Source: Curtobacterium sp. ZW137 | GTDB taxonomy: Bacteria; Actinomycetota; Actinomycetes; Actinomycetales; Microbacteriaceae | Assembly: GCF_003762905.1 (NCBI RefSeq) | Contig: NZ_RJKS01000004.1 | Location: 496,001 to 560,000 of the forward strand | Reading direction: 5' to 3' | Length of the DNA stretch: 64,000 bases | Shown here: positions 1-64,000 of the stretch, piece after piece | Layout of the letters: each line of letters starts with the position of its first letter | Position numbering within the stretch: position 1 is the first letter of the stretch | Program-made: the position numbers and the translations under genes | Notes under the pieces: generated by a model | The model's input: the letters and a program-made list of their open reading frames with translations, nothing else | Told to the model about the DNA's origin: nothing | Databases searched by the model: none

Positions 1-180
1 ACGGCGGACCTGCCACACACGATCTGCGAGATCCTCGTGGCGATCACCAGGACGATGACCCTGCAGCCCGGTGACGTCGTCCTGACCGGTTCGCCGAGCA
101 CCGACGCCGCCCTTCCCGCAGGGACGAGCGTCCAGGTGAGCATCGACCGGATCGGCACCCTCGAGAACGGCGTGGTATGA
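1..180 (+). CDS. Fumarylacetoacetate hydrolase family protein, C-terminal end (partial)
   Basis: Only the last 59 codons are present; the gene enters from outside the window in frame 1 and stops at 178-180. The readable end contains LQPGDVVLTGSPS followed by a GTSVQVSIDRIGTLEN stretch, which is the typical closing part of the FAH-fold hydrolase/isomerase family (2-hydroxyhepta-2,4-diene-1,7-dioate isomerase, acylpyruvase and relatives). Its stop overlaps the start of the ROK kinase gene (ATGA), so the two are probably translationally coupled and belong to the same sugar-acid operon. The substrate cannot be read from this fragment. Confidence 0.8.
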   Translation, partial: TADLPHTICEILVAITRTMTLQPGDVVLTGSPSTDAALPAGTSVQVSIDRIGTLENGVV

Positions 181-1097
181 CCCTGATCGGAATCGACATC
201 GGCGGCACGAAGACCGCCGCCGGACTCGTCGCGGAGGACGGATCGGTCCTCGCACGGGCTGCTGCCCCCACGCCCGCGACGCAGGGAGGAGGCGCCGTCA
301 TCGGCGTGGTCCAGGCACTCGTCGAACACCTCCTCCCCCAGAGTCCGGACCCCGTCTGCGGCATCGGCGTGGGTTCCGCAGGCGTCGTCGATCCGCGTAC
401 CGGGGCCATCCGCGCTGCGACCTCCGCCATCCGGTCCTGGGCCGGGACGGAGCTGCGGACCGAGCTCAGCACCCGCTGCGGTCTCCCGGTGACCGTCCTC
501 AACGACGTCCACGCCCATGCGATGGCGGAGGCACGGATCGGAGCCGGCGCCGATTCGCGGCGCGTGATGCTGCTGGCCCTCGGAACCGGGATCGGTGGCG
601 CGATCGTCACAGACGGACGTCTGGACACCGGGCGGACCGGGGCGGCCGGCCACTTCGGTCACCTGCCGTCCGCTCAGGCCACGGGCCTGCCCTGCACCTG
701 TGGAGGCACCGGACACCTCGAGGCCGTCGCCTCCGGACCCGCGGTCCTCGAGCAGTACCGTCGCGTGACGCGCGATCCGTCGGTCGTCGACACGAGAGCG
801 GTCTTCGCCCGCGCGGCCGACGGCGACGACGTCGCGACGCGGGTGGTCGACCGTGCCGGCGCCGCCATCGGCGAGGCGATCGGCGGTCTCGTCAACTCCT
901 TCGACCCCGACGTCGTCGTCGTCAGTGGCGGGCTCGCCTACGCGGACCCCACGTGGTTCGACCACATCGCACGAACGGCACGGACCACGATGATCCCGGT
1001 CGTGGCGGACTGCCCGATCACCTTGTCGACCCTCGCCGGGGACGCCCCGCTCATCGGCGCCGCTCTGCACCACCGCATCTCGGAGGAGACACCGTGA
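177..1097 (+). CDS. nanK: ROK family sugar kinase, probable N-acetylmannosamine kinase (NanK)
   Basis: A 306-residue ROK kinase, predicted to phosphorylate N-acetylmannosamine with ATP in the cytoplasm. The N-terminal phosphate-binding motif DIGGTKT is at residues 7-13, the catalytic-region ND pair near 109-110, the GTGIGG loop near 136-141, and the ROK zinc/sugar motif GHFGH with CTCGGTGHLE at about 158-182. ROK members include glucokinases and repressors, but there is no N-terminal helix-turn-helix here. The NanK assignment rests on the neighbours: nanE overlaps its 3' end by 4 bp (GTGA) and a nanT-like transporter lies just downstream on the opposite strand. Glucokinase is the alternative. 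Confidence 0.8.
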   Translation: MTLIGIDIGGTKTAAGLVAEDGSVLARAAAPTPATQGGGAVIGVVQALVEHLLPQSPDPVCGIGVGSAGVVDPRTGAIRAATSAIRSWAGTELRTELSTRCGLPVTVLNDVHAHAMAEARIGAGADSRRVMLLALGTGIGGAIVTDGRLDTGRTGAAGHFGHLPSAQATGLPCTCGGTGHLEAVASGPAVLEQYRRVTRDPSVVDTRAVFARAADGDDVATRVVDRAGAAIGEAIGGLVNSFDPDVVVVSGGLAYADPTWFDHIARTARTTMIPVVADCPITLSTLAGDAPLIGAALHHRISEETP

Positions 1098-1774
1098 CCC
1101 ATCGACCACTGCAGGCCCTGGCCGGCGAGCTCGTCGTGTCCTGCCAGGCGTATCCCGGCGAGCCGATGCGGCACCCGGAGACCATGGCGCAACTGGCGGA
1201 GTCCGCCGTCGCCGGCGGCGCAGCCGGGATCCGTGCGCAGGGCGTCGCGGACGTCGCCCTGATCGCCGAGCGCGTCGACGTACCGTTGATCGGTCTCTGG
1301 AAAGTCGGCGCGAACGGGGTGTTCATCACCCCGACCCTGCGGCACGCCCTCGTGATCGCCGGAGCCGGAGCCGACATCGTCGCGATCGACGGCACTCGCC
1401 GTGCACGACCGGACGGGCGGACGCTCGCCGAGACCGTGCGGGAGTTCCGGTCGCGCTCGGGCGCGCTCCTCATGGCGGACGTCGGCAGCGTCGAGGACGG
1501 CCTCGCGGCCATCGACGCCGGCGTCGACTGCCTGAGCACGACGCTCTGCGGCTACACCGACGAGCGTCCGAAGACCGACGGTCCTGACCTCGAGGTTCTG
1601 GCTGCGCTCGCCGCACGATCGCCGCTGCCGGTGATCGCCGAGGGCCGCGTCCACACCCCGGCGCAGGCCGCAGCATGTCGCGCCGCCGGTGCGTACGCGG
1701 TGGTCGTCGGCACGGCCATCACGCACCCCGCCACGATCACGGGCTGGTTCGGGGAGGCCGTGCGCGGTCACTGA
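1094..1774 (+). CDS. nanE: N-acylglucosamine-6-phosphate 2-epimerase (NanE)
   Basis: A 226-residue TIM-barrel enzyme that interconverts N-acetylmannosamine-6-phosphate and N-acetylglucosamine-6-phosphate, the step after NanK in sialic-acid breakdown. Family signatures are GGAAGIRAQGVADV (about 41-54), PLIGLWK with the expected catalytic Lys70, FITPTLRHA (77-85), ADIVAIDGTRRARP (93-106) and VIAEGRV with the expected catalytic Glu183. I chose the GTG at 1094 because it overlaps the upstream stop (GTGA) and gives the normal family length; an in-frame start further upstream would run through the kinase gene. A strong hairpin follows the stop. Confidence 0.92.
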   Translation: MTHRPLQALAGELVVSCQAYPGEPMRHPETMAQLAESAVAGGAAGIRAQGVADVALIAERVDVPLIGLWKVGANGVFITPTLRHALVIAGAGADIVAIDGTRRARPDGRTLAETVREFRSRSGALLMADVGSVEDGLAAIDAGVDCLSTTLCGYTDERPKTDGPDLEVLAALAARSPLPVIAEGRVHTPAQAAACRAAGAYAVVVGTAITHPATITGWFGEAVRGH

Positions 1775-1785
1775 TCGCTCCGCCG

Positions 1786-1827
1786 ACGACGGATGCCCCG
1801 GGCCAGTCGGCCCGGGGCATCCGTCGT
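1786..1827. terminator. Bidirectional terminator between nanE and nanT
   Basis: A perfect 19-bp stem (ACGACGGATGCCCCGGGCC pairing with 1809-1827) closes a 4-nt AGTC loop. It lies between two convergent genes, ending 8 bp before the nanT stop, so it probably terminates both transcripts. Confidence 0.85.
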
Positions 1828-1834
1828 TCGTGCG

Positions 1835-3343
1835 TCAGCCGACGCGCTGGACCACCTTCGGGTCGCTGTCCACGATCGACAACCCGCCCTCGCGGGAGAA
1901 GTCACCCGCCCACGAAGCGTCCGGATGGATCCACCGCTGCACCCGAGCGGGCACGTTGAACGCCATGAGCAGGATCACCACGGCGGTCAGGGAGAACGAG
2001 ATCACGGCGAGCGCTGTGCCGAGCGACGAGAACTGAACCGCCAGGCTCGCACCAAGGATCGGCGCGACCGCGCCACCGAGCGCACCGACGTTGTACGTGA
2101 AGCCGAGACCGGCGGCACGCTGCTCCGTCGGGAAGAACCCGCCGATCCACTTCGGGAGGAGCCCGGCGATGCCCTGTCCGAACACCTGCTGGACGAAGAG
2201 GAACAGCCCGAGGACCATCAGCGAGGTTCCGCCCACCGCGAAGAGCGGGAACACCAGGACCTCGGAGAGCAGCAAACTGCCGACGTACGCCCACCGGGTC
2301 CCGAGCCAGTCCCCGGTGAACCCCGCGACCCAGCACCCGACCGCGGCCCCGAAGCCGGCGAAGAACAGCGCATTGCTGACGTGTGCGGCGTCGTAGCCGA
2401 GATCAGTGCTGAGGTACGTCGGCAGCAACGACTGGATCGGCCACGAGTACAGGAACGCGGCGAACACCGTGACCGTCACCGCGAGGACCGCTGGCCAGCG
2501 GCGTTTCGAGAACTGCACGATGTAGGAGATGAAGACCGCGGCCAGCACTGCCGCTCCTGCCGCGACGGCGAACCCGTTCGGCATGAGCTGCCCGAAGATG
2601 AGTGACAACAGCACGATGGCCACCACGGCGCTGATGATGTTGAGCGCGCGGTGCCGGCCGGCGAAGAGCACGCCGAACACGTTCGGCGCCGGCACGTGGT
2701 CGTCGGACGTCGATGATGCCGCCGACTTCGCCGCCTTCCAGTCCTCGGACTCCGGAAGTGCGCGGCGGAGCCAGAGCGTGATGGCGATCGGGAGCAGTCC
2801 GATGACGAAGAGCGCGCGCCAGCCGAACTCCGGGACGACGAAGCGGTAGACCTGCGCCGCGATGATGGTGCCGATGGAGTAGCCGGAGATCAGGAAGCCG
2901 CTGGCCTTGTTCCGCAGGTGCGACGGCCAGGACTCGATCACGTAGGTGGAGCTCGATCCGTACTCCCCCGCCATGCCCATCCCGATGACGAGTCGGGCGG
3001 CGAAGAGCACCCAGTAGGAGGGGGCTGCGGCGCAAGCGACCGACCCCAGCGAGAACAGGATGATGCTGACGATCATCGCCGTCTTCCGACCGTAGCGGTC
3101 GCCGAGCGCACCGAGGGCCAGCCCGCCGAACCACCTGCTGATGAAGGCCGCGGAGATCAGTGACGCACTCTGCACGGTTCCGAGGTGGAACTCCTTGGCG
3201 ATCTCGCTGAGGACGAGCGTGATGAGCACGAAATCGAAACCGTCCAGCAAGTAGCCGAGCCAGGACGCGGTGAACTGTTTCCACTGTTGCCGGGAGATGT
3301 CTCGGTACCAGGGACCGGACGGCGCTGTCCGCGCAGGAGACAT
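1835..3343 (-). CDS. nanT: MFS transporter, sialic acid:proton symporter (NanT)
   Basis: A 502-residue major facilitator protein with the usual 12 or so hydrophobic helices. The sequence [14 protein letters not shown], then [62 protein letters not shown] and [14 protein letters not shown], matches my recollection of Escherichia coli NanT closely in both order and wording, so it is predicted to import N-acetylneuraminate across the membrane. The ATG at 3343 gives the same N-terminus as that family; an upstream in-frame extension lies in the promoter. It is divergent from the GntR regulator gene, with the likely operator between them, and convergent with nanKE. Confidence 0.9.
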
Positions 3344-3365
3344 GGTGTTCCTTCGATCGGGGCCA

Positions 3366-3410
3366 GTCTGACACCTCGTCAGACGTTGGACGTTGGACGT
3401 TGGCTCAGAC
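3366..3410. promoter_or_regulatory. Candidate GntR (NanR-like) operator: inverted repeat plus three tandem 7-mers
   Basis: The 121-bp space between nanT and the divergent regulator holds a perfect inverted repeat GTCTGA-N7-TCAGAC (3366-3384), then three exact head-to-tail copies of ACGTTGG (3383-3389, 3390-3396, 3397-3403), and another TCAGAC half-site at 3405-3410. FadR-type GntR proteins bind short repeats of this kind. The assignment to this regulator is inferred from position. Confidence 0.6.
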
Positions 3411-3464
3411 GGTAACATCGTCAGGAATCCCCCGCAAGGGCTGTGAGGGAGGAAGGCGGACACC

Positions 3465-4166
3465 ATGGCCTCTCGAGTCGTGCAGCAACCGGTCGCGCAG
3501 CAGATCGTCGAACTGGTCCGGGAACTCGGCCTCCGCCCGGGCGACGGCATGCCGACGGAACTCGAGCTCATCGAGCGGCTCGGCGTCTCCCGGAACACCG
3601 TCCGCGAGGCGATCCGGGAACTCCGCGCGTGGGGCATCGTCGACATCCGCCACGGACACGGGACCTTCGTGGCATCACCCTCGCTGCAAGCGCTCGCCCC
3701 GTCGCTCGTCTTCCGCACGCTCGTCGCAGGGCCAGACGGGCTCCTCGCGCTCCGGAACCTGGCTCGCGTGCGCGAGATGCTGGAGACCAGCGCGGTCGTC
3801 GAACTCGTCGGCGTGCTCTCGGACGACGACCGAGCGCACCTCACCGACCTCGCCGAGGAGATCGGCGACCCGAAGCTCTCCGCGGATGCCGACCGACGAT
3901 TCCACCGCGCCCTCTACAGTCACCTCGACAACCCGCTGATCGGACAGCTCGTCGACGTGTTCTGGGATGCGTACCACGAAGCGCACGACCAGCTCGCGGA
4001 TGTCTCCCCGTACGGACACGACTCGGTGGAGGCACACCGCGCGATCATCCGTGCGGTCGTCGACGGCGATGCCGGTATCGCGCAAGAGGCGATGCGGGCA
4101 CACTTCCAGGGCATCTACGCCCGCCTGGACGCCTCGACTTCCAAGCTCACGACAGCGTCCGCCTGA
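3465..4166 (+). CDS. GntR/FadR family regulator, probable sialic-acid operon repressor
   Basis: A 233-residue regulator. The N-terminal winged helix-turn-helix (about 5-75) reads [47 protein letters not shown], the classic GntR signature. The C-terminal part (about 90-225) is an FCD ligand-binding all-helical domain, seen from [19 protein letters not shown] and the following [12 protein letters not shown]. The start ATG at 3465 is preceded by GAGGGAGGAAGG. It is divergent from nanT and faces away from it, so it probably controls nanT and itself, as NanR does in enterobacteria. It is not close enough to NanR in detail for me to use the symbol. Confidence 0.88.
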
Positions 4167-4182
4167 GCAGCACGGAGACTCG

Positions 4183-5217
4183 TCAGCGGGCAGCGCCCTC
4201 GCGTGCCTCCATCGCGTCCCAGGCGAAGCTCGCGAGCCAGTGCGTGGAGTAGTACTCCTCGCCGACGCTCGCTTCGAGACCGGACGCCAGCAGACGGTCG
4301 GCTGCGTCGTCGAGCAGCCCGACGAGCTCAGCACTGTCCGTGCCATCGAGTGCGTCGACGATCCGCCGCGCGGAACCGGCGCGGGACAGATCGAGGCCGA
4401 AGAGGTGCACCTGCTGCGGGTCGTTCTCGTCGACGACCACGGTGGGGCTCAGGATCGCGTCGCCGGAACGCACCTCGGAGAAGAAGCCGCGGGCCCACGA
4501 CGCGAACTCCGCCGCTGGCAGGACCGCGCGCATCAGGTCGGCTTCGGCGAAGCCGGCGGAGAGGAAGTCGTGTCCGCTGCGCTCCCACGCGAAGGGCCAG
4601 CCGGCGTCGTCGCCGAACCAGTCGCGGGCGGTGCGCTCGATCGTCGCGGCGAGGTCGTCCCGTCCGAGGGACCGAGCCCCGTCGAGCACGAGCAGCAGCC
4701 CGAACGCGGAGTTCGAGTGCACCCCGTGCCGGACGGGGTGGGCGGCGCCGGAGACCCATCGGGTGACGAGGTCCTCGAGCACGTCGATGACCGGGGCGAA
4801 CGCGGGCGCAAGTGCCCGGATCGCGGGGACGTCGGACGTGGAGACCTCGGCCGCGAGCCGCATCAGCCAGGCCCACCCGTAGGGACGCTCGTAGTGCGGG
4901 GTCTGTCGGAGGTAGGTCGCCTCGATCGCGAGGTGATCCGCGCTCAGGTGGGCCTGCAGGACGGGGACGAGCCGGGCCTCCAGGCTGGGCGTGAGCCCGA
5001 ACGCGACCAACCGCGTGGCGAGCCAGTGCATGTGGACCGACGAGTGCCAGTCGTACGAGGTGGCGAACGCCGGGTGGAGCTCGACGGGCAGCGCACGGTC
5101 GTCCGGACCGGACGTGGTGTGGTGCGCGGCGTACGGGTACTCGCGGGTGACGTTGTCCGCGGCGACCGCTGCGAAGCGGTCGGCCCAGGCGGCGCGTGCG
5201 AGATCAGAATGCGACAA
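4183..5217 (-). CDS. DUF2891 family protein
   Basis: A 344-residue soluble protein rich in aromatic residues and His. Recognisable family motifs are HPAFATSYDWHSSVHMHW (about 48-65), ERPYGWAWLM (about 109-118), HPVRHGVHSNSAFGLLL (about 157-173), GHDFLSAGFAEADLM (about 215-229) and a final YYSTHWLASFAWDA. The clustered Trp/His motifs look like an alpha/alpha-barrel enzyme active site, but the reaction is unknown. It overlaps the DUF979 gene upstream by 14 bp, so it is the last gene of a three-gene operon with two integral membrane proteins, and may process whatever they transport. Confidence 0.85.
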   Translation of the reverse strand: MSHSDLARAAWADRFAAVAADNVTREYPYAAHHTTSGPDDRALPVELHPAFATSYDWHSSVHMHWLATRLVAFGLTPSLEARLVPVLQAHLSADHLAIEATYLRQTPHYERPYGWAWLMRLAAEVSTSDVPAIRALAPAFAPVIDVLEDLVTRWVSGAAHPVRHGVHSNSAFGLLLVLDGARSLGRDDLAATIERTARDWFGDDAGWPFAWERSGHDFLSAGFAEADLMRAVLPAAEFASWARGFFSEVRSGDAILSPTVVVDENDPQQVHLFGLDLSRAGSARRIVDALDGTDSAELVGLLDDAADRLLASGLEASVGEEYYSTHWLASFAWDAMEAREGAAR

Positions 5218-6301
5218 GGTACATGACTCCCATGTTGACGACGAGCAGGATGGCGGCGGTCGGGATCTGCGCCTTGATCGGGCCGTACTTGTCGCGCATC
5301 TCGAGGAGCGCGGCCGGCACGAGGTTGAAGTTCGCGGCCATCGGCGTGACGAGGGTGCCGCAGAAGCCGGCGAGCATCCCGATCGCGAAGATCGCAGCGG
5401 GGTTGCCGTCGAAGCCCTGGACCAGGACCGGCCAGCCGATCGCGGCGGTCATGATCGGGAAGGCGGCGAACGCGTTGCCCATGATGATCGTGAACAGCGC
5501 CATGCCGAGGCAGTAGACGACGACCGCGGCGAGGAGCGAGCCGCCGGGCAGGATCGACTTGATGATCGTCCCGACGGCGTCCCCGACCCCGGCCTGGGTG
5601 AAGACGATGCCGAGCGTCGAGAGCATCTGCGGCAGGAGCGCTGCCCAGCCGATGGCCTGCAGGAGCCGGCCGCCTTCACGGATCGGCGTGGCGACCTTCG
5701 GCGGACGGAGGATGAACACGGCGACCACCACGGCGAGGACCGAGCCGATGCCGAGGCCGGTCAGTGTCGCACTGCCCTCGGCCAGGAGCGGCTGACCGCC
5801 GATCGAGACGAGCGGACCGAGCGTCGCGACGAGCACGGCCACCACCGGGACGACGAGCGCTGGGATGAAGAGGCGGTTGCCGAAGCGGGTGGCGAACGCG
5901 GCGCGCTCGTCGGGGGTGGTGGTCGCGAGGACGCTGGTGCTGGCGCCACCGGTGCTCGGTCGCGCGGTCACACCGGTCGGCTCCGCCGGCCCGGTCTCCG
6001 CACCGGTGCCGGCGCCCGGGATGCTTGCCACCCGGGTGCGGCTCGGTGCACCGCCCCGCGCCGTCGTCCCGGTGAACCCGAGTCCGGCGAGCGCCACCAT
6101 CACCAGCACCGCGACGCCGAGCGCCCACGCCGGAGCGGTCTTCGCGGCGACGAACGTGCCGTAGAAGAAGGAGAGGCCGAGGATGCCCCAGAACGCCGCG
6201 TTGCCGAGGCGCTTCGCGTGCGTGGTGTCGGTGACGATGAGGACCGCGACGGCGATGAAGAACGCGCCGATGAGCCAGTAGAGCCATTCGCTGGTGATCA
6301 T
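5204..6301 (-). CDS. DUF979 family integral membrane protein
   Basis: A 365-residue polytopic membrane protein beginning with SEWLYWLIGAFFIAVAVLIV and continuing with about ten hydrophobic segments. The central part contains a Thr/Gly/Ala-rich cytoplasmic-looking stretch (about 78-125), and the second half has the NAFAAFPIMTAAIGWPVLVQ and MLAGFCGTLVTPMAANFN motifs I associate with DUF979. Its start codon overlaps the stop of the DUF969 gene (ATGA), as usual for this pair. The two proteins are thought to make a two-component permease. The substrate is not established; in other genomes I recall the pair near pyroglutamate (5-oxoproline) genes, which is only a hint. Confidence 0.85.
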   Translation of the reverse strand: MITSEWLYWLIGAFFIAVAVLIVTDTTHAKRLGNAAFWGILGLSFFYGTFVAAKTAPAWALGVAVLVMVALAGLGFTGTTARGGAPSRTRVASIPGAGTGAETGPAEPTGVTARPSTGGASTSVLATTTPDERAAFATRFGNRLFIPALVVPVVAVLVATLGPLVSIGGQPLLAEGSATLTGLGIGSVLAVVVAVFILRPPKVATPIREGGRLLQAIGWAALLPQMLSTLGIVFTQAGVGDAVGTIIKSILPGGSLLAAVVVYCLGMALFTIIMGNAFAAFPIMTAAIGWPVLVQGFDGNPAAIFAIGMLAGFCGTLVTPMAANFNLVPAALLEMRDKYGPIKAQIPTAAILLVVNMGVMYLVAF

Positions 6302-7023
6302 GCCGGGGCTCCTGCCGTGGCGGGCTCGCGGACGTCCGCGGCCATCTTGTCGAGCTTCCGGTCGAACAGCAGCAGCCGTGTCCCGTGGACGAGCAGCGCG
6401 GCGATGCCCGTCGGGATCGCCCAGAGCGCGAGGTCGATCGGTTCGAGCGCCAGGTCGTACGTGGTGTCGACGAACGTCGTGATCAGGAGGATCGAGCCGA
6501 CCGCGACGAAGACGTCCTCACCGAAGAACACCCCGACGGTGTCCGACGACGCCGAGTACCCCTTGATCTTCTCCCGCATCCGGTCGTCGAGCCGCCCGTA
6601 CTTCTTGATCGCGGCACCTTCGGCCATCGGGTACACGAGCGGACGGACGGTCTGCGCCGGCCCACCGATGCTCGTGAGCCCGACCGCCGCGGTGATCTGC
6701 CGCACGGCCAGGTACGCCGCCAGGATGCGACCCGTGGTGAGCCGGTCGAGCTTCGCGATGAGCCGCTTCGCCTGGTCCTGCAGGCCGTAGCGCTCGATCA
6801 GGCCGATGACCGGCAGCACCAGGGCGAAGGTGGTGACGGACCGGCTGGACGCGAATCCGTTGCCGAACGCGTCGAGGATGCCGACGGGGCCGATCCCGCC
6901 GATGGCCGCTGTCACGATGCCCGCGACGGTGACGACGAGGAGCGCGTTGACGCGCAGTGCGAAGCCGACGATGACGACGGCGACGCCGATGAGGACGAAC
7001 ATGCGGGACAGTCTGGACCGCAT
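6298..7023 (-). CDS. DUF969 family integral membrane protein
   Basis: A 241-residue membrane protein with about six hydrophobic helices and the conserved stretches FALVLPVIGLIERYGLQDQA (about 66-85), AVRQITAAVGLTSIGGPAQT and MREKIKGYSASSDTVGVFFGEDVF. It is the first gene of the DUF969-DUF979-DUF2891 operon, sharing a 4-bp overlap with DUF979. It starts 98 bp from a divergent GntR regulator that is likely to control the operon. The predicted role is one half of a two-subunit transporter, by family association only. Confidence 0.85.
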   Translation of the reverse strand: MRSRLSRMFVLIGVAVVIVGFALRVNALLVVTVAGIVTAAIGGIGPVGILDAFGNGFASSRSVTTFALVLPVIGLIERYGLQDQAKRLIAKLDRLTTGRILAAYLAVRQITAAVGLTSIGGPAQTVRPLVYPMAEGAAIKKYGRLDDRMREKIKGYSASSDTVGVFFGEDVFVAVGSILLITTFVDTTYDLALEPIDLALWAIPTGIAALLVHGTRLLLFDRKLDKMAADVREPATAGAPA

Positions 7024-7121
7024 TGTTCAACAATCACAAGACCCACTCCGGATCTGTAACACGGCGGTCACACGGGGTGCCCTGTGGAGGAGTCGGTCCG
7101 CGCCCGTGTCAGGATCGGGGC

Positions 7122-7772
7122 ATGACCCGAACCGTCGGCGGCGCCGAGTCCACCGCGACGCGCCTACGCACGATGATCGCCGACGGCGACTTCACGCCGG
7201 GCGCGCAGCTGTCCGAGGAGCGGCTGAGCGACCAGCTCGGGGTGTCCCGGAACACGCTGCGCGAGGCGTTCCGGCTGCTCGCGCGGGACCGGCTCGTCGA
7301 GCACGTGTTCAACCGCGGCGTGTTCGTCCGGCGGCTGAGCGCATCCGACGTGGCCGACCTCTACGCCGCGCGCCGGGTGCTCGAGGAGGCCGCGGTCCGG
7401 GCGTGCACGCCGTCCTCGCCTGCACTCGAGGCCGCAGCTGCCGCCGTCGCGTCCGCGCGGGACGCAGCCGCAGCCGGCGACTGGCGCGCCGTCGGCACGG
7501 CGGACATCCGCTTCCACTCCGAGCTCGTCCGCGCGGTGCCGAGCGAGCGGATCTGGGGGCTGATGGACGGGATGCTCGCGGAGATGCGGCTGGCGTTCCT
7601 GACGACCGAGGACCCGGCAGCGTTCCACGCGCAGTTCGTCGACCGGAACGAGGCCATCGTCGCCGCACTGCGGGCCGGTGACACCGCGGCCGCGTCCGCC
7701 CTGCTCGCCGCCTACCTGGACGACGCGGAAGGGACCCTGCGGGCGGCCGCGGCGGAGGTCCGCCAGGACTGA
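7122..7772 (+). CDS. GntR family transcriptional regulator (FCD type)
   Basis: A 216-residue regulator with an N-terminal winged helix (TRLRTMIADGDFTPGAQLSEERLSDQLGVSRNTLREAFRLLARDRLVEH, about 10-58) and a C-terminal FCD domain (about 75-205; IRFHSELVRAV supplies a conserved metal/ligand His). The ATG at 7122 is preceded by AGGATCGGGG; a longer in-frame reading starts in the divergent promoter and lacks family similarity. It is divergent from the DUF969-DUF979-DUF2891 operon and most likely regulates it. Confidence 0.85.
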   Translation: MTRTVGGAESTATRLRTMIADGDFTPGAQLSEERLSDQLGVSRNTLREAFRLLARDRLVEHVFNRGVFVRRLSASDVADLYAARRVLEEAAVRACTPSSPALEAAAAAVASARDAAAAGDWRAVGTADIRFHSELVRAVPSERIWGLMDGMLAEMRLAFLTTEDPAAFHAQFVDRNEAIVAALRAGDTAAASALLAAYLDDAEGTLRAAAAEVRQD

Positions 7773-7785
7773 CCGGCCGTCCGGG

Positions 7786-8457
7786 TCACGGCTGGTCGGG
7801 CACCGCCACGATGTGGTTCTGGTAGGCCCACACCACGGCCTGCAGCCGCGAGCGCACCCCGAGTTTCGGGAGCATCCGCGCCAGGTGCGACTTCACGGTC
7901 GAGACCTCGAGCACGAGCTCGGCGGCGATGTCCTCGTTCGACATCCCCTGCGCGAGCAGCAGGAGCACCTCACGCTCCCGGGCCGTCAGGACGCCGTCCG
8001 CCCGGTCTCCCGCGACCGGCCGGAGGCTCCGGCGGGACACGAACTCGCGGAGCACCCGCCGCGTGAGGGCCTGGTCGAGCGTGCCGTTGCCAGCGGCCAC
8101 CTGCCGCACCGCGTCGACGATGGTGTCCGGCTCGGCGTCCTTGAGCAGGAACCCGGACGCACCGGCCTCGAGCGCGCCGAACACGTAGTCGTCCAGGTCG
8201 AACGTCGTCAGCATCAGCACCGGGACCGCCGGGTCCGCGTCCGGCCCGCACAGGATCCGGGCGAGCTCGATCCCGTTCCACACGGGCATCCGGATGTCCA
8301 GGCAGGCGACGTCGGGTCGGGTGGAGCGCGCGAGTGCGAGCGCCTCGCCGCCGTCGGCGGCGACGCCGACCACCTCGATGTCGGGCTCCGCGTCGAGGAG
8401 CGCGGTGACCCCGGCGCGGACGAGTGGCTGGTCGTCCGCGACCAGGACGCGGATCAC
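7786..8457 (-). CDS. NarL/LuxR-type response regulator
   Basis: A 223-residue two-domain regulator. The receiver domain (1-120) has the acidic pair DD at 8-9, the phospho-acceptor Asp54 in ACLDIRMP, and the LKD lysine near 105-107. The C-terminal LuxR helix-turn-helix (about 155-215) reads LTAREREVLLLLAQGMSNEDIAAELVLEVSTVKSHLARMLPKLGVRSR. It overlaps the stop of the histidine kinase gene upstream by 4 bp, so the two are co-translated as a two-component system. The target is not evident, although a CPBP protease lies next upstream in the same direction. Confidence 0.93.
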   Translation of the reverse strand: MIRVLVADDQPLVRAGVTALLDAEPDIEVVGVAADGGEALALARSTRPDVACLDIRMPVWNGIELARILCGPDADPAVPVLMLTTFDLDDYVFGALEAGASGFLLKDAEPDTIVDAVRQVAAGNGTLDQALTRRVLREFVSRRSLRPVAGDRADGVLTAREREVLLLLAQGMSNEDIAAELVLEVSTVKSHLARMLPKLGVRSRLQAVVWAYQNHIVAVPDQP

Positions 8458-9752
8458 GCGACCACCTCGGCACCGTCGGACGCCCCGTCGGGTGCGGGAG
8501 GAGCCTCCCGTCCGAGCGTCAACGTCACCAGCCAGCCGCCGGTGGCGGTGGGACCGGTCTGGAGGCTCGCCCCGACCAGGTCCGCCCGCTCGCGCATCCC
8601 CCGCAGTCCGTTGCCGCCCGATGGTGAACTCCCGATCGCCGGGACGACGGCCCGTGCGTTCTCCACCCGGATCACCACACGGGACGGGTCACGGTCGTCG
8701 ACGACCACGGTGCACGGGGCGGACGGGGCGTGCATGGCGGCGTTGGCGAGTGCCTCCTGGACCGTCCGGTACGCGGCGAGCTGCGCGAGCGGACCGACGC
8801 CGTCAGCCAGCGGACGGGCTCCCGGGAGCACGTCGATCCGCACGTCGCTGCGGTACCGGGCACGCTCGACCAGGTCGAGGATGCCGGCGACCGTTTCCAC
8901 CGCCTGCTCGGCCGGGGTGTCGTCACGGAGCAGCCCGACCAGGCGACGGAGGTCGTCGAGGACGGCGGTGCTCTGCTCGCGGACCTGACGCACCCCCTCG
9001 TGCGCCCGTTCCGGCTCGGTGTCGATCTGCCGGTCGATGACGGCCGACATCAGTGCGATGCCGGACAGGTGGTGTGCGGCGATGTCGTGGAGCTCGCGCG
9101 CCATCGCCGCACGTTCGCGGGACACGGCGGCGTCGACCAGCGCGTCCCGCTCGCGCCCCACGGCGCTCGCCTCGGCGTTGCGGGCGGCACGGACCTCACG
9201 ACGTGAGCGGACGAGCAGGGCGACCAGGAGCGGGAACCCGACGGCACCGACGGCCTGCAGGGCACCCTGCCCGGCGGACGCGGCGAGTCCCTGTGCCAGG
9301 GGGCCGGGCCCCTCGGCCACGGACACGACGACGGACTGCCCGACGACGACCAGGGCCGCCGCGCCGATCAGTGTCGGCCAGAGCCGGGCGAGGGGCACGC
9401 GGAGGGCCACGAGGACGACGGCGACGACGACCGGCAGGGCGGTCAGGCCGAACAGGCCGGACGACCCGGGCGCGAGCGCGGCGACCACGACCGGCAGCGC
9501 CGCGATCGTCAGGAGCGACGTGCGCGGGGCCCGACGGGCGGCGAGCAGGACGGCCGACTGGGCGAGCAGCCCCGCGGCGAGGACGGACCACGCGGTGCCG
9601 AACGGCGCCGGGACACTCGCGCCGAGGCCCGCGCCGTCGGGGTCGGCGGCGTCGAGCGGGGGCAGGCCGAGGAGCAGGCCGATCGCGAGGACGGCCGTGC
9701 CGACGGCGACGAGGACGTCGAGGCGTCGCTCGCGCGGCTCAGCGGGTGCCAT
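8454..9752 (-). CDS. Sensor histidine kinase, HisKA_3 type
   Basis: A 432-residue membrane kinase. The first 190 residues form about six hydrophobic helices with no sizeable extracellular loop, suggesting it senses within or at the membrane. The dimerisation/phosphotransfer motif MARELHDIAAHHLSG places the phospho-acceptor at His222. The ATPase part follows, with an N-box around VQEALANAAMHAPSA and a glycine box SGGNGLRGMRERADLVGA; this is the usual truncated catalytic domain of LiaS/NarX-like actinobacterial kinases. It overlaps its response regulator by 4 bp. Confidence 0.92.
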   Translation of the reverse strand: MAPAEPRERRLDVLVAVGTAVLAIGLLLGLPPLDAADPDGAGLGASVPAPFGTAWSVLAAGLLAQSAVLLAARRAPRTSLLTIAALPVVVAALAPGSSGLFGLTALPVVVAVVLVALRVPLARLWPTLIGAAALVVVGQSVVVSVAEGPGPLAQGLAASAGQGALQAVGAVGFPLLVALLVRSRREVRAARNAEASAVGRERDALVDAAVSRERAAMARELHDIAAHHLSGIALMSAVIDRQIDTEPERAHEGVRQVREQSTAVLDDLRRLVGLLRDDTPAEQAVETVAGILDLVERARYRSDVRIDVLPGARPLADGVGPLAQLAAYRTVQEALANAAMHAPSAPCTVVVDDRDPSRVVIRVENARAVVPAIGSSPSGGNGLRGMRERADLVGASLQTGPTATGGWLVTLTLGREAPPAPDGASDGAEVVA

Positions 9753-9761
9753 CGTTCGATC

Positions 9762-10712
9762 CTACGAGGCGGGCAGGCCGGCGCGGGCGGCGCGGTCGCT
9801 CCGTCGGACCACGGCGACGTCGTGGCCGAGACGACCACGGGTCACCACGATCAGCACGGCGGCAGCGACCGTGGACAGGATCGCGAGCCCGGTCATCATG
9901 GTGCCCGCGGTCATCCCCGGGTACATGTCCGCCCAGAACGTCGTGATCGTGTTGTTCACGCCGACGTGCAGCAGCAGCGCCACCGGCAGGCTCTGGCCGG
10001 TCTTGTTGAACACCCAGGTCATGACGACGTTGAAGGTGATCGTGAAGGCCGCGAAGACGAGCGGCTCGCTCCAGTGCGCATCCGGCCAGCCGCCCCAGTC
10101 ACTGAGGTACAGCGGCATGTGCCACAGCGCCCAGACCGGACCGAGGACCGCGGCGGAACCGAGCGCGCCGAACCGGTCCTGCAGGCGAGGCAGCGCGAAG
10201 TCGCGCCAGCCGGGCTCCTCGGACAGTCCGGTCGTGAACAGCTGCACGACCAGCCCGGGCACGACGGCCGCGAAGGCCAGGGCCGATGGCGCACGAACGT
10301 CCCCGTCGGCGAACGGCAGCCCGGAGAGGACGATCAGCGCGGGCACCACGACGAGTGCCAGGGCGTACCAGTACCAGGCGACGCGCCAGCGCCAGAGCCG
10401 GCCGACCCAGCGGCGGAGCCCCGGACGGCCGTCGGCGATCGCCGTCACCAGGAACGCGCTGCCGAGCGGGCCGAGGAGTGCTCCGGGCAGGATCCCGGAG
10501 AACTGGGCGGTGCCGAGCAGCTCCGGGAAGTGGATGTCCCACACCCCGAGCCCGTGCGGGGACAGGATGTAGGGGATCCAGGCGAGCCAGCTCAGCCCCA
10601 GCGCGAGGGTGAAGAACGACGTGAGCGGGCGGCGGGCGACGAGGCCGCGTGCGCCTCCCGCCGGTCGGGGTGCGGTGCCGACAGTGGGCCGGACTTCGGT
10701 GGTGTTCGTCAT
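9762..10712 (-). CDS. CPBP family intramembrane glutamic endopeptidase
   Basis: A 316-residue polytopic membrane protein of the CAAX-protease/bacteriocin-processing (Abi) family. The three family motifs are present: GLSEEPGWRD with Glu165, Glu166 and Arg170; ALWHMP with His198; and LLLHVGVNN with His249. About eight helices can be counted. The ATG at 10712 was chosen because upstream codons lack membrane or family features. It runs just before the two-component system on the same strand (9-bp gap), so it may be co-transcribed. CPBP proteins are often linked to bacteriocin production or immunity, and a small peptide locus starts 173 bp away on the other strand. Confidence 0.88.
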   Translation of the reverse strand: MTNTTEVRPTVGTAPRPAGGARGLVARRPLTSFFTLALGLSWLAWIPYILSPHGLGVWDIHFPELLGTAQFSGILPGALLGPLGSAFLVTAIADGRPGLRRWVGRLWRWRVAWYWYALALVVVPALIVLSGLPFADGDVRAPSALAFAAVVPGLVVQLFTTGLSEEPGWRDFALPRLQDRFGALGSAAVLGPVWALWHMPLYLSDWGGWPDAHWSEPLVFAAFTITFNVVMTWVFNKTGQSLPVALLLHVGVNNTITTFWADMYPGMTAGTMMTGLAILSTVAAAVLIVVTRGRLGHDVAVVRRSDRAARAGLPAS

Positions 10713-10885
10713 GCCGTCGACGCTAGGGAGCGCCGAACGGCGGGACGACCGACGGAAGGACGCACCTGCCGGGGTTGCATCGAAGGATGCAGGACGACTG
10801 TTCCAGGACTGCGTGTTGCACATTTCACACTTCAGCGGCAGGATCGGACCATTACGGCGACGGACGCCGAATCGGGGAGGCAACG

Positions 10886-11123
10886 ATGAAGTCACCGACC
10901 AGGAACGAGAAGTGCACGACCGCAGTGGTGGCCGTGCTGACCGCAGGAATGTGCGCCTCACTGCTCGGCCCGACTCCGGCCACGGCGGCGTCACCCAGCG
11001 AGGCCGATCTTTTGGGGCGCATCGTTCAGCTGGGAGAAGATCCGGGCCCTGGGTGGCGCGGCAGCAGCGCTCGGCGCTGAGCTCATCGGCGTCACCGCCG
11101 TCAGACAGAAGTGCTTCTCATGA
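10886..11123 (+). CDS. Small secreted peptide gene with an apparent +1 frameshift
   Basis: The ATG at 10886 follows a good ribosome site (GGGGAGG, 10875-10881). It encodes a signal-peptide-like N-terminus: a short charged start, then AVVAVLTAGMCASLLG, and an Ala-rich cleavage region ending PATAAS. In this frame the peptide ends after 64 codons at 11080 with a Pro/Gly/Arg-rich tail that looks like out-of-frame sequence. In the +1 frame, the sequence from about 11007 reads IFWGASFSWEKIRALGG, then AAAALGAELIGVTAVRQKC, and stops at 11121-11123, overlapping the next gene's ATG by 4 bp (ATGA). That coupling suggests the +1 frame is the true 3' end. The switch point would be near GATCTTTTGGGG (11006-11017). 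It could be a pseudogene, a sequencing indel in T4G4, or programmed frameshifting. The Gly-rich amphipathic product resembles a class II bacteriocin, but I cannot name a family. Confidence 0.5.
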
Positions 11124-11377
11124 ACCGCTGGAAGTCTGCGATCGTCCTCCTCGGTGGCGCGGCTGCCACGACGGCCGCCTGTCTCTTCGCCGAGCCCGCC
11201 CTTGCCGGAATGGTCTTCATGGCAACCGTCTTCTGCGCTGCCTTCACGAAACCGATCATCGGCAACACGCAGGTGCCGGTCAACGCGGGAATCAGCGTTG
11301 ACGAGGTTCGGCGCTATCGCTTGCAGCATTCCGGGTCCACCATCAGCGAAGCTGCGGCTGCCGTCGCGCGCCGATGA
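11120..11377 (+). CDS. Small membrane or secreted protein coupled to the upstream peptide gene
   Basis: An 85-residue product from the ATG at 11120 (MNRWKSAIVLLGG), which overlaps the stop of the preceding +1-frame peptide. There are two hydrophobic stretches: residues 6-30 (IVLLGGAAATTAACLFAEPALA, which could equally be a cleaved signal peptide) and about 31-44 (MVFMATVFCAAFTK). A polar, charged tail ends with SVDEVRRYRLQHSGSTISEAA. I recognise no family. Being translationally coupled to a bacteriocin-like peptide, it could be the partner peptide or an immunity protein; this is inference. Confidence 0.5.
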   Translation: MNRWKSAIVLLGGAAATTAACLFAEPALAGMVFMATVFCAAFTKPIIGNTQVPVNAGISVDEVRRYRLQHSGSTISEAAAAVARR

Positions 11378-11499
11378 CGCTCGTGCGGCGGTGATCGCCG
11401 CGGCGGCCGCGGTCCTCCTCGTCAGGGCACCGTCGAGCGTGGGAGCGCCTCGCGAGCCGCTGGCCGCAGCAGCGGCAGCGGCAGCGGCAGCGGGGTGAA

Positions 11500-12495
11500 C
11501 TAGCCGTTCGCCACGGGCACCGCCGCGCCCCATCCGGACCAGGACCCGTACGCGACCCGCACCGGGAGCGCCGACGCCCGGTCAACCACGTACGCGGTCC
11601 TGCCGTCGACCGACCGCGAGAGCCACAGGTGGAGCGCGGCACTCGTCGGCGTCGCCACCGTGACGAGCTCGATCACGTACTGCCCCGTCGGCACGATGAA
11701 CTGGGCCGACTGCTCGGAGTCGAGCAGCGTCGAGAACCGTGACGACGCGGTGACGCCCGTCGCCGTGTCGACGACGTTCACGGTCGCGCCGCTCAAGCGC
11801 GGGTCCGGCGCACGATCGGCGGAGTTCGCGAAGACCTCGAGGTCGTAGGTGCGGTGCACGTAGTGCGTCGACAGGGTCACACGCGACGCCGTCGACGCAC
11901 CCTGCTGCTGCACGAGGGTCTTCCAGTGCGCCGGCTCCGCGTCCCGCGAGTCGTACGCCGAGATCGTGTACTGGCCGGAGCCGAGCCCGACGAACTCGTA
12001 GCGTCCAGCCGCGTCTGACGTCGTCTGGAAGTTCTGCCACGTGTCGGTCTGGTTCGCGGCCGTCACCGTCTTCCCCGCGAGCGCTCCCGCCGGGCCCACG
12101 ATCGAGCCGCTCGCCGTGGCGCCGACGCTCAGCGCGAGCGTGGTGCTGGTCGTCCCACCGGCGACGACGGCGACACCGGTCCGACGAGCGGGAGCCAGCG
12201 TCGCGGCTCCCTGCCCCGGGATCACCCTCGTGGTGACCGTCACGGTCTGCGGACTCGGGATCCCTCCGAGCACGACCCGTCCGTTGGCATCGGTGAGCCC
12301 GTCGGCGTCGATGCCCTCGATCCCGAGAGCCGCGACCTCCACGCCGGCCACGTTGCGCGGAGTTCCGTCGGCCGTCGTGAGCTGCACGGCGACAGAGCCG
12401 ACGGTGGCCGGCGCGGCGACCGCAGCCGTCGGCGCCAGCAGCCCGAGCGCGAGCACACCGGCCACCAGGCCGCCCGCAGTGGCGAGTCGCTTCAT
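11500..12495 (-). CDS. Secreted protein with carboxypeptidase-regulatory-like (CNA-B-like) repeats
   Basis: A 331-residue exported protein. Residues 1-30 form a signal peptide (MKRLATAGGLVAGVLALGLL, cleavage near AVAAPA). Two beta-sandwich repeats follow: one around 32-115 with DGLTDANGRVVLGGIPSPQT and one around 120-210 with TTSDAAGRYEFVGLGSGQYTI, both the 'DANGxFxFxxLxxGxYxV' pattern of carboxypeptidase regulatory-like or SdrD_B-like domains. The C-terminal third is a further beta-rich region without a clear name. There is no sorting signal or TM at the end, so it is probably released. The start at 12495 was chosen for the signal peptide. Confidence 0.75.
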   Translation of the reverse strand: MKRLATAGGLVAGVLALGLLAPTAAVAAPATVGSVAVQLTTADGTPRNVAGVEVAALGIEGIDADGLTDANGRVVLGGIPSPQTVTVTTRVIPGQGAATLAPARRTGVAVVAGGTTSTTLALSVGATASGSIVGPAGALAGKTVTAANQTDTWQNFQTTSDAAGRYEFVGLGSGQYTISAYDSRDAEPAHWKTLVQQQGASTASRVTLSTHYVHRTYDLEVFANSADRAPDPRLSGATVNVVDTATGVTASSRFSTLLDSEQSAQFIVPTGQYVIELVTVATPTSAALHLWLSRSVDGRTAYVVDRASALPVRVAYGSWSGWGAAVPVANG

Positions 12496-12592
12496 CACAG
12501 GTCCCCGATCCGGGAGGGCCCGGTGCCCCGCCACGTGCATCGAACAGTGCACCGTCAGCGGTCAGTGCGCACGCCCTCCGCGCGGGCCGGAC

Positions 12593-13168
12593 TCAGCCGC
12601 GGAGGAGCGACCCGACCGCGTCCACCACGATCTGCCGACGCCGCGCGGGCACGACTGCCGTGACCAGGGTGTCGAACTCGGGGGTCGTCGCGTCCCAGAA
12701 CCCGGCGACGTGGACCACCAGTCCGAGCAGCACGGCCGGGCGGTAGGACCGCGGGAGCACGCCTGCGCGCTGCGCGTGCTCGACGGCGGCGACGGCTTCG
12801 GCGTTGCTGCTGACGATCGCCTCGAGCGGCGCATCGGCGGCACGTTCGAGCCGGTACCAGGTCGCGAGCCGCGGCACCCACGGTCGACGGGCGTACGAGT
12901 CGAAGAGCCGCCCGGCGTACGCGGGGAGGTCGTCGGTGTCGATCGGCACCTCGGTGAGCGTCTCGGTGACCGTCTGTGTGATGAGCGCGTCGAACAGTCC
13001 CTCCTTGCTGCCGAAGTAGTGGAAGATCTGCGCCTTGTTGCTCGACGACGCCGCGGCGATGCGTTCGATCCGGGCACCGGTGAGCCCGACCGCTGCGAAC
13101 TCGTCACGCGCGGCGAGCAGGAGCTTCGCACGCATGGCGTCGGCAGCGGGGGGCGTGAAGCTGGCCAT
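12593..13168 (-). CDS. TetR family transcriptional regulator
   Basis: A 191-residue regulator whose N-terminal helix-turn-helix (about 12-60) reads RAKLLLAARDEFAAVGLTGARIERIAAASSSNKAQIFHYFGSKEGLFDALI. The C-terminal half is the usual variable all-alpha ligand domain, with Trp-rich segments (PWVPRLATWYRLER). It stands alone: the gene upstream is divergent and the one downstream is the secreted protein 97 bp away on the same strand. The regulated gene could be the divergent phospholipase D-like gene beyond the palindromic repeat. Confidence 0.88.
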   Translation of the reverse strand: MASFTPPAADAMRAKLLLAARDEFAAVGLTGARIERIAAASSSNKAQIFHYFGSKEGLFDALITQTVTETLTEVPIDTDDLPAYAGRLFDSYARRPWVPRLATWYRLERAADAPLEAIVSSNAEAVAAVEHAQRAGVLPRSYRPAVLLGLVVHVAGFWDATTPEFDTLVTAVVPARRRQIVVDAVGSLLRG

Positions 13169-13225
13169 GGGGACAACGGTATCGACCCGCCGGTCACGGT
13201 GGGCGCTCTGGTCGCGACCAGGACC

Positions 13226-13267
13226 GGACGGGAGGCCCGGTGTCAGCCGGCACCGGGCCTCCCGTCC
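13226..13267. repeat. Dispersed palindrome family A, copy 1
   Basis: A perfect 17-bp stem (GGACGGGAGGCCCGGTG at 13226-13242 pairing with 13251-13267) with an 8-nt loop TCAGCCGG. The same stem occurs at 23315-23356 and 39041-39080. It lies between divergent genes here, so it cannot be acting only as a gene-end terminator. Confidence 0.85.
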
Positions 13268-13301
13268 GCCCCGTCCGCGGTTCAGGGCCTAGTGTTCGAA
13301 C

Positions 13302-14879
13302 GTGCGCACCGAACCACGTCACTGGTTCCTCGCCCGCGACGAACGCGGCAACCTCGCCACGGACGTCCATGCCGGCGGGGCCGACGCGCTGCCCTGGTCC
13401 GAGGGCAACCTCGTCCGGCCACTGGTCCACGGGGCCCCGTACTTCGAACGCATCCACGCGGAGCTCGCGGCGCTCGCGCCCGGTGACCGTGTCTGGTTCA
13501 CCGACTGGCGGGGCGACGCCGACGAACGGCTGCTGCCCGACGGCCCCACGATCGGCGACCTGCTCGCCGACCGCGCGCGAGCGGGCGTGGAGGTCCGCGG
13601 CCTGATCTGGCGCTCCCACGGCGAACGCGTGTCCGCGTCGCTCAGCGCCCGCGCGAACGAGCTGCTCGGCCGGAAGATCAACGACGCCGGCGGCGAGGTG
13701 CTGCTCGACCAGCGCGTCCGCGTGTTCGGGTCGCACCACCAGAAGTTCTTCGTCATCCAGCACCGCGACGACCCCTCGCGCGACGTGGCGTTCGTCGGCG
13801 GGATCGACCTGTGCCACAGCCGTCGCGACGACGCAGCGCACCAGGGCGATCCGCAACCCGTGTCGATCGACGCCCGGTACGGCAAGCGGCCGGCATGGCA
13901 CGACGCGTCGATGGAGCTGCGTGGGCCGGTGGTCGCCGACGTCCTGGCGGTCTTCGCCGAACGCTGGGACGACCCGACCCCGCTCGACCGGAGCCTGCCG
14001 TACCGGATGCTCCTGCAGCGCCTCACCCGGATGCCGCGTCGCCCGGAACCCCTGCCGGAGCGGACTCCCCCGCCGCCGCCCGCCGGGGACCACGCCGTGC
14101 AGCTGCTCCGGACCTACGGGGTGAAGCGACCGCCGTTCCCGTTCGCGCCGGATGGCGAGCGGAGCATCGCGCGAGCGTACGGCAAGGCGTTCAAGGCCGC
14201 GGAGTCGCTGATCTACATCGAGGACCAGTACCTCTGGTCGAAGGAGATCGCGACCGGCATCGCCGAGGCCCTCGAACAGAACCGCGACCTCCGCGTGATC
14301 GTGCTCGTCCCGCGGTACCCGAACTCCGACGGGGTGCTCGGCGGCCCACCGGCGCGGTTCGGCCAGATCGAGGCGATGCGCACGCTCCGCCGGACGGCAG
14401 CGGACCGTGTCGGCGTCTTCGACCTGGAGCACGAGTCCGGGCGGCCGATCTACATCCACGCGAAGGTGTGCGTCGTCGACGACCAGTGGTCCACCATCGG
14501 GTCGGACAACTTCAACCGCCGGTCGTGGACGTCCGACAGTGAACTGACGTGCGCAGTCGTCGACACCTCGCCCGGTGACGGGTCGATGGCTCGGGACCTC
14601 CGGCGCCAGCTGTGGGCCGAGCACCTGGCGACCACGCCCGACGACGAACGCTTCGACGGGTCGGGCGTGGAGCTCCTCGCGCTGTGGCGGTCGACGGCGC
14701 GCGCACTCGACGACTGGCAGGAGGACGGGCAGCCAGGACCCCGACCGCCGGGACGCATCCGCCACCACGAGCCCGAGCCCGTGTCCGCCTTCCAGCGGCT
14801 GTGGGCGCGCCCCGCGGCGGCGTTGGTCGCGGACCCGGACGGGCGCCCGCGCGGCCTCCGCGGGACGAGCCGGTTCTGA
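13302..14879 (+). CDS. Phospholipase D-like protein (cardiolipin synthase related)
   Basis: A 525-residue protein with two PLD catalytic modules. The first has HHQKFFVIQ with His146 and Lys148, followed by VAFVGGIDLCHSRRDD; the canonical Asp of HxKxxxxD is Gln here. The second has IHAKVCVVDDQW with His386, Lys388 and Asp393, then STIGSDNFNRRSW, a full HKD motif. Such pairs form one active site that acts on phosphodiesters by a His-linked intermediate. There is no signal peptide or clear TM, unlike typical cardiolipin synthase. The GTG start at 13302 gives WFL-ARDERGN near the N-terminus as in related actinobacterial proteins. The GNAT gene follows 2 bp after the stop. Confidence 0.82.
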   Translation: MRTEPRHWFLARDERGNLATDVHAGGADALPWSEGNLVRPLVHGAPYFERIHAELAALAPGDRVWFTDWRGDADERLLPDGPTIGDLLADRARAGVEVRGLIWRSHGERVSASLSARANELLGRKINDAGGEVLLDQRVRVFGSHHQKFFVIQHRDDPSRDVAFVGGIDLCHSRRDDAAHQGDPQPVSIDARYGKRPAWHDASMELRGPVVADVLAVFAERWDDPTPLDRSLPYRMLLQRLTRMPRRPEPLPERTPPPPPAGDHAVQLLRTYGVKRPPFPFAPDGERSIARAYGKAFKAAESLIYIEDQYLWSKEIATGIAEALEQNRDLRVIVLVPRYPNSDGVLGGPPARFGQIEAMRTLRRTAADRVGVFDLEHESGRPIYIHAKVCVVDDQWSTIGSDNFNRRSWTSDSELTCAVVDTSPGDGSMARDLRRQLWAEHLATTPDDERFDGSGVELLALWRSTARALDDWQEDGQPGPRPPGRIRHHEPEPVSAFQRLWARPAAALVADPDGRPRGLRGTSRF

Positions 14880-14881
14880 CG

Positions 14882-15394
14882 GTGGAGACCCTCGAGATCG
14901 AGCGGCTGCGGCTGCGGCCCTGGCGGGTCGAGGACGCCCCGTTCCACCGTCGGCTCTGGGCCGAACGGGATCCGCGCGTCCCCGCGCACCGACGTCTGAC
15001 ACCCGACGGGCACCCGACCGTCACCGAGCTCGAGGACTGGGTCCGCCGCGACGAGCACCTGCCGACACCCGGCTTGCTCGTGGTGGAGCGCACGGACACC
15101 GACGAGGCCATCGGGTACTGCGGACTCGTCCCGAACAGCGTCGGCCGACCCGAGGAGCCCGAGCTGGCGTACGAGTTCCTCCAGCGCTCCTGGCACCACG
15201 GGTACGCGACCGAAGCCGCCGGCGCGGTCGTCGCCCAGGCGCGGCGGATCGGGTACGGGCACCTCGCCTCCACCGTGCGGGAGTGGAACACCGCGTCGCT
15301 CCGGGTACTCGAGAAGCTGGGCTTCGTCGACACCGGCGAGCGGGAGGAGGACGCCGTGCACGGGGCGTCGCTGCTGCTGCGGACGACGCTCTGA
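14882..15394 (+). CDS. GNAT family N-acetyltransferase
   Basis: A 170-residue acetyltransferase of the RimJ/RimL type. It opens with LEIERLRLRPWRVEDAPFHRRLW, typical of this group. The acetyl-CoA pyrophosphate loop is around ELAYEFLQRSWHHGYATEAAGA (about 99-120), and the C-terminal motif NTASLRVLEKLGFVDTGERE (about 137-156) is the usual B-motif. The GTG at 14882, 2 bp after the PLD-like stop, gives the expected N-terminus. The acceptor substrate is unknown; proteins, antibiotics or small amines are all possible. Confidence 0.85.
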   Translation: METLEIERLRLRPWRVEDAPFHRRLWAERDPRVPAHRRLTPDGHPTVTELEDWVRRDEHLPTPGLLVVERTDTDEAIGYCGLVPNSVGRPEEPELAYEFLQRSWHHGYATEAAGAVVAQARRIGYGHLASTVREWNTASLRVLEKLGFVDTGEREEDAVHGASLLLRTTL

Positions 15395-15405
15395 CGACCG
15401 TTCGG

Positions 15406-16356
15406 TCACTCCTGGAACGTCGCGCGGTAGGCGGTCGGTGAGGTCCCGATGATCGCGCCGAAGTGCCGGCGGAGGTTCGTGTCCGAGCGCAACCCGGTGG
15501 CCTCGGCGATCCGGGTGACGCTGAGGTCGGTGCGCTCGAGGAGCTCGCGCGCGTGGTCGATGCGGGCACGGAGCACCCACTGCATCGGGGTGATGCCGGT
15601 GTCCGCGGTGAAGCGCCGCGAGAACGTCCGGGGTGAGACGTTCGCGCGGCGCGCGAGCGTCGTGAGCGTCAGGTCGTCCTGCAGGTGGTCGAGCGCCCAG
15701 GCGCGGGTGGCCGCGAAGACGTCGCCGAGGGGTTCCGGGATGCTGCGGGGGACGTACTGCGCCTGACCGCCGCTCCGGTACGGGGCGCTGACGAGTCGTC
15801 GTGCCACGTGGTTCGCGAGCCCGACGCCGTGGTCACGGCGGATGAGGTGGAGGCAGAGGTCGAGGCCGCTCGCGGCTCCGGCGCTCGTGAGGACGTCGCC
15901 AGCGTCGACGAAGAGCACGTTCTCGTCGACGTCGACCGCCGGGTACCGCTCACGGAGCACGTGCGTGTAGTGCCAGTGCGTCGTCGCACGACGGCCGTCG
16001 AGCAGTCCGGCGGCGGCGAGCGTGAAGGCGCCCGTCGAGATGGCGGCGATCCGGGCACCACGCTCGTGGGCCGTACGCAGCGCGGCGATCACCGCGGGCG
16101 GCGTGGTGGTGTCAGCGGGGTTCCGGAACCCGGGGACGAGCACGGTGTCCGCCCACGCGAGGGTCTCGAGGTCGTGGCCCACGGCGTAGGCGAGCCCGTT
16201 CCACCCGTCGACGGTGCCGGCCTGTTCCCCGCAGACCCGGACCTCGTACGGCATGCTCGGCCGCTTCGCGAAGACGTGCGCGGCGATCCCGACGTCGAGC
16301 GCCTTCGCGCCGTCCAGCACGAGCACGGCCACGCGGTGGTCGCGGACGGAGTTCAC
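15406..16356 (-). CDS. GlxA-type AraC family regulator with DJ-1/PfpI domain
   Basis: A 316-residue regulator. Residues about 5-170 form a DJ-1/PfpI-like domain (VAVLVLDGAKALDVGIAAHVF at the start; AISTGAFTLAAAGLLDGRRATTHW later). The position of the catalytic Cys in active DJ-1 enzymes is Ser here, so it is probably a sensor and not an enzyme. Residues about 215-310 are an AraC helix-turn-helix pair (LTTLARRANVSPRTFSRRFTADTGITPMQWVLRARIDHARELLERTD). I preferred the GTG at 16356 because an upstream ATG at 16377 would overlap the MFS gene; both are possible. It follows the MFS gene on the same strand and may be co-transcribed. Confidence 0.85.
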   Translation of the reverse strand: MNSVRDHRVAVLVLDGAKALDVGIAAHVFAKRPSMPYEVRVCGEQAGTVDGWNGLAYAVGHDLETLAWADTVLVPGFRNPADTTTPPAVIAALRTAHERGARIAAISTGAFTLAAAGLLDGRRATTHWHYTHVLRERYPAVDVDENVLFVDAGDVLTSAGAASGLDLCLHLIRRDHGVGLANHVARRLVSAPYRSGGQAQYVPRSIPEPLGDVFAATRAWALDHLQDDLTLTTLARRANVSPRTFSRRFTADTGITPMQWVLRARIDHARELLERTDLSVTRIAEATGLRSDTNLRRHFGAIIGTSPTAYRATFQE

Positions 16357-16366
16357 GGTGGCGAAC

Positions 16367-17539
16367 CTAGCGCGCATCGAGCACCGGCCGGGACCGCGAC
16401 GCGACGGCGGTCGCCACCACCAGGACGACCAGGACGACGCCGGCCGCTGCCGCGTACACGGCGCGGTACGGGTCCGGGAAGCCCCCGAGCCCGGCGATGA
16501 GCAGCCCCGCCAGGACCGCGCCGACGCGACGGGTGTTCGTGAAGAGCCCGGACGCGAGCCCAGGGCTCGGGAAGACGTCCTGGAAGACGGTCAGCCCGAC
16601 ACCGGCGACCGAGGCGAAGAACCAGGCGTTCAGCGGCTGCAGGGCCAGCAGCTGCCACGGCTCGTGGACCAGCGTCGCGAGTCCGTAGTAGACGGCACCG
16701 CACGCGCACCCGACGGCGAGCAACGTCCGGGCGGGGACACGCTCGTGGAGCCGCCCCATGACCAGCAGCGCGGGGATCTCGACCAGGGCGGCGGCGCCGA
16801 GCACGATCCCCGCCCACACGATCGGCGCGCCGAGGTCCCGGGCGACGAACAGGGTCGCGACGGTGACCGTGGCGATGTTCGTGGCCTGCAACAGCGTGAA
16901 GGCGGACACGACCGACCACCGTGACCATCCCCGCAACTGCGCGAGCAGGCTCGGACGGACCGCCTGGTCCTGCTCGGGCACGGGCCCGCGGCGGCGCAGC
17001 AGGAGCAGGGCGGTGACGACGTTGACGATGCTGATGCCGGCGAGCAGCAGCAGCGCGGCAGGGGTCCCGGCGAGGCCCGTGCTGAGCGTCGCGAGCGGCG
17101 GGCCGACCACCCAGGCGAACGACACGATGGCGCGCGTGCGGATGACCCGGGCCGGCGGTGCACCCTCGTGCCGGAGCTGCGCGAACAACAGGGTCGATCC
17201 GACGCCGGGCGGGCCGCCGAGCACCACGAGCGCGATCACCAGGACGGGGAGCGAGGTCGTGAGGGCGAGTGCGGCGACGAAGCCTGCTCCGGCGAGCGCG
17301 CAGAACAGCAGCGGGCGGAGGTAGTCGCGGGTCCGGTCCGCCGTCGCGGGGATCACCAGCGACGCGACGAACCCGCCGACGTTGTAGCAGCCGAGCACCC
17401 AGCCGACCTCGGTCGGCGTCGCGCCGGCGAGCGTCACGAGGAGGACGGCGAGCAGCGGGTTCAGGACCGCGAACTGGAGCGCCCAGAACCACGCGGCGGC
17501 GGGCCAGAGCAGGCGGCCCGGTGGGGGTTCTCGTTCCAT
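16367..17539 (-). CDS. MFS transporter, sugar-efflux (SotB/Set)-like
   Basis: A 390-residue, 12-helix major facilitator protein. The loop between helices 2 and 3 reads VIPATADRTRDYLRP, a weak form of the MFS motif A, and the TPTEVGWVLGCYNVGGFVASL segment resembles sugar-efflux transporters. The second half contains LHERVPARTLLAVG and FQDVFPSPGLASGLFTNTRRVGAVLAG, a Pro/Gly pattern typical of SetA/SotB-like proteins. The substrate is not predictable. It precedes the GlxA-like regulator on the same strand. Confidence 0.78.
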   Translation of the reverse strand: MEREPPPGRLLWPAAAWFWALQFAVLNPLLAVLLVTLAGATPTEVGWVLGCYNVGGFVASLVIPATADRTRDYLRPLLFCALAGAGFVAALALTTSLPVLVIALVVLGGPPGVGSTLLFAQLRHEGAPPARVIRTRAIVSFAWVVGPPLATLSTGLAGTPAALLLLAGISIVNVVTALLLLRRRGPVPEQDQAVRPSLLAQLRGWSRWSVVSAFTLLQATNIATVTVATLFVARDLGAPIVWAGIVLGAAALVEIPALLVMGRLHERVPARTLLAVGCACGAVYYGLATLVHEPWQLLALQPLNAWFFASVAGVGLTVFQDVFPSPGLASGLFTNTRRVGAVLAGLLIAGLGGFPDPYRAVYAAAAGVVLVVLVVATAVASRSRPVLDAR

Positions 17540-17625
17540 GCAGCCAACCCAACTGCCCCCACGCGCAGCTCACCAGCAGCAGCCAGGACGGCGGTCGTAC
17601 AGATCGCGCCAACCGGGTCCACCGC

Positions 17626-19209
17626 TCAGATCGACGCCTCGGTCCCCCGCACCTTCCCGACCACCACGTCGACGATGCCCGCCAGCAGCGCCGCGGCGAC
17701 GAAGCCGAGCGAGACACCGAGCCCGAGCGGCAGCCCGTCGGAGTAGTCCCCACGCGACGTCGCCAGCGCCGAGTAGAACACGCTGCCGACCGCCGCGATG
17801 CCGATCGCCGACCCGACTCGCGCGCCGACCTGGATGAGCCCGCCCGCCGAGCCGCCCTGCTCGACCGGCACCTCGGACAGGGTGAGGGTCTGGTTCGGCG
17901 AGATGGTCAGCCCGGAGCCGATGCCCGCCACGAGCAGCGGCGCCACGAGCCACCACCCGAGGTCGGACCGGAAGTGGTTCGCGACGACCCAGATGACGCC
18001 GCCCAGTCCGATGAGCACGAGGACGGTCCCCACGACGATGAGCTGCCGTCCGAAGCGGTGCACGACCCGCCCGCCGACGGTCGACGCGATCCCGGACCCG
18101 ATCGCGAACGGGACGGAGGCCAGTCCCGCCAGCAGTGCGGAGTAGTGCAGCCCCGACTGCAACGCCAGCGTCAGGACGAAGAACAGCGGGGTGAACCCGG
18201 CGAAGTACAGGGTCGCGAGACCGACGCCGAGTGAGAACGACCGGCGCCGGAACAACCCGAGGTCGATGACCGGCTCCTTCGTCCGCTGGTACCGCCGCTC
18301 CCACAGCACGAAGCACGCACCGAACACGACGGCGACGACGACGAGCCACCACTTCGCGCCGCCTTTCCACTCCTGCGACTGCACGAACGGCAGGAGCAGG
18401 GCCACCACGGCAGCTCCGAGCAGGGCGATGCCCACCGGGTCGAAGTCGTGCTTCCGGCCGCGTTCGGTCCGGGCTGCGGCCGGCAGGAAGCGGAAGGCCA
18501 GGAGGATCGTGACGAGTCCCACGGGCAGGTTCACGAAGAAGACGAACCGCCACCCGTTCTCGGTCCCGAACGCGGTGATGAGCAGTCCGCCGACGAGCGG
18601 ACCGATCGCGGTCGCGATCCCCACGGTCGCCCCGAACAGCCCGAACGCGGTGCCACGCTCCTTGCCGCGGAAGAGCTGCTGGATGAGCGCGGTGACCTGC
18701 GGGGTGAGCAGCCCGCCGGCGAGACCCTGCACGAGCCGCGCGATCACCAGCACGAGACCGTTCGGCGCGAATCCGCAGAGCGCGCTCGCGAGGGTGAAGA
18801 GCCCGACGCCGATGACGAACATGCGTCGGCGGCCGGAGGCGTCGCCGAGCCGCCCGCCGGGGACGAGCAGCAGGCCGAAGGACAGCGCGTAGCCGGAGAG
18901 GATCCACTGCACGGCCTCGGGCGAGGCGCCGGGGAGTCCGCTCGAGATCGACTGGAGCGCGACGTTGACGATCGACACGTCGAGGAGCACGATGCCGCCG
19001 CCGAGCAGGCAGACGACGAGGGCCTTCCAGCGGTTCGGGTCCGGTTGGTCGCCGGCGTCCACCGGGGAGCGGTCCGGCTGGTTGCCGGCGTCCTCCGCTT
19101 GGCGGTCCGGCTCGGACGGCGCGTCGGTACGTGCCGCGTGGTGTGCAGAGTGGTGCTCGACGGCGGGGTCGGCGTCGGGCTCGGCGGGTTTGCGGTGTTC
19201 GGCTGCCAT
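17626..19209 (-). CDS. DHA2-type MFS drug exporter (EmrB/QacA family)
   Basis: A 527-residue exporter with about 14 helices. A hydrophilic N-terminal tail of about 58 residues rich in Asp, Pro and Arg precedes the first helix. Family motifs are LLDVSIVNVALQSI (motif D1), GGRLGDASGRRRMF (motif A) and ARLVQGLAGGLLTPQVTALI (motif B), then AIGPLVGGLLI (motif C), which marks it as a proton-driven antiporter. It probably exports toxic hydrophobic compounds. No adjacent regulator is obviously tied to it. Confidence 0.87.
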   Translation of the reverse strand: MAAEHRKPAEPDADPAVEHHSAHHAARTDAPSEPDRQAEDAGNQPDRSPVDAGDQPDPNRWKALVVCLLGGGIVLLDVSIVNVALQSISSGLPGASPEAVQWILSGYALSFGLLLVPGGRLGDASGRRRMFVIGVGLFTLASALCGFAPNGLVLVIARLVQGLAGGLLTPQVTALIQQLFRGKERGTAFGLFGATVGIATAIGPLVGGLLITAFGTENGWRFVFFVNLPVGLVTILLAFRFLPAAARTERGRKHDFDPVGIALLGAAVVALLLPFVQSQEWKGGAKWWLVVVAVVFGACFVLWERRYQRTKEPVIDLGLFRRRSFSLGVGLATLYFAGFTPLFFVLTLALQSGLHYSALLAGLASVPFAIGSGIASTVGGRVVHRFGRQLIVVGTVLVLIGLGGVIWVVANHFRSDLGWWLVAPLLVAGIGSGLTISPNQTLTLSEVPVEQGGSAGGLIQVGARVGSAIGIAAVGSVFYSALATSRGDYSDGLPLGLGVSLGFVAAALLAGIVDVVVGKVRGTEASI

Positions 19210-19313
19210 GACGCTGTCACGCTAGGCTCGGCGCCTGTCCGGTCGGGGTACAGGCGCCGGAGCTTGGACGAGACCCGTGGCTGACCACGAGTGCAGCGCG
19301 GACGCTGCCGAGC

Positions 19314-20528
19314 TCAGCGAGCCGAGCGCGACGGCTCGACCGCGGTGCCGACGCGGTGCGGGAAGTGGAACCGCACGGCGAGTCCGGCGAGCGCAGCGGC
19401 AGCGATGATCGCACCACCGAGCAGCAGCGGACCGGCGTAGCCGCCGACCAGCAGCGGTCGGGACAGCACCGGGCCGAGGATCTGCCCGACGGCGTACCCG
19501 GTGGTCAGGAGCGCCACGGCCCGCGGGACCTGGAAGTGGGCGCCGAGGGCGAGTGCGAGCGAGCTGATGCCGACGAAGGTGCCACCGAAGAGCGCGGCCG
19601 AGACCAGGGCACTGGCGCTCCCGGGCAGCACGCCGGTCAGGGCCACGCCGACGGCCTGCACACCGAGTGCGACGGTGAGGAGCGTCGGTCGGCTCCACCG
19701 GCGGCCGAGCGCGGTCCAGAGCGCGGCCCCGGGCATCGCCGCCAGGCCGACGACGACCCATGCTCCGTCCCCGGTCCACGCGGGGCCGCTCTGCCCGATC
19801 GCCGCGACGAGGAACGTCCCGGCGATGATGTAGCCGATGCCCTCGAAGCCGTAGCTGATCACGAGCGCGGCGAACCGGTGCCCCGTCGGCGGCAGCGCGT
19901 CACCGTCGGACGTCCGTCCCTCGGCTGTGGCCACCGCGGGTGGCAAACCCCACGCGACGACGGTGAGGAGCGCCGCGAGCCCCGCTGCGATGAACCACGC
20001 CGTCTGCCAGGTGGACGTCGCCCGCACGACCAGGACGACGATGCCGGAGAGCGCGATGCCGGTGCCGATGCCGCCGAACCCCCAGCCGACGAAGTGCGGT
20101 CCGACCGCTCGCAGGCGGGAGATCATCGCCGAGGTGGCGGCGATGAACACCAACGCGCTGGTGAGTCCGGCGACGAACCGGAGCACCGACCACCACGCCA
20201 CGTCCGACACCGCGGGCATGAGTGCGAGCGTCGCCACGGTGAGGAGCATCGCGACCCGCATCACCCGCTGGGACCGGACGAGGACCGGGATGCCGATCCC
20301 GAGCAGCGCTCCGAGCAGGTACCCGACGTAGTTGACCGTGGCGAGGCCTGCGCCGTCGCTGACGGACAGCCCGGCCTGGGTCTGCATGAGCGGCAGGATC
20401 GGCGTGAAGACGAACCGGGCGATGCCGGTGCTCGCTGCCAGGGCAGCAGCCCCCTGGAGGGCGATCACCCCGGGCGAGCCGACGCGCAGCGACGGGAGGG
20501 CGATGGTGTGGGTGGCGGTGATGGCCAT
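19314..20528 (-). CDS. YbfB/YjiJ family MFS transporter
   Basis: A 404-residue 12-helix transporter of the YbfB/YjiJ group. The family's first-helix motif STGIARFVFTPILPLMQTQAGLS is at about 33-55, followed by ATVNYVGYLLGALLG; the middle has RFVAGLTSALVFIAATSAMI and HFVGWGFGGIGTGIALSG. The substrate is unknown. It is divergent from a LysR regulator 116 bp away, which probably controls it. Confidence 0.85.
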   Translation of the reverse strand: MAITATHTIALPSLRVGSPGVIALQGAAALAASTGIARFVFTPILPLMQTQAGLSVSDGAGLATVNYVGYLLGALLGIGIPVLVRSQRVMRVAMLLTVATLALMPAVSDVAWWSVLRFVAGLTSALVFIAATSAMISRLRAVGPHFVGWGFGGIGTGIALSGIVVLVVRATSTWQTAWFIAAGLAALLTVVAWGLPPAVATAEGRTSDGDALPPTGHRFAALVISYGFEGIGYIIAGTFLVAAIGQSGPAWTGDGAWVVVGLAAMPGAALWTALGRRWSRPTLLTVALGVQAVGVALTGVLPGSASALVSAALFGGTFVGISSLALALGAHFQVPRAVALLTTGYAVGQILGPVLSRPLLVGGYAGPLLLGGAIIAAAALAGLAVRFHFPHRVGTAVEPSRSAR

Positions 20529-20644
20529 GGTGTTCCCGTCGGTCGGTGGTCCGGTCTCGCAGCGTTCCCGGCTGCAGCAGTGACGCTACGAGCGGCCGAG
20601 CGGGAGCGGAATTGCCGGAGACGGCGGACTTATGCTTGGCGGTC

Positions 20645-21508
20645 ATGGACGTCGAACTGCGCCACCTGCGGGCGTTCCTGATGGTCGGCCGGCACCTGTC
20701 CTTCACCCGTGCGGCGGAGCAGCTGTTCGTGACGCAACCGGCCCTGACCCGGACGATCAAGCAGCTCGAGGACCTCCTCGAGACACGGCTCCTCGACCGG
20801 GACACCCGGCGTGTGGGGCTGACGGAAGCGGGCGCGCGGTTCTTCGAGCAGGCGCAGTCGGCGGTCGCGGCCGTCGACCGGGCCGTGTCGTCGGTGGTGG
20901 CGCCGACCCCGCTGCGCCTGGCCTTCACCTGGCTGCTGCCGACACCATGGGCGCAGGACGCCATCGCGGAGTACGAGCGGATGGGCGAGGGGTCGGTGTC
21001 GCTCATCCGGACCGATGAACCCGTCGACGCGCTCCTCCGTGGGGACGTCGACGTCGCGGTCCTCCGGGAACCTCGTGCCGTCCCGGAGCAGGTCCGCGTG
21101 GTCCCGCTCTTCCACGAGGAGCGGGTGCTGATCTGCTCGGCAGGGTCCGGCATCTCGGTCGACCGCCCCATCCCGTGGGGCGATCTCCGGCACCACCCGT
21201 TCGTGTTCAACGCCGTCACCGGGACGGTCGGGCCGTGGTCATGGGCCGACGGCGACGGTCCGACCACGTTCGTGGAGACGGCCAACTACGACGAGTGGCT
21301 GGAGTCGATCGCCGCGGGCCGGGGTGTGAGCGCGGTGGCGGCCATCGCGGCGCAGCGCACCATCCACCCTGCGATCCGGTTCGTGCCGTTCGCGGATGCT
21401 CCGCCGAGCTCGGTGTCGATCGCGTTCGTCCCGGGTGACCGCGACCCGGTCAAGCGCCGGTTCGTGGGCGCCGCCACCGCTGTCCTCGCCTCGACGGAGC
21501 AGCGATAA
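20645..21508 (+). CDS. LysR family transcriptional regulator
   Basis: A 287-residue regulator. The N-terminal winged helix-turn-helix is clear (VELRHLRAFLMVGRHLSFTRAAEQLFVTQPALTRTIKQLEDLLETRLLDRDTRRVGLTEAG, about 2-62), and the rest is a shortened effector-binding domain of the periplasmic-binding fold. The ATG at 20645 gives the canonical start for the family. It is divergent from the YbfB-like exporter and is its likely regulator. The stop lies at the edge of the TetR operator. Confidence 0.9.
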   Translation: MDVELRHLRAFLMVGRHLSFTRAAEQLFVTQPALTRTIKQLEDLLETRLLDRDTRRVGLTEAGARFFEQAQSAVAAVDRAVSSVVAPTPLRLAFTWLLPTPWAQDAIAEYERMGEGSVSLIRTDEPVDALLRGDVDVAVLREPRAVPEQVRVVPLFHEERVLICSAGSGISVDRPIPWGDLRHHPFVFNAVTGTVGPWSWADGDGPTTFVETANYDEWLESIAAGRGVSAVAAIAAQRTIHPAIRFVPFADAPPSSVSIAFVPGDRDPVKRRFVGAATAVLASTEQR

Positions 21509-21523
21509 CCAATCGGTCTACTA
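21505..21523 (+). promoter_or_regulatory. Candidate TetR operator upstream of the TetR gene
   Basis: The sequence ATAACCAATCGGTCTACTA has its right half CGGTCTACTA (21514-21523) repeated exactly at 22177-22186, upstream of the co-regulated PfpI gene. The ACC-N4-GGT core is an imperfect dyad like the GACC/GGTC boxes of NemR/AcuR-type TetR proteins. Confidence 0.55.
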
Positions 21524-21541
21524 GTGTGCTACGGTCATGCC

Positions 21542-22123
21542 ATGCCCACCGAGACCGACTCCCGCCAGGCCATCCTGGACGCCGGACAGCGCACCATCGC
21601 CCACAAGGGCTGGGCGGCGGTCGGCCTGAACGAGCTCCTCACCGAAGCCGGCGTTCCGCGGGGGTCCTTCTACTACTACTTCAAGTCCAAGGACGTCTTC
21701 GGTGAAGCGATGATGCAGGAGTACTTCCGCGAGTACCTCGCCGACATGGACGAGATCTTCGAGCGGCGGGACCTCCCCGCGGCCGATCGACTGCTGCGGT
21801 ACTGGCAGCAGTGGCGGGAGACGCAGAGCCTCGACGATTGCCAGGGCAAGTGCCTCGCGGTCAAGCTCGGCGCCGAGGTGTCCGACCTCTCCGAACCGAT
21901 GCGCATCGCCCTCAAGGACGGCACGACCGCGATCATCGAACGCATCACCCGGATGATCACCGCGGGACAGGCGGACGGCTCACTCGCCGCGGACATCGAT
22001 GCCGAGAGCACCGCGCAGACGCTCTACGACCTCTGGCTGGGCGCGAGCGTGATGGCGAAGATCCACCGCGACACTGCCGCGATGGACAACGCGTACGGCA
22101 TCACCACGCAGATCCTGCACTGA
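21542..22123 (+). CDS. TetR family regulator, NemR/AcuR-like
   Basis: A 193-residue regulator with an N-terminal helix-turn-helix (RQAILDAGQRTIAHKGWAAVGLNELLTEAGVPRGSFYYYFKSKDVFGEAM, about 8-58). The ligand domain contains CQGKCLAVKLGAEVSDLSEPMR (about 99-120), whose Cys residues sit where the redox- and electrophile-sensing Cys lies in NemR-like proteins as I remember them. The ATG at 21542 was chosen; an in-frame ATG-less extension begins 18 bp upstream. It precedes a DJ-1/PfpI gene and a DUF1330 gene and shares an operator-like motif with them, which fits a repressor of aldehyde or electrophile detoxification. Confidence 0.85.
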   Translation: MPTETDSRQAILDAGQRTIAHKGWAAVGLNELLTEAGVPRGSFYYYFKSKDVFGEAMMQEYFREYLADMDEIFERRDLPAADRLLRYWQQWRETQSLDDCQGKCLAVKLGAEVSDLSEPMRIALKDGTTAIIERITRMITAGQADGSLAADIDAESTAQTLYDLWLGASVMAKIHRDTAAMDNAYGITTQILH

Positions 22124-22134
22124 CCAACTGACTC

Positions 22135-22150
22135 CCCCGGTTCACCGGGG
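22135..22150 (+). terminator. Short hairpin after the TetR gene
   Basis: CCCCGG, loop TTCA, then CCGGGG, starting 12 bp after the TetR stop. It is a compact 6-bp GC stem without a T-tract, so it is a weak terminator or attenuator at best, placed before the second operator. Confidence 0.35.
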
Positions 22151-22167
22151 TCCAGCTCCACCTCCAG

Positions 22168-22186
22168 ATAACTGACCGGTCTACTA
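22168..22186 (+). promoter_or_regulatory. Candidate TetR operator upstream of the PfpI gene
   Basis: ATAACTGACCGGTCTACTA, with a perfect 8-bp palindrome GACCGGTC at its centre and the same CGGTCTACTA half as the site in front of the TetR gene. It lies 17 bp before the PfpI start, where binding would block transcription or its start. Confidence 0.55.
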
Positions 22187-22202
22187 ACGAAGGACGACTC
22201 CC

Positions 22203-22892
22203 ATGAAGATCCTGATGGTCCTCACCTCGCACGACGAACTCGGCACCACCGGCCGCAAGACCGGCTTCTGGCTCGAGGAACTCGCCGCGCCCTACTACCG
22301 CTTCGTCGAGGCAGGCGCCGAGATCGTCCTCGCCTCCCCGAAGGGTGGCCAGCCCCCACTGGACCCGGTGAGCAATGCGCCGGCCAACCAGACCGACCAC
22401 ACTCGCCGCTTCGAGCAGGACGCCGTCGCGACCCGAGCGCTCGCACACACCGTCCGTCTGGACAGCGTGGACCTGGCCGACTTCGACACGGTCTTCTACC
22501 CGGGCGGGCACGGACCGCTCTGGGACCTCGCCGAGGACCAGGACTCCGTGACCCTGATCCAGGACACCCTCCGTGCGGGCAAGCCGATCGCGCTGGTCTG
22601 CCACGCACCCGGCGTCCTCCGTCACGTCACGAACGAGGACGGCACCCCGCTCGTGCAGGGCCGCCGTGTCACCGGGTTCACCAACTCGGAGGAGGAGGGC
22701 GTCGGCCTGACCGACATCGTGCCCTTCCTGGTGGAGGACGAGCTCGTCCGTCTCGGCGGCGACTACAGCAAGATCGGCGACTGGCAGTCCTACGTGGTCG
22801 AGGACGGCCTGCTCATCACCGGCCAGAACCCGGCGTCGTCCGCGTCCGCCGCGGACGCGCTGCTCGCGAAGCTCGGGGCGCTGACCGCATGA
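22203..22892 (+). CDS. Type 1 glutamine amidotransferase-like DJ-1/PfpI protein
   Basis: A 229-residue cytoplasmic protein of the Hsp31/DJ-1 superfamily. The start MKILMVLTSHDELGTTGRKTGFWLEELAAPYYRF carries the conserved Glu (near residue 25), the FYPGGHGPLWDL motif follows at about 99-110, and the nucleophile elbow LVCHAPGVL places the reactive Cys near residue 138. Members act as glyoxalase III or as protein and nucleotide deglycases. Being under a NemR-like operator and coupled to DUF1330, a role in removing reactive carbonyls is likely. A Shine-Dalgarno sequence GAAGGACGA precedes the ATG. Confidence 0.85.
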   Translation: MKILMVLTSHDELGTTGRKTGFWLEELAAPYYRFVEAGAEIVLASPKGGQPPLDPVSNAPANQTDHTRRFEQDAVATRALAHTVRLDSVDLADFDTVFYPGGHGPLWDLAEDQDSVTLIQDTLRAGKPIALVCHAPGVLRHVTNEDGTPLVQGRRVTGFTNSEEEGVGLTDIVPFLVEDELVRLGGDYSKIGDWQSYVVEDGLLITGQNPASSASAADALLAKLGALTA

Positions 22893-23182
22893 GCGCCTAC
22901 GTCGTGATGATCCGGGAGTCGCTCCGCGACCAGGACGAGTTCGCCACGTACACGACCGCCGCTCGAGCTGCCCGCGCCGGGCACCCGATCACGCCGGTGA
23001 TCGGGTACGGCGAGGTCACCACGCTGGAAGGAGCTCCCGTCGACGGCATCCTCGTCAACGAGTTCCCGACCGTGCAGGACGCCCTCGACTGGTACCACAG
23101 CCCGGCGTACCAGGCCGCGCTGCCGCACCGGCACGCCGCCGCCGACTACCGGGTGCTCATCGTTCCGGGCGTCGAGCGCTGA
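22889..23182 (+). CDS. DUF1330 domain protein
   Basis: A 97-residue protein with a ferredoxin-like (dimeric alpha/beta barrel) fold. Family features are the opening AYVVMIRESLRDQDEFATYTTAA, GYGEVTTLEGAPVDGILVNEFPT and WYHSPAYQAALPHRHAAADYRVLIV. It shares an ATGA overlap with the PfpI gene, so it is co-translated, and the operon ends in a strong terminator 33 bp later. The biochemical role is unknown; DUF1330 proteins are often found with stress or detoxification enzymes. Confidence 0.85.
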   Translation: MSAYVVMIRESLRDQDEFATYTTAARAARAGHPITPVIGYGEVTTLEGAPVDGILVNEFPTVQDALDWYHSPAYQAALPHRHAAADYRVLIVPGVER

Positions 23183-23214
23183 CCCGGGTCACGGCGCCGC
23201 TGCACAACCGACAG

Positions 23215-23248
23215 CAGCCCGAACCACGCAAGTCCGTGGTTCGGGCTG
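23215..23248 (+). terminator. Rho-independent terminator of the TetR-PfpI-DUF1330 operon
   Basis: A perfect 14-bp stem (CAGCCCGAACCACG pairing with 23235-23248), a 6-nt loop CAAGTC, and then TTCTCTGTTGTG as the T-rich tail. Confidence 0.85.
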
Positions 23249-23314
23249 TTCTCTGTTGTGGGGAACGGCACGGAGCGTGTCCGGGTGAGCAGGGACGTCA
23301 CGCGACCACGTTCC

Positions 23315-23356
23315 GGACGGGAGGCCCGGTGCCCGCCGGCACCGGGCCTCCCGTCC
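23315..23356. repeat. Dispersed palindrome family A, copy 2
   Basis: The same 17-bp stem as at 13226 (GGACGGGAGGCCCGGTG, 23315-23331, pairing with 23340-23356) with loop CCCGCCGG. It sits 18 bp beyond the stop of the ScyD/ScyE-like gene and after another terminator for the convergent operon, so it may end the minus-strand transcript. Confidence 0.85.
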
Positions 23357-23373
23357 CGCAGTGGGCCAGCCGA

Positions 23374-24570
23374 CTACTGCCGGCCGCGCTCGCCGTCGTC
23401 ACCCCAGCGCTGGTGGTGCGCCCGATCCGTCACGCTCCACCGCACCAGCTGACCGATCGCCTGCGGCGCTCCGTCCGCATCCGGGACGAACACGGAGGTC
23501 GTCCCGTAGAGGACGCCGTTCCGCAACTCGATCGCACCCGGCGACGTGACGGCGATCCGTTGCGTCACCCGGCCGCTCCACGGCGAGACCACCGAGACCT
23601 GACCGGTCCCGGCCGCTCCGCCGAACAGCTCGGCGACGAGGACGGTCCCGGACCGCTGGTCGACGGCGAGGTCCGTCGCACCGACGAAGCCCGTCGCGAC
23701 CCGCTGCACCGCGCCGTTCGACGGGGTGACCCGGTACACGCTGCCGCGGGCGCCGAGGCTGGCGTCCTCCGGCCCACCGGGCAGGGTCGACACGTAGAGC
23801 GCGCCGTCCGGTCCGCTCTCCACGTCGGTCGGGACCGGCTCGAACGAGTACGGGTACCCGACCGAGCAGGCGGGCAGACCGGCCTCCGCGGCGAGCGCCG
23901 CGGTCACCGTGACCGGAGGCTGCGCCGGCAGCACCGCGACGGTCGACACCCGGCCGTCGTAGCCCACGCGGACGATGTCGTTCCCGCCGGCGTCCGCGAC
24001 GTAGACACCGTCACGGAGCGCGAGCGAGGCGTACGGGTGCGAGTCGACGATCCCCCGGTAGGTGGCCGGACCGGCCTGCCCGGCCGGGTCGACCTGTGCG
24101 GCGCACGCCGCCGGCAGGCCACGGAAGCCGTAGCGGTTGACACGGTCGGGGTTCCGCGACGCCTCGTACGCGTGCAGGTCGGCCAGCTGGACGGCGGCGC
24201 TGCCGGCTCGGAGCGCCATCAACTTCGCGACGCCGTTCGGCTGGTCGTTCTCGGCGTAGTAGACGGTGTCGCGGCGCGAGGACACGGCACCGATCTCGAG
24301 GCCGGGCGTCGCGGAGGCGAGCGTCGTGCTGGTCCCGCCGGGGCTGACCCGGTTGAGCTGGCCCGCGAAGTTCTGCGACACGACGGCGTTGCCCTGCCGG
24401 TCGATGTCGAGGCTGAGGGGCGTGACGAGACCGCTCGCGAGCGTGGTCGGGGCACTGAAGCCGAGGGCGGGAGCGTCGCCGTGGCGGCCCCCTGCCTGGG
24501 CTGGCGCGGCGATCGCGACGGACGCCAGGGCGGCCGCGGCGATCGCGCTGCAGAGCAGCACTTTCTTCAT
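23374..24570 (-). CDS. ScyD/ScyE family secreted beta-propeller protein
   Basis: A 398-residue exported protein. Residues 1-26 are a signal peptide (MKKVLLCSAIAAAALASVA, cleavage at AQA-GG). The rest repeats short blocks such as LSLDIDRQGNAVVSQNF, VSPGGTSTTLAS, YAENDQPNGVAKL, DSHPYASLALRDGVYVADAG and PTDVESGPDGALYVSTLPGG, the pattern of NHL/SMP-30-like beta-propellers that ScyD/ScyE proteins share. The molecular function is unknown outside the scytonemin cluster where the name arose. The ATG at 24570 follows AGGAA and starts the signal peptide. Confidence 0.8.
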   Translation of the reverse strand: MKKVLLCSAIAAAALASVAIAAPAQAGGRHGDAPALGFSAPTTLASGLVTPLSLDIDRQGNAVVSQNFAGQLNRVSPGGTSTTLASATPGLEIGAVSSRRDTVYYAENDQPNGVAKLMALRAGSAAVQLADLHAYEASRNPDRVNRYGFRGLPAACAAQVDPAGQAGPATYRGIVDSHPYASLALRDGVYVADAGGNDIVRVGYDGRVSTVAVLPAQPPVTVTAALAAEAGLPACSVGYPYSFEPVPTDVESGPDGALYVSTLPGGPEDASLGARGSVYRVTPSNGAVQRVATGFVGATDLAVDQRSGTVLVAELFGGAAGTGQVSVVSPWSGRVTQRIAVTSPGAIELRNGVLYGTTSVFVPDADGAPQAIGQLVRWSVTDRAHHQRWGDDGERGRQ

Positions 24571-24949
24571 GGAGAGTTCCTTCTGTCGGGTTCCGCATCG
24601 GAACGACAGGGTCGGGCACGGGTCGGGCTGAGGTACGGGACCGGGCACCGCGCCTGTGCGGCGGCCCTGTCACGTCCGGCTCGGCAGAGCCCCGTCGACG
24701 GCTGAAACCTACGACCGTCGCCCGTGCCTGCGTGTCCGTTCAGGACGCCTTGCGGTCTTCCGCGCAACTTCGGCGGCATCGCGCATCGTCCGCCCGTTCC
24801 CCTTGCGCTCTGGCGCGCCGACCGGGGTGCGGTGCAGCCGATGATGCCTTTTCGGAAAGTTCTCCTGCTCATACGTATGAATGACGAGAATCGCGTACGG
24901 TCATCCGTATTACCTCACTGACGAGGTCCACAGCCCCGGAGCAGCCCCC
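24571..24949. promoter_or_regulatory. Divergent promoter region with LacI-type palindrome
   Basis: This 379-bp non-coding stretch separates the ScyD/ScyE gene from the LacI gene. The half near LacI is less GC-rich and contains a perfect 12-bp palindrome TCATACGTATGA at 24869-24880, and a related half TCATCCGTAT at about 24901-24910. These are plausible operators for the LacI protein, which would then repress itself and the operon behind it. The part from about 24590 to 24830 shows nothing I can name. Confidence 0.55.
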
Positions 24950-26011
24950 ATGCCAGCACCCCACGCACGCGTCACCCAGCGCATGATCGCCGACATCGCC
25001 GGCGTGAGTCAGTCGACCGTGTCGCTGGTGCTCAACGGCAAGGCGGACGAGACCCGGCGGATCCCGGCAGCGACCCGGGACCGCGTGCTCGACGTCATCC
25101 GCGAGACCACCTACGTCGCGAACCCGGTGGCCCGGAGCCTGGTCGGTGCGACCAACGACCTGATCGGCGTCTTCACGTACGAGCCGGCGTTCCCGAACCG
25201 CTCGTCGGACTTCTACACGCCGCTGCTCACCGGCATCGAGAGCGCCGCGGAGCAGGTCACAGCGGACCTGCTCGTGTTCACGAGCACCCCCGTCGTGAAC
25301 GGCAGGCGGCGGCTCTTCCACGAGTCCAACCGCCTCCGGCTCGCGGACGGCTGCATCCTGCTCGGCCGCGAGATGGACGCCGACGAGCTCGAACGGCTGC
25401 TGGACACGGACTACCCGTTCGTGGCGATCGGCCGTCGCGATGCGGCCGGCGGACGGGTGCCCTACATCGGCGTGGACTACGCCGCCGCCACACGGGCGCT
25501 CGTCCAGCGCGCGCTCGACCTCGGCCACACGCGGTTCGGTCTGCTGCGCCTGGCTCTCGGCGCCGAGTCGTCCCGCGACCGGCACACCGGCATCGTCGAC
25601 GCGCTCACCGGAGCTGGGCTCGACACGGCGGACGCGCTGGTCGAGACCACGGTGACCGACCACCGGACGGTCGCCGATGCGTGGGAGGCGATCCGGGCCT
25701 CCAGTCCGACCGTCGTCCTCGTCGAGGACCCGGACGACGGCGAGGAACTGCTCGACCTGCTCGCCGCCACCGGCCACGACGTCCCCGCCGACCTCTCCGT
25801 GATCGTGCTCGGCGAGCACACCCGCCACCGTGACCGAGGGACCGACGCCACGCGGCTCAGCGCACCGCGCACCGAACTCGGCGCACGCGCCGTCGCCGCG
25901 CTCACCGAGCGCATCGCCGCCGCGCAACGCGGCGACGCGCCGCCTCCGGTGCAGGAGCTGCTCGCGTGCACGCTCGTCGCCGGGACCACGCTCGGACCGC
26001 CACCGCGCTGA
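24950..26011 (+). CDS. LacI family transcriptional regulator
   Basis: A 353-residue repressor. The helix-turn-helix is at about 10-30 (MIADIAGVSQSTVSLVLNGKADETRRIPAATRDRVLDVI), followed by the YVANPVARSLVGATNDLIGVFT hinge and a periplasmic-binding-like effector domain (about 65-345). I chose the ATG at 24950 because the upstream in-frame codons cover the operator. It is 79 bp before the FAD oxidoreductase gene in the same direction and presumably controls that operon. The effector is not evident; LacI proteins usually sense sugars but not always. Confidence 0.9.
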   Translation: MPAPHARVTQRMIADIAGVSQSTVSLVLNGKADETRRIPAATRDRVLDVIRETTYVANPVARSLVGATNDLIGVFTYEPAFPNRSSDFYTPLLTGIESAAEQVTADLLVFTSTPVVNGRRRLFHESNRLRLADGCILLGREMDADELERLLDTDYPFVAIGRRDAAGGRVPYIGVDYAAATRALVQRALDLGHTRFGLLRLALGAESSRDRHTGIVDALTGAGLDTADALVETTVTDHRTVADAWEAIRASSPTVVLVEDPDDGEELLDLLAATGHDVPADLSVIVLGEHTRHRDRGTDATRLSAPRTELGARAVAALTERIAAAQRGDAPPPVQELLACTLVAGTTLGPPPR

Positions 26012-26090
26012 CCCGACCGACCGCACCCCCGCACGCTCCCCAACCGCCCCCCACGTCCCCACGTCCCCATCCGTCAGGAGTCGCTCCACC

Positions 26091-27758
26091 ATGCCCGGAA
26101 CCACCCCAACCACGACCGGCGACACCGCCGTCGACCTCATCAGCACGGACGTCGTCATCGTCGGCGGCGGCCTCGGCGGTGTCGCCGCCGCGATCGCCGT
26201 GTGCCGCGCCGGCCGCCGCGCCGTCCTCACCGAGGAGACGGACTGGCTCGGCGGACAGCTGACCAGCCAGGCCGTGCCGCCGGACGAGCACCCGTGGGTC
26301 GAGCAGTTCGGCGTCACCCGGAGCTACCGGGCACTGCGGGACGGCATCCGCGACCACTACCGCCGCGTCTACCCGCTCCGCGCCGAGGCGGCCGCGCTCC
26401 CCGACCTGAACCCCGGCGCCGGCCGCGTGAGCAAGCTCTGCCACGAGCCGCGCGTCGCCCTCGCGGTGATCGAGGAGATGCTCCAGCCGTACCGCACCGC
26501 CGGACTCCTGACGGTCCTGCTCGACCACCGTCCGGTCACCGCGACGACGGACGGGGACCGCGTCACGGGCGTCACGGTCGAGCGTGCGGACGGCCGCCGG
26601 ACCGAGCTGCGCGGCACGTTCGTGCTCGACGCCACCGAGACGGGTGAGGTCCTGCCGCTCGCCGGGGTCGAGCACGTCGTCGGCGCCGAGTCGCGCGACG
26701 AGCACGGCGAGCCGCACGCGCCGGAGGTCGCGGACCCGGCGAACCAGCAAGGCATCACGTTCTGCTTCGCCGTGTCGCACCACGAGGGCGAGGACCACAC
26801 GATCGAGCGCCCCGAGATGTACGACTTCTGGCGCGCGTACCAGCCGGACTTCTGGCCGGCGCCGCTCATCGGGTTCCTCGCGCCCGATCCCCGCACGCTC
26901 GAGGCGCACCCGCGGACCTTCGAGCCGAACCCGGACACCGACCCCCTCGCCGTCAGCGCCGACCAGAGCGCCGACGCGGGCGACAAGGAACTCTGGGGAT
27001 TCCGGCGGATCGTCGCACGGAAGCTCTTCACCGAGGGGGCGTTCGAGTCGGACATCTGCCTCGTGAACTGGCCACTCAACGACTACTGGCTGAAGCCGGT
27101 GATCGGCACCTCGGGCGACGCCGATGCCGACGCCGAGACCACGAGGCAGGCGCTGCACGAGGCACGACAGCTCTCGCTCTCGGTCCTGTACTGGCTGCAG
27201 ACCGAAGCACCCCGGCCGGACGGCGGCGCGGGCTTCCCCGGGCTCCGACTGCGCGGCGACGTCACCGGCAGCGAGGACGGCCTGGCCAAGGCCGCCTACA
27301 TCCGCGAGTCCCGGCGGATCCGCGCGGTGACGACCATCGTCGAGCAGGACGTCTCCGCCGAGGTCGTGGGGGTGACCGGCCGGACGCGCTACCGCGACTC
27401 GGTCGGCGTCGGCAGCTACCGCCTGGACCTGCACCCGTCGACCGGTGGCGACAACTACGTCGACATCGCGAGCGTCCCGTTCGAGATCCCCCTCGGCGCC
27501 CTCGTCCCCCAGCGCGTCACGAACCTGCTGCCGGCGGGCAAGGACATCGGCACCACCCACATCACCAACGGCTGCTACCGACTGCACCCGGTCGAGTGGA
27601 ACGTCGGCGAGGTCGCCGGCGCACTCGCCGCGCACTGCATCGCAACCGGCTCCACCCCGCAGGCCGTCCAGGCCGACGACTCCCGGTTCGCCACCTTCGC
27701 CGCAGATCTCGACCGCGACGGGGTCGAACGGCGCTGGCCCGCGGTCCAGGGCTACTGA
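26091..27758 (+). CDS. FAD-dependent oxidoreductase (PF12831-like)
   Basis: A 555-residue flavoprotein. The dinucleotide-binding motif VVIVGGGLGGVAAAIA has its glycines at 25, 27 and 30, and TEETDWLGGQLTSQA follows, typical of the FAD_oxidored family. A second FAD-contact region is TFVLDATETGEVLPLAG (about 176-192), and the C-terminal PAGKDIGTTHITNGCYRLHPVEWNVGEVAG (about 483-512) closes the FAD site. There is no signal peptide. A ribosome site CAGGAG precedes the ATG at 26091. As first enzyme of the operon it probably oxidises the imported substrate before the hydantoinase-like enzyme acts; the substrate is unknown. Confidence 0.85.
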   Translation: MPGTTPTTTGDTAVDLISTDVVIVGGGLGGVAAAIAVCRAGRRAVLTEETDWLGGQLTSQAVPPDEHPWVEQFGVTRSYRALRDGIRDHYRRVYPLRAEAAALPDLNPGAGRVSKLCHEPRVALAVIEEMLQPYRTAGLLTVLLDHRPVTATTDGDRVTGVTVERADGRRTELRGTFVLDATETGEVLPLAGVEHVVGAESRDEHGEPHAPEVADPANQQGITFCFAVSHHEGEDHTIERPEMYDFWRAYQPDFWPAPLIGFLAPDPRTLEAHPRTFEPNPDTDPLAVSADQSADAGDKELWGFRRIVARKLFTEGAFESDICLVNWPLNDYWLKPVIGTSGDADADAETTRQALHEARQLSLSVLYWLQTEAPRPDGGAGFPGLRLRGDVTGSEDGLAKAAYIRESRRIRAVTTIVEQDVSAEVVGVTGRTRYRDSVGVGSYRLDLHPSTGGDNYVDIASVPFEIPLGALVPQRVTNLLPAGKDIGTTHITNGCYRLHPVEWNVGEVAGALAAHCIATGSTPQAVQADDSRFATFAADLDRDGVERRWPAVQGY

Positions 27759-27790
27759 CACTCCCTCCTCACCCGAAAGGTCACAACGAC

Positions 27791-29932
27791 GTGAAACCCA
27801 ACGCACTGCGCATCGGCATCGACGTCGGTGGCACGTTCACCGACGCGGTCGCCATCGACGCCGCCACCCTGCAGCTCATCGGCCAGGCCAAGGTCCCGAC
27901 CAGCCACGACCACCCCGACGGCGTCGCCCACGGCATCGTCGAGGCGCTGCACCAGCTCCTCGAACGGATCGGCCGCTCCGCCGAGGACGTCGTGTTCCTG
28001 GCGCACGGCACCACCCAGGCGACGAACGCCCTGCTCGAGGGCGACGTCGACCCGGTCGGCCTCATCGGCGTCGGGACCGGGCCGGCCGGGTTCTTCGCGA
28101 AGCGGCTCCGGCGGCTCGCGAAGATCGAGATCGCGGACGGCAAGAAGCTCCCCGTCGCGTACGAGCACGTGCCCCGCGCCGACGACGACCGGCACGTCGA
28201 CGGGGTCCTCGACCGCTTCGAGCAGGCGGGCATCCGCTCGGTCGTCGTCACCGAACCGTTCTCCGTCGACGACCCCGTCGGTGAGGAACGCATCACCGAA
28301 CGGGCGCGCGACCGCGGGTTCCTCGTGACCGCGACCCACGACATCAGCTCGCTCTACGGGCTCAGCAAGCGGACGCGGACCGCCGTGCTCAACGCAGTCA
28401 TCCTGCCGCGGATGTTCGCGACGGCGGACCTGGTGCAGTCGAGCATCGACGCGGCCGGGATCACCGCACCGCTGATGGTGATGCGGTGCGACGGCGGCGT
28501 GATGTCGCTCGACGAGATGCGCCGCCGCCCGCTGCTCACCGTGCTGTCCGGCCCGGCGGCAGGCGTCGCCGGGGCACTCATGCAGGAGAAGCTCTCCGAC
28601 GGCGTCTTCCTCGAGACCGGCGGGACCTCCACCGACATCTCGGTCATCCGCCGCGGCAAGGTCGCGGTGCAGTACACCGAGTTCGGTGGCAGCTCGACGT
28701 ACCTGTCGGCGCTCGACGTCCGCACCGTCGGCGTCGGCGGCGGATCCATGGTCCGCATCCGGACGGGAGGCTCGGCGCAGGTCACGCACGTCGGCCCGCG
28801 CAGCGCGCACATCGCGGGGCTCCCCTACGCGTGCTTCGCGACGCTCGCCGACCTGGACGGCGCCACGCTGTCCACGGTCGCGCCGGTCGACGGGGACCCG
28901 GCCGACCACGTCGTCGTCGACGCCGCCGGTGGCCGCTTCGCGATCACGATGACGTGCGCGGCCAACGCCATCGGCCTGGTGCCGGAGTCCGACTACGCGC
29001 ACGCCGACCGGGCGGTCGCACGTGCCGCCCTGGCGCCGCTCGCGAACGCGCTCGGCACGGACGTCGACGGTGCCGCACGCGCCGTCCTCGACGCCGGGGT
29101 CGCCCCGGTCCGCGCGGTCGTCGAACGCATGGTCGAGGACTACCGGATCCCCGAGGAGACCGTGCAGCTCGTCGGCGGTGGCGGCGGTGCGGCCTCGGTC
29201 ACGCCACACACCGGCGAGCGCTCGGGCAACGCCTGGCGGATCGCGGACCACAGCGAGGTGATCAGCCCCATCGGCGTCGCGCTCGCACTCATCCGCGAGC
29301 AGGTCGAGCGGGTGATCCCCGGCGCGACCGACGAGCAGATCCTCGCCGTCCGCCGCGAGGCCGAGCAGGCGGTGATCAAGCAGGGTGCCGCTCCGGCGGA
29401 GGTGTCGGTCGACGTCACCGTCGACCCGCAGTCGAACACCGTCCGCGCCGTCGCCACGGGAGCCACCGAGCTCCGCACGCAGGACCGCACGGCCCGGCTC
29501 ACCGAGGACGACCTCCGCGCAGTCGCCGCCGGCAGCCTCGGCGTCGACGCACGGGCTCTGACGGTCCTCGCATCGACCGACAGCCACGTCGTGTTCGGCG
29601 CACCCGAGGAGCGCCGCTTCCTCCGGAAGCCGAAGCACCCCGTGCGGGTGCTCGACCGCGACGGAGTGATCCGCTTCGCGTCGAGCGACGCCCGGGTGGA
29701 CCAGACCACGGCGGGTGCCGGTGCCGAGGCCATTCCCCGGCTCATCAGCGAGCACACCTCCTACGGCGACGGGGGATCCCGTGCACCAGCGCTTCAGCTG
29801 CTCGTCGGGCCGCGGATCGCCGACCTGTCCGGGGTGCTCGACGAGTCGCAGCTCGTGTCGCTCGCGCGCACCGAGGTCGAGGGGCACGACCGGGCCGAGT
29901 CGCTCGTGGCCGTGCTCGAGGTCCGGTCGTGA
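27791..29932 (+). CDS. Hydantoinase/oxoprolinase family protein (HyuA-like)
   Basis: A 713-residue ATP-dependent amidohydrolase homologue. The N-terminal ATPase motif IGIDVGGTFTDAVAID is at about 8-23 and LAHGTTQATNALLEG at about 71-85. The second phosphate motif ETGGTSTDISVI is near 275 and TVGVGGGSMVRI near 315. QLVGGGGGAASV near 460 is the adenosine-binding loop. Family members hydrolyse 5-oxoproline, N-methylhydantoin or carboxylate acetone-like ketones with ATP, usually with a HyuB partner. No HyuB gene is present here, so the enzyme may act alone or with the following unknown protein, whose GTG start overlaps its stop (GTGA). Confidence 0.88.
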   Translation: MKPNALRIGIDVGGTFTDAVAIDAATLQLIGQAKVPTSHDHPDGVAHGIVEALHQLLERIGRSAEDVVFLAHGTTQATNALLEGDVDPVGLIGVGTGPAGFFAKRLRRLAKIEIADGKKLPVAYEHVPRADDDRHVDGVLDRFEQAGIRSVVVTEPFSVDDPVGEERITERARDRGFLVTATHDISSLYGLSKRTRTAVLNAVILPRMFATADLVQSSIDAAGITAPLMVMRCDGGVMSLDEMRRRPLLTVLSGPAAGVAGALMQEKLSDGVFLETGGTSTDISVIRRGKVAVQYTEFGGSSTYLSALDVRTVGVGGGSMVRIRTGGSAQVTHVGPRSAHIAGLPYACFATLADLDGATLSTVAPVDGDPADHVVVDAAGGRFAITMTCAANAIGLVPESDYAHADRAVARAALAPLANALGTDVDGAARAVLDAGVAPVRAVVERMVEDYRIPEETVQLVGGGGGAASVTPHTGERSGNAWRIADHSEVISPIGVALALIREQVERVIPGATDEQILAVRREAEQAVIKQGAAPAEVSVDVTVDPQSNTVRAVATGATELRTQDRTARLTEDDLRAVAAGSLGVDARALTVLASTDSHVVFGAPEERRFLRKPKHPVRVLDRDGVIRFASSDARVDQTTAGAGAEAIPRLISEHTSYGDGGSRAPALQLLVGPRIADLSGVLDESQLVSLARTEVEGHDRAESLVAVLEVRS

Positions 29933-30597
29933 CCGTCGTGGACGTCGTGGCGGAGGCCGCGGCGTTGCGCGCGCTCGAGGACGTGGACGACGCCGAGCTC
30001 GGCGCACGGCTGCTCCGTGGCGTACCGACGAACGAGTCCCGCAGCGACGAGGAGCTGCTGCGGCACGCGACACGGGCGACCGCGTTCGGCGCCGAGCTGG
30101 CGGGCCCGGCGCCGGGCGGTTCGGCCTCGTCGGCCGGTTCGGCCTCGTCGGCCGGTTCGCCCTCGCCGGAGATCGTCGAGCACGAGGGCGGCCTCGAGGC
30201 TGCGCTGCTCGCCCAGTACGACGCCCGCCACCACCGGATCGACCTGTTCACCGACACCATCGCGTTCTGCGAGCAGCTCGTCGACGACCTCGGATGGCGA
30301 CACCTCTTCCCCGTCGGCACCGTCCGTGCCGCCGCCGTCGAGCACGAGCGTGCGCACCACCTCGTCACAGCCGACCGGTCCCGTGACCTGCGTGCGGCGC
30401 TCGACCACGAGGTGTTCCGCCTCGGCCGGTTCCGGCGCCTGGCGTACATCGCCGGCGCGGACGAGGTGGCCGCCCACGCGTTCGCCACCAGGAGCCTCGG
30501 ACTCACCCGGTCCCCGCTCCTCCTCACCGCAGCGGCAACGGCCGCGATCCGGACGCGCAACGACGCGCGATCCGCTTCGAACCCCAAGGAGAACTGA
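29929..30597 (+). CDS. Unknown protein in the hydantoinase-like operon
   Basis: A 222-residue soluble protein I do not recognise. It is probably all-alpha: a first part rich in Asp/Glu (about 1-60), a low-complexity Ser/Ala/Gly linker (about 62-82) made by an 18-bp tandem duplication, and a His-rich second part. The latter has YDARHHRIDLFTDTIAFCEQL, RAAAVEHERAHHLVTADRSRD and GADEVAAHAFATRSLG. The EHERAHH cluster could bind metal, but it is not a canonical HExxH. The GTG start overlaps the stop of the HyuA-like gene and the permease gene follows after 3 bp, so it is an integral member of the operon, perhaps an accessory subunit. Confidence 0.7.
   Translation: MTVVDVVAEAAALRALEDVDDAELGARLLRGVPTNESRSDEELLRHATRATAFGAELAGPAPGGSASSAGSASSAGSPSPEIVEHEGGLEAALLAQYDARHHRIDLFTDTIAFCEQLVDDLGWRHLFPVGTVRAAAVEHERAHHLVTADRSRDLRAALDHEVFRLGRFRRLAYIAGADEVAAHAFATRSLGLTRSPLLLTAAATAAIRTRNDARSASNPKEN
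30120..30171 (+). repeat. 18-bp tandem repeat inside the unknown gene
   Basis: TTCGGCCTCGTCGGCCGG occurs twice exactly (30120-30137, 30138-30155) followed by a degenerate third unit from 30156. It is in frame and encodes (SASSAG)n, so it only lengthens a linker. Strain-to-strain length variation is likely. Confidence 0.8.
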
Positions 30598-30600
30598 CCA

Positions 30601-31893
30601 ATGGGCATCGCAATCATCGTCATCATGGCGATCGGGGTCGCCCTGATCCTCACCGGCAAACTCCCCACCGCGTTCGCCCTCGTGCTGCTCGCGGTGGCGA
30701 TCGCCCTCGCCGGCGGCGCCTCGTTCGTCGGCGCAGAGAACAGCGTGCTGACCACGGTGATCCAGAACGGCGCGATCACCCTGGCGTCCACGATGGTGGC
30801 CATCCTGCTCGGCTCCTGGCTCGGCTCGCTGATGCGGGACACCGCGATCGCGTCGACCCTGGTCCGCAAGACGGTCGAGTTCGGCGGCGACCGTCCCGTC
30901 GTGATCGCCCTCGGAGTGCTCGTCATCTCCGCGCTCTGCGGCGCGGTCACCGGTTCCGCCCCCGCCGCCCTGCTCGCCGGGGTCATCGGGATCCCCGCGA
31001 TGATCGCGGTCGGTGTCCCGAAGGTCACCGCGGCCGGGACCATCCTGATGGGCATCGGCGCCGGCGTGCCGTTCGAGCTGCCGGTCTGGCAGTTCTTCTC
31101 AACCGCCCTGCACCTCCCCATCCCGCAGGTGCGGTCGTTCATGATCCTGCTGTTCCCGTTCGCCGCCGCAGCCGCGGTCGCCTACGTGATCATCGAGACC
31201 CGTCGCCGCGGCACCGTGCACGCCTGGTCGCTCGCGGCCCCTGCCGACGGCACCCGTGTCGTCACGAGCCGCCGTCGACGCCTGGGCGACGCGCCGTGGT
31301 TCGCGCTGCTGACCCCGCTCGTCCCGATCGTCCTGGCACTCGTCCTGCAGGTGCCGATCATCCCGTCGCTGCTCGCAGGCGTGCTGTTCGCCGTCGTCAC
31401 GACGACCCGACCGGGGCTCTGGGGAACCACGATGCTGCGGTCGCTCTACGACGGGTTCAAGGTCGCCGCCCCGCCGATCACGCTGTTCATCGCGATCGGC
31501 ATGCTCCTCGCCGCCGTGGGGCTGCCGGGATCCGTGGCCGCGCTCCGGCCGATCGTCGAGGCCGTCGCCCCGACGAACATCTGGCTCTACGTCATCGTGT
31601 TCTCGGTGCTCGTCCCCCTGTGCCTGTACCGCGGGCCGCTCAACATCTTCGGGCTCGGGGCGGGGATCGCCGGTGCGATGACCGCGATCGGCTTCTACTC
31701 GCCGATGGCCGTCCTCGGGCTGATGACCTCGTACAACCAGGTCTTCGGCGTCGCCGACCCCACGAGCACCCAGACCGTGTGGGCGTCCCAGTACGCGGGG
31801 GTCTCGCCGCAGGCCGTGATGGTCCGGGTGCTGCCGTACGTCTGGGTCGTGGCGATCGCGGGCATCGTCCTGTCGGCGGTCAAGTATTTCTGA
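30601..31893 (+). CDS. Permease of the ion-transporter superfamily (GntP/DctM-like)
   Basis: A 430-residue integral membrane protein with about 11 helices and no soluble domains. The N-terminus IIVIMAIGVALILTGKLPTAFALVLLAVAIALAGG, the MVAILLGSWLGSLMRDTAIASTLVRK segment, and CGAVTGSAPAALLAGVIGIPAMIAVGVPKVTAAGT show the two-fold repeated layout of GntP, CitMHS and DctM permeases. It probably imports the organic acid or heterocycle that the preceding enzymes degrade. It is the last gene of the LacI-controlled operon, 3 bp after the preceding stop. Confidence 0.8.
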   Translation: MGIAIIVIMAIGVALILTGKLPTAFALVLLAVAIALAGGASFVGAENSVLTTVIQNGAITLASTMVAILLGSWLGSLMRDTAIASTLVRKTVEFGGDRPVVIALGVLVISALCGAVTGSAPAALLAGVIGIPAMIAVGVPKVTAAGTILMGIGAGVPFELPVWQFFSTALHLPIPQVRSFMILLFPFAAAAAVAYVIIETRRRGTVHAWSLAAPADGTRVVTSRRRRLGDAPWFALLTPLVPIVLALVLQVPIIPSLLAGVLFAVVTTTRPGLWGTTMLRSLYDGFKVAAPPITLFIAIGMLLAAVGLPGSVAALRPIVEAVAPTNIWLYVIVFSVLVPLCLYRGPLNIFGLGAGIAGAMTAIGFYSPMAVLGLMTSYNQVFGVADPTSTQTVWASQYAGVSPQAVMVRVLPYVWVVAIAGIVLSAVKYF

Positions 31894-31966
31894 CGACGGG
31901 CACTCGAAGGGCCCCGGCCCCGCGCACTCGCTGTGCCGACGACGTGCCCGCGGGCGGCCGATCCGG

Positions 31967-32794
31967 TCAGGGTGACGGATCGGCCGCTCGCCGCCGGCGC
32001 ACGACGACGAACGCGGTCGCACCGGCCGCCGCCGCGCTTGCCGCCGCTCCGATCCCGATACCGAGCGCGGTCCCGGCTCCCCCCGGTCCGTGATCTGTCG
32101 AGGCGGCCGCCGGGCTCACCGTCGACGTGGGAGCCACGACGGCGGGCACGGGTGTCGCGGACGGCGTCGGGGTGGGATCGGCGCAGCTGACCGGGATCGA
32201 TGCGGACACCGGGTCGAGCGCGGTGCCCGCGGGGTAGGTGCCGAACGCCGTCGCCCCCTCCTGCGTGAGGGTGGCGGCAGCCGCGTCGAGCACGACGGTC
32301 CCCGCGGCCGGGTCGACGGGGTGTGCGGTGAGGTCGAGCGTCGCGAACGGCACGTCGAGTTCGTCGATCGCAGCACCGTCCTGGGTGGTACCGCGGACGT
32401 CGAGGTGCAGCATCGCCGAGGTCGGTCCGGTGACCTCGATCGTGGGGTCGGCGATCATCGTGTCGAGGATCCCGCCGTGCCCCGTGAAGCGCACGGACCC
32501 CGTCCACCCGACGGTGCCCGCACCGGAGACGTCGGTGGTGCCCGAGCCGCCGGACCACCCGAACGACGGCGTCGTGTAGGTGGCGCCGTCGGCCGTCGTC
32601 CAGCTCCCCTTCGCGATGGATCCGCTGATGTACGACCGGAACGACTCCTTGAAGCCCCAGGTCAGGGTGGCTTCGGCGACCGTGCAGCCTGGAGTCGTCG
32701 TCGCTGCGGACGCCGAGGACACCCCGAGGGCCGGGACGGCCGCGGCGAGCGCCACGACCGTCCCGGCCAGCCCGAGCGTCAGGGCATCACGCAC
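31967..32794 (-). CDS. Cell-surface heme-binding protein with one HtaA domain (HtaB-like)
   Basis: A 275-residue exported protein. The GTG at 32794 overlaps the end of the large htaA gene by 8 bp and starts a signal peptide (ALTLGLAGTVVALAAAVPALG, cleavage near ASAA). One HtaA domain spans about 40-205: TLTWGFKESFRSYISGSIAKG, then RFTGHGGILDTMIADPTIEV with the conserved His, and FGTYPAGTALDPVSASI. A Pro/Thr-rich linker leads to a C-terminal membrane helix (GTALGIGIGAAASAAAAGATAFVVV) and RRRR, so it stays anchored to the membrane like Corynebacterium HtaB. It would take heme from HtaA and hand it to HmuT. Confidence 0.87.
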   Translation of the reverse strand: MRDALTLGLAGTVVALAAAVPALGVSSASAATTTPGCTVAEATLTWGFKESFRSYISGSIAKGSWTTADGATYTTPSFGWSGGSGTTDVSGAGTVGWTGSVRFTGHGGILDTMIADPTIEVTGPTSAMLHLDVRGTTQDGAAIDELDVPFATLDLTAHPVDPAAGTVVLDAAAATLTQEGATAFGTYPAGTALDPVSASIPVSCADPTPTPSATPVPAVVAPTSTVSPAAASTDHGPGGAGTALGIGIGAAASAAAAGATAFVVVRRRRAADPSP

Positions 32795-35700
32795 CGGCAA
32801 CCGCCGCCGTGTCGCGGAGGTGACGGCGCCGACGCGCGACCAGCATCGCGATGCCGAGGGCGAGGAGCACAGCGGCGACGCCGGCCGGACCGGAGACGTC
32901 GGTGCCGGTGAACGCCAACTTCGGGTCGGTGGTGCCGTCGCAGGCCGTCGCACCGCCGGTCGGCAGGCTGAACGACACGGGGTCGAGCGCGGTGCCGGCG
33001 GAGTAGAAGCCGGAGAACGCACTCGCTCCGGTGGCGGTCAGCGTGGCGGGGACCCCCTGCCAGCTCGTGCCGCTCCGCGTGCCGCCGTCGAGGTCGAGCG
33101 TCGCGATCGCGGCCTGCGCCAGACGCACGTCCGCTCCGCCGTCGAGCGCCGTGCTCGTGACGTCCGCGACGAGGGTCGCGGTGCCCGGGCCGGAGAGCCG
33201 CACCGTCGGGTTGCTGAGGGTGACGTCCATCAGGCCGTTGTGCCCGGTGAACTCGACACCGCCCGTCCAGCCCACGCGCCCGGTGGTCGCCGCGGTGTTG
33301 AGCGCACCGGTGCCGCCGGACCAGGTCCAGCCGCCGCCGGTCGCGCTGACCCCGTGCAGGGCGATGGCCCCCTTGGCGATCGAGCCGGTCGTGTAGTTCC
33401 GGAAGCTCTCCTTGAAGCCCCAGGTGAGGGAGGCACCAGACACCGTGTTCGCGGTGCACGTCGCGCCGGCCGCGACGTTCGAGCCCGCTGCACCCGTGCC
33501 GGCCTCGGTGTCGCCGGCAGCGGGGACCTCGACGACCGGCGTGGTCGGGTCGGTCGTGCCGGGGTCGGCAACGGCCGCGTCGTACCCGAAGGAGACGGGG
33601 TCGATCGCCTGACCGCGGTACTGCACCCAGCCGTCGGGTCCGAGCGTGTCGGAGAAGTTCCCGGCGACGTCCGTCCAGGTGTTCTGTGCCGCGGCCACCC
33701 GGAGCAGCTGCGCGGACGTCCTGGTGGTCGTGCCCGTCCCGAGGTCCGCGACGGTGACCCGCGCCGTGTCGCCGAGCCCGGCGGTGTCCGAGGTGGAGAC
33801 CGCGGCGGTCAGTGTGGAGGCACCGGAGGCGTCGGTCACGATCCACGGGTCACGCAGGGCGATGTCGAAGCCGTGCGCCGCGCTGACGAAGTCGACAGCC
33901 CCGGAGTAGCGGATCGTCCCGATTCCCGTGGCCGGGTCGAAGTCGCCGCCCTCGGCCTGCGGGAACACGAAGCGGTCACCGGAGATCGTCGCGCCATCGG
34001 ACACCGTGGTGGTGCCGTGCGCGATGGTGGCGAGGTAGGAGCGCCACGAGCTCTTGAACCCCCAGGCGAGGTTGCCGGAGAGCGACGCGTCGCCGTCGCC
34101 GGCACCAGGGAGGCCAGGGTCGGTGCCGGGCTGCTCGGGGTCGGTGCCGGGCTGCTCGGGGTCGGTACCGGGCTCGGAGGACGCGCCGGTCCAGCTGACC
34201 TCGACGGGCGACGGCGCCTTCTCCGCGTTCTTCGTCGCGGTCGCGGTGCCGTGGTAGAAGGCACGGACGGCGCTCGGGACGCGCATCACGAACGCGTTGG
34301 ACCAGGCGTCGGTACGGGTCGTGTCCCACGTGCCCGCTGCGGTCGTGCCGTCGAAGGCGAGCGGAGCCGACAGCGTGCCGTCCGCGGTGAGGTCGGGCAG
34401 CGATGCACCGGCGACCCGCGCGACGACCGTCCGGACCGGGGCGTCGTCGTTGTCGGTCGACGTGCCGCTCCGGACGCCGGCGCTCCACGCACCGGTCCCG
34501 TCGGCGGCGATCGACAGGGTCGGGTCGACGAGCTCGACCCACTGCCCCGCGGTGGGGAAGTACGCGGTGTAGGCGGCGACACGGATCGCGCCGGTGAACG
34601 CGACCGTGGCGCACGAGGTGTCGACCGACGCCACACCGTTCGAGAGCACGAAGTCCTGACCGTCCACCGCGACGTCGTCGCCGGTCGCGGTCTTGGTCCA
34701 CTCGCTGCTGTACGCCGACCAGTCCCACGTGGCGGAGACGCCGTCGACCGTCGTGGCGCCGGAGCCCGTCGTGCAGGTGGTCGGCTCGGAGACGTCGACG
34801 ACGCCGTAGCTCGCCGCGGCTCCGCCACGGCCGGACAGGACGCCCGAGGACGCGGCGTACGTGGTGTCGCCCGCGTACGCGGCGGAGAGCGAGTGTCCAC
34901 CGGCGCCGAGCGCGCCGGTCCAGGCGGCCGTGCCGTCGGTGCCCAGCGGGACGGTGCCCAGGGTGGTGGGCGAGGCGCTGCCGGCCGGGGTGTCGGTGAA
35001 GGTGACGGATCCCGTCGGGGAAGCCGTGCCTCCCGTCACGGTCGCGGTCACGGTGGTCGGCGTGCCGGCGGTGACCGGCGCTGCCGGCCCCGCGGTCACG
35101 GTGGTGGTGCTGGTCTCGGCGCCCGGAGTCGGCGTGCTGCCGCCGTCGCCGGGCGTGTCGTCGCCGTCGCCCGGCTCCTCCGTCACGAGTTCGCGGTCGA
35201 CGGTGATCGTCACGGGGTCGAGCGCGCTGCCGACCGCCCGCTGCTTCGGAACGGTGTCGCTCGCGGATGCGAACCGTGCGAAGACCTGCGCGCCCTGGTC
35301 GGTGATCGCCGCCGGGGCCGCCGTCCAGGTCACGGTGTCGTCCGTCGAGGACCGCTGTGCCGCGCCGAGGTCGATGGTGGCGAACGTCCGCTCCGCCTTC
35401 GCCGTGGTCGGCAACGCGGGGTCGAGGTCGTGCGACGATCCCGCGGTGACGGCGGAGAGCGTCGCGGTGTCGCCGTCGATGCTGACCGTCGGGGACTCGA
35501 TGTACACGTAGTTGCCCGCGCTCACGCCGACCTGCTGTGCGCCGGTCATGTACCCGATGCGCACCGCACCGGAGAACCGCAGGGTGCCCGTCCCGGTCGC
35601 GTCGTCGTAGCCGCTGCCGTCACCGGCGGCCAGCGGCCAGCTGGCCGTCGCCCCGTCGAACGCCGCCGGAGCGGTGGCGTTCCGGTAGTTCGCGAAGATC

Positions 35701-35861
35701 GTGCTGTACGAGGTGTCGATGCCCCAGCTGAGCGATCCTGCCGTCGCGGGCGACTCCGCTGCCGTCGCGGGCGCTGCGCCGGTCAGCGCAGCACCTCCTG
35801 CGACGAGCGCTGCGAGTGCCATGGCGACGACGGACCGCGTTCGGGTGCGCGTCGTGATCAC
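32787..35861 (-). CDS. htaA: Multi-domain heme receptor HtaA with LAxTG sorting signal
   Basis: A 1024-residue wall-anchored protein. The GTG at 35861 follows AGGAG and starts a signal peptide (VVAMALAALVAGGAALTGAA). Four HtaA-type domains can be read at about 40-215 (SLSWGIDTSYSTIF), 340-530 (a divergent copy, SATWDWSAYSSEW), 585-755 (LAWGFKSSWRSYL) and 800-970 (LTWGFKESFRNYTTG...FTGHNGLMDV). An Ig-like (Big_3) domain lies at about 235-330, and a GTDPEQP repeat linker near 555-575. The C-terminus is LAFTG, a hydrophobic helix and RRRR, which fits class E sortases (LAxTG). HtaA domains bind heme through Tyr and His residues. It heads the minus-strand unit with the HtaB-like gene, behind an iron box. 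Confidence 0.9.
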   Translation of the reverse strand: MITTRTRTRSVVAMALAALVAGGAALTGAAPATAAESPATAGSLSWGIDTSYSTIFANYRNATAPAAFDGATASWPLAAGDGSGYDDATGTGTLRFSGAVRIGYMTGAQQVGVSAGNYVYIESPTVSIDGDTATLSAVTAGSSHDLDPALPTTAKAERTFATIDLGAAQRSSTDDTVTWTAAPAAITDQGAQVFARFASASDTVPKQRAVGSALDPVTITVDRELVTEEPGDGDDTPGDGGSTPTPGAETSTTTVTAGPAAPVTAGTPTTVTATVTGGTASPTGSVTFTDTPAGSASPTTLGTVPLGTDGTAAWTGALGAGGHSLSAAYAGDTTYAASSGVLSGRGGAAASYGVVDVSEPTTCTTGSGATTVDGVSATWDWSAYSSEWTKTATGDDVAVDGQDFVLSNGVASVDTSCATVAFTGAIRVAAYTAYFPTAGQWVELVDPTLSIAADGTGAWSAGVRSGTSTDNDDAPVRTVVARVAGASLPDLTADGTLSAPLAFDGTTAAGTWDTTRTDAWSNAFVMRVPSAVRAFYHGTATATKNAEKAPSPVEVSWTGASSEPGTDPEQPGTDPEQPGTDPGLPGAGDGDASLSGNLAWGFKSSWRSYLATIAHGTTTVSDGATISGDRFVFPQAEGGDFDPATGIGTIRYSGAVDFVSAAHGFDIALRDPWIVTDASGASTLTAAVSTSDTAGLGDTARVTVADLGTGTTTRTSAQLLRVAAAQNTWTDVAGNFSDTLGPDGWVQYRGQAIDPVSFGYDAAVADPGTTDPTTPVVEVPAAGDTEAGTGAAGSNVAAGATCTANTVSGASLTWGFKESFRNYTTGSIAKGAIALHGVSATGGGWTWSGGTGALNTAATTGRVGWTGGVEFTGHNGLMDVTLSNPTVRLSGPGTATLVADVTSTALDGGADVRLAQAAIATLDLDGGTRSGTSWQGVPATLTATGASAFSGFYSAGTALDPVSFSLPTGGATACDGTTDPKLAFTGTDVSGPAGVAAVLLALGIAMLVARRRRHLRDTAAVAGA

Positions 35862-35964
35862 GGGGTCGTTGCTCCTGGTTCGTCCGCCGGCACTGCCGGC
35901 TGCTTGCCGCCGGCGGTGCAGCCGGGGCGGCCCGGCAGAGCCGGACCTGTCGGAGCTGACAGTA

Positions 35965-35998
35965 TTAGGTTCACCTAACCAAGGCAAGCCTTACCTTA
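35965..35998. promoter_or_regulatory. DtxR/IdeR iron boxes upstream of htaA
   Basis: TTAGGTTCACCTAACCAAG (35965-35983) matches the 19-bp iron-box consensus TTAGGTTAGSCTAACCTAA at most positions, and an overlapping second half AGGCAAGCCTTACCTTA lies at 35982-35998. With iron present, DtxR/IdeR would sit here and shut off htaA. Confidence 0.85.
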
Positions 35999-36040
35999 GT
36001 CCGGCGGGGCGGACGCCAGGATTCGAGAGCGGGAACCGCG

Positions 36041-37135
36041 TCACGGGGCGTACACCGCACGGGCCAGCGCGTCGAGCACCGCCGGCGTGCGCGGACCGAA
36101 GCTCAGGATCTGCCCGTCGGCCATGTCGACGAACCGTCGGTGCTCCCCGGCCGGGGTGAGCCCGACCGCGGGCTTCGCCTCGAGCAGCCCGTCCACACCC
36201 CCGACGGACTCCAGCCCGCCGGTCATCACGAGGTACACGTCCGCGTCTGCGGCGACGAGGGCCTCGTCCGTCATCGGGCGGGCACCGTCCCAGCCGATCT
36301 CCGCCGCGACGTCGACGCCGCCGAGGGCCGTCGCGAGCGCGTCCGCGCCGGTGCCCTCGCCGAGCAGGTAGTAGACGCCGCTCGTCCCGCGCAGGTACAG
36401 GAAGGCGATCCGGAGCGGCCGGCTCGATGCCCGATCGGCGAGTGCCGCGACGTCGTGCCCCGTCGCGGCGATCCGCTCCGCCAGCTCCGTGGCCAGTGAC
36501 GCACCCGCCGCGGGCACCCCGAGGGCGGCAGCGGCCTGTCGTGCGAGCTCCGCGGCACCGTCGGGGCTCGGCTCGTTCTCGACGTAGACCACGGTGACGC
36601 CGGACTGCCGGAGCTGCTCGACGACGTCGGTCGGGCCGATGGTGCCGTCCGTCAGCACGACGTCCGGTTCGAGCGACAGCACGGCCTCGGCGTTGATCGA
36701 GTGCCCGTCCTGCGTGACGACGGGGAGCTCCCGGACACTCGAGAAGGTGCTCGACACGTCACGCCCGACCAGGTGGTCGCCGAGGCCGAGCCCCACGACC
36801 GTGGCGGCGAGCGACCCGGACACGTCGAGCGCGAGCACTCGGTCGGTGTGCGTCACGGTCTGCTCCGAGTCGCCGCCGAGGTCGTGCGACGTCACGGTCG
36901 CCGGCAGCTGCGCGCCCCCGGGTTCGACGAGTGGTTCGACGTCGTCGCGCTCGAGCCGTGCGGTGCTCGGTCCGATCAGGTCGACGGCGTCGGTCCCCGG
37001 CCGGAGCGCGGAGATCGGCTGCTCGGCCGCGGCGGAGCCCGAGGCCACCGAAGTGACCTCCCCACCACCAGAGCACCCGACCAGGGCGGCGACGAGGACG
37101 ATCGGGAGTGCGACGACGAACGGACTTCTCCTCAT
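36041..37135 (-). CDS. hmuT: Heme ABC transporter substrate-binding lipoprotein (HmuT)
   Basis: A 364-residue lipoprotein. The lipobox LVGC puts the lipidated Cys at position 21. The mature part is a two-lobed cluster-A binding protein: VLALDVSGSLAATVVGLGLGDHLVG, NAEAVLSLEPDVVLTDGTIGPTDVVEQLRQSGVTVVYVENEP and IAFLYLRGTSGVYYLLGEGTGADALATALGG are characteristic of heme-specific HmuT proteins, with a Tyr pair in GVYYLLG near residue 255 and a Met-rich end. It would accept heme from the HtaA proteins and deliver it to HmuU. It is divergent from hmuU across an iron box and precedes htaA on the same strand. Confidence 0.9.
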   Translation of the reverse strand: MRRSPFVVALPIVLVAALVGCSGGGEVTSVASGSAAAEQPISALRPGTDAVDLIGPSTARLERDDVEPLVEPGGAQLPATVTSHDLGGDSEQTVTHTDRVLALDVSGSLAATVVGLGLGDHLVGRDVSSTFSSVRELPVVTQDGHSINAEAVLSLEPDVVLTDGTIGPTDVVEQLRQSGVTVVYVENEPSPDGAAELARQAAAALGVPAAGASLATELAERIAATGHDVAALADRASSRPLRIAFLYLRGTSGVYYLLGEGTGADALATALGGVDVAAEIGWDGARPMTDEALVAADADVYLVMTGGLESVGGVDGLLEAKPAVGLTPAGEHRRFVDMADGQILSFGPRTPAVLDALARAVYAP

Positions 37136-37136
37136 G

Positions 37137-37155
37137 TGAGGTAAGGCTAGCCTTA
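37137..37155. promoter_or_regulatory. DtxR/IdeR iron box between hmuT and hmuU
   Basis: TGAGGTAAGGCTAGCCTTA matches 15 of 19 positions of the iron-box consensus, by my hand alignment. It lies directly next to the hmuT start codon and 22 bp before that of hmuU, so one site can control both directions. Confidence 0.85.
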
Positions 37156-37177
37156 GTTGGCGCTACACTGCGAACCG

Positions 37178-38248
37178 ATGCTGCAGCGAACCGCCTCCGT
37201 CCCACGCACACGCGTCCGACCCGGTCGGATCACGCTCGCGACCCTCGTGCTCGTCGCCCTGCTCGCTGTCTCGGCCGTCCTGGCAGCAGCCGTCGGGCAG
37301 TACCCGATCCCCGCCGGCGAGGTCGTACCGGGGATCCTGCGCACCCTGCACCTCGCACCGGCTGACCCCGCGCACCTGCTCGCCGATCGCGTCCTCACCG
37401 GCGTCCGTCTCCCCCGGGTGGCGCTCGCCGTCCTGGTCGGCGCCGCACTCGCGGCCGCTGGCACGCTCATGCAGGCGGTGTTCGCGAACCCCCTCGCCGA
37501 CCCCTCCGTCGTCGGTGTGTCCTCCGGCGCCGCGCTCGGTGCCTCGTTCGGTGTCGTCTCCGGCGTCGCGACCGTCGGTACCTGGACCACCCCGGCGCTG
37601 GCGTTCTGCACCGGTCTCGCCACGACGCTCGCGGTGTACCTGCTCTCCCGCTCCGGCGGCCGGACCGAGGTCGTCACGCTCGTCCTGACCGGCATCGCGG
37701 TGAACGCGTTCGCGGGAGCGGGGATCGCGCTCATGACCTTCCTCGCCGACCAGCAGGCCCGCGAGCAGATCGTCTTCTGGCAGCTCGGCAGTGTCAACGG
37801 CGCGCTCTGGTCCGAGGTGCTCGTCGCCCTGCCCGTGATCGCGATCGGTCTCGCCGGGTCCGTCACGCTCACCCGCTCGCTCGACCTCCTCGCACTCGGC
37901 GAGCGCCCGGCGCGACACCTCGGCGTCGACGTCGAGCGGCTGCGGGTCGTCGCCATCGTGCTCGTCGCGCTGCTCGTCGGCATCGGCGTGGCGTTCACGG
38001 GCATCGTCGCCTTCGTCGGGCTGGTCGTGCCGCACCTCATGCGGATGCTGATCGGTCCGGCGCACGGTCCCCTGCTGCTGACGAGCACCCTCGGCGGCGG
38101 CGCACTCGTGCTCGTGGCCGACACCGTCGCGCGCTCGCTCGTCCCGAACGCGGACCTGCCGCTCGGCCTGCTCACCTCGCTCGTCGGCGGGCCGTTCTTC
38201 TTCTGGCTGCTCAGGCGGACCCGCCGCCGGTCCGGGGGCTGGGCATGA
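37178..38248 (+). CDS. hmuU: Heme ABC transporter permease (HmuU)
   Basis: A 356-residue FecCD-type permease with about nine or ten helices. Signature stretches are RLPRVALAVLVGAALAAAGTLMQAVFANPLADPSVVGVSSGAALGA (about 78-125), the WQLGSVNGALWSE loop near 205, and GERPARHLGVDVERLR near 245, the usual ATPase-coupling loop of iron and heme importers. The segment AFTGIVAFVGLVVPHLMRMLIGP near 280 is also typical. The ATG at 37178 was chosen over an upstream TTG. It overlaps hmuV by 4 bp (ATGA). Confidence 0.92.
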   Translation: MLQRTASVPRTRVRPGRITLATLVLVALLAVSAVLAAAVGQYPIPAGEVVPGILRTLHLAPADPAHLLADRVLTGVRLPRVALAVLVGAALAAAGTLMQAVFANPLADPSVVGVSSGAALGASFGVVSGVATVGTWTTPALAFCTGLATTLAVYLLSRSGGRTEVVTLVLTGIAVNAFAGAGIALMTFLADQQAREQIVFWQLGSVNGALWSEVLVALPVIAIGLAGSVTLTRSLDLLALGERPARHLGVDVERLRVVAIVLVALLVGIGVAFTGIVAFVGLVVPHLMRMLIGPAHGPLLLTSTLGGGALVLVADTVARSLVPNADLPLGLLTSLVGGPFFFWLLRRTRRRSGGWA

Positions 38249-39042
38249 CCCCGGCCGGATCGACGATCGAAGTCGACGCGGTCACCGTCCAGCTCGGCGG
38301 ACGAATCGTCCTCGGCGGGGTGTCGCTGCGGGTCGAGCCCGGTGAGCTCGTCGCGGTGATCGGACCGAACGGCGCGGGCAAGTCGACCCTGCTCGCGGCA
38401 CTGTCCGGGGACGTCCCCCTGCAGGCCGGATCCGTCCGGCTCGGCGGCCTGGACGTCGCGTCGAGCCGTCCTCGCGACCTCGCCAGGCTCCGTGCCGTGA
38501 TGCCCCAGGACCACACGATCGCGTTCCCCTTCCCGGCGGCGGACGTCGTCAGGATGGCCAGGGCACCGTGGGCGCGCACCCCGCACGAGGACGAGGACGA
38601 CGACGCCGTCACCGCAGCACTCGCCGCAGCGGGGGTGACGCACCTCGCCGACCGCCCGATGCCGTCCCTGTCCGGCGGCGAACGGGCGCGGGTCACGTTC
38701 GCGCGGGCACTCGCGCAGCGCACCGGCACGCTCCTGCTCGACGAGCCGACGGCATCACTCGACATCGGACACCAGGAGGACGTGCTCACCGAGTCACGGC
38801 GCCTCGCCGACGACGGATGGACCGTCGTCGTCGTGCTGCACGACCTGACGCTCGCGGCCGCCTACGCGGACCGGATCGCACTGCTCGCCGACGGGCAACT
38901 CGTCGCCGTCGGCGAGCCCGACGAGGTCCTGACCGCGGACCGGGTCTCAGCGGTCTACGCACACCCGGTCGTCGTCGTCGCCGACCCGCTGACCGGAGCG
39001 GTCCTCGTCGTCCCGGACCGCCGTGGGCGCGTGCGCCGCTGA
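38245..39042 (+). CDS. hmuV: Heme ABC transporter ATP-binding protein (HmuV)
   Basis: A 265-residue ATPase. Walker A is GPNGAGKST (about 45-53), the Q-loop Gln is in MPQDHTIAF, the ABC signature LSGGERARV is at about 145-153, Walker B is LLLDEPTASLD and the H-loop is LHDLTLAAAYADR. It overlaps HmuU by 4 bp. The stop codon lies inside the stem of palindrome A, which probably terminates the transcript. Confidence 0.93.
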   Translation: MTPAGSTIEVDAVTVQLGGRIVLGGVSLRVEPGELVAVIGPNGAGKSTLLAALSGDVPLQAGSVRLGGLDVASSRPRDLARLRAVMPQDHTIAFPFPAADVVRMARAPWARTPHEDEDDDAVTAALAAAGVTHLADRPMPSLSGGERARVTFARALAQRTGTLLLDEPTASLDIGHQEDVLTESRRLADDGWTVVVVLHDLTLAAAYADRIALLADGQLVAVGEPDEVLTADRVSAVYAHPVVVVADPLTGAVLVVPDRRGRVRR

Positions 39043-39080
39043 CGGGAGGCCCGGTGTCAGCTGGCACCGGGCCTCCCGTC
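39041..39080. repeat. Dispersed palindrome family A, copy 3 (likely terminator of hmuUV)
   Basis: A 16-bp stem (GACGGGAGGCCCGGTG, 39041-39056, pairing with 39065-39080) with loop TCAGCTGG. It overlaps the hmuV stop codon and stands between convergent genes. Confidence 0.85.
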
Positions 39081-39105
39081 CGTCATGTGCCCACCGTGCA
39101 CCCAC

Positions 39106-39726
39106 TCAAGGGTCCGGGGTGTCCCATCCCGTCGGCAACGTCAGCGCTCGGCCGGCCTCGGACGACGGCCTGCGGTCTTCCCAGTGGCCGACGGAGTCGA
39201 TGAACCGCCGCGGGTCAGCGGCGATCCGCTCCCCCGTCCGGCGGGCCGCCGCGAGGTCCTGCTCGCGGAGGTACTCGGTCCCGACAGCCGCTGCGGCCTC
39301 GTCCTCGTCCTTCCAGGTGACCTCGAAGTCCGGTGCGATCAGCAGGTCGAGGTGCCAGTCGACCGCGACGACACCGTGCTGGTCCACCCGCTTCTCGGAT
39401 TCGAGGTTCACGTACCAGCCGGTGAACACCCCGTCGGCATCCCAGAAGTGCAGGACCTGCCAACGCTCGCGGTACGGGATCACCCGGAGCACGCTGCCGC
39501 CGCTCCACGTCCGACGGCCCGTCCCGAGCGCTTGCCGGAACCGGGCCTCCAGCGGGACCGTCCGGGGGTCGGCACCGTCGGACGTCGCCCAGTAGGCGAT
39601 CTCCGACCCGACCGGCAACCACCCCACCAGCCGTTCGGGCGTGGACTCGACGAGTCGGATCGGGAAGGCCGCTTGCAGCCGTCCGTCCGGGTAGCGGTAC
39701 CGCAGGAGTGTCGTGCCCAGGTCCAT
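39106..39726 (-). CDS. DUF402 domain protein
   Basis: A 206-residue soluble protein. The DUF402 core is visible as WQVLHFWDADGVFTGWYVNLESEKRVDQHGVVAVDWHLDLLIAPDFEVTWKDEDE (about 88-142), with its acidic metal-binding residues. Some DUF402 proteins are nucleotide phosphatases, others RNA-associated esterases; which applies here cannot be told. It stands alone, 26 bp from the convergent palindrome. Confidence 0.87.
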   Translation of the reverse strand: MDLGTTLLRYRYPDGRLQAAFPIRLVESTPERLVGWLPVGSEIAYWATSDGADPRTVPLEARFRQALGTGRRTWSGGSVLRVIPYRERWQVLHFWDADGVFTGWYVNLESEKRVDQHGVVAVDWHLDLLIAPDFEVTWKDEDEAAAAVGTEYLREQDLAAARRTGERIAADPRRFIDSVGHWEDRRPSSEAGRALTLPTGWDTPDP

Positions 39727-39761
39727 GGACGCGAGCCTAGGAGGTCAGATCCCCGTGCTGG

Positions 39762-40379
39762 TCAGCGCGCGCGGTGTGCGTAGAGGTCCCGGAGCAGCGC
39801 GATCTCGGCGCCGTGGTGCAGGATCTCCTGGTTCTCCCACCACACCATGGACGGGAGCGTCTCCTCGGCGTCGCTGCCGTACGGGTAGCTGCTCAGACCG
39901 GTCCGGTCGTGGTCGGACTCGTCGACCGACAGCAGCGCCCGACGCCAGGCGGCTGCGGCCTCGCGGAACTGCTCGATGGCTCCGGCAGCGTCCCCTCGTG
40001 ACTCCCAGCGCGTGCGGTCGAACGTCCGGTCGCCCCCGAGGTGGCTCGCACGGCCGGCCAGGGTCTCGGAGAGGTGGTCGAGCCGCCAGGCGATCGTCGT
40101 GATCGGCGGCGGCCACGGGCTCTCGGGGGCACCGTCGCGTCCCCACTCCCCGGCGCCGATGAGCTTCACCGCACCCGGACCGGGACCGTCGGTGCGCCTG
40201 CGTACCGACCAGCACGCTTCCACCGGCTCCCAGCGGTACTCGTCGTCCGTCAGCGGCGGCACCTCGACCTCGCGGCCGTCACCCGAGTCGCTCGACGGCC
40301 CCGCCAGGCGCGTGAGGAGTCGCTCCGTCGCGAAGTCGTACTGTTCGAGCAGCGGCTCGAGACGCTGGTTCGTGGCCAT
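39762..40379 (-). CDS. DinB family protein
   Basis: A 205-residue four-helix protein of the DinB/YfiT-like fold. The three metal-binding His are probably in TIAWRLDHLSETLAGRASHLGG (about 94-115) and VWWENQEILHHGAEIALLRDLYAHR (about 178-202). It starts at the ATG at 40379 (ATNQRLEPLLEQYDF); upstream in-frame sequence is the antisense of the next gene. Members include mycothiol- or bacillithiol-dependent transferases, and an actinobacterium would use mycothiol. The specific reaction is not known. Confidence 0.8.
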   Translation of the reverse strand: MATNQRLEPLLEQYDFATERLLTRLAGPSSDSGDGREVEVPPLTDDEYRWEPVEACWSVRRRTDGPGPGAVKLIGAGEWGRDGAPESPWPPPITTIAWRLDHLSETLAGRASHLGGDRTFDRTRWESRGDAAGAIEQFREAAAAWRRALLSVDESDHDRTGLSSYPYGSDAEETLPSMVWWENQEILHHGAEIALLRDLYAHRAR

Positions 40380-40427
40380 GGCGTGGAGCCTACGGGTCCG
40401 CTCGCCCGGCAGGGCATGCTGGACGGC

Positions 40428-41891
40428 ATGACGACCACGACGGAACTGCGAGCGCGCATCCAGGACGACCTGACCCGCCTCGGTGAGCAGCACGGCGTCC
40501 CCGGCGCGGCGGTGGCGTTCTCGCTGGGGACCGACGTGGTCGAGGCGACCCACGGGGTCCTCAACACCCGGACGGGCACCGCGGTCACCCCTGACTCGCT
40601 CTTCCAGATCCAGTCGATCACGAAGGTGTTCACGGCGACGCTCGTCATGCAGCTCGTCGACGACGGGCTCGTCGAGCTCGACGAACCCGTCCGCTCGTTC
40701 CTGCCGGAGTTCCGGACCGCCGACGAGGCAGCCAGCGCGAAGATCACCGTCCGGCACCTCCTGACCCACACCGGGGGCTTCGAGGGAGACCTCTGGCAGC
40801 CCACCACCTCGGGCCCCGACGCGCTCGACCGGTTCGTCCGCGACCTCGTGAGCCAGGCCGCGCAGCACAGCGCGCCGGGCGAGCGGTGGTCGTACTGCAA
40901 CGCGGGCTACGGCACCCTCGGACGGCTGGTCGAGACCACGCGCGGGCTGCCGTACGAGCAGGCACTCCGGCGGTACCTGCTCGAGCCGCTGGGCATCGAG
41001 GAGGTGGCGTTCTCCGCGAGCCAGGCCCTGGCGTACAGCACCGCGATCGGCCACGTCCACCGGACGGACACCGGTCCGGACACCGTCTCGGACGCCGTCT
41101 CGGACACCGGCCCGGACACGGTCTCGCACGCCGACGAGCTCGGCCCGTCCCGGGAGTGGGCCCTCATGCCGCCGTCGAACCCGGCCGCCGGCAACCAGCT
41201 CGCCATGTCCGCGCGGGGTCTCCTCGCCCTGGGGCAGCTCTTCCTGTCCCACGGGGTGGCCCCGACCGGTCAGCAGCTGCTCTCGGAGACCTCGGCAGCG
41301 ATGATGCTCCGTCCCGAGGTGCCGCTCCGGGGTGTCGGCTCCGTGCCGTCGTACCAGTCGCTGGGCTGGGCCCTGCTCCGGCCGGGCATCGCCGAGCACG
41401 GCGGCGGAGCCCCCGGTGTGGCCACCCAGTTGGCCATCGCACCCGACCGGTCGGTGGCCGCCGCCGTCGTCACCAACGCGGACGTCGGCGGGCGGCTCGC
41501 GCGTGACCTGCTGGACCCGTTGTTCGCCGAGTTCGCCGACATCGCTCCGGCAACGACAGCGCCCGTGCCGAGCCCCGCACTCCGCGTCGCCGACGCGACG
41601 CCGTACACCGGTCGCTACGCCACCAGGCAGACCGAGTCCGAGGTCACCCACGATGCAGACGGACGGCTCTGGCTCGCCGAGGAACCGGTGCGCGAGGGCG
41701 CTGCCATGTACCGCACGGCCGGAGCATCGCCGACTGCCACGAGGAACGAGCTCCGCCCGATCGAGCGGGACACCTTCGGGATCATCGGCGCCGACGGCGC
41801 GCTCAGCGGCACGGTCGACTTCGTCGACCCCGACCGCCACGGCCGGTTCCGGCTCCTCGCCAAGGGTCGGGTGGCCGAGCGGCGGTCCTGA
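40428..41891 (+). CDS. Serine hydrolase of the beta-lactamase/D-Ala-D-Ala carboxypeptidase (class C) family
   Basis: A 487-residue enzyme. The catalytic SITK motif places the nucleophile at Ser63 and the base Lys66. The second motif is YCN at 156-158, and the third is HGGG around residue 325. No signal peptide is visible, so it is probably cytoplasmic, as many EstB-like esterases of this family are. A C-terminal beta-barrel-like lipocalin part (about 390-487) follows. A low-complexity insert DTGPDTVSDAVSDTGPDTVS lies near 214-233, produced by an imperfect DNA duplication. Two in-frame ATGs exist (40416 and 40428); I chose the second. Confidence 0.85.
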   Translation: MTTTTELRARIQDDLTRLGEQHGVPGAAVAFSLGTDVVEATHGVLNTRTGTAVTPDSLFQIQSITKVFTATLVMQLVDDGLVELDEPVRSFLPEFRTADEAASAKITVRHLLTHTGGFEGDLWQPTTSGPDALDRFVRDLVSQAAQHSAPGERWSYCNAGYGTLGRLVETTRGLPYEQALRRYLLEPLGIEEVAFSASQALAYSTAIGHVHRTDTGPDTVSDAVSDTGPDTVSHADELGPSREWALMPPSNPAAGNQLAMSARGLLALGQLFLSHGVAPTGQQLLSETSAAMMLRPEVPLRGVGSVPSYQSLGWALLRPGIAEHGGGAPGVATQLAIAPDRSVAAAVVTNADVGGRLARDLLDPLFAEFADIAPATTAPVPSPALRVADATPYTGRYATRQTESEVTHDADGRLWLAEEPVREGAAMYRTAGASPTATRNELRPIERDTFGIIGADGALSGTVDFVDPDRHGRFRLLAKGRVAERRS

Positions 41892-41950
41892 ACGCGGCCC
41901 GGCACCGCATCCGGACAGGAGGCTCGGGTCGCGCCTGGCAGGCTGGTCCG

Positions 41951-42814
41951 GTGCACACCACTCTGGACTCCACGACCGACGTCGTCACCGACATCCGCTT
42001 CCCCGAGGGGAACCGCTGGCACGACGGTCGGCTCTGGTACTCGGACATGCACACCGGCGAGGTCTTCTCGATCGATCCGGCATCGGACGCCGGCCCGCGT
42101 CTCGAGACCACGGTCGACGGGCAGTCCTCGGGGCTCGGGTGGCTCGCCGACGGTCGCCTGATCGTCAGCTCGATGGAGTCGCGCACCGTCGTGGCGGTCG
42201 CAGCTGACGGAGCCACGTCGGTGTTCGCCGACCTGTCCGGGGTCGAGTCGTCGCTCCTCAACGACCTGGTCGTCGACACCGTGACCGGACGGACCTACAT
42301 CGGCGCCTTCGGCTACGACCTGTACGGCGGCGAGGAGCTCCGCCCCGGACCGCTCTACGTCATCGACCAGGACGGCTCCTCCCGCCTCGCCGCCGAGGGC
42401 CTGGTGTTCCCGAACAGCGCGAACGTGCTCCCCGGCACACGGACCCTGGTCGTCAGCGAGACCCGGGGTGGCCGCCTGACCGCGTTCGACATCGCAGCCG
42501 ATGGGTCGCTGTCCGGGCGGCGGGAGTGGGCGGCGCTGCCGGACGGCGTGACGCCCGACGGCAGCACCGTCGACAGCGCGGGCGCGATCTGGGTCTGCTC
42601 CGTCGACACCGGCGAGTTCCTCCGCGTCGTCGAGGGCGGGAAGGCCACGGACCGCATCGACGCTCCGGGGCGGTGCGCGATCGACTGCGCGCTCGGCGGC
42701 CCGGACGGCCGGACGCTCTACCTGGCGACGGCGGACAGCTACGACCCGGGAACGACGGCACAGACCCGAGCCGGGCGCATCAGCGCCGTGCGGGTGGCGG
42801 TCCCCGGCGCCTGA
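41951..42814 (+). CDS. SMP-30/gluconolactonase/LRE family protein
   Basis: A 287-residue six-bladed beta-propeller. It starts with the family motif DIRFPEGNRWHDGRLWYSDMHTGEV, whose Glu (near residue 20) is a metal ligand. LLNDLVVDTVTGRTYIGAFGYDL has the second ligand Asn, and LPDGVTPDGSTVDSAGAIWVCSVD the third (Asn replaced by Ser next to the catalytic Asp). Lactonases of this fold hydrolyse sugar lactones with a divalent metal. The GTG at 41951 is preceded by GGCTGGTCC, a weak ribosome site. Confidence 0.87.
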   Translation: MHTTLDSTTDVVTDIRFPEGNRWHDGRLWYSDMHTGEVFSIDPASDAGPRLETTVDGQSSGLGWLADGRLIVSSMESRTVVAVAADGATSVFADLSGVESSLLNDLVVDTVTGRTYIGAFGYDLYGGEELRPGPLYVIDQDGSSRLAAEGLVFPNSANVLPGTRTLVVSETRGGRLTAFDIAADGSLSGRREWAALPDGVTPDGSTVDSAGAIWVCSVDTGEFLRVVEGGKATDRIDAPGRCAIDCALGGPDGRTLYLATADSYDPGTTAQTRAGRISAVRVAVPGA

Positions 42815-42816
42815 CC

Positions 42817-42863
42817 CTGGCGCGAGGCGCCGCGCCAGCGCGAACGCCGGCGCGAACGCCGGC
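42817..42863. terminator. Hairpin and 12-bp tandem repeat after the SMP-30 gene
   Basis: CTGGCGCG, loop AGGCGC, CGCGCCAG (42817-42838), then two exact copies of GCGAACGCCGGC (42840-42851 and 42852-42863). It separates two convergent genes. Confidence 0.5.
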
Positions 42864-42868
42864 GGGGG

Positions 42869-43429
42869 CTAGACCGGGGCCAACGGCGTCCGCTCGCCGA
42901 CCGGCAGCTCGACCCGCACGGTGTCGCCCGCGCACACCGTGCCGCCGGCGACCACGACCGCCATCACCCCGCCCTTGCGCTCGACCGCCCCGTCCTCCGC
43001 GCGGCCGAGGACCGCGCGCAGCAGCCCGGGCTCGAACCCGTTGATCTGCTGGCACGGGTTCCGCAGCCCCGTGACACGCACGCACGCTTCGGCTCCGATG
43101 TGCAGCAAGGCCCCGGTCGGCAGGCCGAGCAGGTCGATGCCGCGCGTCGTGACGTTCTCGCCCATCTGCCCCGGCGCGACCTCGAACCCGGCGGCGGCCA
43201 CCTCGTCGAACAGCTCGGCGTGCAGCAGGTGCACCTGCCGCAGGTTCGGTTGCGACGGGTCACGCGCGACTCGGGACCGGTGCTGCACGGTCGTCCCGGC
43301 GTGCGCGTCGCCGTCGATGCCCCACCCCGCGATGAGGACGACGTGGTCGACCACCGGCTTGCTGAACCGGTGGGTGCCGTCCTTGCTCACCGCGACGACG
43401 CTGGGCTGGTCCGCTGATTCCGTGTTCAC
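42869..43429 (-). CDS. MOSC domain protein
   Basis: A 186-residue protein of the MOSC (molybdenum cofactor sulfurase C-terminal) family. The opening VVAVSKDGTHRFSKPVVDHVVLIAGWGIDGDAHAGTTVQHRSR is the standard N-terminal pattern, GQMGENVTTRGIDLLGLPTGA follows, and the conserved Cys in LRNPCQQINGFEPGL (near residue 135) is the one proposed to carry sulfur. Stand-alone MOSC proteins are thought to handle metal-sulfur groups or detoxify N-hydroxylated compounds. GTG at 43429 is my choice; an ATG at 43456 is possible. Confidence 0.85.
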   Translation of the reverse strand: MNTESADQPSVVAVSKDGTHRFSKPVVDHVVLIAGWGIDGDAHAGTTVQHRSRVARDPSQPNLRQVHLLHAELFDEVAAAGFEVAPGQMGENVTTRGIDLLGLPTGALLHIGAEACVRVTGLRNPCQQINGFEPGLLRAVLGRAEDGAVERKGGVMAVVVAGGTVCAGDTVRVELPVGERTPLAPV

Positions 43430-43677
43430 GACACCAGCGTCGCCGATCGGCCGCATCAGGACCAGCATGCGCACGGACACGCGTCGTACGGATCGCGCCA
43501 ACCGACCCGCAATCGGCGAATCGTTGCGCAAGCCATTCGACAAGCCGCGCGACGATACCGAATGCGCACGAATCCACCGGGGATGGGCAACATTCCGTCC
43601 GTCGCTTTTCCCTAGGCTCGTGACGAGCACGATCCCCGCCGCACCGCAGCGGCCGACCCGATGACGGGAGGTTCGAC

Positions 43678-45153
43678 ATGTCGCAGTTCGTCCAGAGGTT
43701 CACGCAGGACGCCATCGTCGGAGAGCCCGAGGTCGTCGAGGACCGCCTGGACGTGCGCGATGTCGCCGAACTCCCCGCGTGGCGGCGTCTGAAGGACGCC
43801 GTCGAGTCGTTCCGTGCGTTGCAGACGGAGAACGGCTCGATACCGGACCGATCGGCCCACCCGGCCGCGTCCCGACACCTGGCCACGATCCTCCCGGCCG
43901 TTGCCGAACTGGCACCGCACTTTCCGCACGATGCGGCGTACCTCGCTGCGTTGCATCGCGATTTCACGCAGTGGGAAGCGCAGGGATTCGGTGTTCCCGA
44001 CTTCCTCGATTCGCTGAACGCCTTCCAGCCGCAACAGCACCGTGTCGACGGACTCGGCCACCTCGTGGTGTTCCCGATGGTCACGCAGAACGGCAGTTCC
44101 TCGCGCCTGGTCGAGGCCGTCCTGGTCGAGGTCATCTGGCCGGAGTTCATCGCGGAACTCGAAGCCGGCGACTACGGCAACACGCTGTTCGTCGCACTGC
44201 GCTTCGTCGATTTCACCCCGGGCTACGACACGAACTCCGCGGTGCTGTTCCCCGAGACCGTCGCGATGCGGGAGATCCCGGCATTCACATGGGGTGCGAT
44301 CTTCCAGGACCGCGAAGCCGCTCGGTACCGCCGGGTGGTCCGCGCCGCAGCCGAGATCACCAAGCTCGAACTCCCCGACGAAGCCGCGGCGATGCTCGAC
44401 GATCAAGAACTCACGGAGCGGGTCTTCGTGATGTGGGACATCATCCACGACCGCTCCCACATGCGCGGCGATCTGCCGTTCGACCCGTTCATGATCAAGC
44501 AGCGGATGCCGTTCTTCCTCTACTCGCTGGAAGAGCTGCGCTGTGACCTCACCGCATTCCGCGAGTCGGTGCGCCTGGACCGCGAACTGTCGGCGAGACC
44601 GGACGAGGAACTGTCGGACGCGGATCGGGCAATTCGGGACCACGCCCGCCTGGTGCAGTACGCCGTCGTCTTCGACCGCATCTTCCGCTTCGCCATCACC
44701 GGCAGCCGCGTCCGGAACTACGACGGGCTCGGCGGTCAGCTGCTCTTCGCGTGGATGCACCAGCACGACGTCCTGCACTGGACGGACACGCAACTCACCA
44801 TCGACTGGGCGGAGGTGCCGGACGTGATCATCGCACTCAGCGACCAGATCAACGAGCTGTACCGACGCTCGATCGACCGGCCGAAATCGGCGCACTGGCT
44901 CGCCGCGTACGAGATGCTGACCCGCACGCTCACCCCGCACCCGGCTTCGAGATGGGCCCGTGGCCTCCCGGAGGAAACGCTCGCCGGAATGCCGAAGGGA
45001 TACACCGACGCGGTGCTGGACGACGAGTTCCCGCTCTCGATGTTCTACGAGGCGCTCAACAAGAAGATGGCTGCGGTCATCGCGTCGACGGCCGGCATCA
45101 CCGGCATCTCGTCGCCGGACGATTCTGCTCCCGCAGAGGAAGCCGCCGCGTGA
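43678..45153 (+). CDS. DUF6421 family protein
   Basis: A 491-residue soluble protein rich in His, Asp and aromatic residues. Notable stretches are LNAFQPQQHRVDGLGHLVVFPMVTQNGS (about 110-137), VFVMWDIIHDRSHMRGDLPFDPFMIKQRMPFFLYSLEELRCDL (about 249-291) and LLFAWMHQHDVLHWTDTQLTIDW (about 357-379). The two His clusters, DIIHDRSHMRGD and MHQHDVLHW, look like a metal or heme site. I recognise the family only as DUF6421. It overlaps the SDR gene by 4 bp, and a threonine-aldolase-like gene follows; I recall the same trio in Streptomyces, which suggests one shared pathway. Confidence 0.8.
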   Translation: MSQFVQRFTQDAIVGEPEVVEDRLDVRDVAELPAWRRLKDAVESFRALQTENGSIPDRSAHPAASRHLATILPAVAELAPHFPHDAAYLAALHRDFTQWEAQGFGVPDFLDSLNAFQPQQHRVDGLGHLVVFPMVTQNGSSSRLVEAVLVEVIWPEFIAELEAGDYGNTLFVALRFVDFTPGYDTNSAVLFPETVAMREIPAFTWGAIFQDREAARYRRVVRAAAEITKLELPDEAAAMLDDQELTERVFVMWDIIHDRSHMRGDLPFDPFMIKQRMPFFLYSLEELRCDLTAFRESVRLDRELSARPDEELSDADRAIRDHARLVQYAVVFDRIFRFAITGSRVRNYDGLGGQLLFAWMHQHDVLHWTDTQLTIDWAEVPDVIIALSDQINELYRRSIDRPKSAHWLAAYEMLTRTLTPHPASRWARGLPEETLAGMPKGYTDAVLDDEFPLSMFYEALNKKMAAVIASTAGITGISSPDDSAPAEEAAA

Positions 45154-45839
45154 CCGACGGTGTGGCCGGCCGCCTGGTGCTGATCGCGGGAGCGACCAGT
45201 GCCAGCGGCGCGGCGGTCGCGCGGGCACTCACCGCCGCCGGTGCGGCCGTCGTCGCGGTCGGCACCAGATCCGACGCACTGGAGGCCCTGCACGCCTCCG
45301 TCCCGGGCGTCACCACCCACACGTGCGACCTCTCGGACCTCGGCGCGGTCACCGCGCTGGCGTCCGCCGTCCACACGCAGGGCCGCCTCGACGGACTGAT
45401 CCACCTGGTCGGCGGCTGGCGCGGCGGCGGTGGCATCGCCGGCCAGTCCGACGAGGACTGGGACTTCTTCGACCGCGGCTTCCGCACCCTCCGGAACACG
45501 ACCAGGGTCTTCCACGACGACCTCGTCGCATCCCCGGCCGGGCGGCTCGCGATCGTCTCGTCCACCGCGGTCGACTCCCCGACCGCCGGCGGTGCGAACT
45601 ACGCCGCCGCGAAGGCCGCAGCCGACGCCTGGGTCCGTGCCGTGGCCCAGGGCTTCCGGAAGGACGCGCCGGAGACCGCTGCTGCCGCGATCTTCGTCGT
45701 CCGCGCGCTCGCCGGCCTGGAGGACCAGCTCGGCGACGCGGTGGTCCGGCTCTGGTCGGCCGCGCCAGCCGATGTGAACGGCGCCCGCATCCCCCTCTCC
45801 CCGTCGACCGGCCCCCTGTCGACCCGCTCCCTAGGATGA
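45150..45839 (+). CDS. SDR family NAD(P)-dependent oxidoreductase
   Basis: A 229-residue short-chain dehydrogenase. The cofactor motif LVLIAGATSASGAAVARAL (about 8-26) is a variant TGxxxGxG with the last Gly conserved. DLSDLG near 62 binds the adenine. The active site is SSTAVDSPTAGGANYAAAKAAADAWVRA, giving YxxxK at about 150-154. The GTG start overlaps the stop of the DUF6421 gene (GTGA). The C-terminus is short. The substrate is unknown; it is likely to work with DUF6421 and the following PLP enzyme. Confidence 0.85.
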   Translation: MTDGVAGRLVLIAGATSASGAAVARALTAAGAAVVAVGTRSDALEALHASVPGVTTHTCDLSDLGAVTALASAVHTQGRLDGLIHLVGGWRGGGGIAGQSDEDWDFFDRGFRTLRNTTRVFHDDLVASPAGRLAIVSSTAVDSPTAGGANYAAAKAAADAWVRAVAQGFRKDAPETAAAAIFVVRALAGLEDQLGDAVVRLWSAAPADVNGARIPLSPSTGPLSTRSLG

Positions 45840-45843
45840 ACCA

Positions 45844-46917
45844 GTGACCCTCCAACTCCACGACCTGGACCTGCGGGGCTTCGCCTCCGACAACTACGCC
45901 GGCGTCCACCCCGAGATCCTCGACGCGATCGCCGCGGCCAACCAGGGCCACCAGATCGCATACGGCGAGGACGTCTACACGGCGCGACTCAACGAGGTCA
46001 TCCACGAACACTTCGGGAGCCAGGCCCAGGCGTTCCCGGTGTTCAACGGCACCGGCGCGAACGTCGTCGGGCTGCAGTCGATGGTGCCGCGATGGGGCGC
46101 CGTCGTGTGCACCTCGACCGCGCACATCCACACCGACGAGGCCGGAGCCCCCGAGCGTGTCGGCGGCCTGAAGCTGCTCACCGTCGACGCGCCGGACGGC
46201 AAGCTCACGCCCGACCTGATCGACAAGGAGGCGTGGGGTTGGGGCGACGAGCACCGCGCCCAGCCGCTCGTCGTGTCGATCACCCAGACCACCGAGCTCG
46301 GCACGGCCTACACCGTGGAGGAGATCCGGGCGATCGCGGACCACATCCACCCGCTCGGCATGACGCTGCACATGGACGGCGCCCGCATCTCGAACGCCGC
46401 CGCGACGCTCGGTCTCCCGCTCCGCGACTTCACCACCGACGCCGGCGTCGACGTCCTGAGCTTCGGCGGGACGAAGAACGGCATGCTCTACGGCGAAGCG
46501 ATCGTCGTGCTGAACCCCGCCGCGTCGGAGGGCCTGCACTACCTCCGCAAGATGAACATGCAGCTCTCGTCGAAGATGCGGTTCGTGTCGGCGCAGCTCA
46601 TCGCGCTGCTGACCGACGACCTCTACCTCCGCTCCGCTTCGCACGCGAACGCCATGGCGCAGCGGCTCCGCGGCGCGCTCGAGGCCGGGATCGCCGACGG
46701 CAGCATCCAGGGCGTCGCGTTCAGCCAGGAGACCCAGGCGAACGGGGTGTTCGCGACGCTGCCCGCCGGGGTGGCCGATCGGCTGCGGGAGCACTTCCGG
46801 TTCTACGACTGGGACGCATCGCGGAACGAGGTGCGGTGGATGTGCTCGTTCGACACGTCGGAGCAGGACATCGACGCATTCGTGGCGGCGTTGGCGCGGG
46901 AGCTCGTCCCGGCCTGA
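45844..46917 (+). CDS. Low-specificity L-threonine aldolase-like PLP enzyme (beta-eliminating lyase family)
   Basis: A 357-residue fold-type I PLP enzyme. FASDNYAGVHPEILDAIAAANQGH (about 13-36) is the family N-terminal motif, FNGTGANVVGLQSM (about 67-80) binds the cofactor phosphate, LHMDGARISNAAATLG (about 176-191) carries the Asp that contacts the pyridine nitrogen, and SFGGTKNGML (near 207-216) holds the Schiff-base Lys. The GTG start is 4 bp after the SDR stop. Threonine aldolases cleave beta-hydroxy amino acids to glycine and an aldehyde; the consistent pairing with DUF6421 and an SDR hints at a more special substrate. Confidence 0.85.
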   Translation: MTLQLHDLDLRGFASDNYAGVHPEILDAIAAANQGHQIAYGEDVYTARLNEVIHEHFGSQAQAFPVFNGTGANVVGLQSMVPRWGAVVCTSTAHIHTDEAGAPERVGGLKLLTVDAPDGKLTPDLIDKEAWGWGDEHRAQPLVVSITQTTELGTAYTVEEIRAIADHIHPLGMTLHMDGARISNAAATLGLPLRDFTTDAGVDVLSFGGTKNGMLYGEAIVVLNPAASEGLHYLRKMNMQLSSKMRFVSAQLIALLTDDLYLRSASHANAMAQRLRGALEAGIADGSIQGVAFSQETQANGVFATLPAGVADRLREHFRFYDWDASRNEVRWMCSFDTSEQDIDAFVAALARELVPA

Positions 46918-46935
46918 CCCAACGTATGATCTCGT

Positions 46936-48402
46936 GTGATCTCCGAGCACCCCGTACCCAGTGGCATCGCCGCCGAGGACCTCATCGTCACGCTCCGCGT
47001 CCTCGAGCAGATGACCGAGATCGAGGAGACGCACCCCGACTTCGTGCGCGTTCGCCAGGCGACGGCGAAGATGTTCAAGGCCGTGAAGCGTGCACACCGG
47101 CTCGAGAAGCGAGCGGTCATCGCCGAGGCCGACCGCCTGGTGATCGCCGCCACCGCGACCGGCGCGGCGGATCGCATCGACGACGAGACCCGCGGCGTCC
47201 CGATCAGCAGCTCCACAGCTGCCTCCACCGCCGGCACCCTGCTGAAGTCACGCCCGTGCTACATGTGCAAACAGCACTACACGGTCGTCGACGCGTTCTA
47301 CCACCAGCTCTGCCCCTCGTGCGCTGCGATGAGCCACGCCAAGCGTGACGCCCGGACCGACCTGACGGGCAAGCGGGCGCTGCTCACCGGCGGTCGCGCG
47401 AAGATCGGCATGTACATCGCGCTCCGACTGCTGCGCGACGGCGCCCACACCACCATCACGACGCGCTTTCCCCGGGACGCGGTGCGCCGGTTCACGAGCC
47501 TGCCCGACTCCGCGGACTGGATCTCGCGTCTCAAGGTGGTCGGCATCGACCTGCGCGACCCCGCACAGGTCATCGGCCTCGCCGAGGACGTCGCCGCAGC
47601 CGGCCCCCTCGACATCCTGATCAACAACGCCACCCAGACCGTGCGCCGGTCCCCCGGCGCGTACCAGCCCCTCGTCGACGCCGAACTCGCGCCGCTCCCC
47701 GACGGGTCGCTCCCCGAGCTCGTGACCTTCGGACACACGAACGACCAGCACCCGCAGGCACTCGCCCGCTCGGTCACGGCGCACCCCATCCTCGCCGCCG
47801 CCGCCGCACGCGCCGACGAACTCACCGAGCAGGCCATGGCCCCGGGTTCGAGCTCACTCGAACGGCTCGCGATGGGCACCGCGATCGACGCCGGTGGTCT
47901 CGTGCCCGACCTGCACGACGTGAACTCCTGGACGCAGCACGTCAACGAGGTCGACCCCCTCGAGATGCTCGAGGTCCAGCTGGCCAACACCACGGCACCG
48001 TTCATCCTGATCTCGAAGCTCCGCCCCGCGATGGCGGCGAGCGCCGCGCCCCGCACCTACGTCGTGAACGTGAGCGCCATGGAGGGGGTCTTCGGCCGCG
48101 CCTACAAGGGGCCGGGGCACCCCCACACGAACATGGCGAAGGCGGCGGTCAACATGCTCACGCGCACGAGTGCGCAGGAGATGTTCGAGACCGACCGCAT
48201 CCTGATGACGAGCGTCGACACCGGGTGGATCACCGACGAGCGACCCCACCCGACGAAGGTCCGCCTGGCGGAGGAGGGCTTCCACGCGCCGCTCGACCTC
48301 GTCGACGGGGCCGCCCGGGTCTACGACCCGATCGTGCGGGGCGAAGCGGGCGACGACCTGTTCGGCGTCTTCATGAAGGACTACAAGCCCAGCTCGTGGT
48401 GA
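46936..48402 (+). CDS. SDR family oxidoreductase with N-terminal helical and zinc-ribbon region
   Basis: A 488-residue protein. The first 100 residues are helical and charged, then a four-Cys zinc site CYMCKQHYTVVDAFYHQLCPSC (CxxC-N15-CxxC, about 109-131) precedes a Rossmann domain. The cofactor motif is ALLTGGRAKIGMYIALRLL (about 148-166), ILINNATQT is near 227-235, and the catalytic pair is in VSAMEGVFGRAYKGPGHPHTNMAKAA, where the usual Tyr-x-x-x-Lys is replaced by His-x-x-x-x-Lys. It follows the threonine-aldolase-like gene by 18 bp and may be transcribed with it. Its substrate is unknown. Confidence 0.82.
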   Translation: MISEHPVPSGIAAEDLIVTLRVLEQMTEIEETHPDFVRVRQATAKMFKAVKRAHRLEKRAVIAEADRLVIAATATGAADRIDDETRGVPISSSTAASTAGTLLKSRPCYMCKQHYTVVDAFYHQLCPSCAAMSHAKRDARTDLTGKRALLTGGRAKIGMYIALRLLRDGAHTTITTRFPRDAVRRFTSLPDSADWISRLKVVGIDLRDPAQVIGLAEDVAAAGPLDILINNATQTVRRSPGAYQPLVDAELAPLPDGSLPELVTFGHTNDQHPQALARSVTAHPILAAAAARADELTEQAMAPGSSSLERLAMGTAIDAGGLVPDLHDVNSWTQHVNEVDPLEMLEVQLANTTAPFILISKLRPAMAASAAPRTYVVNVSAMEGVFGRAYKGPGHPHTNMAKAAVNMLTRTSAQEMFETDRILMTSVDTGWITDERPHPTKVRLAEEGFHAPLDLVDGAARVYDPIVRGEAGDDLFGVFMKDYKPSSW

Positions 48403-48448
48403 GCAGCGGTCGCGAGCGAGACGCGGTCGCGCCGAAGCAGCGATGTCC

Positions 48449-49390
48449 TCACCCGAGCGGCTCGACGCCGTACCCGCTGACCACTGCCCGCAGCTCTTCG
48501 AGGTACGTCTGCGCCTGCACGGTGAGCGGGACCGAAGCGTGGGCGATCCACCCGATCTCGATGCGCTCGTCGACGTCGAGGGGGATGGCGACGATCTCAG
48601 GGTCGAGGTCGTCGCTGATGAGCCCGGTCGAGATCGTGTACCCGCCGAGGCCGATCATGAGGTTGAAGATCGTCGCCCGGTCCGAGACGCGGATCTCCCG
48701 CTTGCTGGACATCGTCGACAGGATCTCCTCGGAAAGGTAGAAGGAGTTGTTCGCGCCCTGGTCGAAGGTCAGCCGAGGCAGGTCCGCGAGGTCGGCGAGG
48801 GTCGCCCGCTTCCGTGACGCGAGCGGGTTCCGCCGGGCCACGAAGATGTGCGGCTCCGCGACGAACAGCGGTGTGAACACGACCCCGGCGTCCCGCAGCA
48901 GCTTCCCGAGGACCTGCCGGTTGAAGTCGTTGCGGTAGAGGATGCCGACCTCGCTCCGCAGCGTGCGCACGTCCTCGATGATGTCCCACGTGCGCGTCTC
49001 ACGGAGCGAGAACTCGTACTCGTCCGCCGCCGCTCCTTCGACCATCCGGACGAATGCCTCCACCGCGAACGAGTAGTGCTGCGCGGACACCCCGAGCAGA
49101 CGACGCGACGGCTGCCCTCCGACGTACCGCTGCTCGAGGAGGGAGACCTGCTCGACCACCTGTCGGGCGTACCCGAGGAACTCGACACCGTCGACGGTGA
49201 GGACGACACCCCGCGCCGAACGCACGAAGAGCGCCCGGCCGATCCGAGCCTCCAGGTCCTTCATCGCCGCGGACAGCGTCGGCTGCGCGACGTAGAGGAG
49301 ATCGGCTGCCGCGCTGATCGAGCCCTCCGTCGCGACCTCGATGAAGTAGCGGAGCTGCTGCAGGGTGATGTCGTTCGAGACACGGGCCAT
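48449..49390 (-). CDS. LysR family regulator, probable regulator of mesX-mesD
   Basis: A 313-residue LysR protein. The winged helix-turn-helix reads ITLQQLRYFIEVATEGSISAAADLLYVAQPTLSAAMKDLEARIGRALFVRSARGVVLTVDG (about 8-68), then comes a full effector domain of about 220 residues. It is divergent from mesX with a dyad (49399-49416) in the gap. A LysR next to a methionine synthase recalls MetR, but I see no basis for the homocysteine ligand beyond position. Confidence 0.88.
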   Translation of the reverse strand: MARVSNDITLQQLRYFIEVATEGSISAAADLLYVAQPTLSAAMKDLEARIGRALFVRSARGVVLTVDGVEFLGYARQVVEQVSLLEQRYVGGQPSRRLLGVSAQHYSFAVEAFVRMVEGAAADEYEFSLRETRTWDIIEDVRTLRSEVGILYRNDFNRQVLGKLLRDAGVVFTPLFVAEPHIFVARRNPLASRKRATLADLADLPRLTFDQGANNSFYLSEEILSTMSSKREIRVSDRATIFNLMIGLGGYTISTGLISDDLDPEIVAIPLDVDERIEIGWIAHASVPLTVQAQTYLEELRAVVSGYGVEPLG

Positions 49391-49398
49391 AGGCGGAG

Positions 49399-49416
49399 GC
49401 TATACCAACGCATAGC
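49399..49416. promoter_or_regulatory. Candidate LysR operator between the regulator and mesX
   Basis: GCTAT-N8-ATAGC, a perfect interrupted dyad starting 9 bp from the LysR start codon, in the usual place and shape for an autoregulatory LysR site. Confidence 0.5.
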
Positions 49417-49510
49417 GTCTGGGGATTACCCGATGGCCCCTGATTCCCGGCATCATCGAGGTACCCCCTTCCCCAGTGCTCACGGGCGCTCGACGTACGG
49501 ATTGCCGACC

Positions 49511-50494
49511 ATGGCGAACGACCTCACCTTCAGCATCACCAGGACCCGCTTCGACGAGGACTACTCGCCCGCGGACAGCTCCCGGCTGACCACGAACTTC
49601 GCCAACCTGGCGCGCGGCGAGCACCGTCAGCAGAACCTCCGCAGCGCGCTCGCCATGATCGACCGTCGCTGCAACGACCTGGCGGTCGGCGACCCTTCCG
49701 GGGACCGGTACCGCACCGAGCTCGACATCGTCTCGGTCACGGCGCACTTCGTCGACGGAAGCGAGGACGGGGAGTTCCCCCTGCTCGAGATGCTCGACGT
49801 CGCGATCCTCGACCAACACACCGGGGAACGCCACCAGGGCATCCTGGGCAACAACTTCTCGTCGTACCTGCGCGACTACGACTTCGCGGTCCTGCTGCCG
49901 TCGCTCGACAAGAGCGCCGGCCTCCCTTCCGACTTCGGGCACCTGCACGGGCAGCTCTTCCAGCGCTTCCTGGAGTCGGACGCCTTCCGCTCGAACTTCG
50001 ACCTGGAGCCCGTCGTCTGCATCAGCGTCTCGACGAGCCAGACCTACCGGCAGTCCGAGTACGTCCACCCGGTCCTCGGCGCCGAGTACCTGCACGAGCA
50101 CTCCTCGCTCACCGACGACTACTTCGGTCGGATGGGGATGCAGGTGCGCTACTTCATGCCTGCCGGCGGGAAGGCGCCGCTGGCGTTCTACACGCGCGGC
50201 GACCTGGTCAGCGACTACTCGGACCTGGCGCTCATCGGCACGATCAGCACCATGGAGACGTTCCAGCGGATCTACCGGCCGGAGATCTACAACGCGAACA
50301 CGGCCGCGCCGAGCACCTATCGCCCGAGCCTTGCGCACACGGACTACTCCACGCCCGATGTCTCCTACGACCGCGAGGAACGGAGCCGCCTCGCCGTCAC
50401 GCAGGGCCGGTACACCGAGGAGCACCTCGTGAAGCCGCACCGGGCACTCCTCGAGCGGTGGGCCGCCGCCGGCGCCGCCGTCCCTTCGCTCTGA
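49511..50494 (+). CDS. mesX: MesX (DUF1852), partner of methionine synthase MesD
   Basis: A 327-residue protein of the DUF1852 family. Recognisable stretches are FSITRTRFDEDYSPADSSRLTTNFANLARGEHRQQNLRSAL (about 6-46), DHHTGxxxxGILGNNFSSYLRDYD-like text near 105-130, and SQTYRQSEYVHPVLGAEYLHEHSSLTDDYFGRMGMQVRYFMP. MesX is known (Price and co-workers, folate-independent methionine synthases) to be needed by MesD, which uses oxygen and an unidentified methyl source. The ATG at 49511 was chosen because upstream in-frame sequence is antisense to the LysR gene. It precedes mesD by 32 bp, with ribosome site ACAGGAAT before mesD. Confidence 0.87.
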   Translation: MANDLTFSITRTRFDEDYSPADSSRLTTNFANLARGEHRQQNLRSALAMIDRRCNDLAVGDPSGDRYRTELDIVSVTAHFVDGSEDGEFPLLEMLDVAILDQHTGERHQGILGNNFSSYLRDYDFAVLLPSLDKSAGLPSDFGHLHGQLFQRFLESDAFRSNFDLEPVVCISVSTSQTYRQSEYVHPVLGAEYLHEHSSLTDDYFGRMGMQVRYFMPAGGKAPLAFYTRGDLVSDYSDLALIGTISTMETFQRIYRPEIYNANTAAPSTYRPSLAHTDYSTPDVSYDREERSRLAVTQGRYTEEHLVKPHRALLERWAAAGAAVPSL

Positions 50495-50526
50495 CCGACA
50501 CCCCACTCGACAGGAATCCCATCCGC

Positions 50527-51576
50527 ATGAGCACTCTCCTGCCCACTTCGATCGTCGGCAGCCTGCCGAAACCGTCCTGGCTCGCCGAGCCCGAGAAGCT
50601 CTGGTCCCCCTGGCAGCTGGAGGGCGCAGCGCTCACCGAGGGCAAGCAGGACGCACTCCGGGCGGCCGTCCACGAGCAGGAGCGGCACGGCATCGACATC
50701 GTCAGCGACGGCGAGCAGACCCGCCAGCACTTCGTCACGACGTTCATCGAGCACCTGGACGGCGTCGACCTCGAGCGCAAGGAGACCGTCCGGATCCGTG
50801 ACCGGTACGACGCGGCCGTCCCCACCGTCGTCGGTGCCGTGAGCCGCCGGGCGCCGGTGTTCGTCGAGGACGCTGCGTTCCTGCGAGCCCAGACCGACCG
50901 TCCGATCAAGTGGGCGCTCCCCGGCCCGATGACGATGATCGACACCCTCTCCGACCAGCACTACAAGAGCCGGGAGAAGCTGGCGTGGGAGTTCGCCACG
51001 ATCCTGAACCAGGAGGCGCGCGAACTCGAAGCCGCCGGCGTCGACATCATCCAGTTCGACGAGCCCGCGTTCACCGTCTTCCACGACGAGGTGCAGGACT
51101 GGGGCGTGGCCGCGCTCGAGCGCGCGGCGGAGGGCCTCCGTGCGCAGACCGCCGTGCACATCTGTTACGGCTACGGCATCGAGGCGAACAACAACTGGAA
51201 GGCGACGCTCGGGGCGGAGTGGCGCCAGTACGAGCAGTCGTTCCCGCTGCTGCAGCAGTCATCGATCGACATCGTCTCGCTCGAGTGCATCCACTCCCAC
51301 GTGCCGCTCGAGCTCGTCGAGCTCATCCGCGGGAAGAAGGTCATGCTCGGGGCGATCGACGTCGCGACCGAGACCGTGGAGACGCCCGAGGAGGTCGCCG
51401 AGGTGCTGCGTCGGGCCCTCGAGTTCGTCGACGCGGACAAGCTCATCCCCAGCTCCAACTGCGGCATGGCTCCGCTGGCGCGGGGTGCTGCGCTGGACAA
51501 GCTCGGCGCGCTGTCCGCCGGGGCGGACATCGTGCGGGCAGAGCTCGTCGGCGCCGCAGTCCCGTCGGCACACTGA
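50527..51576 (+). CDS. mesD: Folate-independent methionine synthase MesD (MetE catalytic-domain type)
   Basis: A 349-residue protein corresponding to the C-terminal catalytic barrel of MetE without the N-terminal folate-binding half. It starts TSIVGSLPKPSWLAEPEKLW, and the zinc ligands that activate homocysteine are visible: HIC in AVHICYGYG, Glu in SLECIHSH and Cys in SSNCGMAPL. WALPGPMTMIDTL near 138-150 and DIIQFDEPAF near 177-186 are family motifs. The pairing with DUF1852 identifies it as MesD and not MesA, B or C. It makes methionine from homocysteine in the cytoplasm and is followed by a strong terminator. Confidence 0.87.
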   Translation: MSTLLPTSIVGSLPKPSWLAEPEKLWSPWQLEGAALTEGKQDALRAAVHEQERHGIDIVSDGEQTRQHFVTTFIEHLDGVDLERKETVRIRDRYDAAVPTVVGAVSRRAPVFVEDAAFLRAQTDRPIKWALPGPMTMIDTLSDQHYKSREKLAWEFATILNQEARELEAAGVDIIQFDEPAFTVFHDEVQDWGVAALERAAEGLRAQTAVHICYGYGIEANNNWKATLGAEWRQYEQSFPLLQQSSIDIVSLECIHSHVPLELVELIRGKKVMLGAIDVATETVETPEEVAEVLRRALEFVDADKLIPSSNCGMAPLARGAALDKLGALSAGADIVRAELVGAAVPSAH

Positions 51577-51591
51577 CCACTGCGAGACACC

Positions 51592-51627
51592 ACGGCGGCT
51601 CTCTTCCGGAAGGAGTAGAGCCGCCGT
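51592..51627 (+). terminator. Terminator of mesX-mesD
   Basis: An 11-bp perfect stem, ACGGCGGCTCT (51592-51602) pairing with 51617-51627, enclosing a 14-nt loop that itself holds TTCCGGAA. It starts 16 bp after the mesD stop. Confidence 0.8.
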
Positions 51628-51714
51628 TCGCGTTGCGTCCGCCCCGTGCGCGGCTCTCGATCCGGCCTGGAGGCGCGGCTTCTGTCCGGCCGACAGGTCG
51701 CGTTGGTACTGGTG

Positions 51715-52190
51715 TCACCTCCCACCGCCCCGCTCGTGCCGCACGTCCTGCTGGATGAGCGCCGTGGCGATCTTGTCTGTCGCGTGCGACGCCTTCGCGC
51801 GCGCGTGGACCGCGGTGGTGACTCCTGCCGCGTTGGCGATGACTGCGCCTGCTGTCCTCACCTCGCCGTTGATCCAGACCGATGCCCCTTCCCGCTGCCA
51901 GCTCACCGTGCGGGAGTGCCCAGCGCCGGGCTCGAGCGCCCAGTCGGCGTAGCGGCAAAGATCGGCACGGGTCGGCGAACAGGCGGTTGCGCATCATTGC
52001 CGGAAGCCGAGGCAATCCCGAGGTGTGGTGGATGAGATCACCAACAGTCATCTCGGCATCGGGGACGCTGGGGAGGTAGTGCGCGACCGGCCGCTCGATC
52101 TCGACTGTGAGCCAGGCCGTCGTCCCCACGAGTCCCTTCATGATGCTCCCCCACTCGAGCATCGAAGCGGTGGCGTACGGCCCGCGGGGC
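51715..52190 (-). pseudogene. Serine hydrolase (beta-lactamase class C family) remnant with large internal deletion
   Basis: Reading leftward, one frame gives GPYATASMLEWGSIMKGLV (SxxK motif SIMK at 52136-52147) and then VGDLIHHTSGLPRLPAMMRNRLFADPC, ending near 51965. From about 51960 another frame continues with LCRYADWALEPGAGHSRTVS, then VWINGEVRTAGAVIANAAG and a final stop at 51715. These are the N-terminal catalytic part and the C-terminal end of one esterase/beta-lactamase-like protein, joined after loss of about 200 codons and with a frame change. The YxN and HGG motifs are missing, so it cannot be active. It lies just upstream of the insertion sequence. Confidence 0.75.
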
Positions 52191-52690
52191 TCGCGGACAG
52201 TTCGCCAGCCGTGGGCCGTACGAAAACCTGCGCGCCAGAGCCCGGAGCTATCAAGCGGACTCCGCACTGCGCCCCTCCCTCTGCGAACGGGCCAGAACCC
52301 CACCCTCGAAGCACCGCGTGTTGTTTGACATACTCATGTATCGATCCGGTGCAGGCTGGATGACCACCGGTCGTCTCTGCCCCTCTGGCCCGAGTCGGGA
52401 AGGACAATCCTCATGCGTGCAGCTCACTGTCGAGCAGCGGGAGGGGCTCGTTCGGTCTGGCGAAGCGGCCAGAGTGCGTTCCGGCCAACCCATCGGAGAG
52501 CCCGGTGCACCACCTGAATTCGTCGCCGCTGTTGGCGAGGTGTACCGACTATGGGACCGCGACTGGCATTCGGTGCCATCCCGGTGATGGCGAGACGGTT
52601 GAAGCTGCCCTCGGTTTGCACCATCCTCACGGCGCCGCGGTCAGCAAGTGTTCCAAGAGATGACCGCTGAACGATCGGCTATCTCTAATG
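52191..52690. other. Non-coding, degenerate stretch left of the insertion sequence
   Basis: No convincing gene. Short open frames exist on both strands (for example 52360-52587 on the plus strand) but lack a ribosome site, codon bias and family features. Its lower G+C at third positions contrasts with the flanking operons, as expected for decayed DNA. A TTGACA at 52325-52330 has no matching -10 element. Confidence 0.5.
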
Positions 52691-52744
52691 GTTCTTGGTC
52701 GGCCTGGGGTCGGCTGACAGGCTGGCACCGGTCCCGGCTCGTGG

Positions 52745-52959
52745 TGTGACTCTTCGGCTATCTGCCCGTCGTTATGACGTGGCATTGTCTCGACTCGTCC
52801 GCTGCGGGAGACGGGGCTGGTGCCGGCCCGTCCGCTGCGATGGCTTGATAGAAGGTCGTCCAACCAGTCACCTGGTTGTGACTCGTTAGAGATCCGCCCC
52901 GCAACGACTCTCCCCGGGCCAGGCACCAACACGGTTCCCGTCTTGGAAGGAGTCCCGCA
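52745..52959 (+). ncRNA. Candidate IS110 bridge RNA region
   Basis: The leader between the presumed left end and the transposase start contains hairpins, the clearest being CAACCAG-TCAC-CTGGTTG at 52861-52878. CGTCCGCTGCG occurs twice (52796-52806 and 52829-52839) flanking a GGCTGGTGCCGGCC stem-loop. In the IS110 group the bridge RNA, which pairs with donor and target DNA through two loops, is encoded exactly here. The RNA itself is inferred from family knowledge, and its ends are unknown. Confidence 0.45.
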
Positions 52960-54009
52960 ATGCCCATCGTCGCAGACGAGTACACGCACGTCATCGGCGT
53001 CGACACGCACGCCAAAACACACACCTACGTCATCCTCGACACCCGCACCGGCGGCATCAACGACACCGCGACGTTCCCGACAAATCCGGCTGGCCTTGCT
53101 CGCGCCCTGGCCTGGCTCGATCGTCGAACATCCGCCGGGCGGCTCGCGGCCGTCGAAGGGACCAGCTCCTACGGAGCATCCCTGACCGAAGCGCTGCGGC
53201 AAGCCGCTATCCCCGTAGTCGAAGCGCAACCACCACGACGAGCCGACCGTGGATCTCGCGGGAAGTCCGACACCATCGACGCCGAAGCTGCAGCTCGTGC
53301 CGTGCTGCGCACTGACACCGCACTGCTGTCCTGGCCCAGGACCGGCAAGATCCGGTCGGCGCTGCGCGTGTTGCTGGCTGCCCGGAGATCGATGGACGGT
53401 CAACGCACCGCGAGCCGCAACGCGCTCACCGCGCTGCTCCGCACCATCGACCTCGGCATCGACGCTCGGCGTCCGCTGACGGACACGCAGATCACCGTGA
53501 TCGCAGCATGGCGGCAGCACCCCAGCGACGACATCGACAAGGTCATCGCTCGCGGCGAAGCGGTTCGCCTAGCCCGCGACGTCATTGACCTGACCGGCAA
53601 GCTCAACGCGAATTACAACGCACTCGAGCAATACGTCTCCGCACTCGCGCCTACGGTGATGGACATCGCTGGAGTCGGGCCGGTCTCAGCGGCTGTATTC
53701 CTCACCGCGTACTCACATGTCGGCCGAGTCCGCAGCGAGGCTGCGTTCGCGTCCCTCGCAGGCGCGGCCCCGATCCCCGCTTCGAGCGGCAACACCAACA
53801 GGAACCGACTGAATCGGCACGGCGACCGACGGCTCAACTCCGCGCTCGAGACGGTCGCCCGTGTCCGGCTCTCCTACGACCCGAACACTCGCGCCTACAA
53901 GCAACGCCGCCTCGCCGAAGGGAAGACCACGAGAGAAATCAAGCGCATGCTCAAGCGCTACATCGCCCGACAGATCTACCGCCACCTCACCGCCACCATG
54001 ACCGCCTGA
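52960..54009 (+). CDS. IS110-family transposase (bridge-RNA-guided recombinase)
   Basis: A 349-residue recombinase. The N-terminal RuvC-like DEDD domain has Asp15 (VIGVDTHAKTH), Glu66 (AAVEGTSSYG) and Asp104/Asp107 (KSDTIDAEAAARAV). A helical linker (about 125-235) leads to the Tnp_20 domain: DIAGVGPVSAAVFLTAYSH, SEAAFASLAGAAPIPASSGNTNRNRLNRHGDRRLNSAL, with the serine pair at 275-276, one of which is the expected nucleophile. The length and all catalytic residues look intact, so the element may be active. Ribosome site GGAAGGAGT precedes the ATG. Confidence 0.93.
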   Translation: MPIVADEYTHVIGVDTHAKTHTYVILDTRTGGINDTATFPTNPAGLARALAWLDRRTSAGRLAAVEGTSSYGASLTEALRQAAIPVVEAQPPRRADRGSRGKSDTIDAEAAARAVLRTDTALLSWPRTGKIRSALRVLLAARRSMDGQRTASRNALTALLRTIDLGIDARRPLTDTQITVIAAWRQHPSDDIDKVIARGEAVRLARDVIDLTGKLNANYNALEQYVSALAPTVMDIAGVGPVSAAVFLTAYSHVGRVRSEAAFASLAGAAPIPASSGNTNRNRLNRHGDRRLNSALETVARVRLSYDPNTRAYKQRRLAEGKTTREIKRMLKRYIARQIYRHLTATMTA

Positions 54010-54026
54010 CGCACACCGGCGAGGTT

Positions 54027-54251
54027 TCAGCTCGGTCGCAGGAACACTGAGATCAGCAACACGGCGATACCGATCCAGATCAGGCCGATTGCAGGCCCTT
54101 TGAGGAGATCCGCTTGGAAACGGCCGTCCTCGTCACGGCTACGACTGACAGCATTCAGCAGGTCCGCAAGGACGCCTGGCCGAATGAACAAAAGAACCCC
54201 AACCGCGATCGCTGCCGGGCCGAGAATGAGACCCGGTACCCACATCGTCAC
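54027..54251 (-). CDS. Small membrane protein, two helices
   Basis: A 74-residue protein with hydrophobic helices at about 5-25 (VPGLILGPAAIAVGVLLFI) and 52-71 (GPAIGLIWIGIAVLLISVFL) joined by a charged loop (RSRDEDGRFQADLLK). It overlaps the preceding gene by 4 bp (ATGA). No family recognised. Its stop is within 18 bp of the transposase stop, at the right edge of the insertion sequence. Confidence 0.65.
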   Translation of the reverse strand: MTMWVPGLILGPAAIAVGVLLFIRPGVLADLLNAVSRSRDEDGRFQADLLKGPAIGLIWIGIAVLLISVFLRPS

Positions 54252-54622
54252 TCCTTGTCGCGTGGACGAAGCCCCACGGGCGCGTCGCTGTGAGCGCGCT
54301 CGACATCTTCTCCGCCTTGGCGGTATCGCCTACGCGCGAGCTGCTGGCGGAGCTTGTAGATGAAGGTTGCTTCGAGGAAACCGGCCAGGGCCAGCGCAGC
54401 GATCGCGAAGAGCACGTTGGCCGGGGCTTGCGCCTGATTGAAAACGATGATCGGCAAACCGACCACGAAGGCCGCGCCCACGAAGACATTGATCCACGCG
54501 CCCACGAGACCGCCCGGCGCGTCAGGCACTCCATCCATCCATCGATCCGGCACCAGCCAGACGCTACTCCCTGTGTCCCCGCCGGCAGGGGCACAGCCCC
54601 GCTGAGGGTTGACCTCACCCAT
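54248..54622 (-). CDS. Small membrane protein
   Basis: A 124-residue protein with two hydrophobic helices (about 42-61, WINVFVGAAFVVGLPIIVFN, and 68-88) and a charged C-terminal tail rich in Arg. It starts inside the end of the VOC gene (8-bp overlap) and overlaps the next small gene by 4 bp, so all three are one unit. An internal Met near residue 29 could be the true start. No family recognised. Confidence 0.6.
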   Translation of the reverse strand: MGEVNPQRGCAPAGGDTGSSVWLVPDRWMDGVPDAPGGLVGAWINVFVGAAFVVGLPIIVFNQAQAPANVLFAIAALALAGFLEATFIYKLRQQLARRRYRQGGEDVERAHSDAPVGLRPRDKE

Positions 54623-55064
54623 AGAAGGGTCGAGACGGGGTGCGCGGTGTGACGAAGATGCAGAACGGATGCCCGGAGGGGTCAGCGAAGACGATGAGGG
54701 GTTCGGCGGTGTCGGCGGACCGGTCCGTCAGGACTACCGCTCCGAGGCGTAGGGCACGAGTCCGCTGCTGTTCGAGGGCTGTTGTTGAGTCCACGGTCAG
54801 GTCGAGGTGGAGCATCTGCGGGGGTGAGCCTGTCGGCCACTGTGGTCGTGGCAGGTCAGGAGCGAGTTGGAAGGCCAGGCGGCGAGTTCCGTCGTCGGCG
54901 GTGAGCACCAACCACTCGGGCTGCTCCGACTCATCGGCGGCGGGCGCGTCCCCATCGCGGTACCGGAGTCCCAGCAGTGACCGGTAGAACTCGGCCAGCT
55001 CGCGTGGTGCAGGGGTGTCGATGACGGTCTGCAGGAGGTGTGGGACGTCGTCCGAGGAGGGCAT
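54615..55064 (-). CDS. VOC (glyoxalase/bleomycin resistance fold) protein
   Basis: A 149-residue protein with the two-module VOC fold: HLLQTVIDTPAPRELAEFYRSLLGLRYRDG (about 8-37) and MLHLDLTVDSTTALEQQRTRALRLGAVVLTD (about 83-113), ending VFADPSGHPFCIFV, where Asp-Pro-x-Gly-His is the typical last strand. Metal-ligand residues are plausibly the His in both modules. The ATG at 55064 was preferred over one nine codons upstream. The reaction is unknown. Confidence 0.82.
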   Translation of the reverse strand: MPSSDDVPHLLQTVIDTPAPRELAEFYRSLLGLRYRDGDAPAADESEQPEWLVLTADDGTRRLAFQLAPDLPRPQWPTGSPPQMLHLDLTVDSTTALEQQRTRALRLGAVVLTDRSADTAEPLIVFADPSGHPFCIFVTPRTPSRPFYG

Positions 55065-55143
55065 GCCCCTGTCTACCGTCCGGACCGCCATCCTCCACCG
55101 AGACCGACCGAGGCAAGATCGACCAGAGGCGTAAGGTGCCGTC

Positions 55144-55509
55144 GTGGCTGCTTGGGAAGTTCTCTGGAGCGATCAACCGACTTCGGACAAATTGTCGATC
55201 ACATCCTGCACGTTGATTCGCCGGACCGGCCTGGCGTACGACGTCGACATCGCGTTCTCGACTACTGATTCTCCGGACCGTCAGCTGCTGCATCGTTCAT
55301 CGGGTCGGCAGCGTCCCCTGGCCGACGGAGGTACTCGCGAGTTCTCCGTCACACTCCCCGGTGCTGACCTCACAGATGTTCCAGATGGTCCGATTCGATT
55401 CAGCGCACCGAAGGCCACCCCAACTACAGCGCTCGTCGTGACTGTGATCTGGGCAGACGAGGCTGGTGGCGCCCGTAAGGAACAGTCCTTTATTCACGGA
55501 CACAGCTAG
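55144..55509 (+). CDS. Hypothetical protein
   Basis: A 121-residue product from GTG 55144, hydrophilic with a beta-rich pattern (EFSVTLPGADLTDVPDGPIRFSA, ALVVTVIWADEAGG). No signal peptide, helix or known motif. Codon use is less GC-rich than in the core operons, in line with the accessory region. Reality of the gene is supported by length and start only. Confidence 0.5.
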   Translation: MAAWEVLWSDQPTSDKLSITSCTLIRRTGLAYDVDIAFSTTDSPDRQLLHRSSGRQRPLADGGTREFSVTLPGADLTDVPDGPIRFSAPKATPTTALVVTVIWADEAGGARKEQSFIHGHS

Positions 55510-55541
55510 CGTCTGACACGGGGCGGTCTAATATCAAGCGC

Positions 55542-55784
55542 ATGATCGAGACAACGCGGCGCAGCCTTCTCGAACGACTCGTCGGACGGCCACTACCGTG
55601 GCTTGTTTGGGCCTGGGTTGTCTTGGCCGCTATCTGGATCTCCCTCGCGTTCGCCGAACCGTCCGGTCTCCACACCTTCCTGGCGATCGCGTGGACGGTC
55701 CTTGCCGCCGTCCAGCTCGGTACGGCCTACTACCGTCGGCGGCAGGAACAGCGGCGCATACACGAAGGTCCCGATACTCACTAG
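55542..55784 (+). CDS. Small membrane protein, two helices
   Basis: An 80-residue protein: cytoplasmic N-terminus ETTRRSLLERLVGR, helices at about 19-38 (LPWLVWAWVVLAAIWISLAF) and 44-64 (HTFLAIAWTVLAAVQLGTAY), then a charged tail YRRRQEQRRIHEG. This is the plan of many small actinobacterial membrane proteins. No family recognised. Confidence 0.65.
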   Translation: MIETTRRSLLERLVGRPLPWLVWAWVVLAAIWISLAFAEPSGLHTFLAIAWTVLAAVQLGTAYYRRRQEQRRIHEGPDTH

Positions 55785-55880
55785 GAGCGTCAAGAGCCTT
55801 CGCGACGGCACTCCGTCACGTGAAGACTTGCTGCCGCGGCTCACTGATCGGTGCGACCACTCGCCTTCGCGTAGATCATC

Positions 55881-55910
55881 GCGTCCGATAGACGATCCAC
55901 CATCGGACGC
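55881..55910. repeat. Palindrome family B, copy 1
   Basis: A 30-bp unit beginning GCGTCCGAT and ending ATCGGACGC, giving a 9-bp perfect stem around a 12-nt loop. A second unit with the same ends and a similar centre is at 56731-56760. Confidence 0.7.
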
Positions 55911-55920
55911 TTTGGGCGGG

Positions 55921-56115
55921 TCAGTACTTGCCCCGACGGTAAGCGACATACAGAAGCGCGAGCATGCCGACGCCCAGGGCGAGAAGCACCCCTCCGATCC
56001 AGGCCGCCGACGGGTTCGAGACGAGGATGCAGAATCCACCGACAACAACGACAGCAGCTATTACCGTTCGTGATCCCATCTGAAAGGTCCACCCGGGGTC
56101 ACCACGTTGCGTCAT
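55921..56115 (-). CDS. Small membrane protein
   Basis: A 64-residue protein with two helices (about 17-33, SRTVIAAVVVVGGFCILV, and 39-57, WIGGVLLALGVGMLALLYV) and a basic end YRRGKY. It starts with MTQRGDPGW at 56115. No family recognised. Confidence 0.6.
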   Translation of the reverse strand: MTQRGDPGWTFQMGSRTVIAAVVVVGGFCILVSNPSAAWIGGVLLALGVGMLALLYVAYRRGKY

Positions 56116-56190
56116 ACCGTGGACGGTACGCGCGTCGAGTGAGTCAGCGGGGTCGCGTCGGTCGGGTTCGGTGGCCGATCCTCATGCGGA

Positions 56191-56706
56191 TTAGCCTGCC
56201 GAACGTCGCGTGACCTCTGTTCCACAGGCCCAGTCGTACGGCGCCCGCCCCCGACCGACGAAAAGAGAGAAGATCAAGGCGAGCGGGAGCACGTACGCGC
56301 AAACGGTCAGCGCCCAAACGCCGAACGGGACGCCACCGTCACCGCTGGCGCTCACAATGGCGAACACGGCCGCGTGACCAATCAGCCACGGAACCCCGAC
56401 CTTGAGGATGTTCCGTACAATCGCGACATTCAGACGCGGTGAACGCCCATTCGCGCGGACGACCAGCTTCATCACTCGCTTACCGACCGTCGCCGCTTCG
56501 GGGCGTGACTCGCACCATGCCAGAGCGAGAACGACCGGCATCACGATCACCAGGGCGCCGACGACGTTCAGAACGACAGCATTCGCCGGCCGGATGACGT
56601 GCGCGAGGTAGAGCGGCACTCCCACAGCGGCAGTCAGGGCAACCCATCCGAGGACGCAGGCCCAGTCGACCAGCCATGCCAACAGTCGACTTCCCCCGAG
56701 TCTCAT
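56191..56706 (-). CDS. RDD family membrane protein
   Basis: A 171-residue membrane protein of the RDD family. The first helix follows RLLAWLVDWACVLGW, where Arg and Asp give the family its name; the second Arg/Asp region is ATVGKRVMKLVVRANGRSPRLNVAIVRNILKVGVPWLIGH. Three or four helices are present, and the final loop GRGRAPYDWACGTEVTRR is typical. RDD proteins may act as ion or lipid transporters; the substrate is unknown. Confidence 0.8.
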   Translation of the reverse strand: MRLGGSRLLAWLVDWACVLGWVALTAAVGVPLYLAHVIRPANAVVLNVVGALVIVMPVVLALAWCESRPEAATVGKRVMKLVVRANGRSPRLNVAIVRNILKVGVPWLIGHAAVFAIVSASGDGGVPFGVWALTVCAYVLPLALIFSLFVGRGRAPYDWACGTEVTRRSAG

Positions 56707-56730
56707 GCCGCCACGATAGTGACCACCTCG

Positions 56731-56760
56731 GCGTCCGGTAGCCGATCGGCCATCGGACGC
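56731..56760. repeat. Palindrome family B, copy 2
   Basis: A 30-bp unit GCGTCCG...CGGACGC with the inner palindrome GCCGATCGGC. It matches copy 1 at about 25 of 30 positions by eye. Confidence 0.7.
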
Positions 56761-56806
56761 CCCAGTGCCTTCAGGTACGTTTCATCTGAGGAAGGGATGC
56801 GGTGTC

Positions 56807-57784
56807 ATGAAGGCGGCTTGGTACAACGAGCAAGGTATCGCGGGTGAGGTGCTGCAAGTTGGGGAACGACCCGCCCCCGTCCCCGGCGAGGGCGAGGTAC
56901 GTGTTCGGGTGACGTTTTCGGGCGTCAACCCGGGCGACACAAAAAAGCGCGAGGGGTGGCTGGGATCAGCTATGCCCTACCCCGAGGTCATACCGCACAG
57001 TGACGGCGCCGGCGTCGTGGACCAAGTCGGCGCCGGCGTTGACAAGGAGCTGATCGGGCGCCGTGTCGCCGTGCACGGTGCGCAGTCCTACCGCCAGTTC
57101 GGCACCGCCGCGGAGTACACCGTCGTCCCCACGAACCTCATCACTCCGCTTCCCGATACGGTCCGCGACGAGATCGCGGCGTTGCTTGGGATACCAGGCG
57201 TGACCGCCCACCGGGCAGTCTTCGGAGACGGCCCGGTCACCGGGAAGGTCGTCCTCGTCCACGGTGTCCGCGGCGGTGTCAGCGGTATCGCTGCACAACT
57301 CGCGAAATGGGGAGGCGCGACCGTCATCGGCACGGTCCGCCGATCGACTGACCTCGACGCGGGTGGCCTTCCCGCCCTCGACCACATCGTCGCCCTCGAT
57401 GACGAGCCCGCGGCCGCTGTCCGACGCATCGCACCAGGCGGCGTCGACCGGATCGTGGAAGTGGCACTCGATGCCAACGCGGATCTTGACGCGGCCGTGA
57501 TGGCGAACGACGGGGTGATCGCCACGTACTTCGCGCACGGCGACCGGGTCTCGCTGCCATTCCCGCCACTGCTCTTCGCCAATGTGACCGTCCGATTTCT
57601 CGGCAGCGACGACTTCCCGCCCGCTGCAAAGCGCGCCGCGATGGACGACCTCGTCGCGGCCGTGCACGAGGGTGCGTTACTCCTCTCTGTCGGGGAGGTC
57701 CTTCCCCTCGACCAGGTCGCGCGGGCGCACGACGACGTTGACACGGGCCGCGTCGGCCGCGTGCTGGTACGCACCACGCCCTGA
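56807..57784 (+). CDS. NADPH:quinone reductase-like zinc-independent medium-chain dehydrogenase
   Basis: A 325-residue QOR-type MDR enzyme. Its N-terminal half (KAAWYNEQGIAGEVLQVGERPAPVPGEGEVRVRVTFSGVNPGD) is a GroES-like domain without the catalytic zinc Cys/His set. The Rossmann part has VVLVHGVRGGVSGIAAQLAKWGGATVIGTVR (about 146-176), the AxxGxxG variant typical of quinone oxidoreductases, with NADPH-favouring Arg. It would reduce quinones or alpha,beta-unsaturated carbonyls in the cytoplasm. The ATG at 56807 follows GAGGAAGGG. Confidence 0.87.
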   Translation: MKAAWYNEQGIAGEVLQVGERPAPVPGEGEVRVRVTFSGVNPGDTKKREGWLGSAMPYPEVIPHSDGAGVVDQVGAGVDKELIGRRVAVHGAQSYRQFGTAAEYTVVPTNLITPLPDTVRDEIAALLGIPGVTAHRAVFGDGPVTGKVVLVHGVRGGVSGIAAQLAKWGGATVIGTVRRSTDLDAGGLPALDHIVALDDEPAAAVRRIAPGGVDRIVEVALDANADLDAAVMANDGVIATYFAHGDRVSLPFPPLLFANVTVRFLGSDDFPPAAKRAAMDDLVAAVHEGALLLSVGEVLPLDQVARAHDDVDTGRVGRVLVRTTP

Positions 57785-57893
57785 CCCGCCTGTCGCGGAT
57801 CCTCTACCGGGCGTTGTGCCTGAAGTGGGAAGGAGTCCGCCCGGCTTCCTGGAGCCCCGATCAGTCGCCGCGCCGACAAGACCACTCGAACAC

Positions 57894-57921
57894 TTGCATA
57901 CTCAAGCCATCTGTATATAGT
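57894..57921 (+). promoter_or_regulatory. Sigma-70-type promoter of the PadR operon, apparently leaderless
   Basis: TTGCAT (57894-57899), a 16-bp spacer and TATAGT (57916-57921) form a near-consensus promoter. The ATG is only 6 bp past the -10 box, so the mRNA probably begins at or next to the start codon. The spacer CATACTC...GTATATAG may hold the PadR operator. Confidence 0.6.
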
Positions 57922-57927
57922 GCTGCC

Positions 57928-58290
57928 ATGAGTGAAGTTGAGATGCGTGAGCCCACGATGTTGGTGCTCACTTCGCTTGCGGGGGGCCGTAAGCACGGAT
58001 ACGCGCTGATCGCGGACGCGGCCGAGCTGTCGGACGGTCGCGTGCAACTGAAGGCGGGAACGCTCTATGCGGCACTAGATCGTCTGGTGGAGCAGGGACT
58101 CGTGACCGTCGCCGGCGACGAGGTCGTGGACGGCCGCAATCGCCGGTACTTCGAGATCACTGGTGACGGGATCGACGCACTGCAGGCCACAGCAAGCAGG
58201 CTCGAAGCCAATGCTGCTGCGGCGCGGTCGCGGATTGCCGAGTGGCGTCCGCGAGGTATCGCCGGGCAGATGCAGTTCGGGGGGATCTGA
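57928..58290 (+). CDS. PadR family transcriptional regulator
   Basis: A 120-residue winged-helix regulator. The PadR signature is REPTMLVLTSLAGGRKHGYALIADAAELSDGRVQLKAGTLYAALDRLVEQGLVTVAG (about 7-63), with the wing RNRRYFEITGDGIDAL, and a short C-terminal dimerisation helix. The stop overlaps the next ATG (TGATG), so it is co-translated with a membrane protein, the usual arrangement for PadR and its target. Confidence 0.9.
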   Translation: MSEVEMREPTMLVLTSLAGGRKHGYALIADAAELSDGRVQLKAGTLYAALDRLVEQGLVTVAGDEVVDGRNRRYFEITGDGIDALQATASRLEANAAAARSRIAEWRPRGIAGQMQFGGI

Positions 58291-59327
58291 TGAGCACGAT
58301 GCACGTCGAACAGGGAACCCTCGAGCAGAGCTATCGACGGCTCGTCCGTTGGTACCCAGGGCGTTGGCGTCATCAGAACGAGGACGCTCTGATCGGGACC
58401 TTGCTGGACGTTGCGGAAAGCGAAGGGCGGAATCGGCCGCGACGGTCGGAAGTCTTTGACCTCGCTGCCAACGGGATCAGCACCCGAGTCGCCGCAGTCC
58501 TTTCGGCAGCTGCACGGGACCGGGCCGCGAGCTTCGCGCTGGGGACTGGGCTGGCGTGGTCCTTGGTGTACTTCGTCGTGCAGGACTGGATGCCTTGGAA
58601 CCCCAAGGCGCACAACTACGCGCTGAATCCGATGGGGCCCTTCAACAGCCCCGGCGTCATCGTCACAGCACTGTGGGTCCTGGCCGGTGTCTTCGTGTTG
58701 TTCGGCAGTCACCTCCCGGCACGCCTGTCAGCGTTGGCGTCGTCGGTGGTCGCCATCGTATTGCTCGCCGTCCAGGCTTCATCGTCCGGGGACTACACCG
58801 TGGTCTACCCGAGCCCGGATCGAGTCACCTTCGTGCTTCTTGTCGGGCTCGGTCTCATTGCTGCGGTCGGAACGCCTCGTCGGCACTGGACGACTCTTCT
58901 CACCGCCGGCGGTTGGGGCTTGGCACTTACGGCAGGTCTGCTGCACATGCACGGTCGCGATATGACCTCAATCCCGCTCGCCGCGGGGCTGCCCAGCTGG
59001 TACGACTTCTTCAACCGGTACCTCTGGAGCGGTGGCCTGCTCACAACCGGTGTCGTTTGGATCCTTGTCAGCGCCCTCCTGGCGACGGCCGTTGTGAGCC
59101 GTTGGAGAGGCCATCGCGCGAGCGCCGCGGCGCTCGTCGTGTCGGTGATGCCGTGGGTTGCTGCAACTGTGACGAACTCGATGCTCATCCACGCAGTCGG
59201 TGCGTCCTCGATCGTCATCAACCTGGTGATGGCCGCGACCTGGATTGCACTGGCAACTGCCGCACTCACCTTGCACCCGAAACCCTTCGCGAATGGGGAC
59301 GCTCATGGAACACCAAATCCGGCCTGA
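58290..59327 (+). CDS. Polytopic membrane protein coupled to PadR
   Basis: A 345-residue membrane protein. The first 90 residues are soluble (LEQSYRRLVRWYPGRWRHQNEDALIGTLLDVAESEGRNRPRRSE, a pattern often seen in the 'permease prefix' of PadR-linked proteins), then come about eight to ten helices. The YRRLVRWYPGRWRxxxED motif suggests it is recognised by or interacts with the PadR protein's partners. The transported molecule, if any, is unknown. The start overlaps the PadR stop by one base. Confidence 0.75.
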   Translation: MSTMHVEQGTLEQSYRRLVRWYPGRWRHQNEDALIGTLLDVAESEGRNRPRRSEVFDLAANGISTRVAAVLSAAARDRAASFALGTGLAWSLVYFVVQDWMPWNPKAHNYALNPMGPFNSPGVIVTALWVLAGVFVLFGSHLPARLSALASSVVAIVLLAVQASSSGDYTVVYPSPDRVTFVLLVGLGLIAAVGTPRRHWTTLLTAGGWGLALTAGLLHMHGRDMTSIPLAAGLPSWYDFFNRYLWSGGLLTTGVVWILVSALLATAVVSRWRGHRASAAALVVSVMPWVAATVTNSMLIHAVGASSIVINLVMAATWIALATAALTLHPKPFANGDAHGTPNPA

Positions 59328-59412
59328 AGCGATCGCGCTGCCGCCGACGCAACCCATCGACATCACCGAGTGGCTGAGGCAGGAGGAGCAGGAGCGCCAC
59401 ACCAGCCACTGA
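59305..59412 (+). CDS. Micropeptide of 35 residues overlapping the membrane gene
   Basis: ATG at 59305, preceded by GGGGAC, starts inside the end of the previous gene (23-bp overlap) and runs to 59412. It encodes MEHQIRPEAIALPP...TEWLRQEEQERHTSH, a Pro-rich start and a charged helix. The terminator follows 7 bp after its stop, which supports it as the last gene of the PadR operon. Short, so uncertain. Confidence 0.45.
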   Translation: MEHQIRPEAIALPPTQPIDITEWLRQEEQERHTSH

Positions 59413-59418
59413 CATAGG

Positions 59419-59455
59419 CAAGAGCGGAGCGACCCTGGGGGGCGTTCCGCTCTTG
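59419..59455 (+). terminator. Terminator of the PadR operon
   Basis: CAAGAGCGGA (59419-59428) pairs with TCCGCTCTTG (59446-59455), extended inward by three more pairs (one of them G-T), and is followed by the T-rich TTCTGTCCTG. Confidence 0.8.
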
Positions 59456-59659
59456 TTCTGTCCTGCCCGGACTCGGCGCCACCATCTCTCGCTACCGCGC
59501 CCGGTTGAGGATCCCTAATCGGGCCGCGCGATCGGCAGGAGTCACGAAAAGTTCTACCTCGGCCGAAGAACGGCCGCCGCTGGTCGACGCTGCACTCGAA
59601 TCTGACCGCCGCATGGCACCCTGTTGACATCCGACGAACGAACCAGTTGAGGAGCCCTG

Positions 59660-60028
59660 ATGGCGTCCCGCACCCGGCGCGCACCACTAAGCGACCGCGG
59701 CGCGCTGTGGAACCTCGCCCTCATCTGGGTGGTCGTCGTCGTCGGACTGCTCACGGCGATCGGCTGCGCCGGGTACATGCTCAACGAGAGCCTTATCTCG
59801 TACAGCACGTGCGGTGCCCGCACCGTGACCTGCGGTGATGCTGGCTGGTATAGCAGCATGGGCCTCACCTTCTTCGGCGGCTTCGCTGCCGTCATCACCG
59901 GGGGCGCGTTCGGCATCCGCCGCCGCTACCGGGCCAGCGGCGTCTGGTACCCGCTCGCCGGCCTCGGCGGCGCACTCCTGCTGACCGCGGCCGGCGTCGT
60001 CCTCCTCAAGACTTTCACCCGCACGTAG
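59660..60028 (+). CDS. Small membrane protein, three to four helices
   Basis: A 122-residue protein with helices at about 17-40 (LALIWVVVVVGLLTAIGCAGY), 66-84 (MGLTFFGGFAAVITGGAFG) and 95-115 (YPLAGLGGALLLTAAGVVLL). An extracytoplasmic loop holds a Cys pair (TCGARTVTCGD) that could form a disulfide. High GC and clean codon use suggest a real gene. No family recognised. Confidence 0.65.
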   Translation: MASRTRRAPLSDRGALWNLALIWVVVVVGLLTAIGCAGYMLNESLISYSTCGARTVTCGDAGWYSSMGLTFFGGFAAVITGGAFGIRRRYRASGVWYPLAGLGGALLLTAAGVVLLKTFTRT

Positions 60029-60122
60029 GGCCTGCGACCTCGCCGCTTCGCAAGCCACGACTGAACAGCCGCGGTCTCGGACTCTATGAGCCATCCGCAA
60101 TCGGACGGAGTCCCTGCTCGGC

Positions 60123-60347
60123 CTAGAACGGCGTGACGTCGTGAGCGCGGAAGAAGTAGCCGTCCTGCCCCGGTGGGTACGGCTCGACGTCGAACCGAAC
60201 GCGATCCCCGGGCCGGAGCCTGTGGAACCCAGCCATGCTCAGGTTCGCGAAGTGCGCGAACACCTCCGACGCGACGTCGTCCGAACGGAGCGCACCCCAC
60301 CCGTCCTCATCACTCCGCCAGGCACACTCGCCCTCGACGTTCCGCAT
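60123..60347 (-). CDS. Cold-shock-domain-like protein
   Basis: A 74-residue OB-fold protein: WRSDEDGWGALRSDDVASEVFAHFANLSMAGFHRLRPGDRVRFDVEPY corresponds to the cold-shock domain, with the RNP2-like VFAHFANL. The first motif (GWGALRSD) lacks the aromatic KGFGFI of true CspA, so nucleic-acid binding may be weaker. It lies 16 bp downstream of a VOC gene and is likely co-transcribed. Confidence 0.75.
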   Translation of the reverse strand: MRNVEGECAWRSDEDGWGALRSDDVASEVFAHFANLSMAGFHRLRPGDRVRFDVEPYPPGQDGYFFRAHDVTPF

Positions 60348-60363
60348 CAGCAGACGCTATCGC

Positions 60364-60807
60364 TCAGAGTGTGGTCCCTAGAGCGGTTGGTCGTCGCCCC
60401 AGTGACGACTGGAACCGCACGAGGTATCCGTCAGGGTCTTGAACGAGGAACTGATGTACGCCGGCCTCTTCGTCTCCGACGCCGTACCACTTCGTCTCGG
60501 GTCGCATGAAGAGCTCAACGCCAGCGCGTCCGAGCGCCTGCGCCAGCGCCTCAGAGTCCGACACCGTGATCTGAAGATTCACCCCGCGGCCCAGCGGACG
60601 CTCAAGAGGTCCCGTGATCCAATTGCGACCCACGCCTGCTTGTTCGAGCATCAGGTGCGCAGAACCGAGGGTGATGTACGCGAAGCGTTCCTCAGGGCGC
60701 GAGTAGGCGACATCGAAGCCGCACAAGTTGCACCAGAACTCGACGCTCCGATCCAAGTCGGCCACGAGTAGCTCGGGAACGAGCGAGGGTTCAAGGGCTT
60801 CCATCAC
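60364..60807 (-). CDS. Bleomycin resistance-type VOC protein
   Basis: A 147-residue protein of the VOC superfamily, closest in pattern to bleomycin-binding proteins: VPELLVADLDRSVEFWCNLCGFDVAYSRPEERFAYITLGSAHLMLEQAGVG (about 10-60), then VNLQITVSDSEALAQALGRAGVELFMRPETKWYGVGDEEAGVHQFLVQDPDGYLVRFQ. The last QDPDGYLVRF strand is diagnostic. It may sequester a drug or be an enzyme; the ligand is unknown. Confidence 0.83.
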   Translation of the reverse strand: MMEALEPSLVPELLVADLDRSVEFWCNLCGFDVAYSRPEERFAYITLGSAHLMLEQAGVGRNWITGPLERPLGRGVNLQITVSDSEALAQALGRAGVELFMRPETKWYGVGDEEAGVHQFLVQDPDGYLVRFQSSLGRRPTALGTTL

Positions 60808-61103
60808 CGGACCATCGTCGCAGCCCTCACCCTGCGGGCAGTCCCGGTAGCGGATGGGTCACCGGGCACCCTTGAGCACGCGCAAGGGCCTAAGTGCTCC
60901 GCCATCAAGGTTCCCGGCGGTCAGGTGCCCGTTGACGGGGATCTTGATGCTGAGCGCCGTGATAGCCACGCACACGATGCGTGATCATGCGGCGGCGTCC
61001 CGTCGGCGCCGCTAACTGTGGTGTCCAGCGGGGATTGGAGATGTGGATGCGCTGGCAACTGCAATCTGGTGCGATTTACGCAAGACGGGGACGCGGACGG
61101 GAC
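60808..61103. other. Non-coding gap with no recognised feature
   Basis: I see no gene, repeat or strong hairpin. It serves as the upstream region of the VOC-CSD pair and the downstream region of the DUF1254 gene. Confidence 0.5.
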
Positions 61104-62456
61104 TTACCGTTCGGTGCGCACGATCGCGGGCGGGGTCCAGCGCCCGTCGAGGACCTCGTCACCTGGCTCGTACATGCGCAGGACCGGACGGAATCGTCCC
61201 GCGGGGCTCGGCAACCAGTTCGCATCGGGCGACTCGGGCTGCTGGTGCGCGATGGTGATCGTGAGTGCACCGTCGGCGTCTTGGGTGACGTCCGGCGTGC
61301 GGTCGCCGATCGAGTAGCGGTTGATGGGGTTCGCGACGAGGAAGAAGTCCGGCACTCCGTACATCGTGAGTGACCAGAACGCGCCCACCGGTGGTGGTGG
61401 TGCGAGGCGGAAGGTGTACTCGTGCGTGCCGTCGAGCTGGTCGCCGTGATCGTCGACGAACGTCATCACGTAGGCCGCTTCGTAGGCGTGGTTACCCCAC
61501 AACCCGCCGAGCGCCGCACCGGCACGCTCGGCGTAGCGAAGGGTCGGATCCTCGATGCGGAACCGCTCGTCGTCGAGTGCGCCGACCTCGAAGAAGTCGA
61601 GGTTGTAGTCGAACACGTGCAGCGTCATCTTCCAGCCGTTCACCTGCGGGCTGGAGCCGGACTCGAGGATCTGCCGCAGTCGGGCCGAGGCCCCCTCGAG
61701 TGCGGACGTCAGGGCCGCCACGGCGTCGTCGGGCAAACCAACGTACGGCGACGCCGGCGAATTCACGCCGAGCCCTGCGAAGGACCGTTGCACTGCGGCG
61801 TCACGCGGCGCCGGCGGGAACTGCTGCGACCAGACGCGGAAGCGCTCGAGGAACGCCAGCGCGTCCGACACCTCCGGGTCGGGAACGGCCAGCCCGTGCG
61901 GTGCAGCATCAGGCGTGCGGGGAGTCAACGTCGTCGCGTCTTGGAGCGCGTGCACCGTCGGGAGGTCGGTGTCGCCGTCGACTGCCCACCGTCCGACGAT
62001 GGAGGCAACCGCGGTCGGGAACCTGATGACCGTGTCGTCATCGTCAGGTTCGCCGTCCCAGTCCGGTGGCACGAGCAGGTAGTCGCCTGCGGCGGTGCCG
62101 GTGGCGCGGTGTCCGACGTAGGCGAAATTGTTCGTCCAGGCATCGACGAACTGCAGCACGTAGTACCGCCCCGCCGTGTCGGGCACGTGCAACGCCACCG
62201 GCCCGCTGCTGAGGTCGACTTGAGCCATCGAGTAGAGCGTGTCGTTGTTGATCGTCACGAAGGTGTCATCGGGGCCGGCAAGGGTCCGTCCGTGACTGAA
62301 GGTGTTGAACGCAACGGCCGGTACCGCGCCGATGCCGTCCGTCGTGAACCGCAGCACCTGGAGCAGGTTGAACACCAATGGGAACCCGTAGATGTACGCG
62401 TTCGTGACGAGCTGCACATCGATCTCGCCTGTCAGGGGATCATTCGATTCGGCCAT
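61104..62456 (-). CDS. DUF1254/DUF1214 domain protein
   Basis: A 450-residue protein. The DUF1254 part (about 10-190) has NAYIYGFPLVFNLLQVL, FNTFSHGRTLAGPDDTFVTINNDTLYSMAQVDLSSGPVALHVPDTAGRYYVLQFVDAWTNNFAYVGHRATGT. The DUF1214 part is near the end (GAFWSLTMYGVPDFFLVANPINRYSIGDRTPDV...WLPSPAGRFRPVLRMYEP, about 360-440). The ATG at 62456 gives MAESNDPLTGEI; longer upstream reading has no family match. Proteins of this kind are often periplasmic, but no signal peptide is visible here. The function is unknown. Confidence 0.87.
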   Translation of the reverse strand: MAESNDPLTGEIDVQLVTNAYIYGFPLVFNLLQVLRFTTDGIGAVPAVAFNTFSHGRTLAGPDDTFVTINNDTLYSMAQVDLSSGPVALHVPDTAGRYYVLQFVDAWTNNFAYVGHRATGTAAGDYLLVPPDWDGEPDDDDTVIRFPTAVASIVGRWAVDGDTDLPTVHALQDATTLTPRTPDAAPHGLAVPDPEVSDALAFLERFRVWSQQFPPAPRDAAVQRSFAGLGVNSPASPYVGLPDDAVAALTSALEGASARLRQILESGSSPQVNGWKMTLHVFDYNLDFFEVGALDDERFRIEDPTLRYAERAGAALGGLWGNHAYEAAYVMTFVDDHGDQLDGTHEYTFRLAPPPPVGAFWSLTMYGVPDFFLVANPINRYSIGDRTPDVTQDADGALTITIAHQQPESPDANWLPSPAGRFRPVLRMYEPGDEVLDGRWTPPAIVRTER

Positions 62457-62903
62457 GCAGCTGAGTCCATCCGCCCAGCCCGCCGAGGTCGCCACCCAAA
62501 ACAGGTGGTCTTCCGTGCGGCGGCCGCGCCGCTGGTCACAGGGAGCGCGGTGCAGATCACCACTCTCCTTGGGTCGCCGGCCAACGCAGAAGGCGGGGGC
62601 GAAGCTCGCCTTTAGAAGCCCCACCCCCCTCGGCACGGCACCTGACCACCACCGTGACAGCGCAAGCGACAGTAGGCGGGCAGCGTGTCAAGCGCGGCGA
62701 CTGTCCGTCGTCCCTCTCGTGAGAATCGAGCCAGCGCAAACCGTCCCGGTAGCCGATCGGCTACCGAAACGTTCCGACGTACTGCACGCTTGGGTATTGC
62801 TCGGCACTGCGGGACGAGGCACAGTCGATTTCTTGAGCGGCCGGTCGGGTGCCGACGGTGGATTGCGGGTACTAAGCAGGCACGCTCAACGGGACAGAAT
62901 GCG
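62457..62903. other. Non-coding region with palindrome B and a possible promoter
   Basis: 447 bp without a convincing gene. It holds the third palindrome of family B (62747-62766). A weak AAGGCG/CGCCTT dyad near 62590-62612 may act as a terminator. Nothing else is recognised. Confidence 0.45.
62747..62766. repeat. Palindrome family B, copy 3
   Basis: CGGTAGCCGATCGGCTACCG is a perfect 20-bp palindrome and shares GGTAGCCGATCGGC with copy 2. Confidence 0.75.
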
Positions 62904-63986
62904 TCAGAGACCGGTTACCAACCGCAGTGCGATTGCCCGCTCGATCAGGCTCCGATTCGTTGGCGAGGCCGCGTCGACGAACACCCGCCTCCGGAACTCG
63001 AGCTCGCCGAGCTCGACGGCCAACTTTCCGAGGACTTCGTCGGCGAAGCTGGAGGACACCACCCCTACGCCGGAGAAGTCGAGGACAAGGTATTGTGCGC
63101 CCGCGCCGATGTAGTTCAGCAACCGTGTGCGAACCTCCTCCCCCTTGACCCGTGACCCAAGAGAATCCTCGAGGTCGACGACGGCGACGCGGTGATGCCC
63201 TTCCGGGGTCTCGATCGACTCGAGGAAGTCGCTACCGATGCGGTATCGGCCGAGGGCGTCCTCAATGCGCACCGGCGTCGAGCAGTCCAGCTGCCAGTCG
63301 ACGGTCGTCGCCTGATGCATGTCCGGGTCCAGGACCGGTCTGCTGAGCTCGGTGGTCGAAGCGTCCGGCCCGTTGGTCCACCGGCCCCGGCCCGAGGTAA
63401 TCCGTAGCTCGCCACCGTTGATCTCGACCGCCCGCTGCAACCCGAACAGCCCATTGCCTTGATTGAGGTTGCCCTTGCTGGTCACTCCCTGCTTTATGGC
63501 CTCGTCGATGGCGGTGTGCGCCTGTCGCAGGCGACTCTTGTCGACCTTCCCGTCGGGACTGCTCAGCAACAGGGACTTCTGAATGCCTATGCCGGTGTCA
63601 GCGACGGTGATGGCGCACAGCCGCTGATGCTTGTGCACCTGCATCATCACGTACCCGCACTGTGCCCTGGAGTGCTGAAAGACGTTATCCATTACCTCGT
63701 ATAGGCACCAGTTCAGCGAGTCGACGACACCCGCCTCGCAGCGGATCTGGTCGACCAGCGCCTCGATATACAAGTCCGCGAGGGTCTGCGCCTCCGACTC
63801 GTCGCGGTACTGCCATACATTGTGCGTCAGCCGGGTCTGATGCTTGACGTAATCAGCAACCTGCATCGGGTGCATCACATGCGTTCGTTCGACGTTCGGC
63901 GGCATGTTCGACGTCGAGAACGAGTACCCCGCCGAACGGTAGAAGTCCACTGCCGCGGCGAACGGCACCACGCCGTTCGGATACAT
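62904..63986 (-). CDS. GHKL ATPase fused to STAS-like (DUF4325) domain, possibly truncated by the window edge
   Basis: At least 360 residues. A GHKL (histidine-kinase-type) ATPase lies at about 90-210: N-box LNWCLYEVMDNVFQHS, G1 ITVADTGIGI, G2 NGLFGLQRAVE. No phospho-acceptor His domain is seen, so it resembles stand-alone anti-sigma-like or MutL/Hsp90-like ATPases. The C-terminal 80 residues (YIGAGAQYLVLDFSGVGVVSSSFADEVLGKL...VFVDAASPTNRSLIERAIA) match the STAS-like DUF4325 domain. The reading frame stays open to the window edge and the first residues (PNGVVPFAAAVDFYRSAGY) look internal, so the true start may lie outside. Confidence 0.75.
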   Translation of the reverse strand: MYPNGVVPFAAAVDFYRSAGYSFSTSNMPPNVERTHVMHPMQVADYVKHQTRLTHNVWQYRDESEAQTLADLYIEALVDQIRCEAGVVDSLNWCLYEVMDNVFQHSRAQCGYVMMQVHKHQRLCAITVADTGIGIQKSLLLSSPDGKVDKSRLRQAHTAIDEAIKQGVTSKGNLNQGNGLFGLQRAVEINGGELRITSGRGRWTNGPDASTTELSRPVLDPDMHQATTVDWQLDCSTPVRIEDALGRYRIGSDFLESIETPEGHHRVAVVDLEDSLGSRVKGEEVRTRLLNYIGAGAQYLVLDFSGVGVVSSSFADEVLGKLAVELGELEFRRRVFVDAASPTNRSLIERAIALRLVTGL

Positions 63987-64000
63987 TTTCCCCGCTCTGG

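What the first reader, a model, noticed from the sequence alone, without database searches (positions are those of the whole stretch)
10886..11377. Secreted-peptide locus whose first gene needs a +1 frameshift
A good ribosome site and signal peptide lead into frame 1, but the sensible mature peptide (tryptophan-containing head, then a Gly/Ala-rich amphipathic helix) and the ATGA coupling to the next gene are in the +1 frame. The crossing lies at GATCTTTTGGGG. CTT followed by T is also the slip codon of bacterial prfB. So this is either a broken gene, a homopolymer sequencing error, or programmed frameshifting in an unusual bacteriocin-like pair. A CPBP protease, a family often tied to bacteriocins, is encoded 173 bp away.
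Basis: partly seen in the sequence, partly recalled or inferred. Interest (0 to 1): 0.6.

Follow-up and report, generated by a model that had tools for sequence, protein, structure and literature searches.

The report
Decayed bacteriocin gene beside its immunity gene
The odd two-frame gene looks like the remains of a secreted antibacterial peptide gene that has lost its middle, while the neighbouring gene that probably protects the cell from that peptide is still there; programmed frameshifting is not supported.

Summary
In detail: ATG 10886 opens frame 0 (signal peptide, stop 11078-11080), while the tail 11004-11123 reads in the +1 frame and overlaps ATG 11120. The reading changes. In 6 of 66 genus genomes (Curtobacterium, named through L028) the upstream gene is one open frame of 173-176 codons ending in a relative of the window's +1 tail. 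The window copy is 284-293 nt shorter; half of the conserved core, with its first cysteine, is missing. In 9 of 9 relatives that keep the tail behind a recognisable start, start and tail share one frame. The family is homologous to closticin 574, a secreted bacteriocin. The downstream gene, probably immunity, adjoins the intact gene in 6 of 6 genus genomes and the three strongest matches in other genera, though not the weaker ones. So this is a broken bacteriocin gene with a retained neighbour. Three relatives have other, in-frame deletions, and one outside the genus a nonsense codon, neighbour kept. The window's CPBP gene has no match near the locus in 12 of 12 relatives.

The parts
10816..10844 (+). 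promoter-like element TTGCAC-17 bp-CAGGAT; the TTGCACATTTCAC part is shared with several relatives
   Evidence: only exact match in the own genome; one further place with 3 mismatches. TTGCACATTTCAC with 0 mismatches in G026 and G054 and 1 in G021, G056 and G006; 2-6 mismatches in the other 27 loci. That it is a promoter is inferred.
10874..10880 (+). Shine-Dalgarno GGGGAGG of the upstream gene
   Evidence: sequence; anti-SD duplex -10.1 kcal/mol
10886..11080 (+). frame-0 ORF: remnant start and signal peptide of the bacteriocin precursor gene, then out-of-frame sequence; 64 residues
   Evidence: N-terminus resembles MKSFTSITPTK..LCASML..TPAQAAS of intact relatives; signal peptide judged by eye
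10983..10995 (+). probable deletion junction zone: CGGCGGCGTCACC, resembling the (L)GGVT codons that precede the tail, but in the +2 frame
   Evidence: local alignment of 10969-11006 with the right arm of 6 intact relatives: 0, 0, 2, 20, 21 and 36 of 500 shuffles reach the score; raw score higher than for the left arm in 4 of 6. Exact breakpoint not resolved.
11004..11123 (+). +1-frame tail: last 39 codons and stop of the bacteriocin precursor (C-terminal half of the core)
   Evidence: 79% identity, E 1.7e-15 to the G026 protein; DNA 75-83% identical to 8 relatives
11120..11377 (+). intact 85-residue gene for a small, probably membrane-bound protein, probable immunity protein; start overlaps the tail's stop (ATGA)
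   Evidence: relatives in 31 of 65 other genus genomes; next to 6 of 6 intact genus copies and to the three strongest matches in other genera; hydrophobic first half
9762..10712 (-). CPBP-family protease gene; neighbour only, not part of the locus
   Evidence: PF02517; no match near the locus in 12 of 12 relatives

Best explanation
The locus is a bacteriocin-immunity pair in which the bacteriocin gene is dead. The ancestral upstream gene coded for a precursor of about 175 residues: Sec signal peptide, a pro-region with an (I/V)P(D/E)xVL motif, and a C-terminal core of about 80 residues with two cysteines, related to closticin 574. In this genome an internal deletion removed the pro-region and the first half of the core, and what follows lies in a different frame, probably with a second small lesion at the junction. 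What is translated is a signal peptide followed by a short meaningless tail ending at 11077. The downstream gene, probably the immunity protein, is intact. Shown: the loss relative to intact relatives, the frame disruption, homology to closticin 574, the recurrent neighbour. Inferred: antibacterial activity, the immunity role, loss of function.
For: Single-frame genes of 173-176 codons in 6 of 66 genus genomes, ending in the same tail and followed by the same overlapping downstream gene. Start-to-stop distance 519-528 nt in these, multiples of 3, against 235 nt in the window. No second copy found in the own genome. A profile of the six cores scores 63.8 bits on recalled closticin 574, 31.2 on its published fragment Pom-1, 52.8 and 39.0 on two Priestia plasmid proteins; bests of 500 shuffles each 6.9, 9.6, 6.9, 7.1. 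Other genera of the family: G735 and G532 with an open gene, G537 with one TAG inside, all three with a relative of the downstream gene beside it. Damage with the neighbour kept also in G054, G062 and G034 (in-frame internal deletions). On the immunity-protein tree loci with an intact bacteriocin gene are scattered among loci without one (7 of 29 inner branches well supported).
Against: No reads and no second strain of the same species could be examined, so a misassembly cannot be excluded outright. The +1 tail has no stop before its end and looks constrained, so the lesion must be recent or the tail keeps some use. Three of four internal deletions are in frame, which could hint at selection on what remains (chance of at least 3 of 4 about 0.11, my arithmetic). 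The pair is not universal: G465, G504, G624 and G720 have weaker bacteriocin-profile matches but no match to the downstream-gene profile. The immunity role was not tested.
Confidence: 0.9

Rival explanations
1. Programmed +1 frameshifting at CTT-T joins the signal peptide to the +1 tail, makes a secreted helical peptide and couples it to the next gene.
For: Signal peptide in frame 0, protein-like tail and ATGA overlap in +1; weak Shine-Dalgarno before the downstream ATG (-2.3 kcal/mol), so ribosomes arriving in the tail frame would help its translation.
Against: Six relatives use one frame; 0 of 9 relatives with start and tail share the layout. The joined product would lack the first cysteine and half of the core. 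No stop codon follows the proposed slip codon, and prfB here is not frameshifted. A third frame probably carries remnant codons too (GGVT in +2), so one slip would not restore the protein.
Confidence: 0.04
2. Sequencing or assembly error: the gene is whole in the living strain.
For: The tail has no stop before its end and looks constrained.
Against: A homopolymer error changes a base or two; here 284-293 nt are missing relative to the six intact genes. Other internal deletions exist in three other genomes, so deletion is not unusual at this locus.
Confidence: 0.04
3. The remnant works as a leader: translation of a shortened upstream ORF starts translation of the immunity gene, so the toxin part can be lost while the reading is kept. 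This can hold together with the best explanation.
For: At the immunity start 5 of 6 intact loci and 2 of 3 in-frame-deleted loci have an anti-SD energy weaker than the median of random 20-mers of the window (-2.9), while 11 of the 21 loci without recognised upstream bacteriocin sequence have -7.7 or stronger. G034 is reduced to 32 codons yet stays in frame into the overlap.
Against: The window itself breaks the frame and its frame-0 stop ends 39 nt before the immunity ATG. G061 has a strong site in spite of the overlap (-8.1), G062 a middling one (-5.3). 10 of the 21 other loci have no strong site, and I chose their starts partly by site strength, which favours the pattern. Three of four in frame is not significant.
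Confidence: 0.25

Closest known systems
closticin 574 (Clostridium tyrobutyricum ADRIAT 932) and closticin-like bacteriocins
   Same: C-terminal core of about 80 residues at the end of a Sec-secreted precursor; both cysteines align; 47% identity over 78 columns with the 82-residue sequence as I recall it, 52% over 33 with the published fragment Pom-1.
   Different: Precursor 173-176 residues in Curtobacterium instead of 309 (309, about 27 and 82 residues from passages of PMC10888436); the window copy has lost half of the core; activity untested.
Priestia plasmid-borne hypothetical proteins WP_223546880.1 and WP_318618974.1
   Same: N-terminal hydrophobic stretch, a pro-region with IPDE(L/V), then the core (the second aligned only over columns 56-142). 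The first is followed by a small gene with a hydrophobic N-terminus.
   Different: Bacillota; in the second no small gene directly follows in the listed annotation; annotated only as hypothetical.
prfB-type programmed +1 frameshift
   Same: CTT followed by T.
   Different: No in-frame stop at the slip site, not conserved, own prfB in a single frame.

Membership tests
closticin 574-like secreted bacteriocin | Sec signal peptide at the N-terminus of the precursor | tested here: met
   By eye only, in the window's frame-0 start and 6 intact relatives; no predictor was run.
closticin 574-like secreted bacteriocin | homologous C-terminal core of about 80 residues, in the family | tested here: met
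   63.8 bits against a best of 6.9 in 500 shuffles for the recalled sequence; 31.2 against 9.6 for the published fragment.
closticin 574-like secreted bacteriocin | complete core with both cysteines in one reading frame with the start, in the window copy | tested here: not met
   Only the last 39 codons are recognised by the search, in another frame than the start.
closticin 574-like secreted bacteriocin | antibacterial activity of the mature peptide | not testable with these tools
   No bench data. For a Bacillus closticin-like peptide PMC10888436 reports no activity against two indicators (passages).
bacteriocin immunity gene (downstream gene) | small membrane protein encoded next to the bacteriocin gene | tested here: met
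   Beside 6 of 6 intact genus copies and G735, G532 and G537; no profile match in G465, G504, G624 and G720, which have weaker bacteriocin-profile matches. Hydropathy maximum 1.76 over 19 residues. No Pfam or NCBIfam family over its cut-off.
bacteriocin immunity gene (downstream gene) | protects against the cognate peptide | not testable with these tools
   needs an assay
programmed +1 ribosomal frameshift (prfB type) | same two-frame layout conserved in relatives | tested here: not met
   0 of 9 relatives with start and tail; G024 and G056, which may keep only the last codons, were left out because no start was recognised.
programmed +1 ribosomal frameshift (prfB type) | slip codon followed by a slow stop codon | tested here: not met
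   CTT is followed by TTG. The definition is recalled.
programmed +1 ribosomal frameshift (prfB type) | upstream SD-like stimulator at fixed spacing | not tested
   looked at by eye only

The most novel reading that the evidence does not exclude
In this family the bacteriocin ORF is being whittled down into a leader that only starts translation of the immunity gene: toxin sequence is lost while reading into the overlap is kept (G034, 32 codons). The window is the case where the frame broke, so immunity expression should be lower unless ribosomes re-initiate over 39 nt or slip.
Probability: 0.2. Interest if true: 0.45.

Novelty: new member of a known kind. Interest (0 to 1): 0.27.

Why it matters
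It turns a puzzling frameshift into a plain story: Curtobacterium carries a closticin 574-like bacteriocin with a probable immunity gene, and seems to lose the weapon repeatedly while keeping the shield. No Pfam or NCBIfam model matched the G026 precursor, so intact copies in relatives (G021, G026, G030, G050, G001, G061) are candidates for testing, and the partial deletions offer a natural series for asking how an immunity gene stays expressed after its toxin gene is lost.

Tried and rejected
Programmed frameshift, homopolymer error and the CPBP association were considered and rejected as explained in the report. My first model was a single deletion joined at GATCTT by microhomology; the segment 10983-10995 fits the right arm, so I leave the breakpoint open. 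Pfam and NCBIfam gave nothing over their cut-offs for the G026 precursor, the window's two ORFs or the G061 downstream protein; the weak lines Lipase_3 (0.068) and DUF7269 (0.035) were taken as chance. No solved structure matched and no phage record matched. No fold prediction was made. I did not test whether the window's immunity gene is under relaxed selection; I only note that it has Ser where the other 32 aligned rows have Pro.

The genome-contig scan with the downstream gene found 1 relative, far fewer than the whole-genome search; it starts from short peptide patterns. A1 also matched G020 over columns 6-42 only (E 3.2e-4); I took this as a chance signal-peptide match.

Full report
Observation. 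The window lies in a 3.9-Mb genome of 9 contigs.

Relatives decide the question. The downstream gene has relatives in 32 of 66 genus genomes, the own genome included. I read 33 loci: the window, 31 other genomes, and a second locus in G030. In six genomes (G021, G026, G030, G050, G001, G061) the gene before it is one open frame of 173-176 codons whose end is related to the window's +1 tail. From start to stop these genes span 519-528 nt, multiples of three; the window spans 235 nt. So 284-293 nt are gone, corresponding to the pro-region and the first half of the core with its first cysteine. Differences of the window's tail from the six intact relatives lie mostly at third codon positions of the +1 frame (13-19 at position 3, 4-6 at position 1, 3-4 at position 2). 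The tail was therefore coding in that frame for most of its history, and the break is comparatively recent (inference).

The junction. I aligned the 38 nt before ATCTTTTGGGG with the right arm (the stretch before the tail) and the left arm (signal peptide and pro-region) of six intact relatives. The raw score was higher for the right arm in 4 of 6 (not in G021 and G001). Shuffles reaching the right-arm score were 20, 21, 2, 0, 36 and 0 of 500 for G021, G026, G030, G050, G001 and G061; for the left arm 43, 488, 223, 94, 71 and 181. The matching codons, GGVT, lie in the +2 frame of the window (one search shows GGVT). If this holds there are two lesions and three frames, and a single +1 slip would not restore the protein. 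The support is moderate and the breakpoint stays open.

Why not programmed frameshifting. In 9 of 9 relatives that keep the tail behind a recognisable start, start and tail are in one frame (G024 and G056, which may keep only the last codons, were left out). The joined product would be half a core. No stop codon stands at the slip site. The genome's own prfB is a single open frame over profile positions 2-352 of 353.

What the gene was. The core is homologous to closticin 574. As an independent check, the fragment Pom-1, printed in PMC7690686 as a piece of closticin 574 (passages seen, abstract included), aligns at 52% over 33 residues. A profile of the six cores gives 63.8 bits for closticin 574, 31.2 for Pom-1, 52.8 and 39.0 for two Priestia plasmid proteins, against bests of 6.9, 9.6, 6.9 and 7.1 among 500 shuffles each. 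PMC10888436 (passages) describes closticin 574 as a 309-residue precursor with a signal peptide of probably 27 residues and an 82-residue product, so the layout agrees. The plasmid search matched 5 records, 3 Priestia and 2 Stenotrophomonas, none covering 80% of the query; two Priestia proteins were read. In a sample of 396 genomes of the phylum the core profile matched 4, the own included. No Pfam or NCBIfam model matched the G026 precursor.

The partner gene. In the family sample, the precursor profile A1 matched 9 of 299 genomes. The strongest outside the genus are G735, G532 and G537 (one TAG inside), and these three have a relative of the downstream gene beside the bacteriocin gene. G465 (E 7.4e-15) has an open gene of a different kind and no match to the downstream profile; the weaker matches in G504, G624 and G720 (E 1.4e-5 to 6.9e-4) have none either. 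With 6 of 6 intact genus copies this makes a recurrent pair in the closest branch of the family, not a universal one. The protein is hydrophobic over its first half. Immunity is the natural reading, not shown.

Loss without the partner. Besides the window, G054, G062 and G034 carry internal deletions that keep the frame (start to stop 333, 216 and 96 nt), and G537 has a nonsense codon. G024 and G056 may keep only the last few codons. In the remaining 21 of the 33 loci I recognised no upstream bacteriocin sequence. On the immunity tree loci with an intact bacteriocin gene are scattered, which fits repeated loss, although only 7 of 29 inner branches are well supported and transfer or gain would also fit. 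The surroundings differ: of six window genes sought by tblastn (E 1e-5) around 12 relatives' loci, only the downstream gene was found, except for the phospholipase-like gene 13302-14879 in G045 (G030's stretch ends with its contig just upstream). So the CPBP gene is a chance neighbour.

Expression of the partner. At its start the anti-SD energy is -2.0 to -2.6 kcal/mol in 5 of 6 intact loci and -8.1 in G061; -5.3, -2.0 and -2.0 in G062, G054 and G034; -2.3 in the window; -7.5 and -8.9 in G024 and G056. Random 20-mers of the window have a median of -2.9. Of the 21 other loci, 11 have -7.7 or stronger at the start I used and 10 do not; I chose those starts partly by site strength, so this comparison leans towards the pattern. 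Four of the 10 (G014, G064, G013, G060) overlap the end of another upstream frame. This suggests, without proving, that the immunity gene is read by coupling to the upstream ORF. In the window the frame-0 stop ends 39 nt before it.

In print. Searches: 'closticin 574' (38 papers, 20 listed), 'closticin + actinobacteria + bacteriocin' (5), 'Curtobacterium + bacteriocin' (127, 10 listed), 'Kemperman + closticin 574 + amino acid sequence + signal peptide' (7), 'closticin + polymorphic toxin' (0), 'orphan immunity + bacteriocin + cheater' (3). In the listings I saw no report of this Curtobacterium family. Passages only were seen of PMC11322243, PMC10888436 and PMC7690686; the other papers only as listings. 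Loss of a bacteriocin with retained immunity is a known kind of event (recalled).

Noticed in passing
L074 1456-3003 (-), genome G247: A closticin-like domain (core profile E 1.7e-5) forms the C-terminal end of an Rhs protein (Rhs core TIGR03696 at 341-416), followed by an ORF of 136 codons on the same strand: the bacteriocin core may serve as a polymorphic-toxin tip.
   Followed up: partly
L072 904-1782 (+), genome G174; same kind of match in G152 (L073): Closticin-like core with an LPDSV pro-region motif behind a weak DCC1-like thiol-disulfide oxidoreductase match (E 0.0087, under the cut-off). Only L072 was read.
   Followed up: partly
L095, genome G537: In another genus of the family a closticin-like gene has one TAG in the pro-region and an open relative of the downstream gene beside it.
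   Followed up: partly
window 10816-10828: TTGCACATTTCAC element shared with several loci, including G056 and G006, which lack a whole bacteriocin gene.
   Followed up: partly
L021, genome G034: Upstream gene reduced to 32 codons, start and last codons in one frame.
   Followed up: no
window 11120-11377: The window's downstream protein has Ser where the other 32 aligned rows of the genus have Pro in the (H/N)P motif, which may mark relaxed constraint; the G537 relative lacks the Pro too.
   Followed up: no
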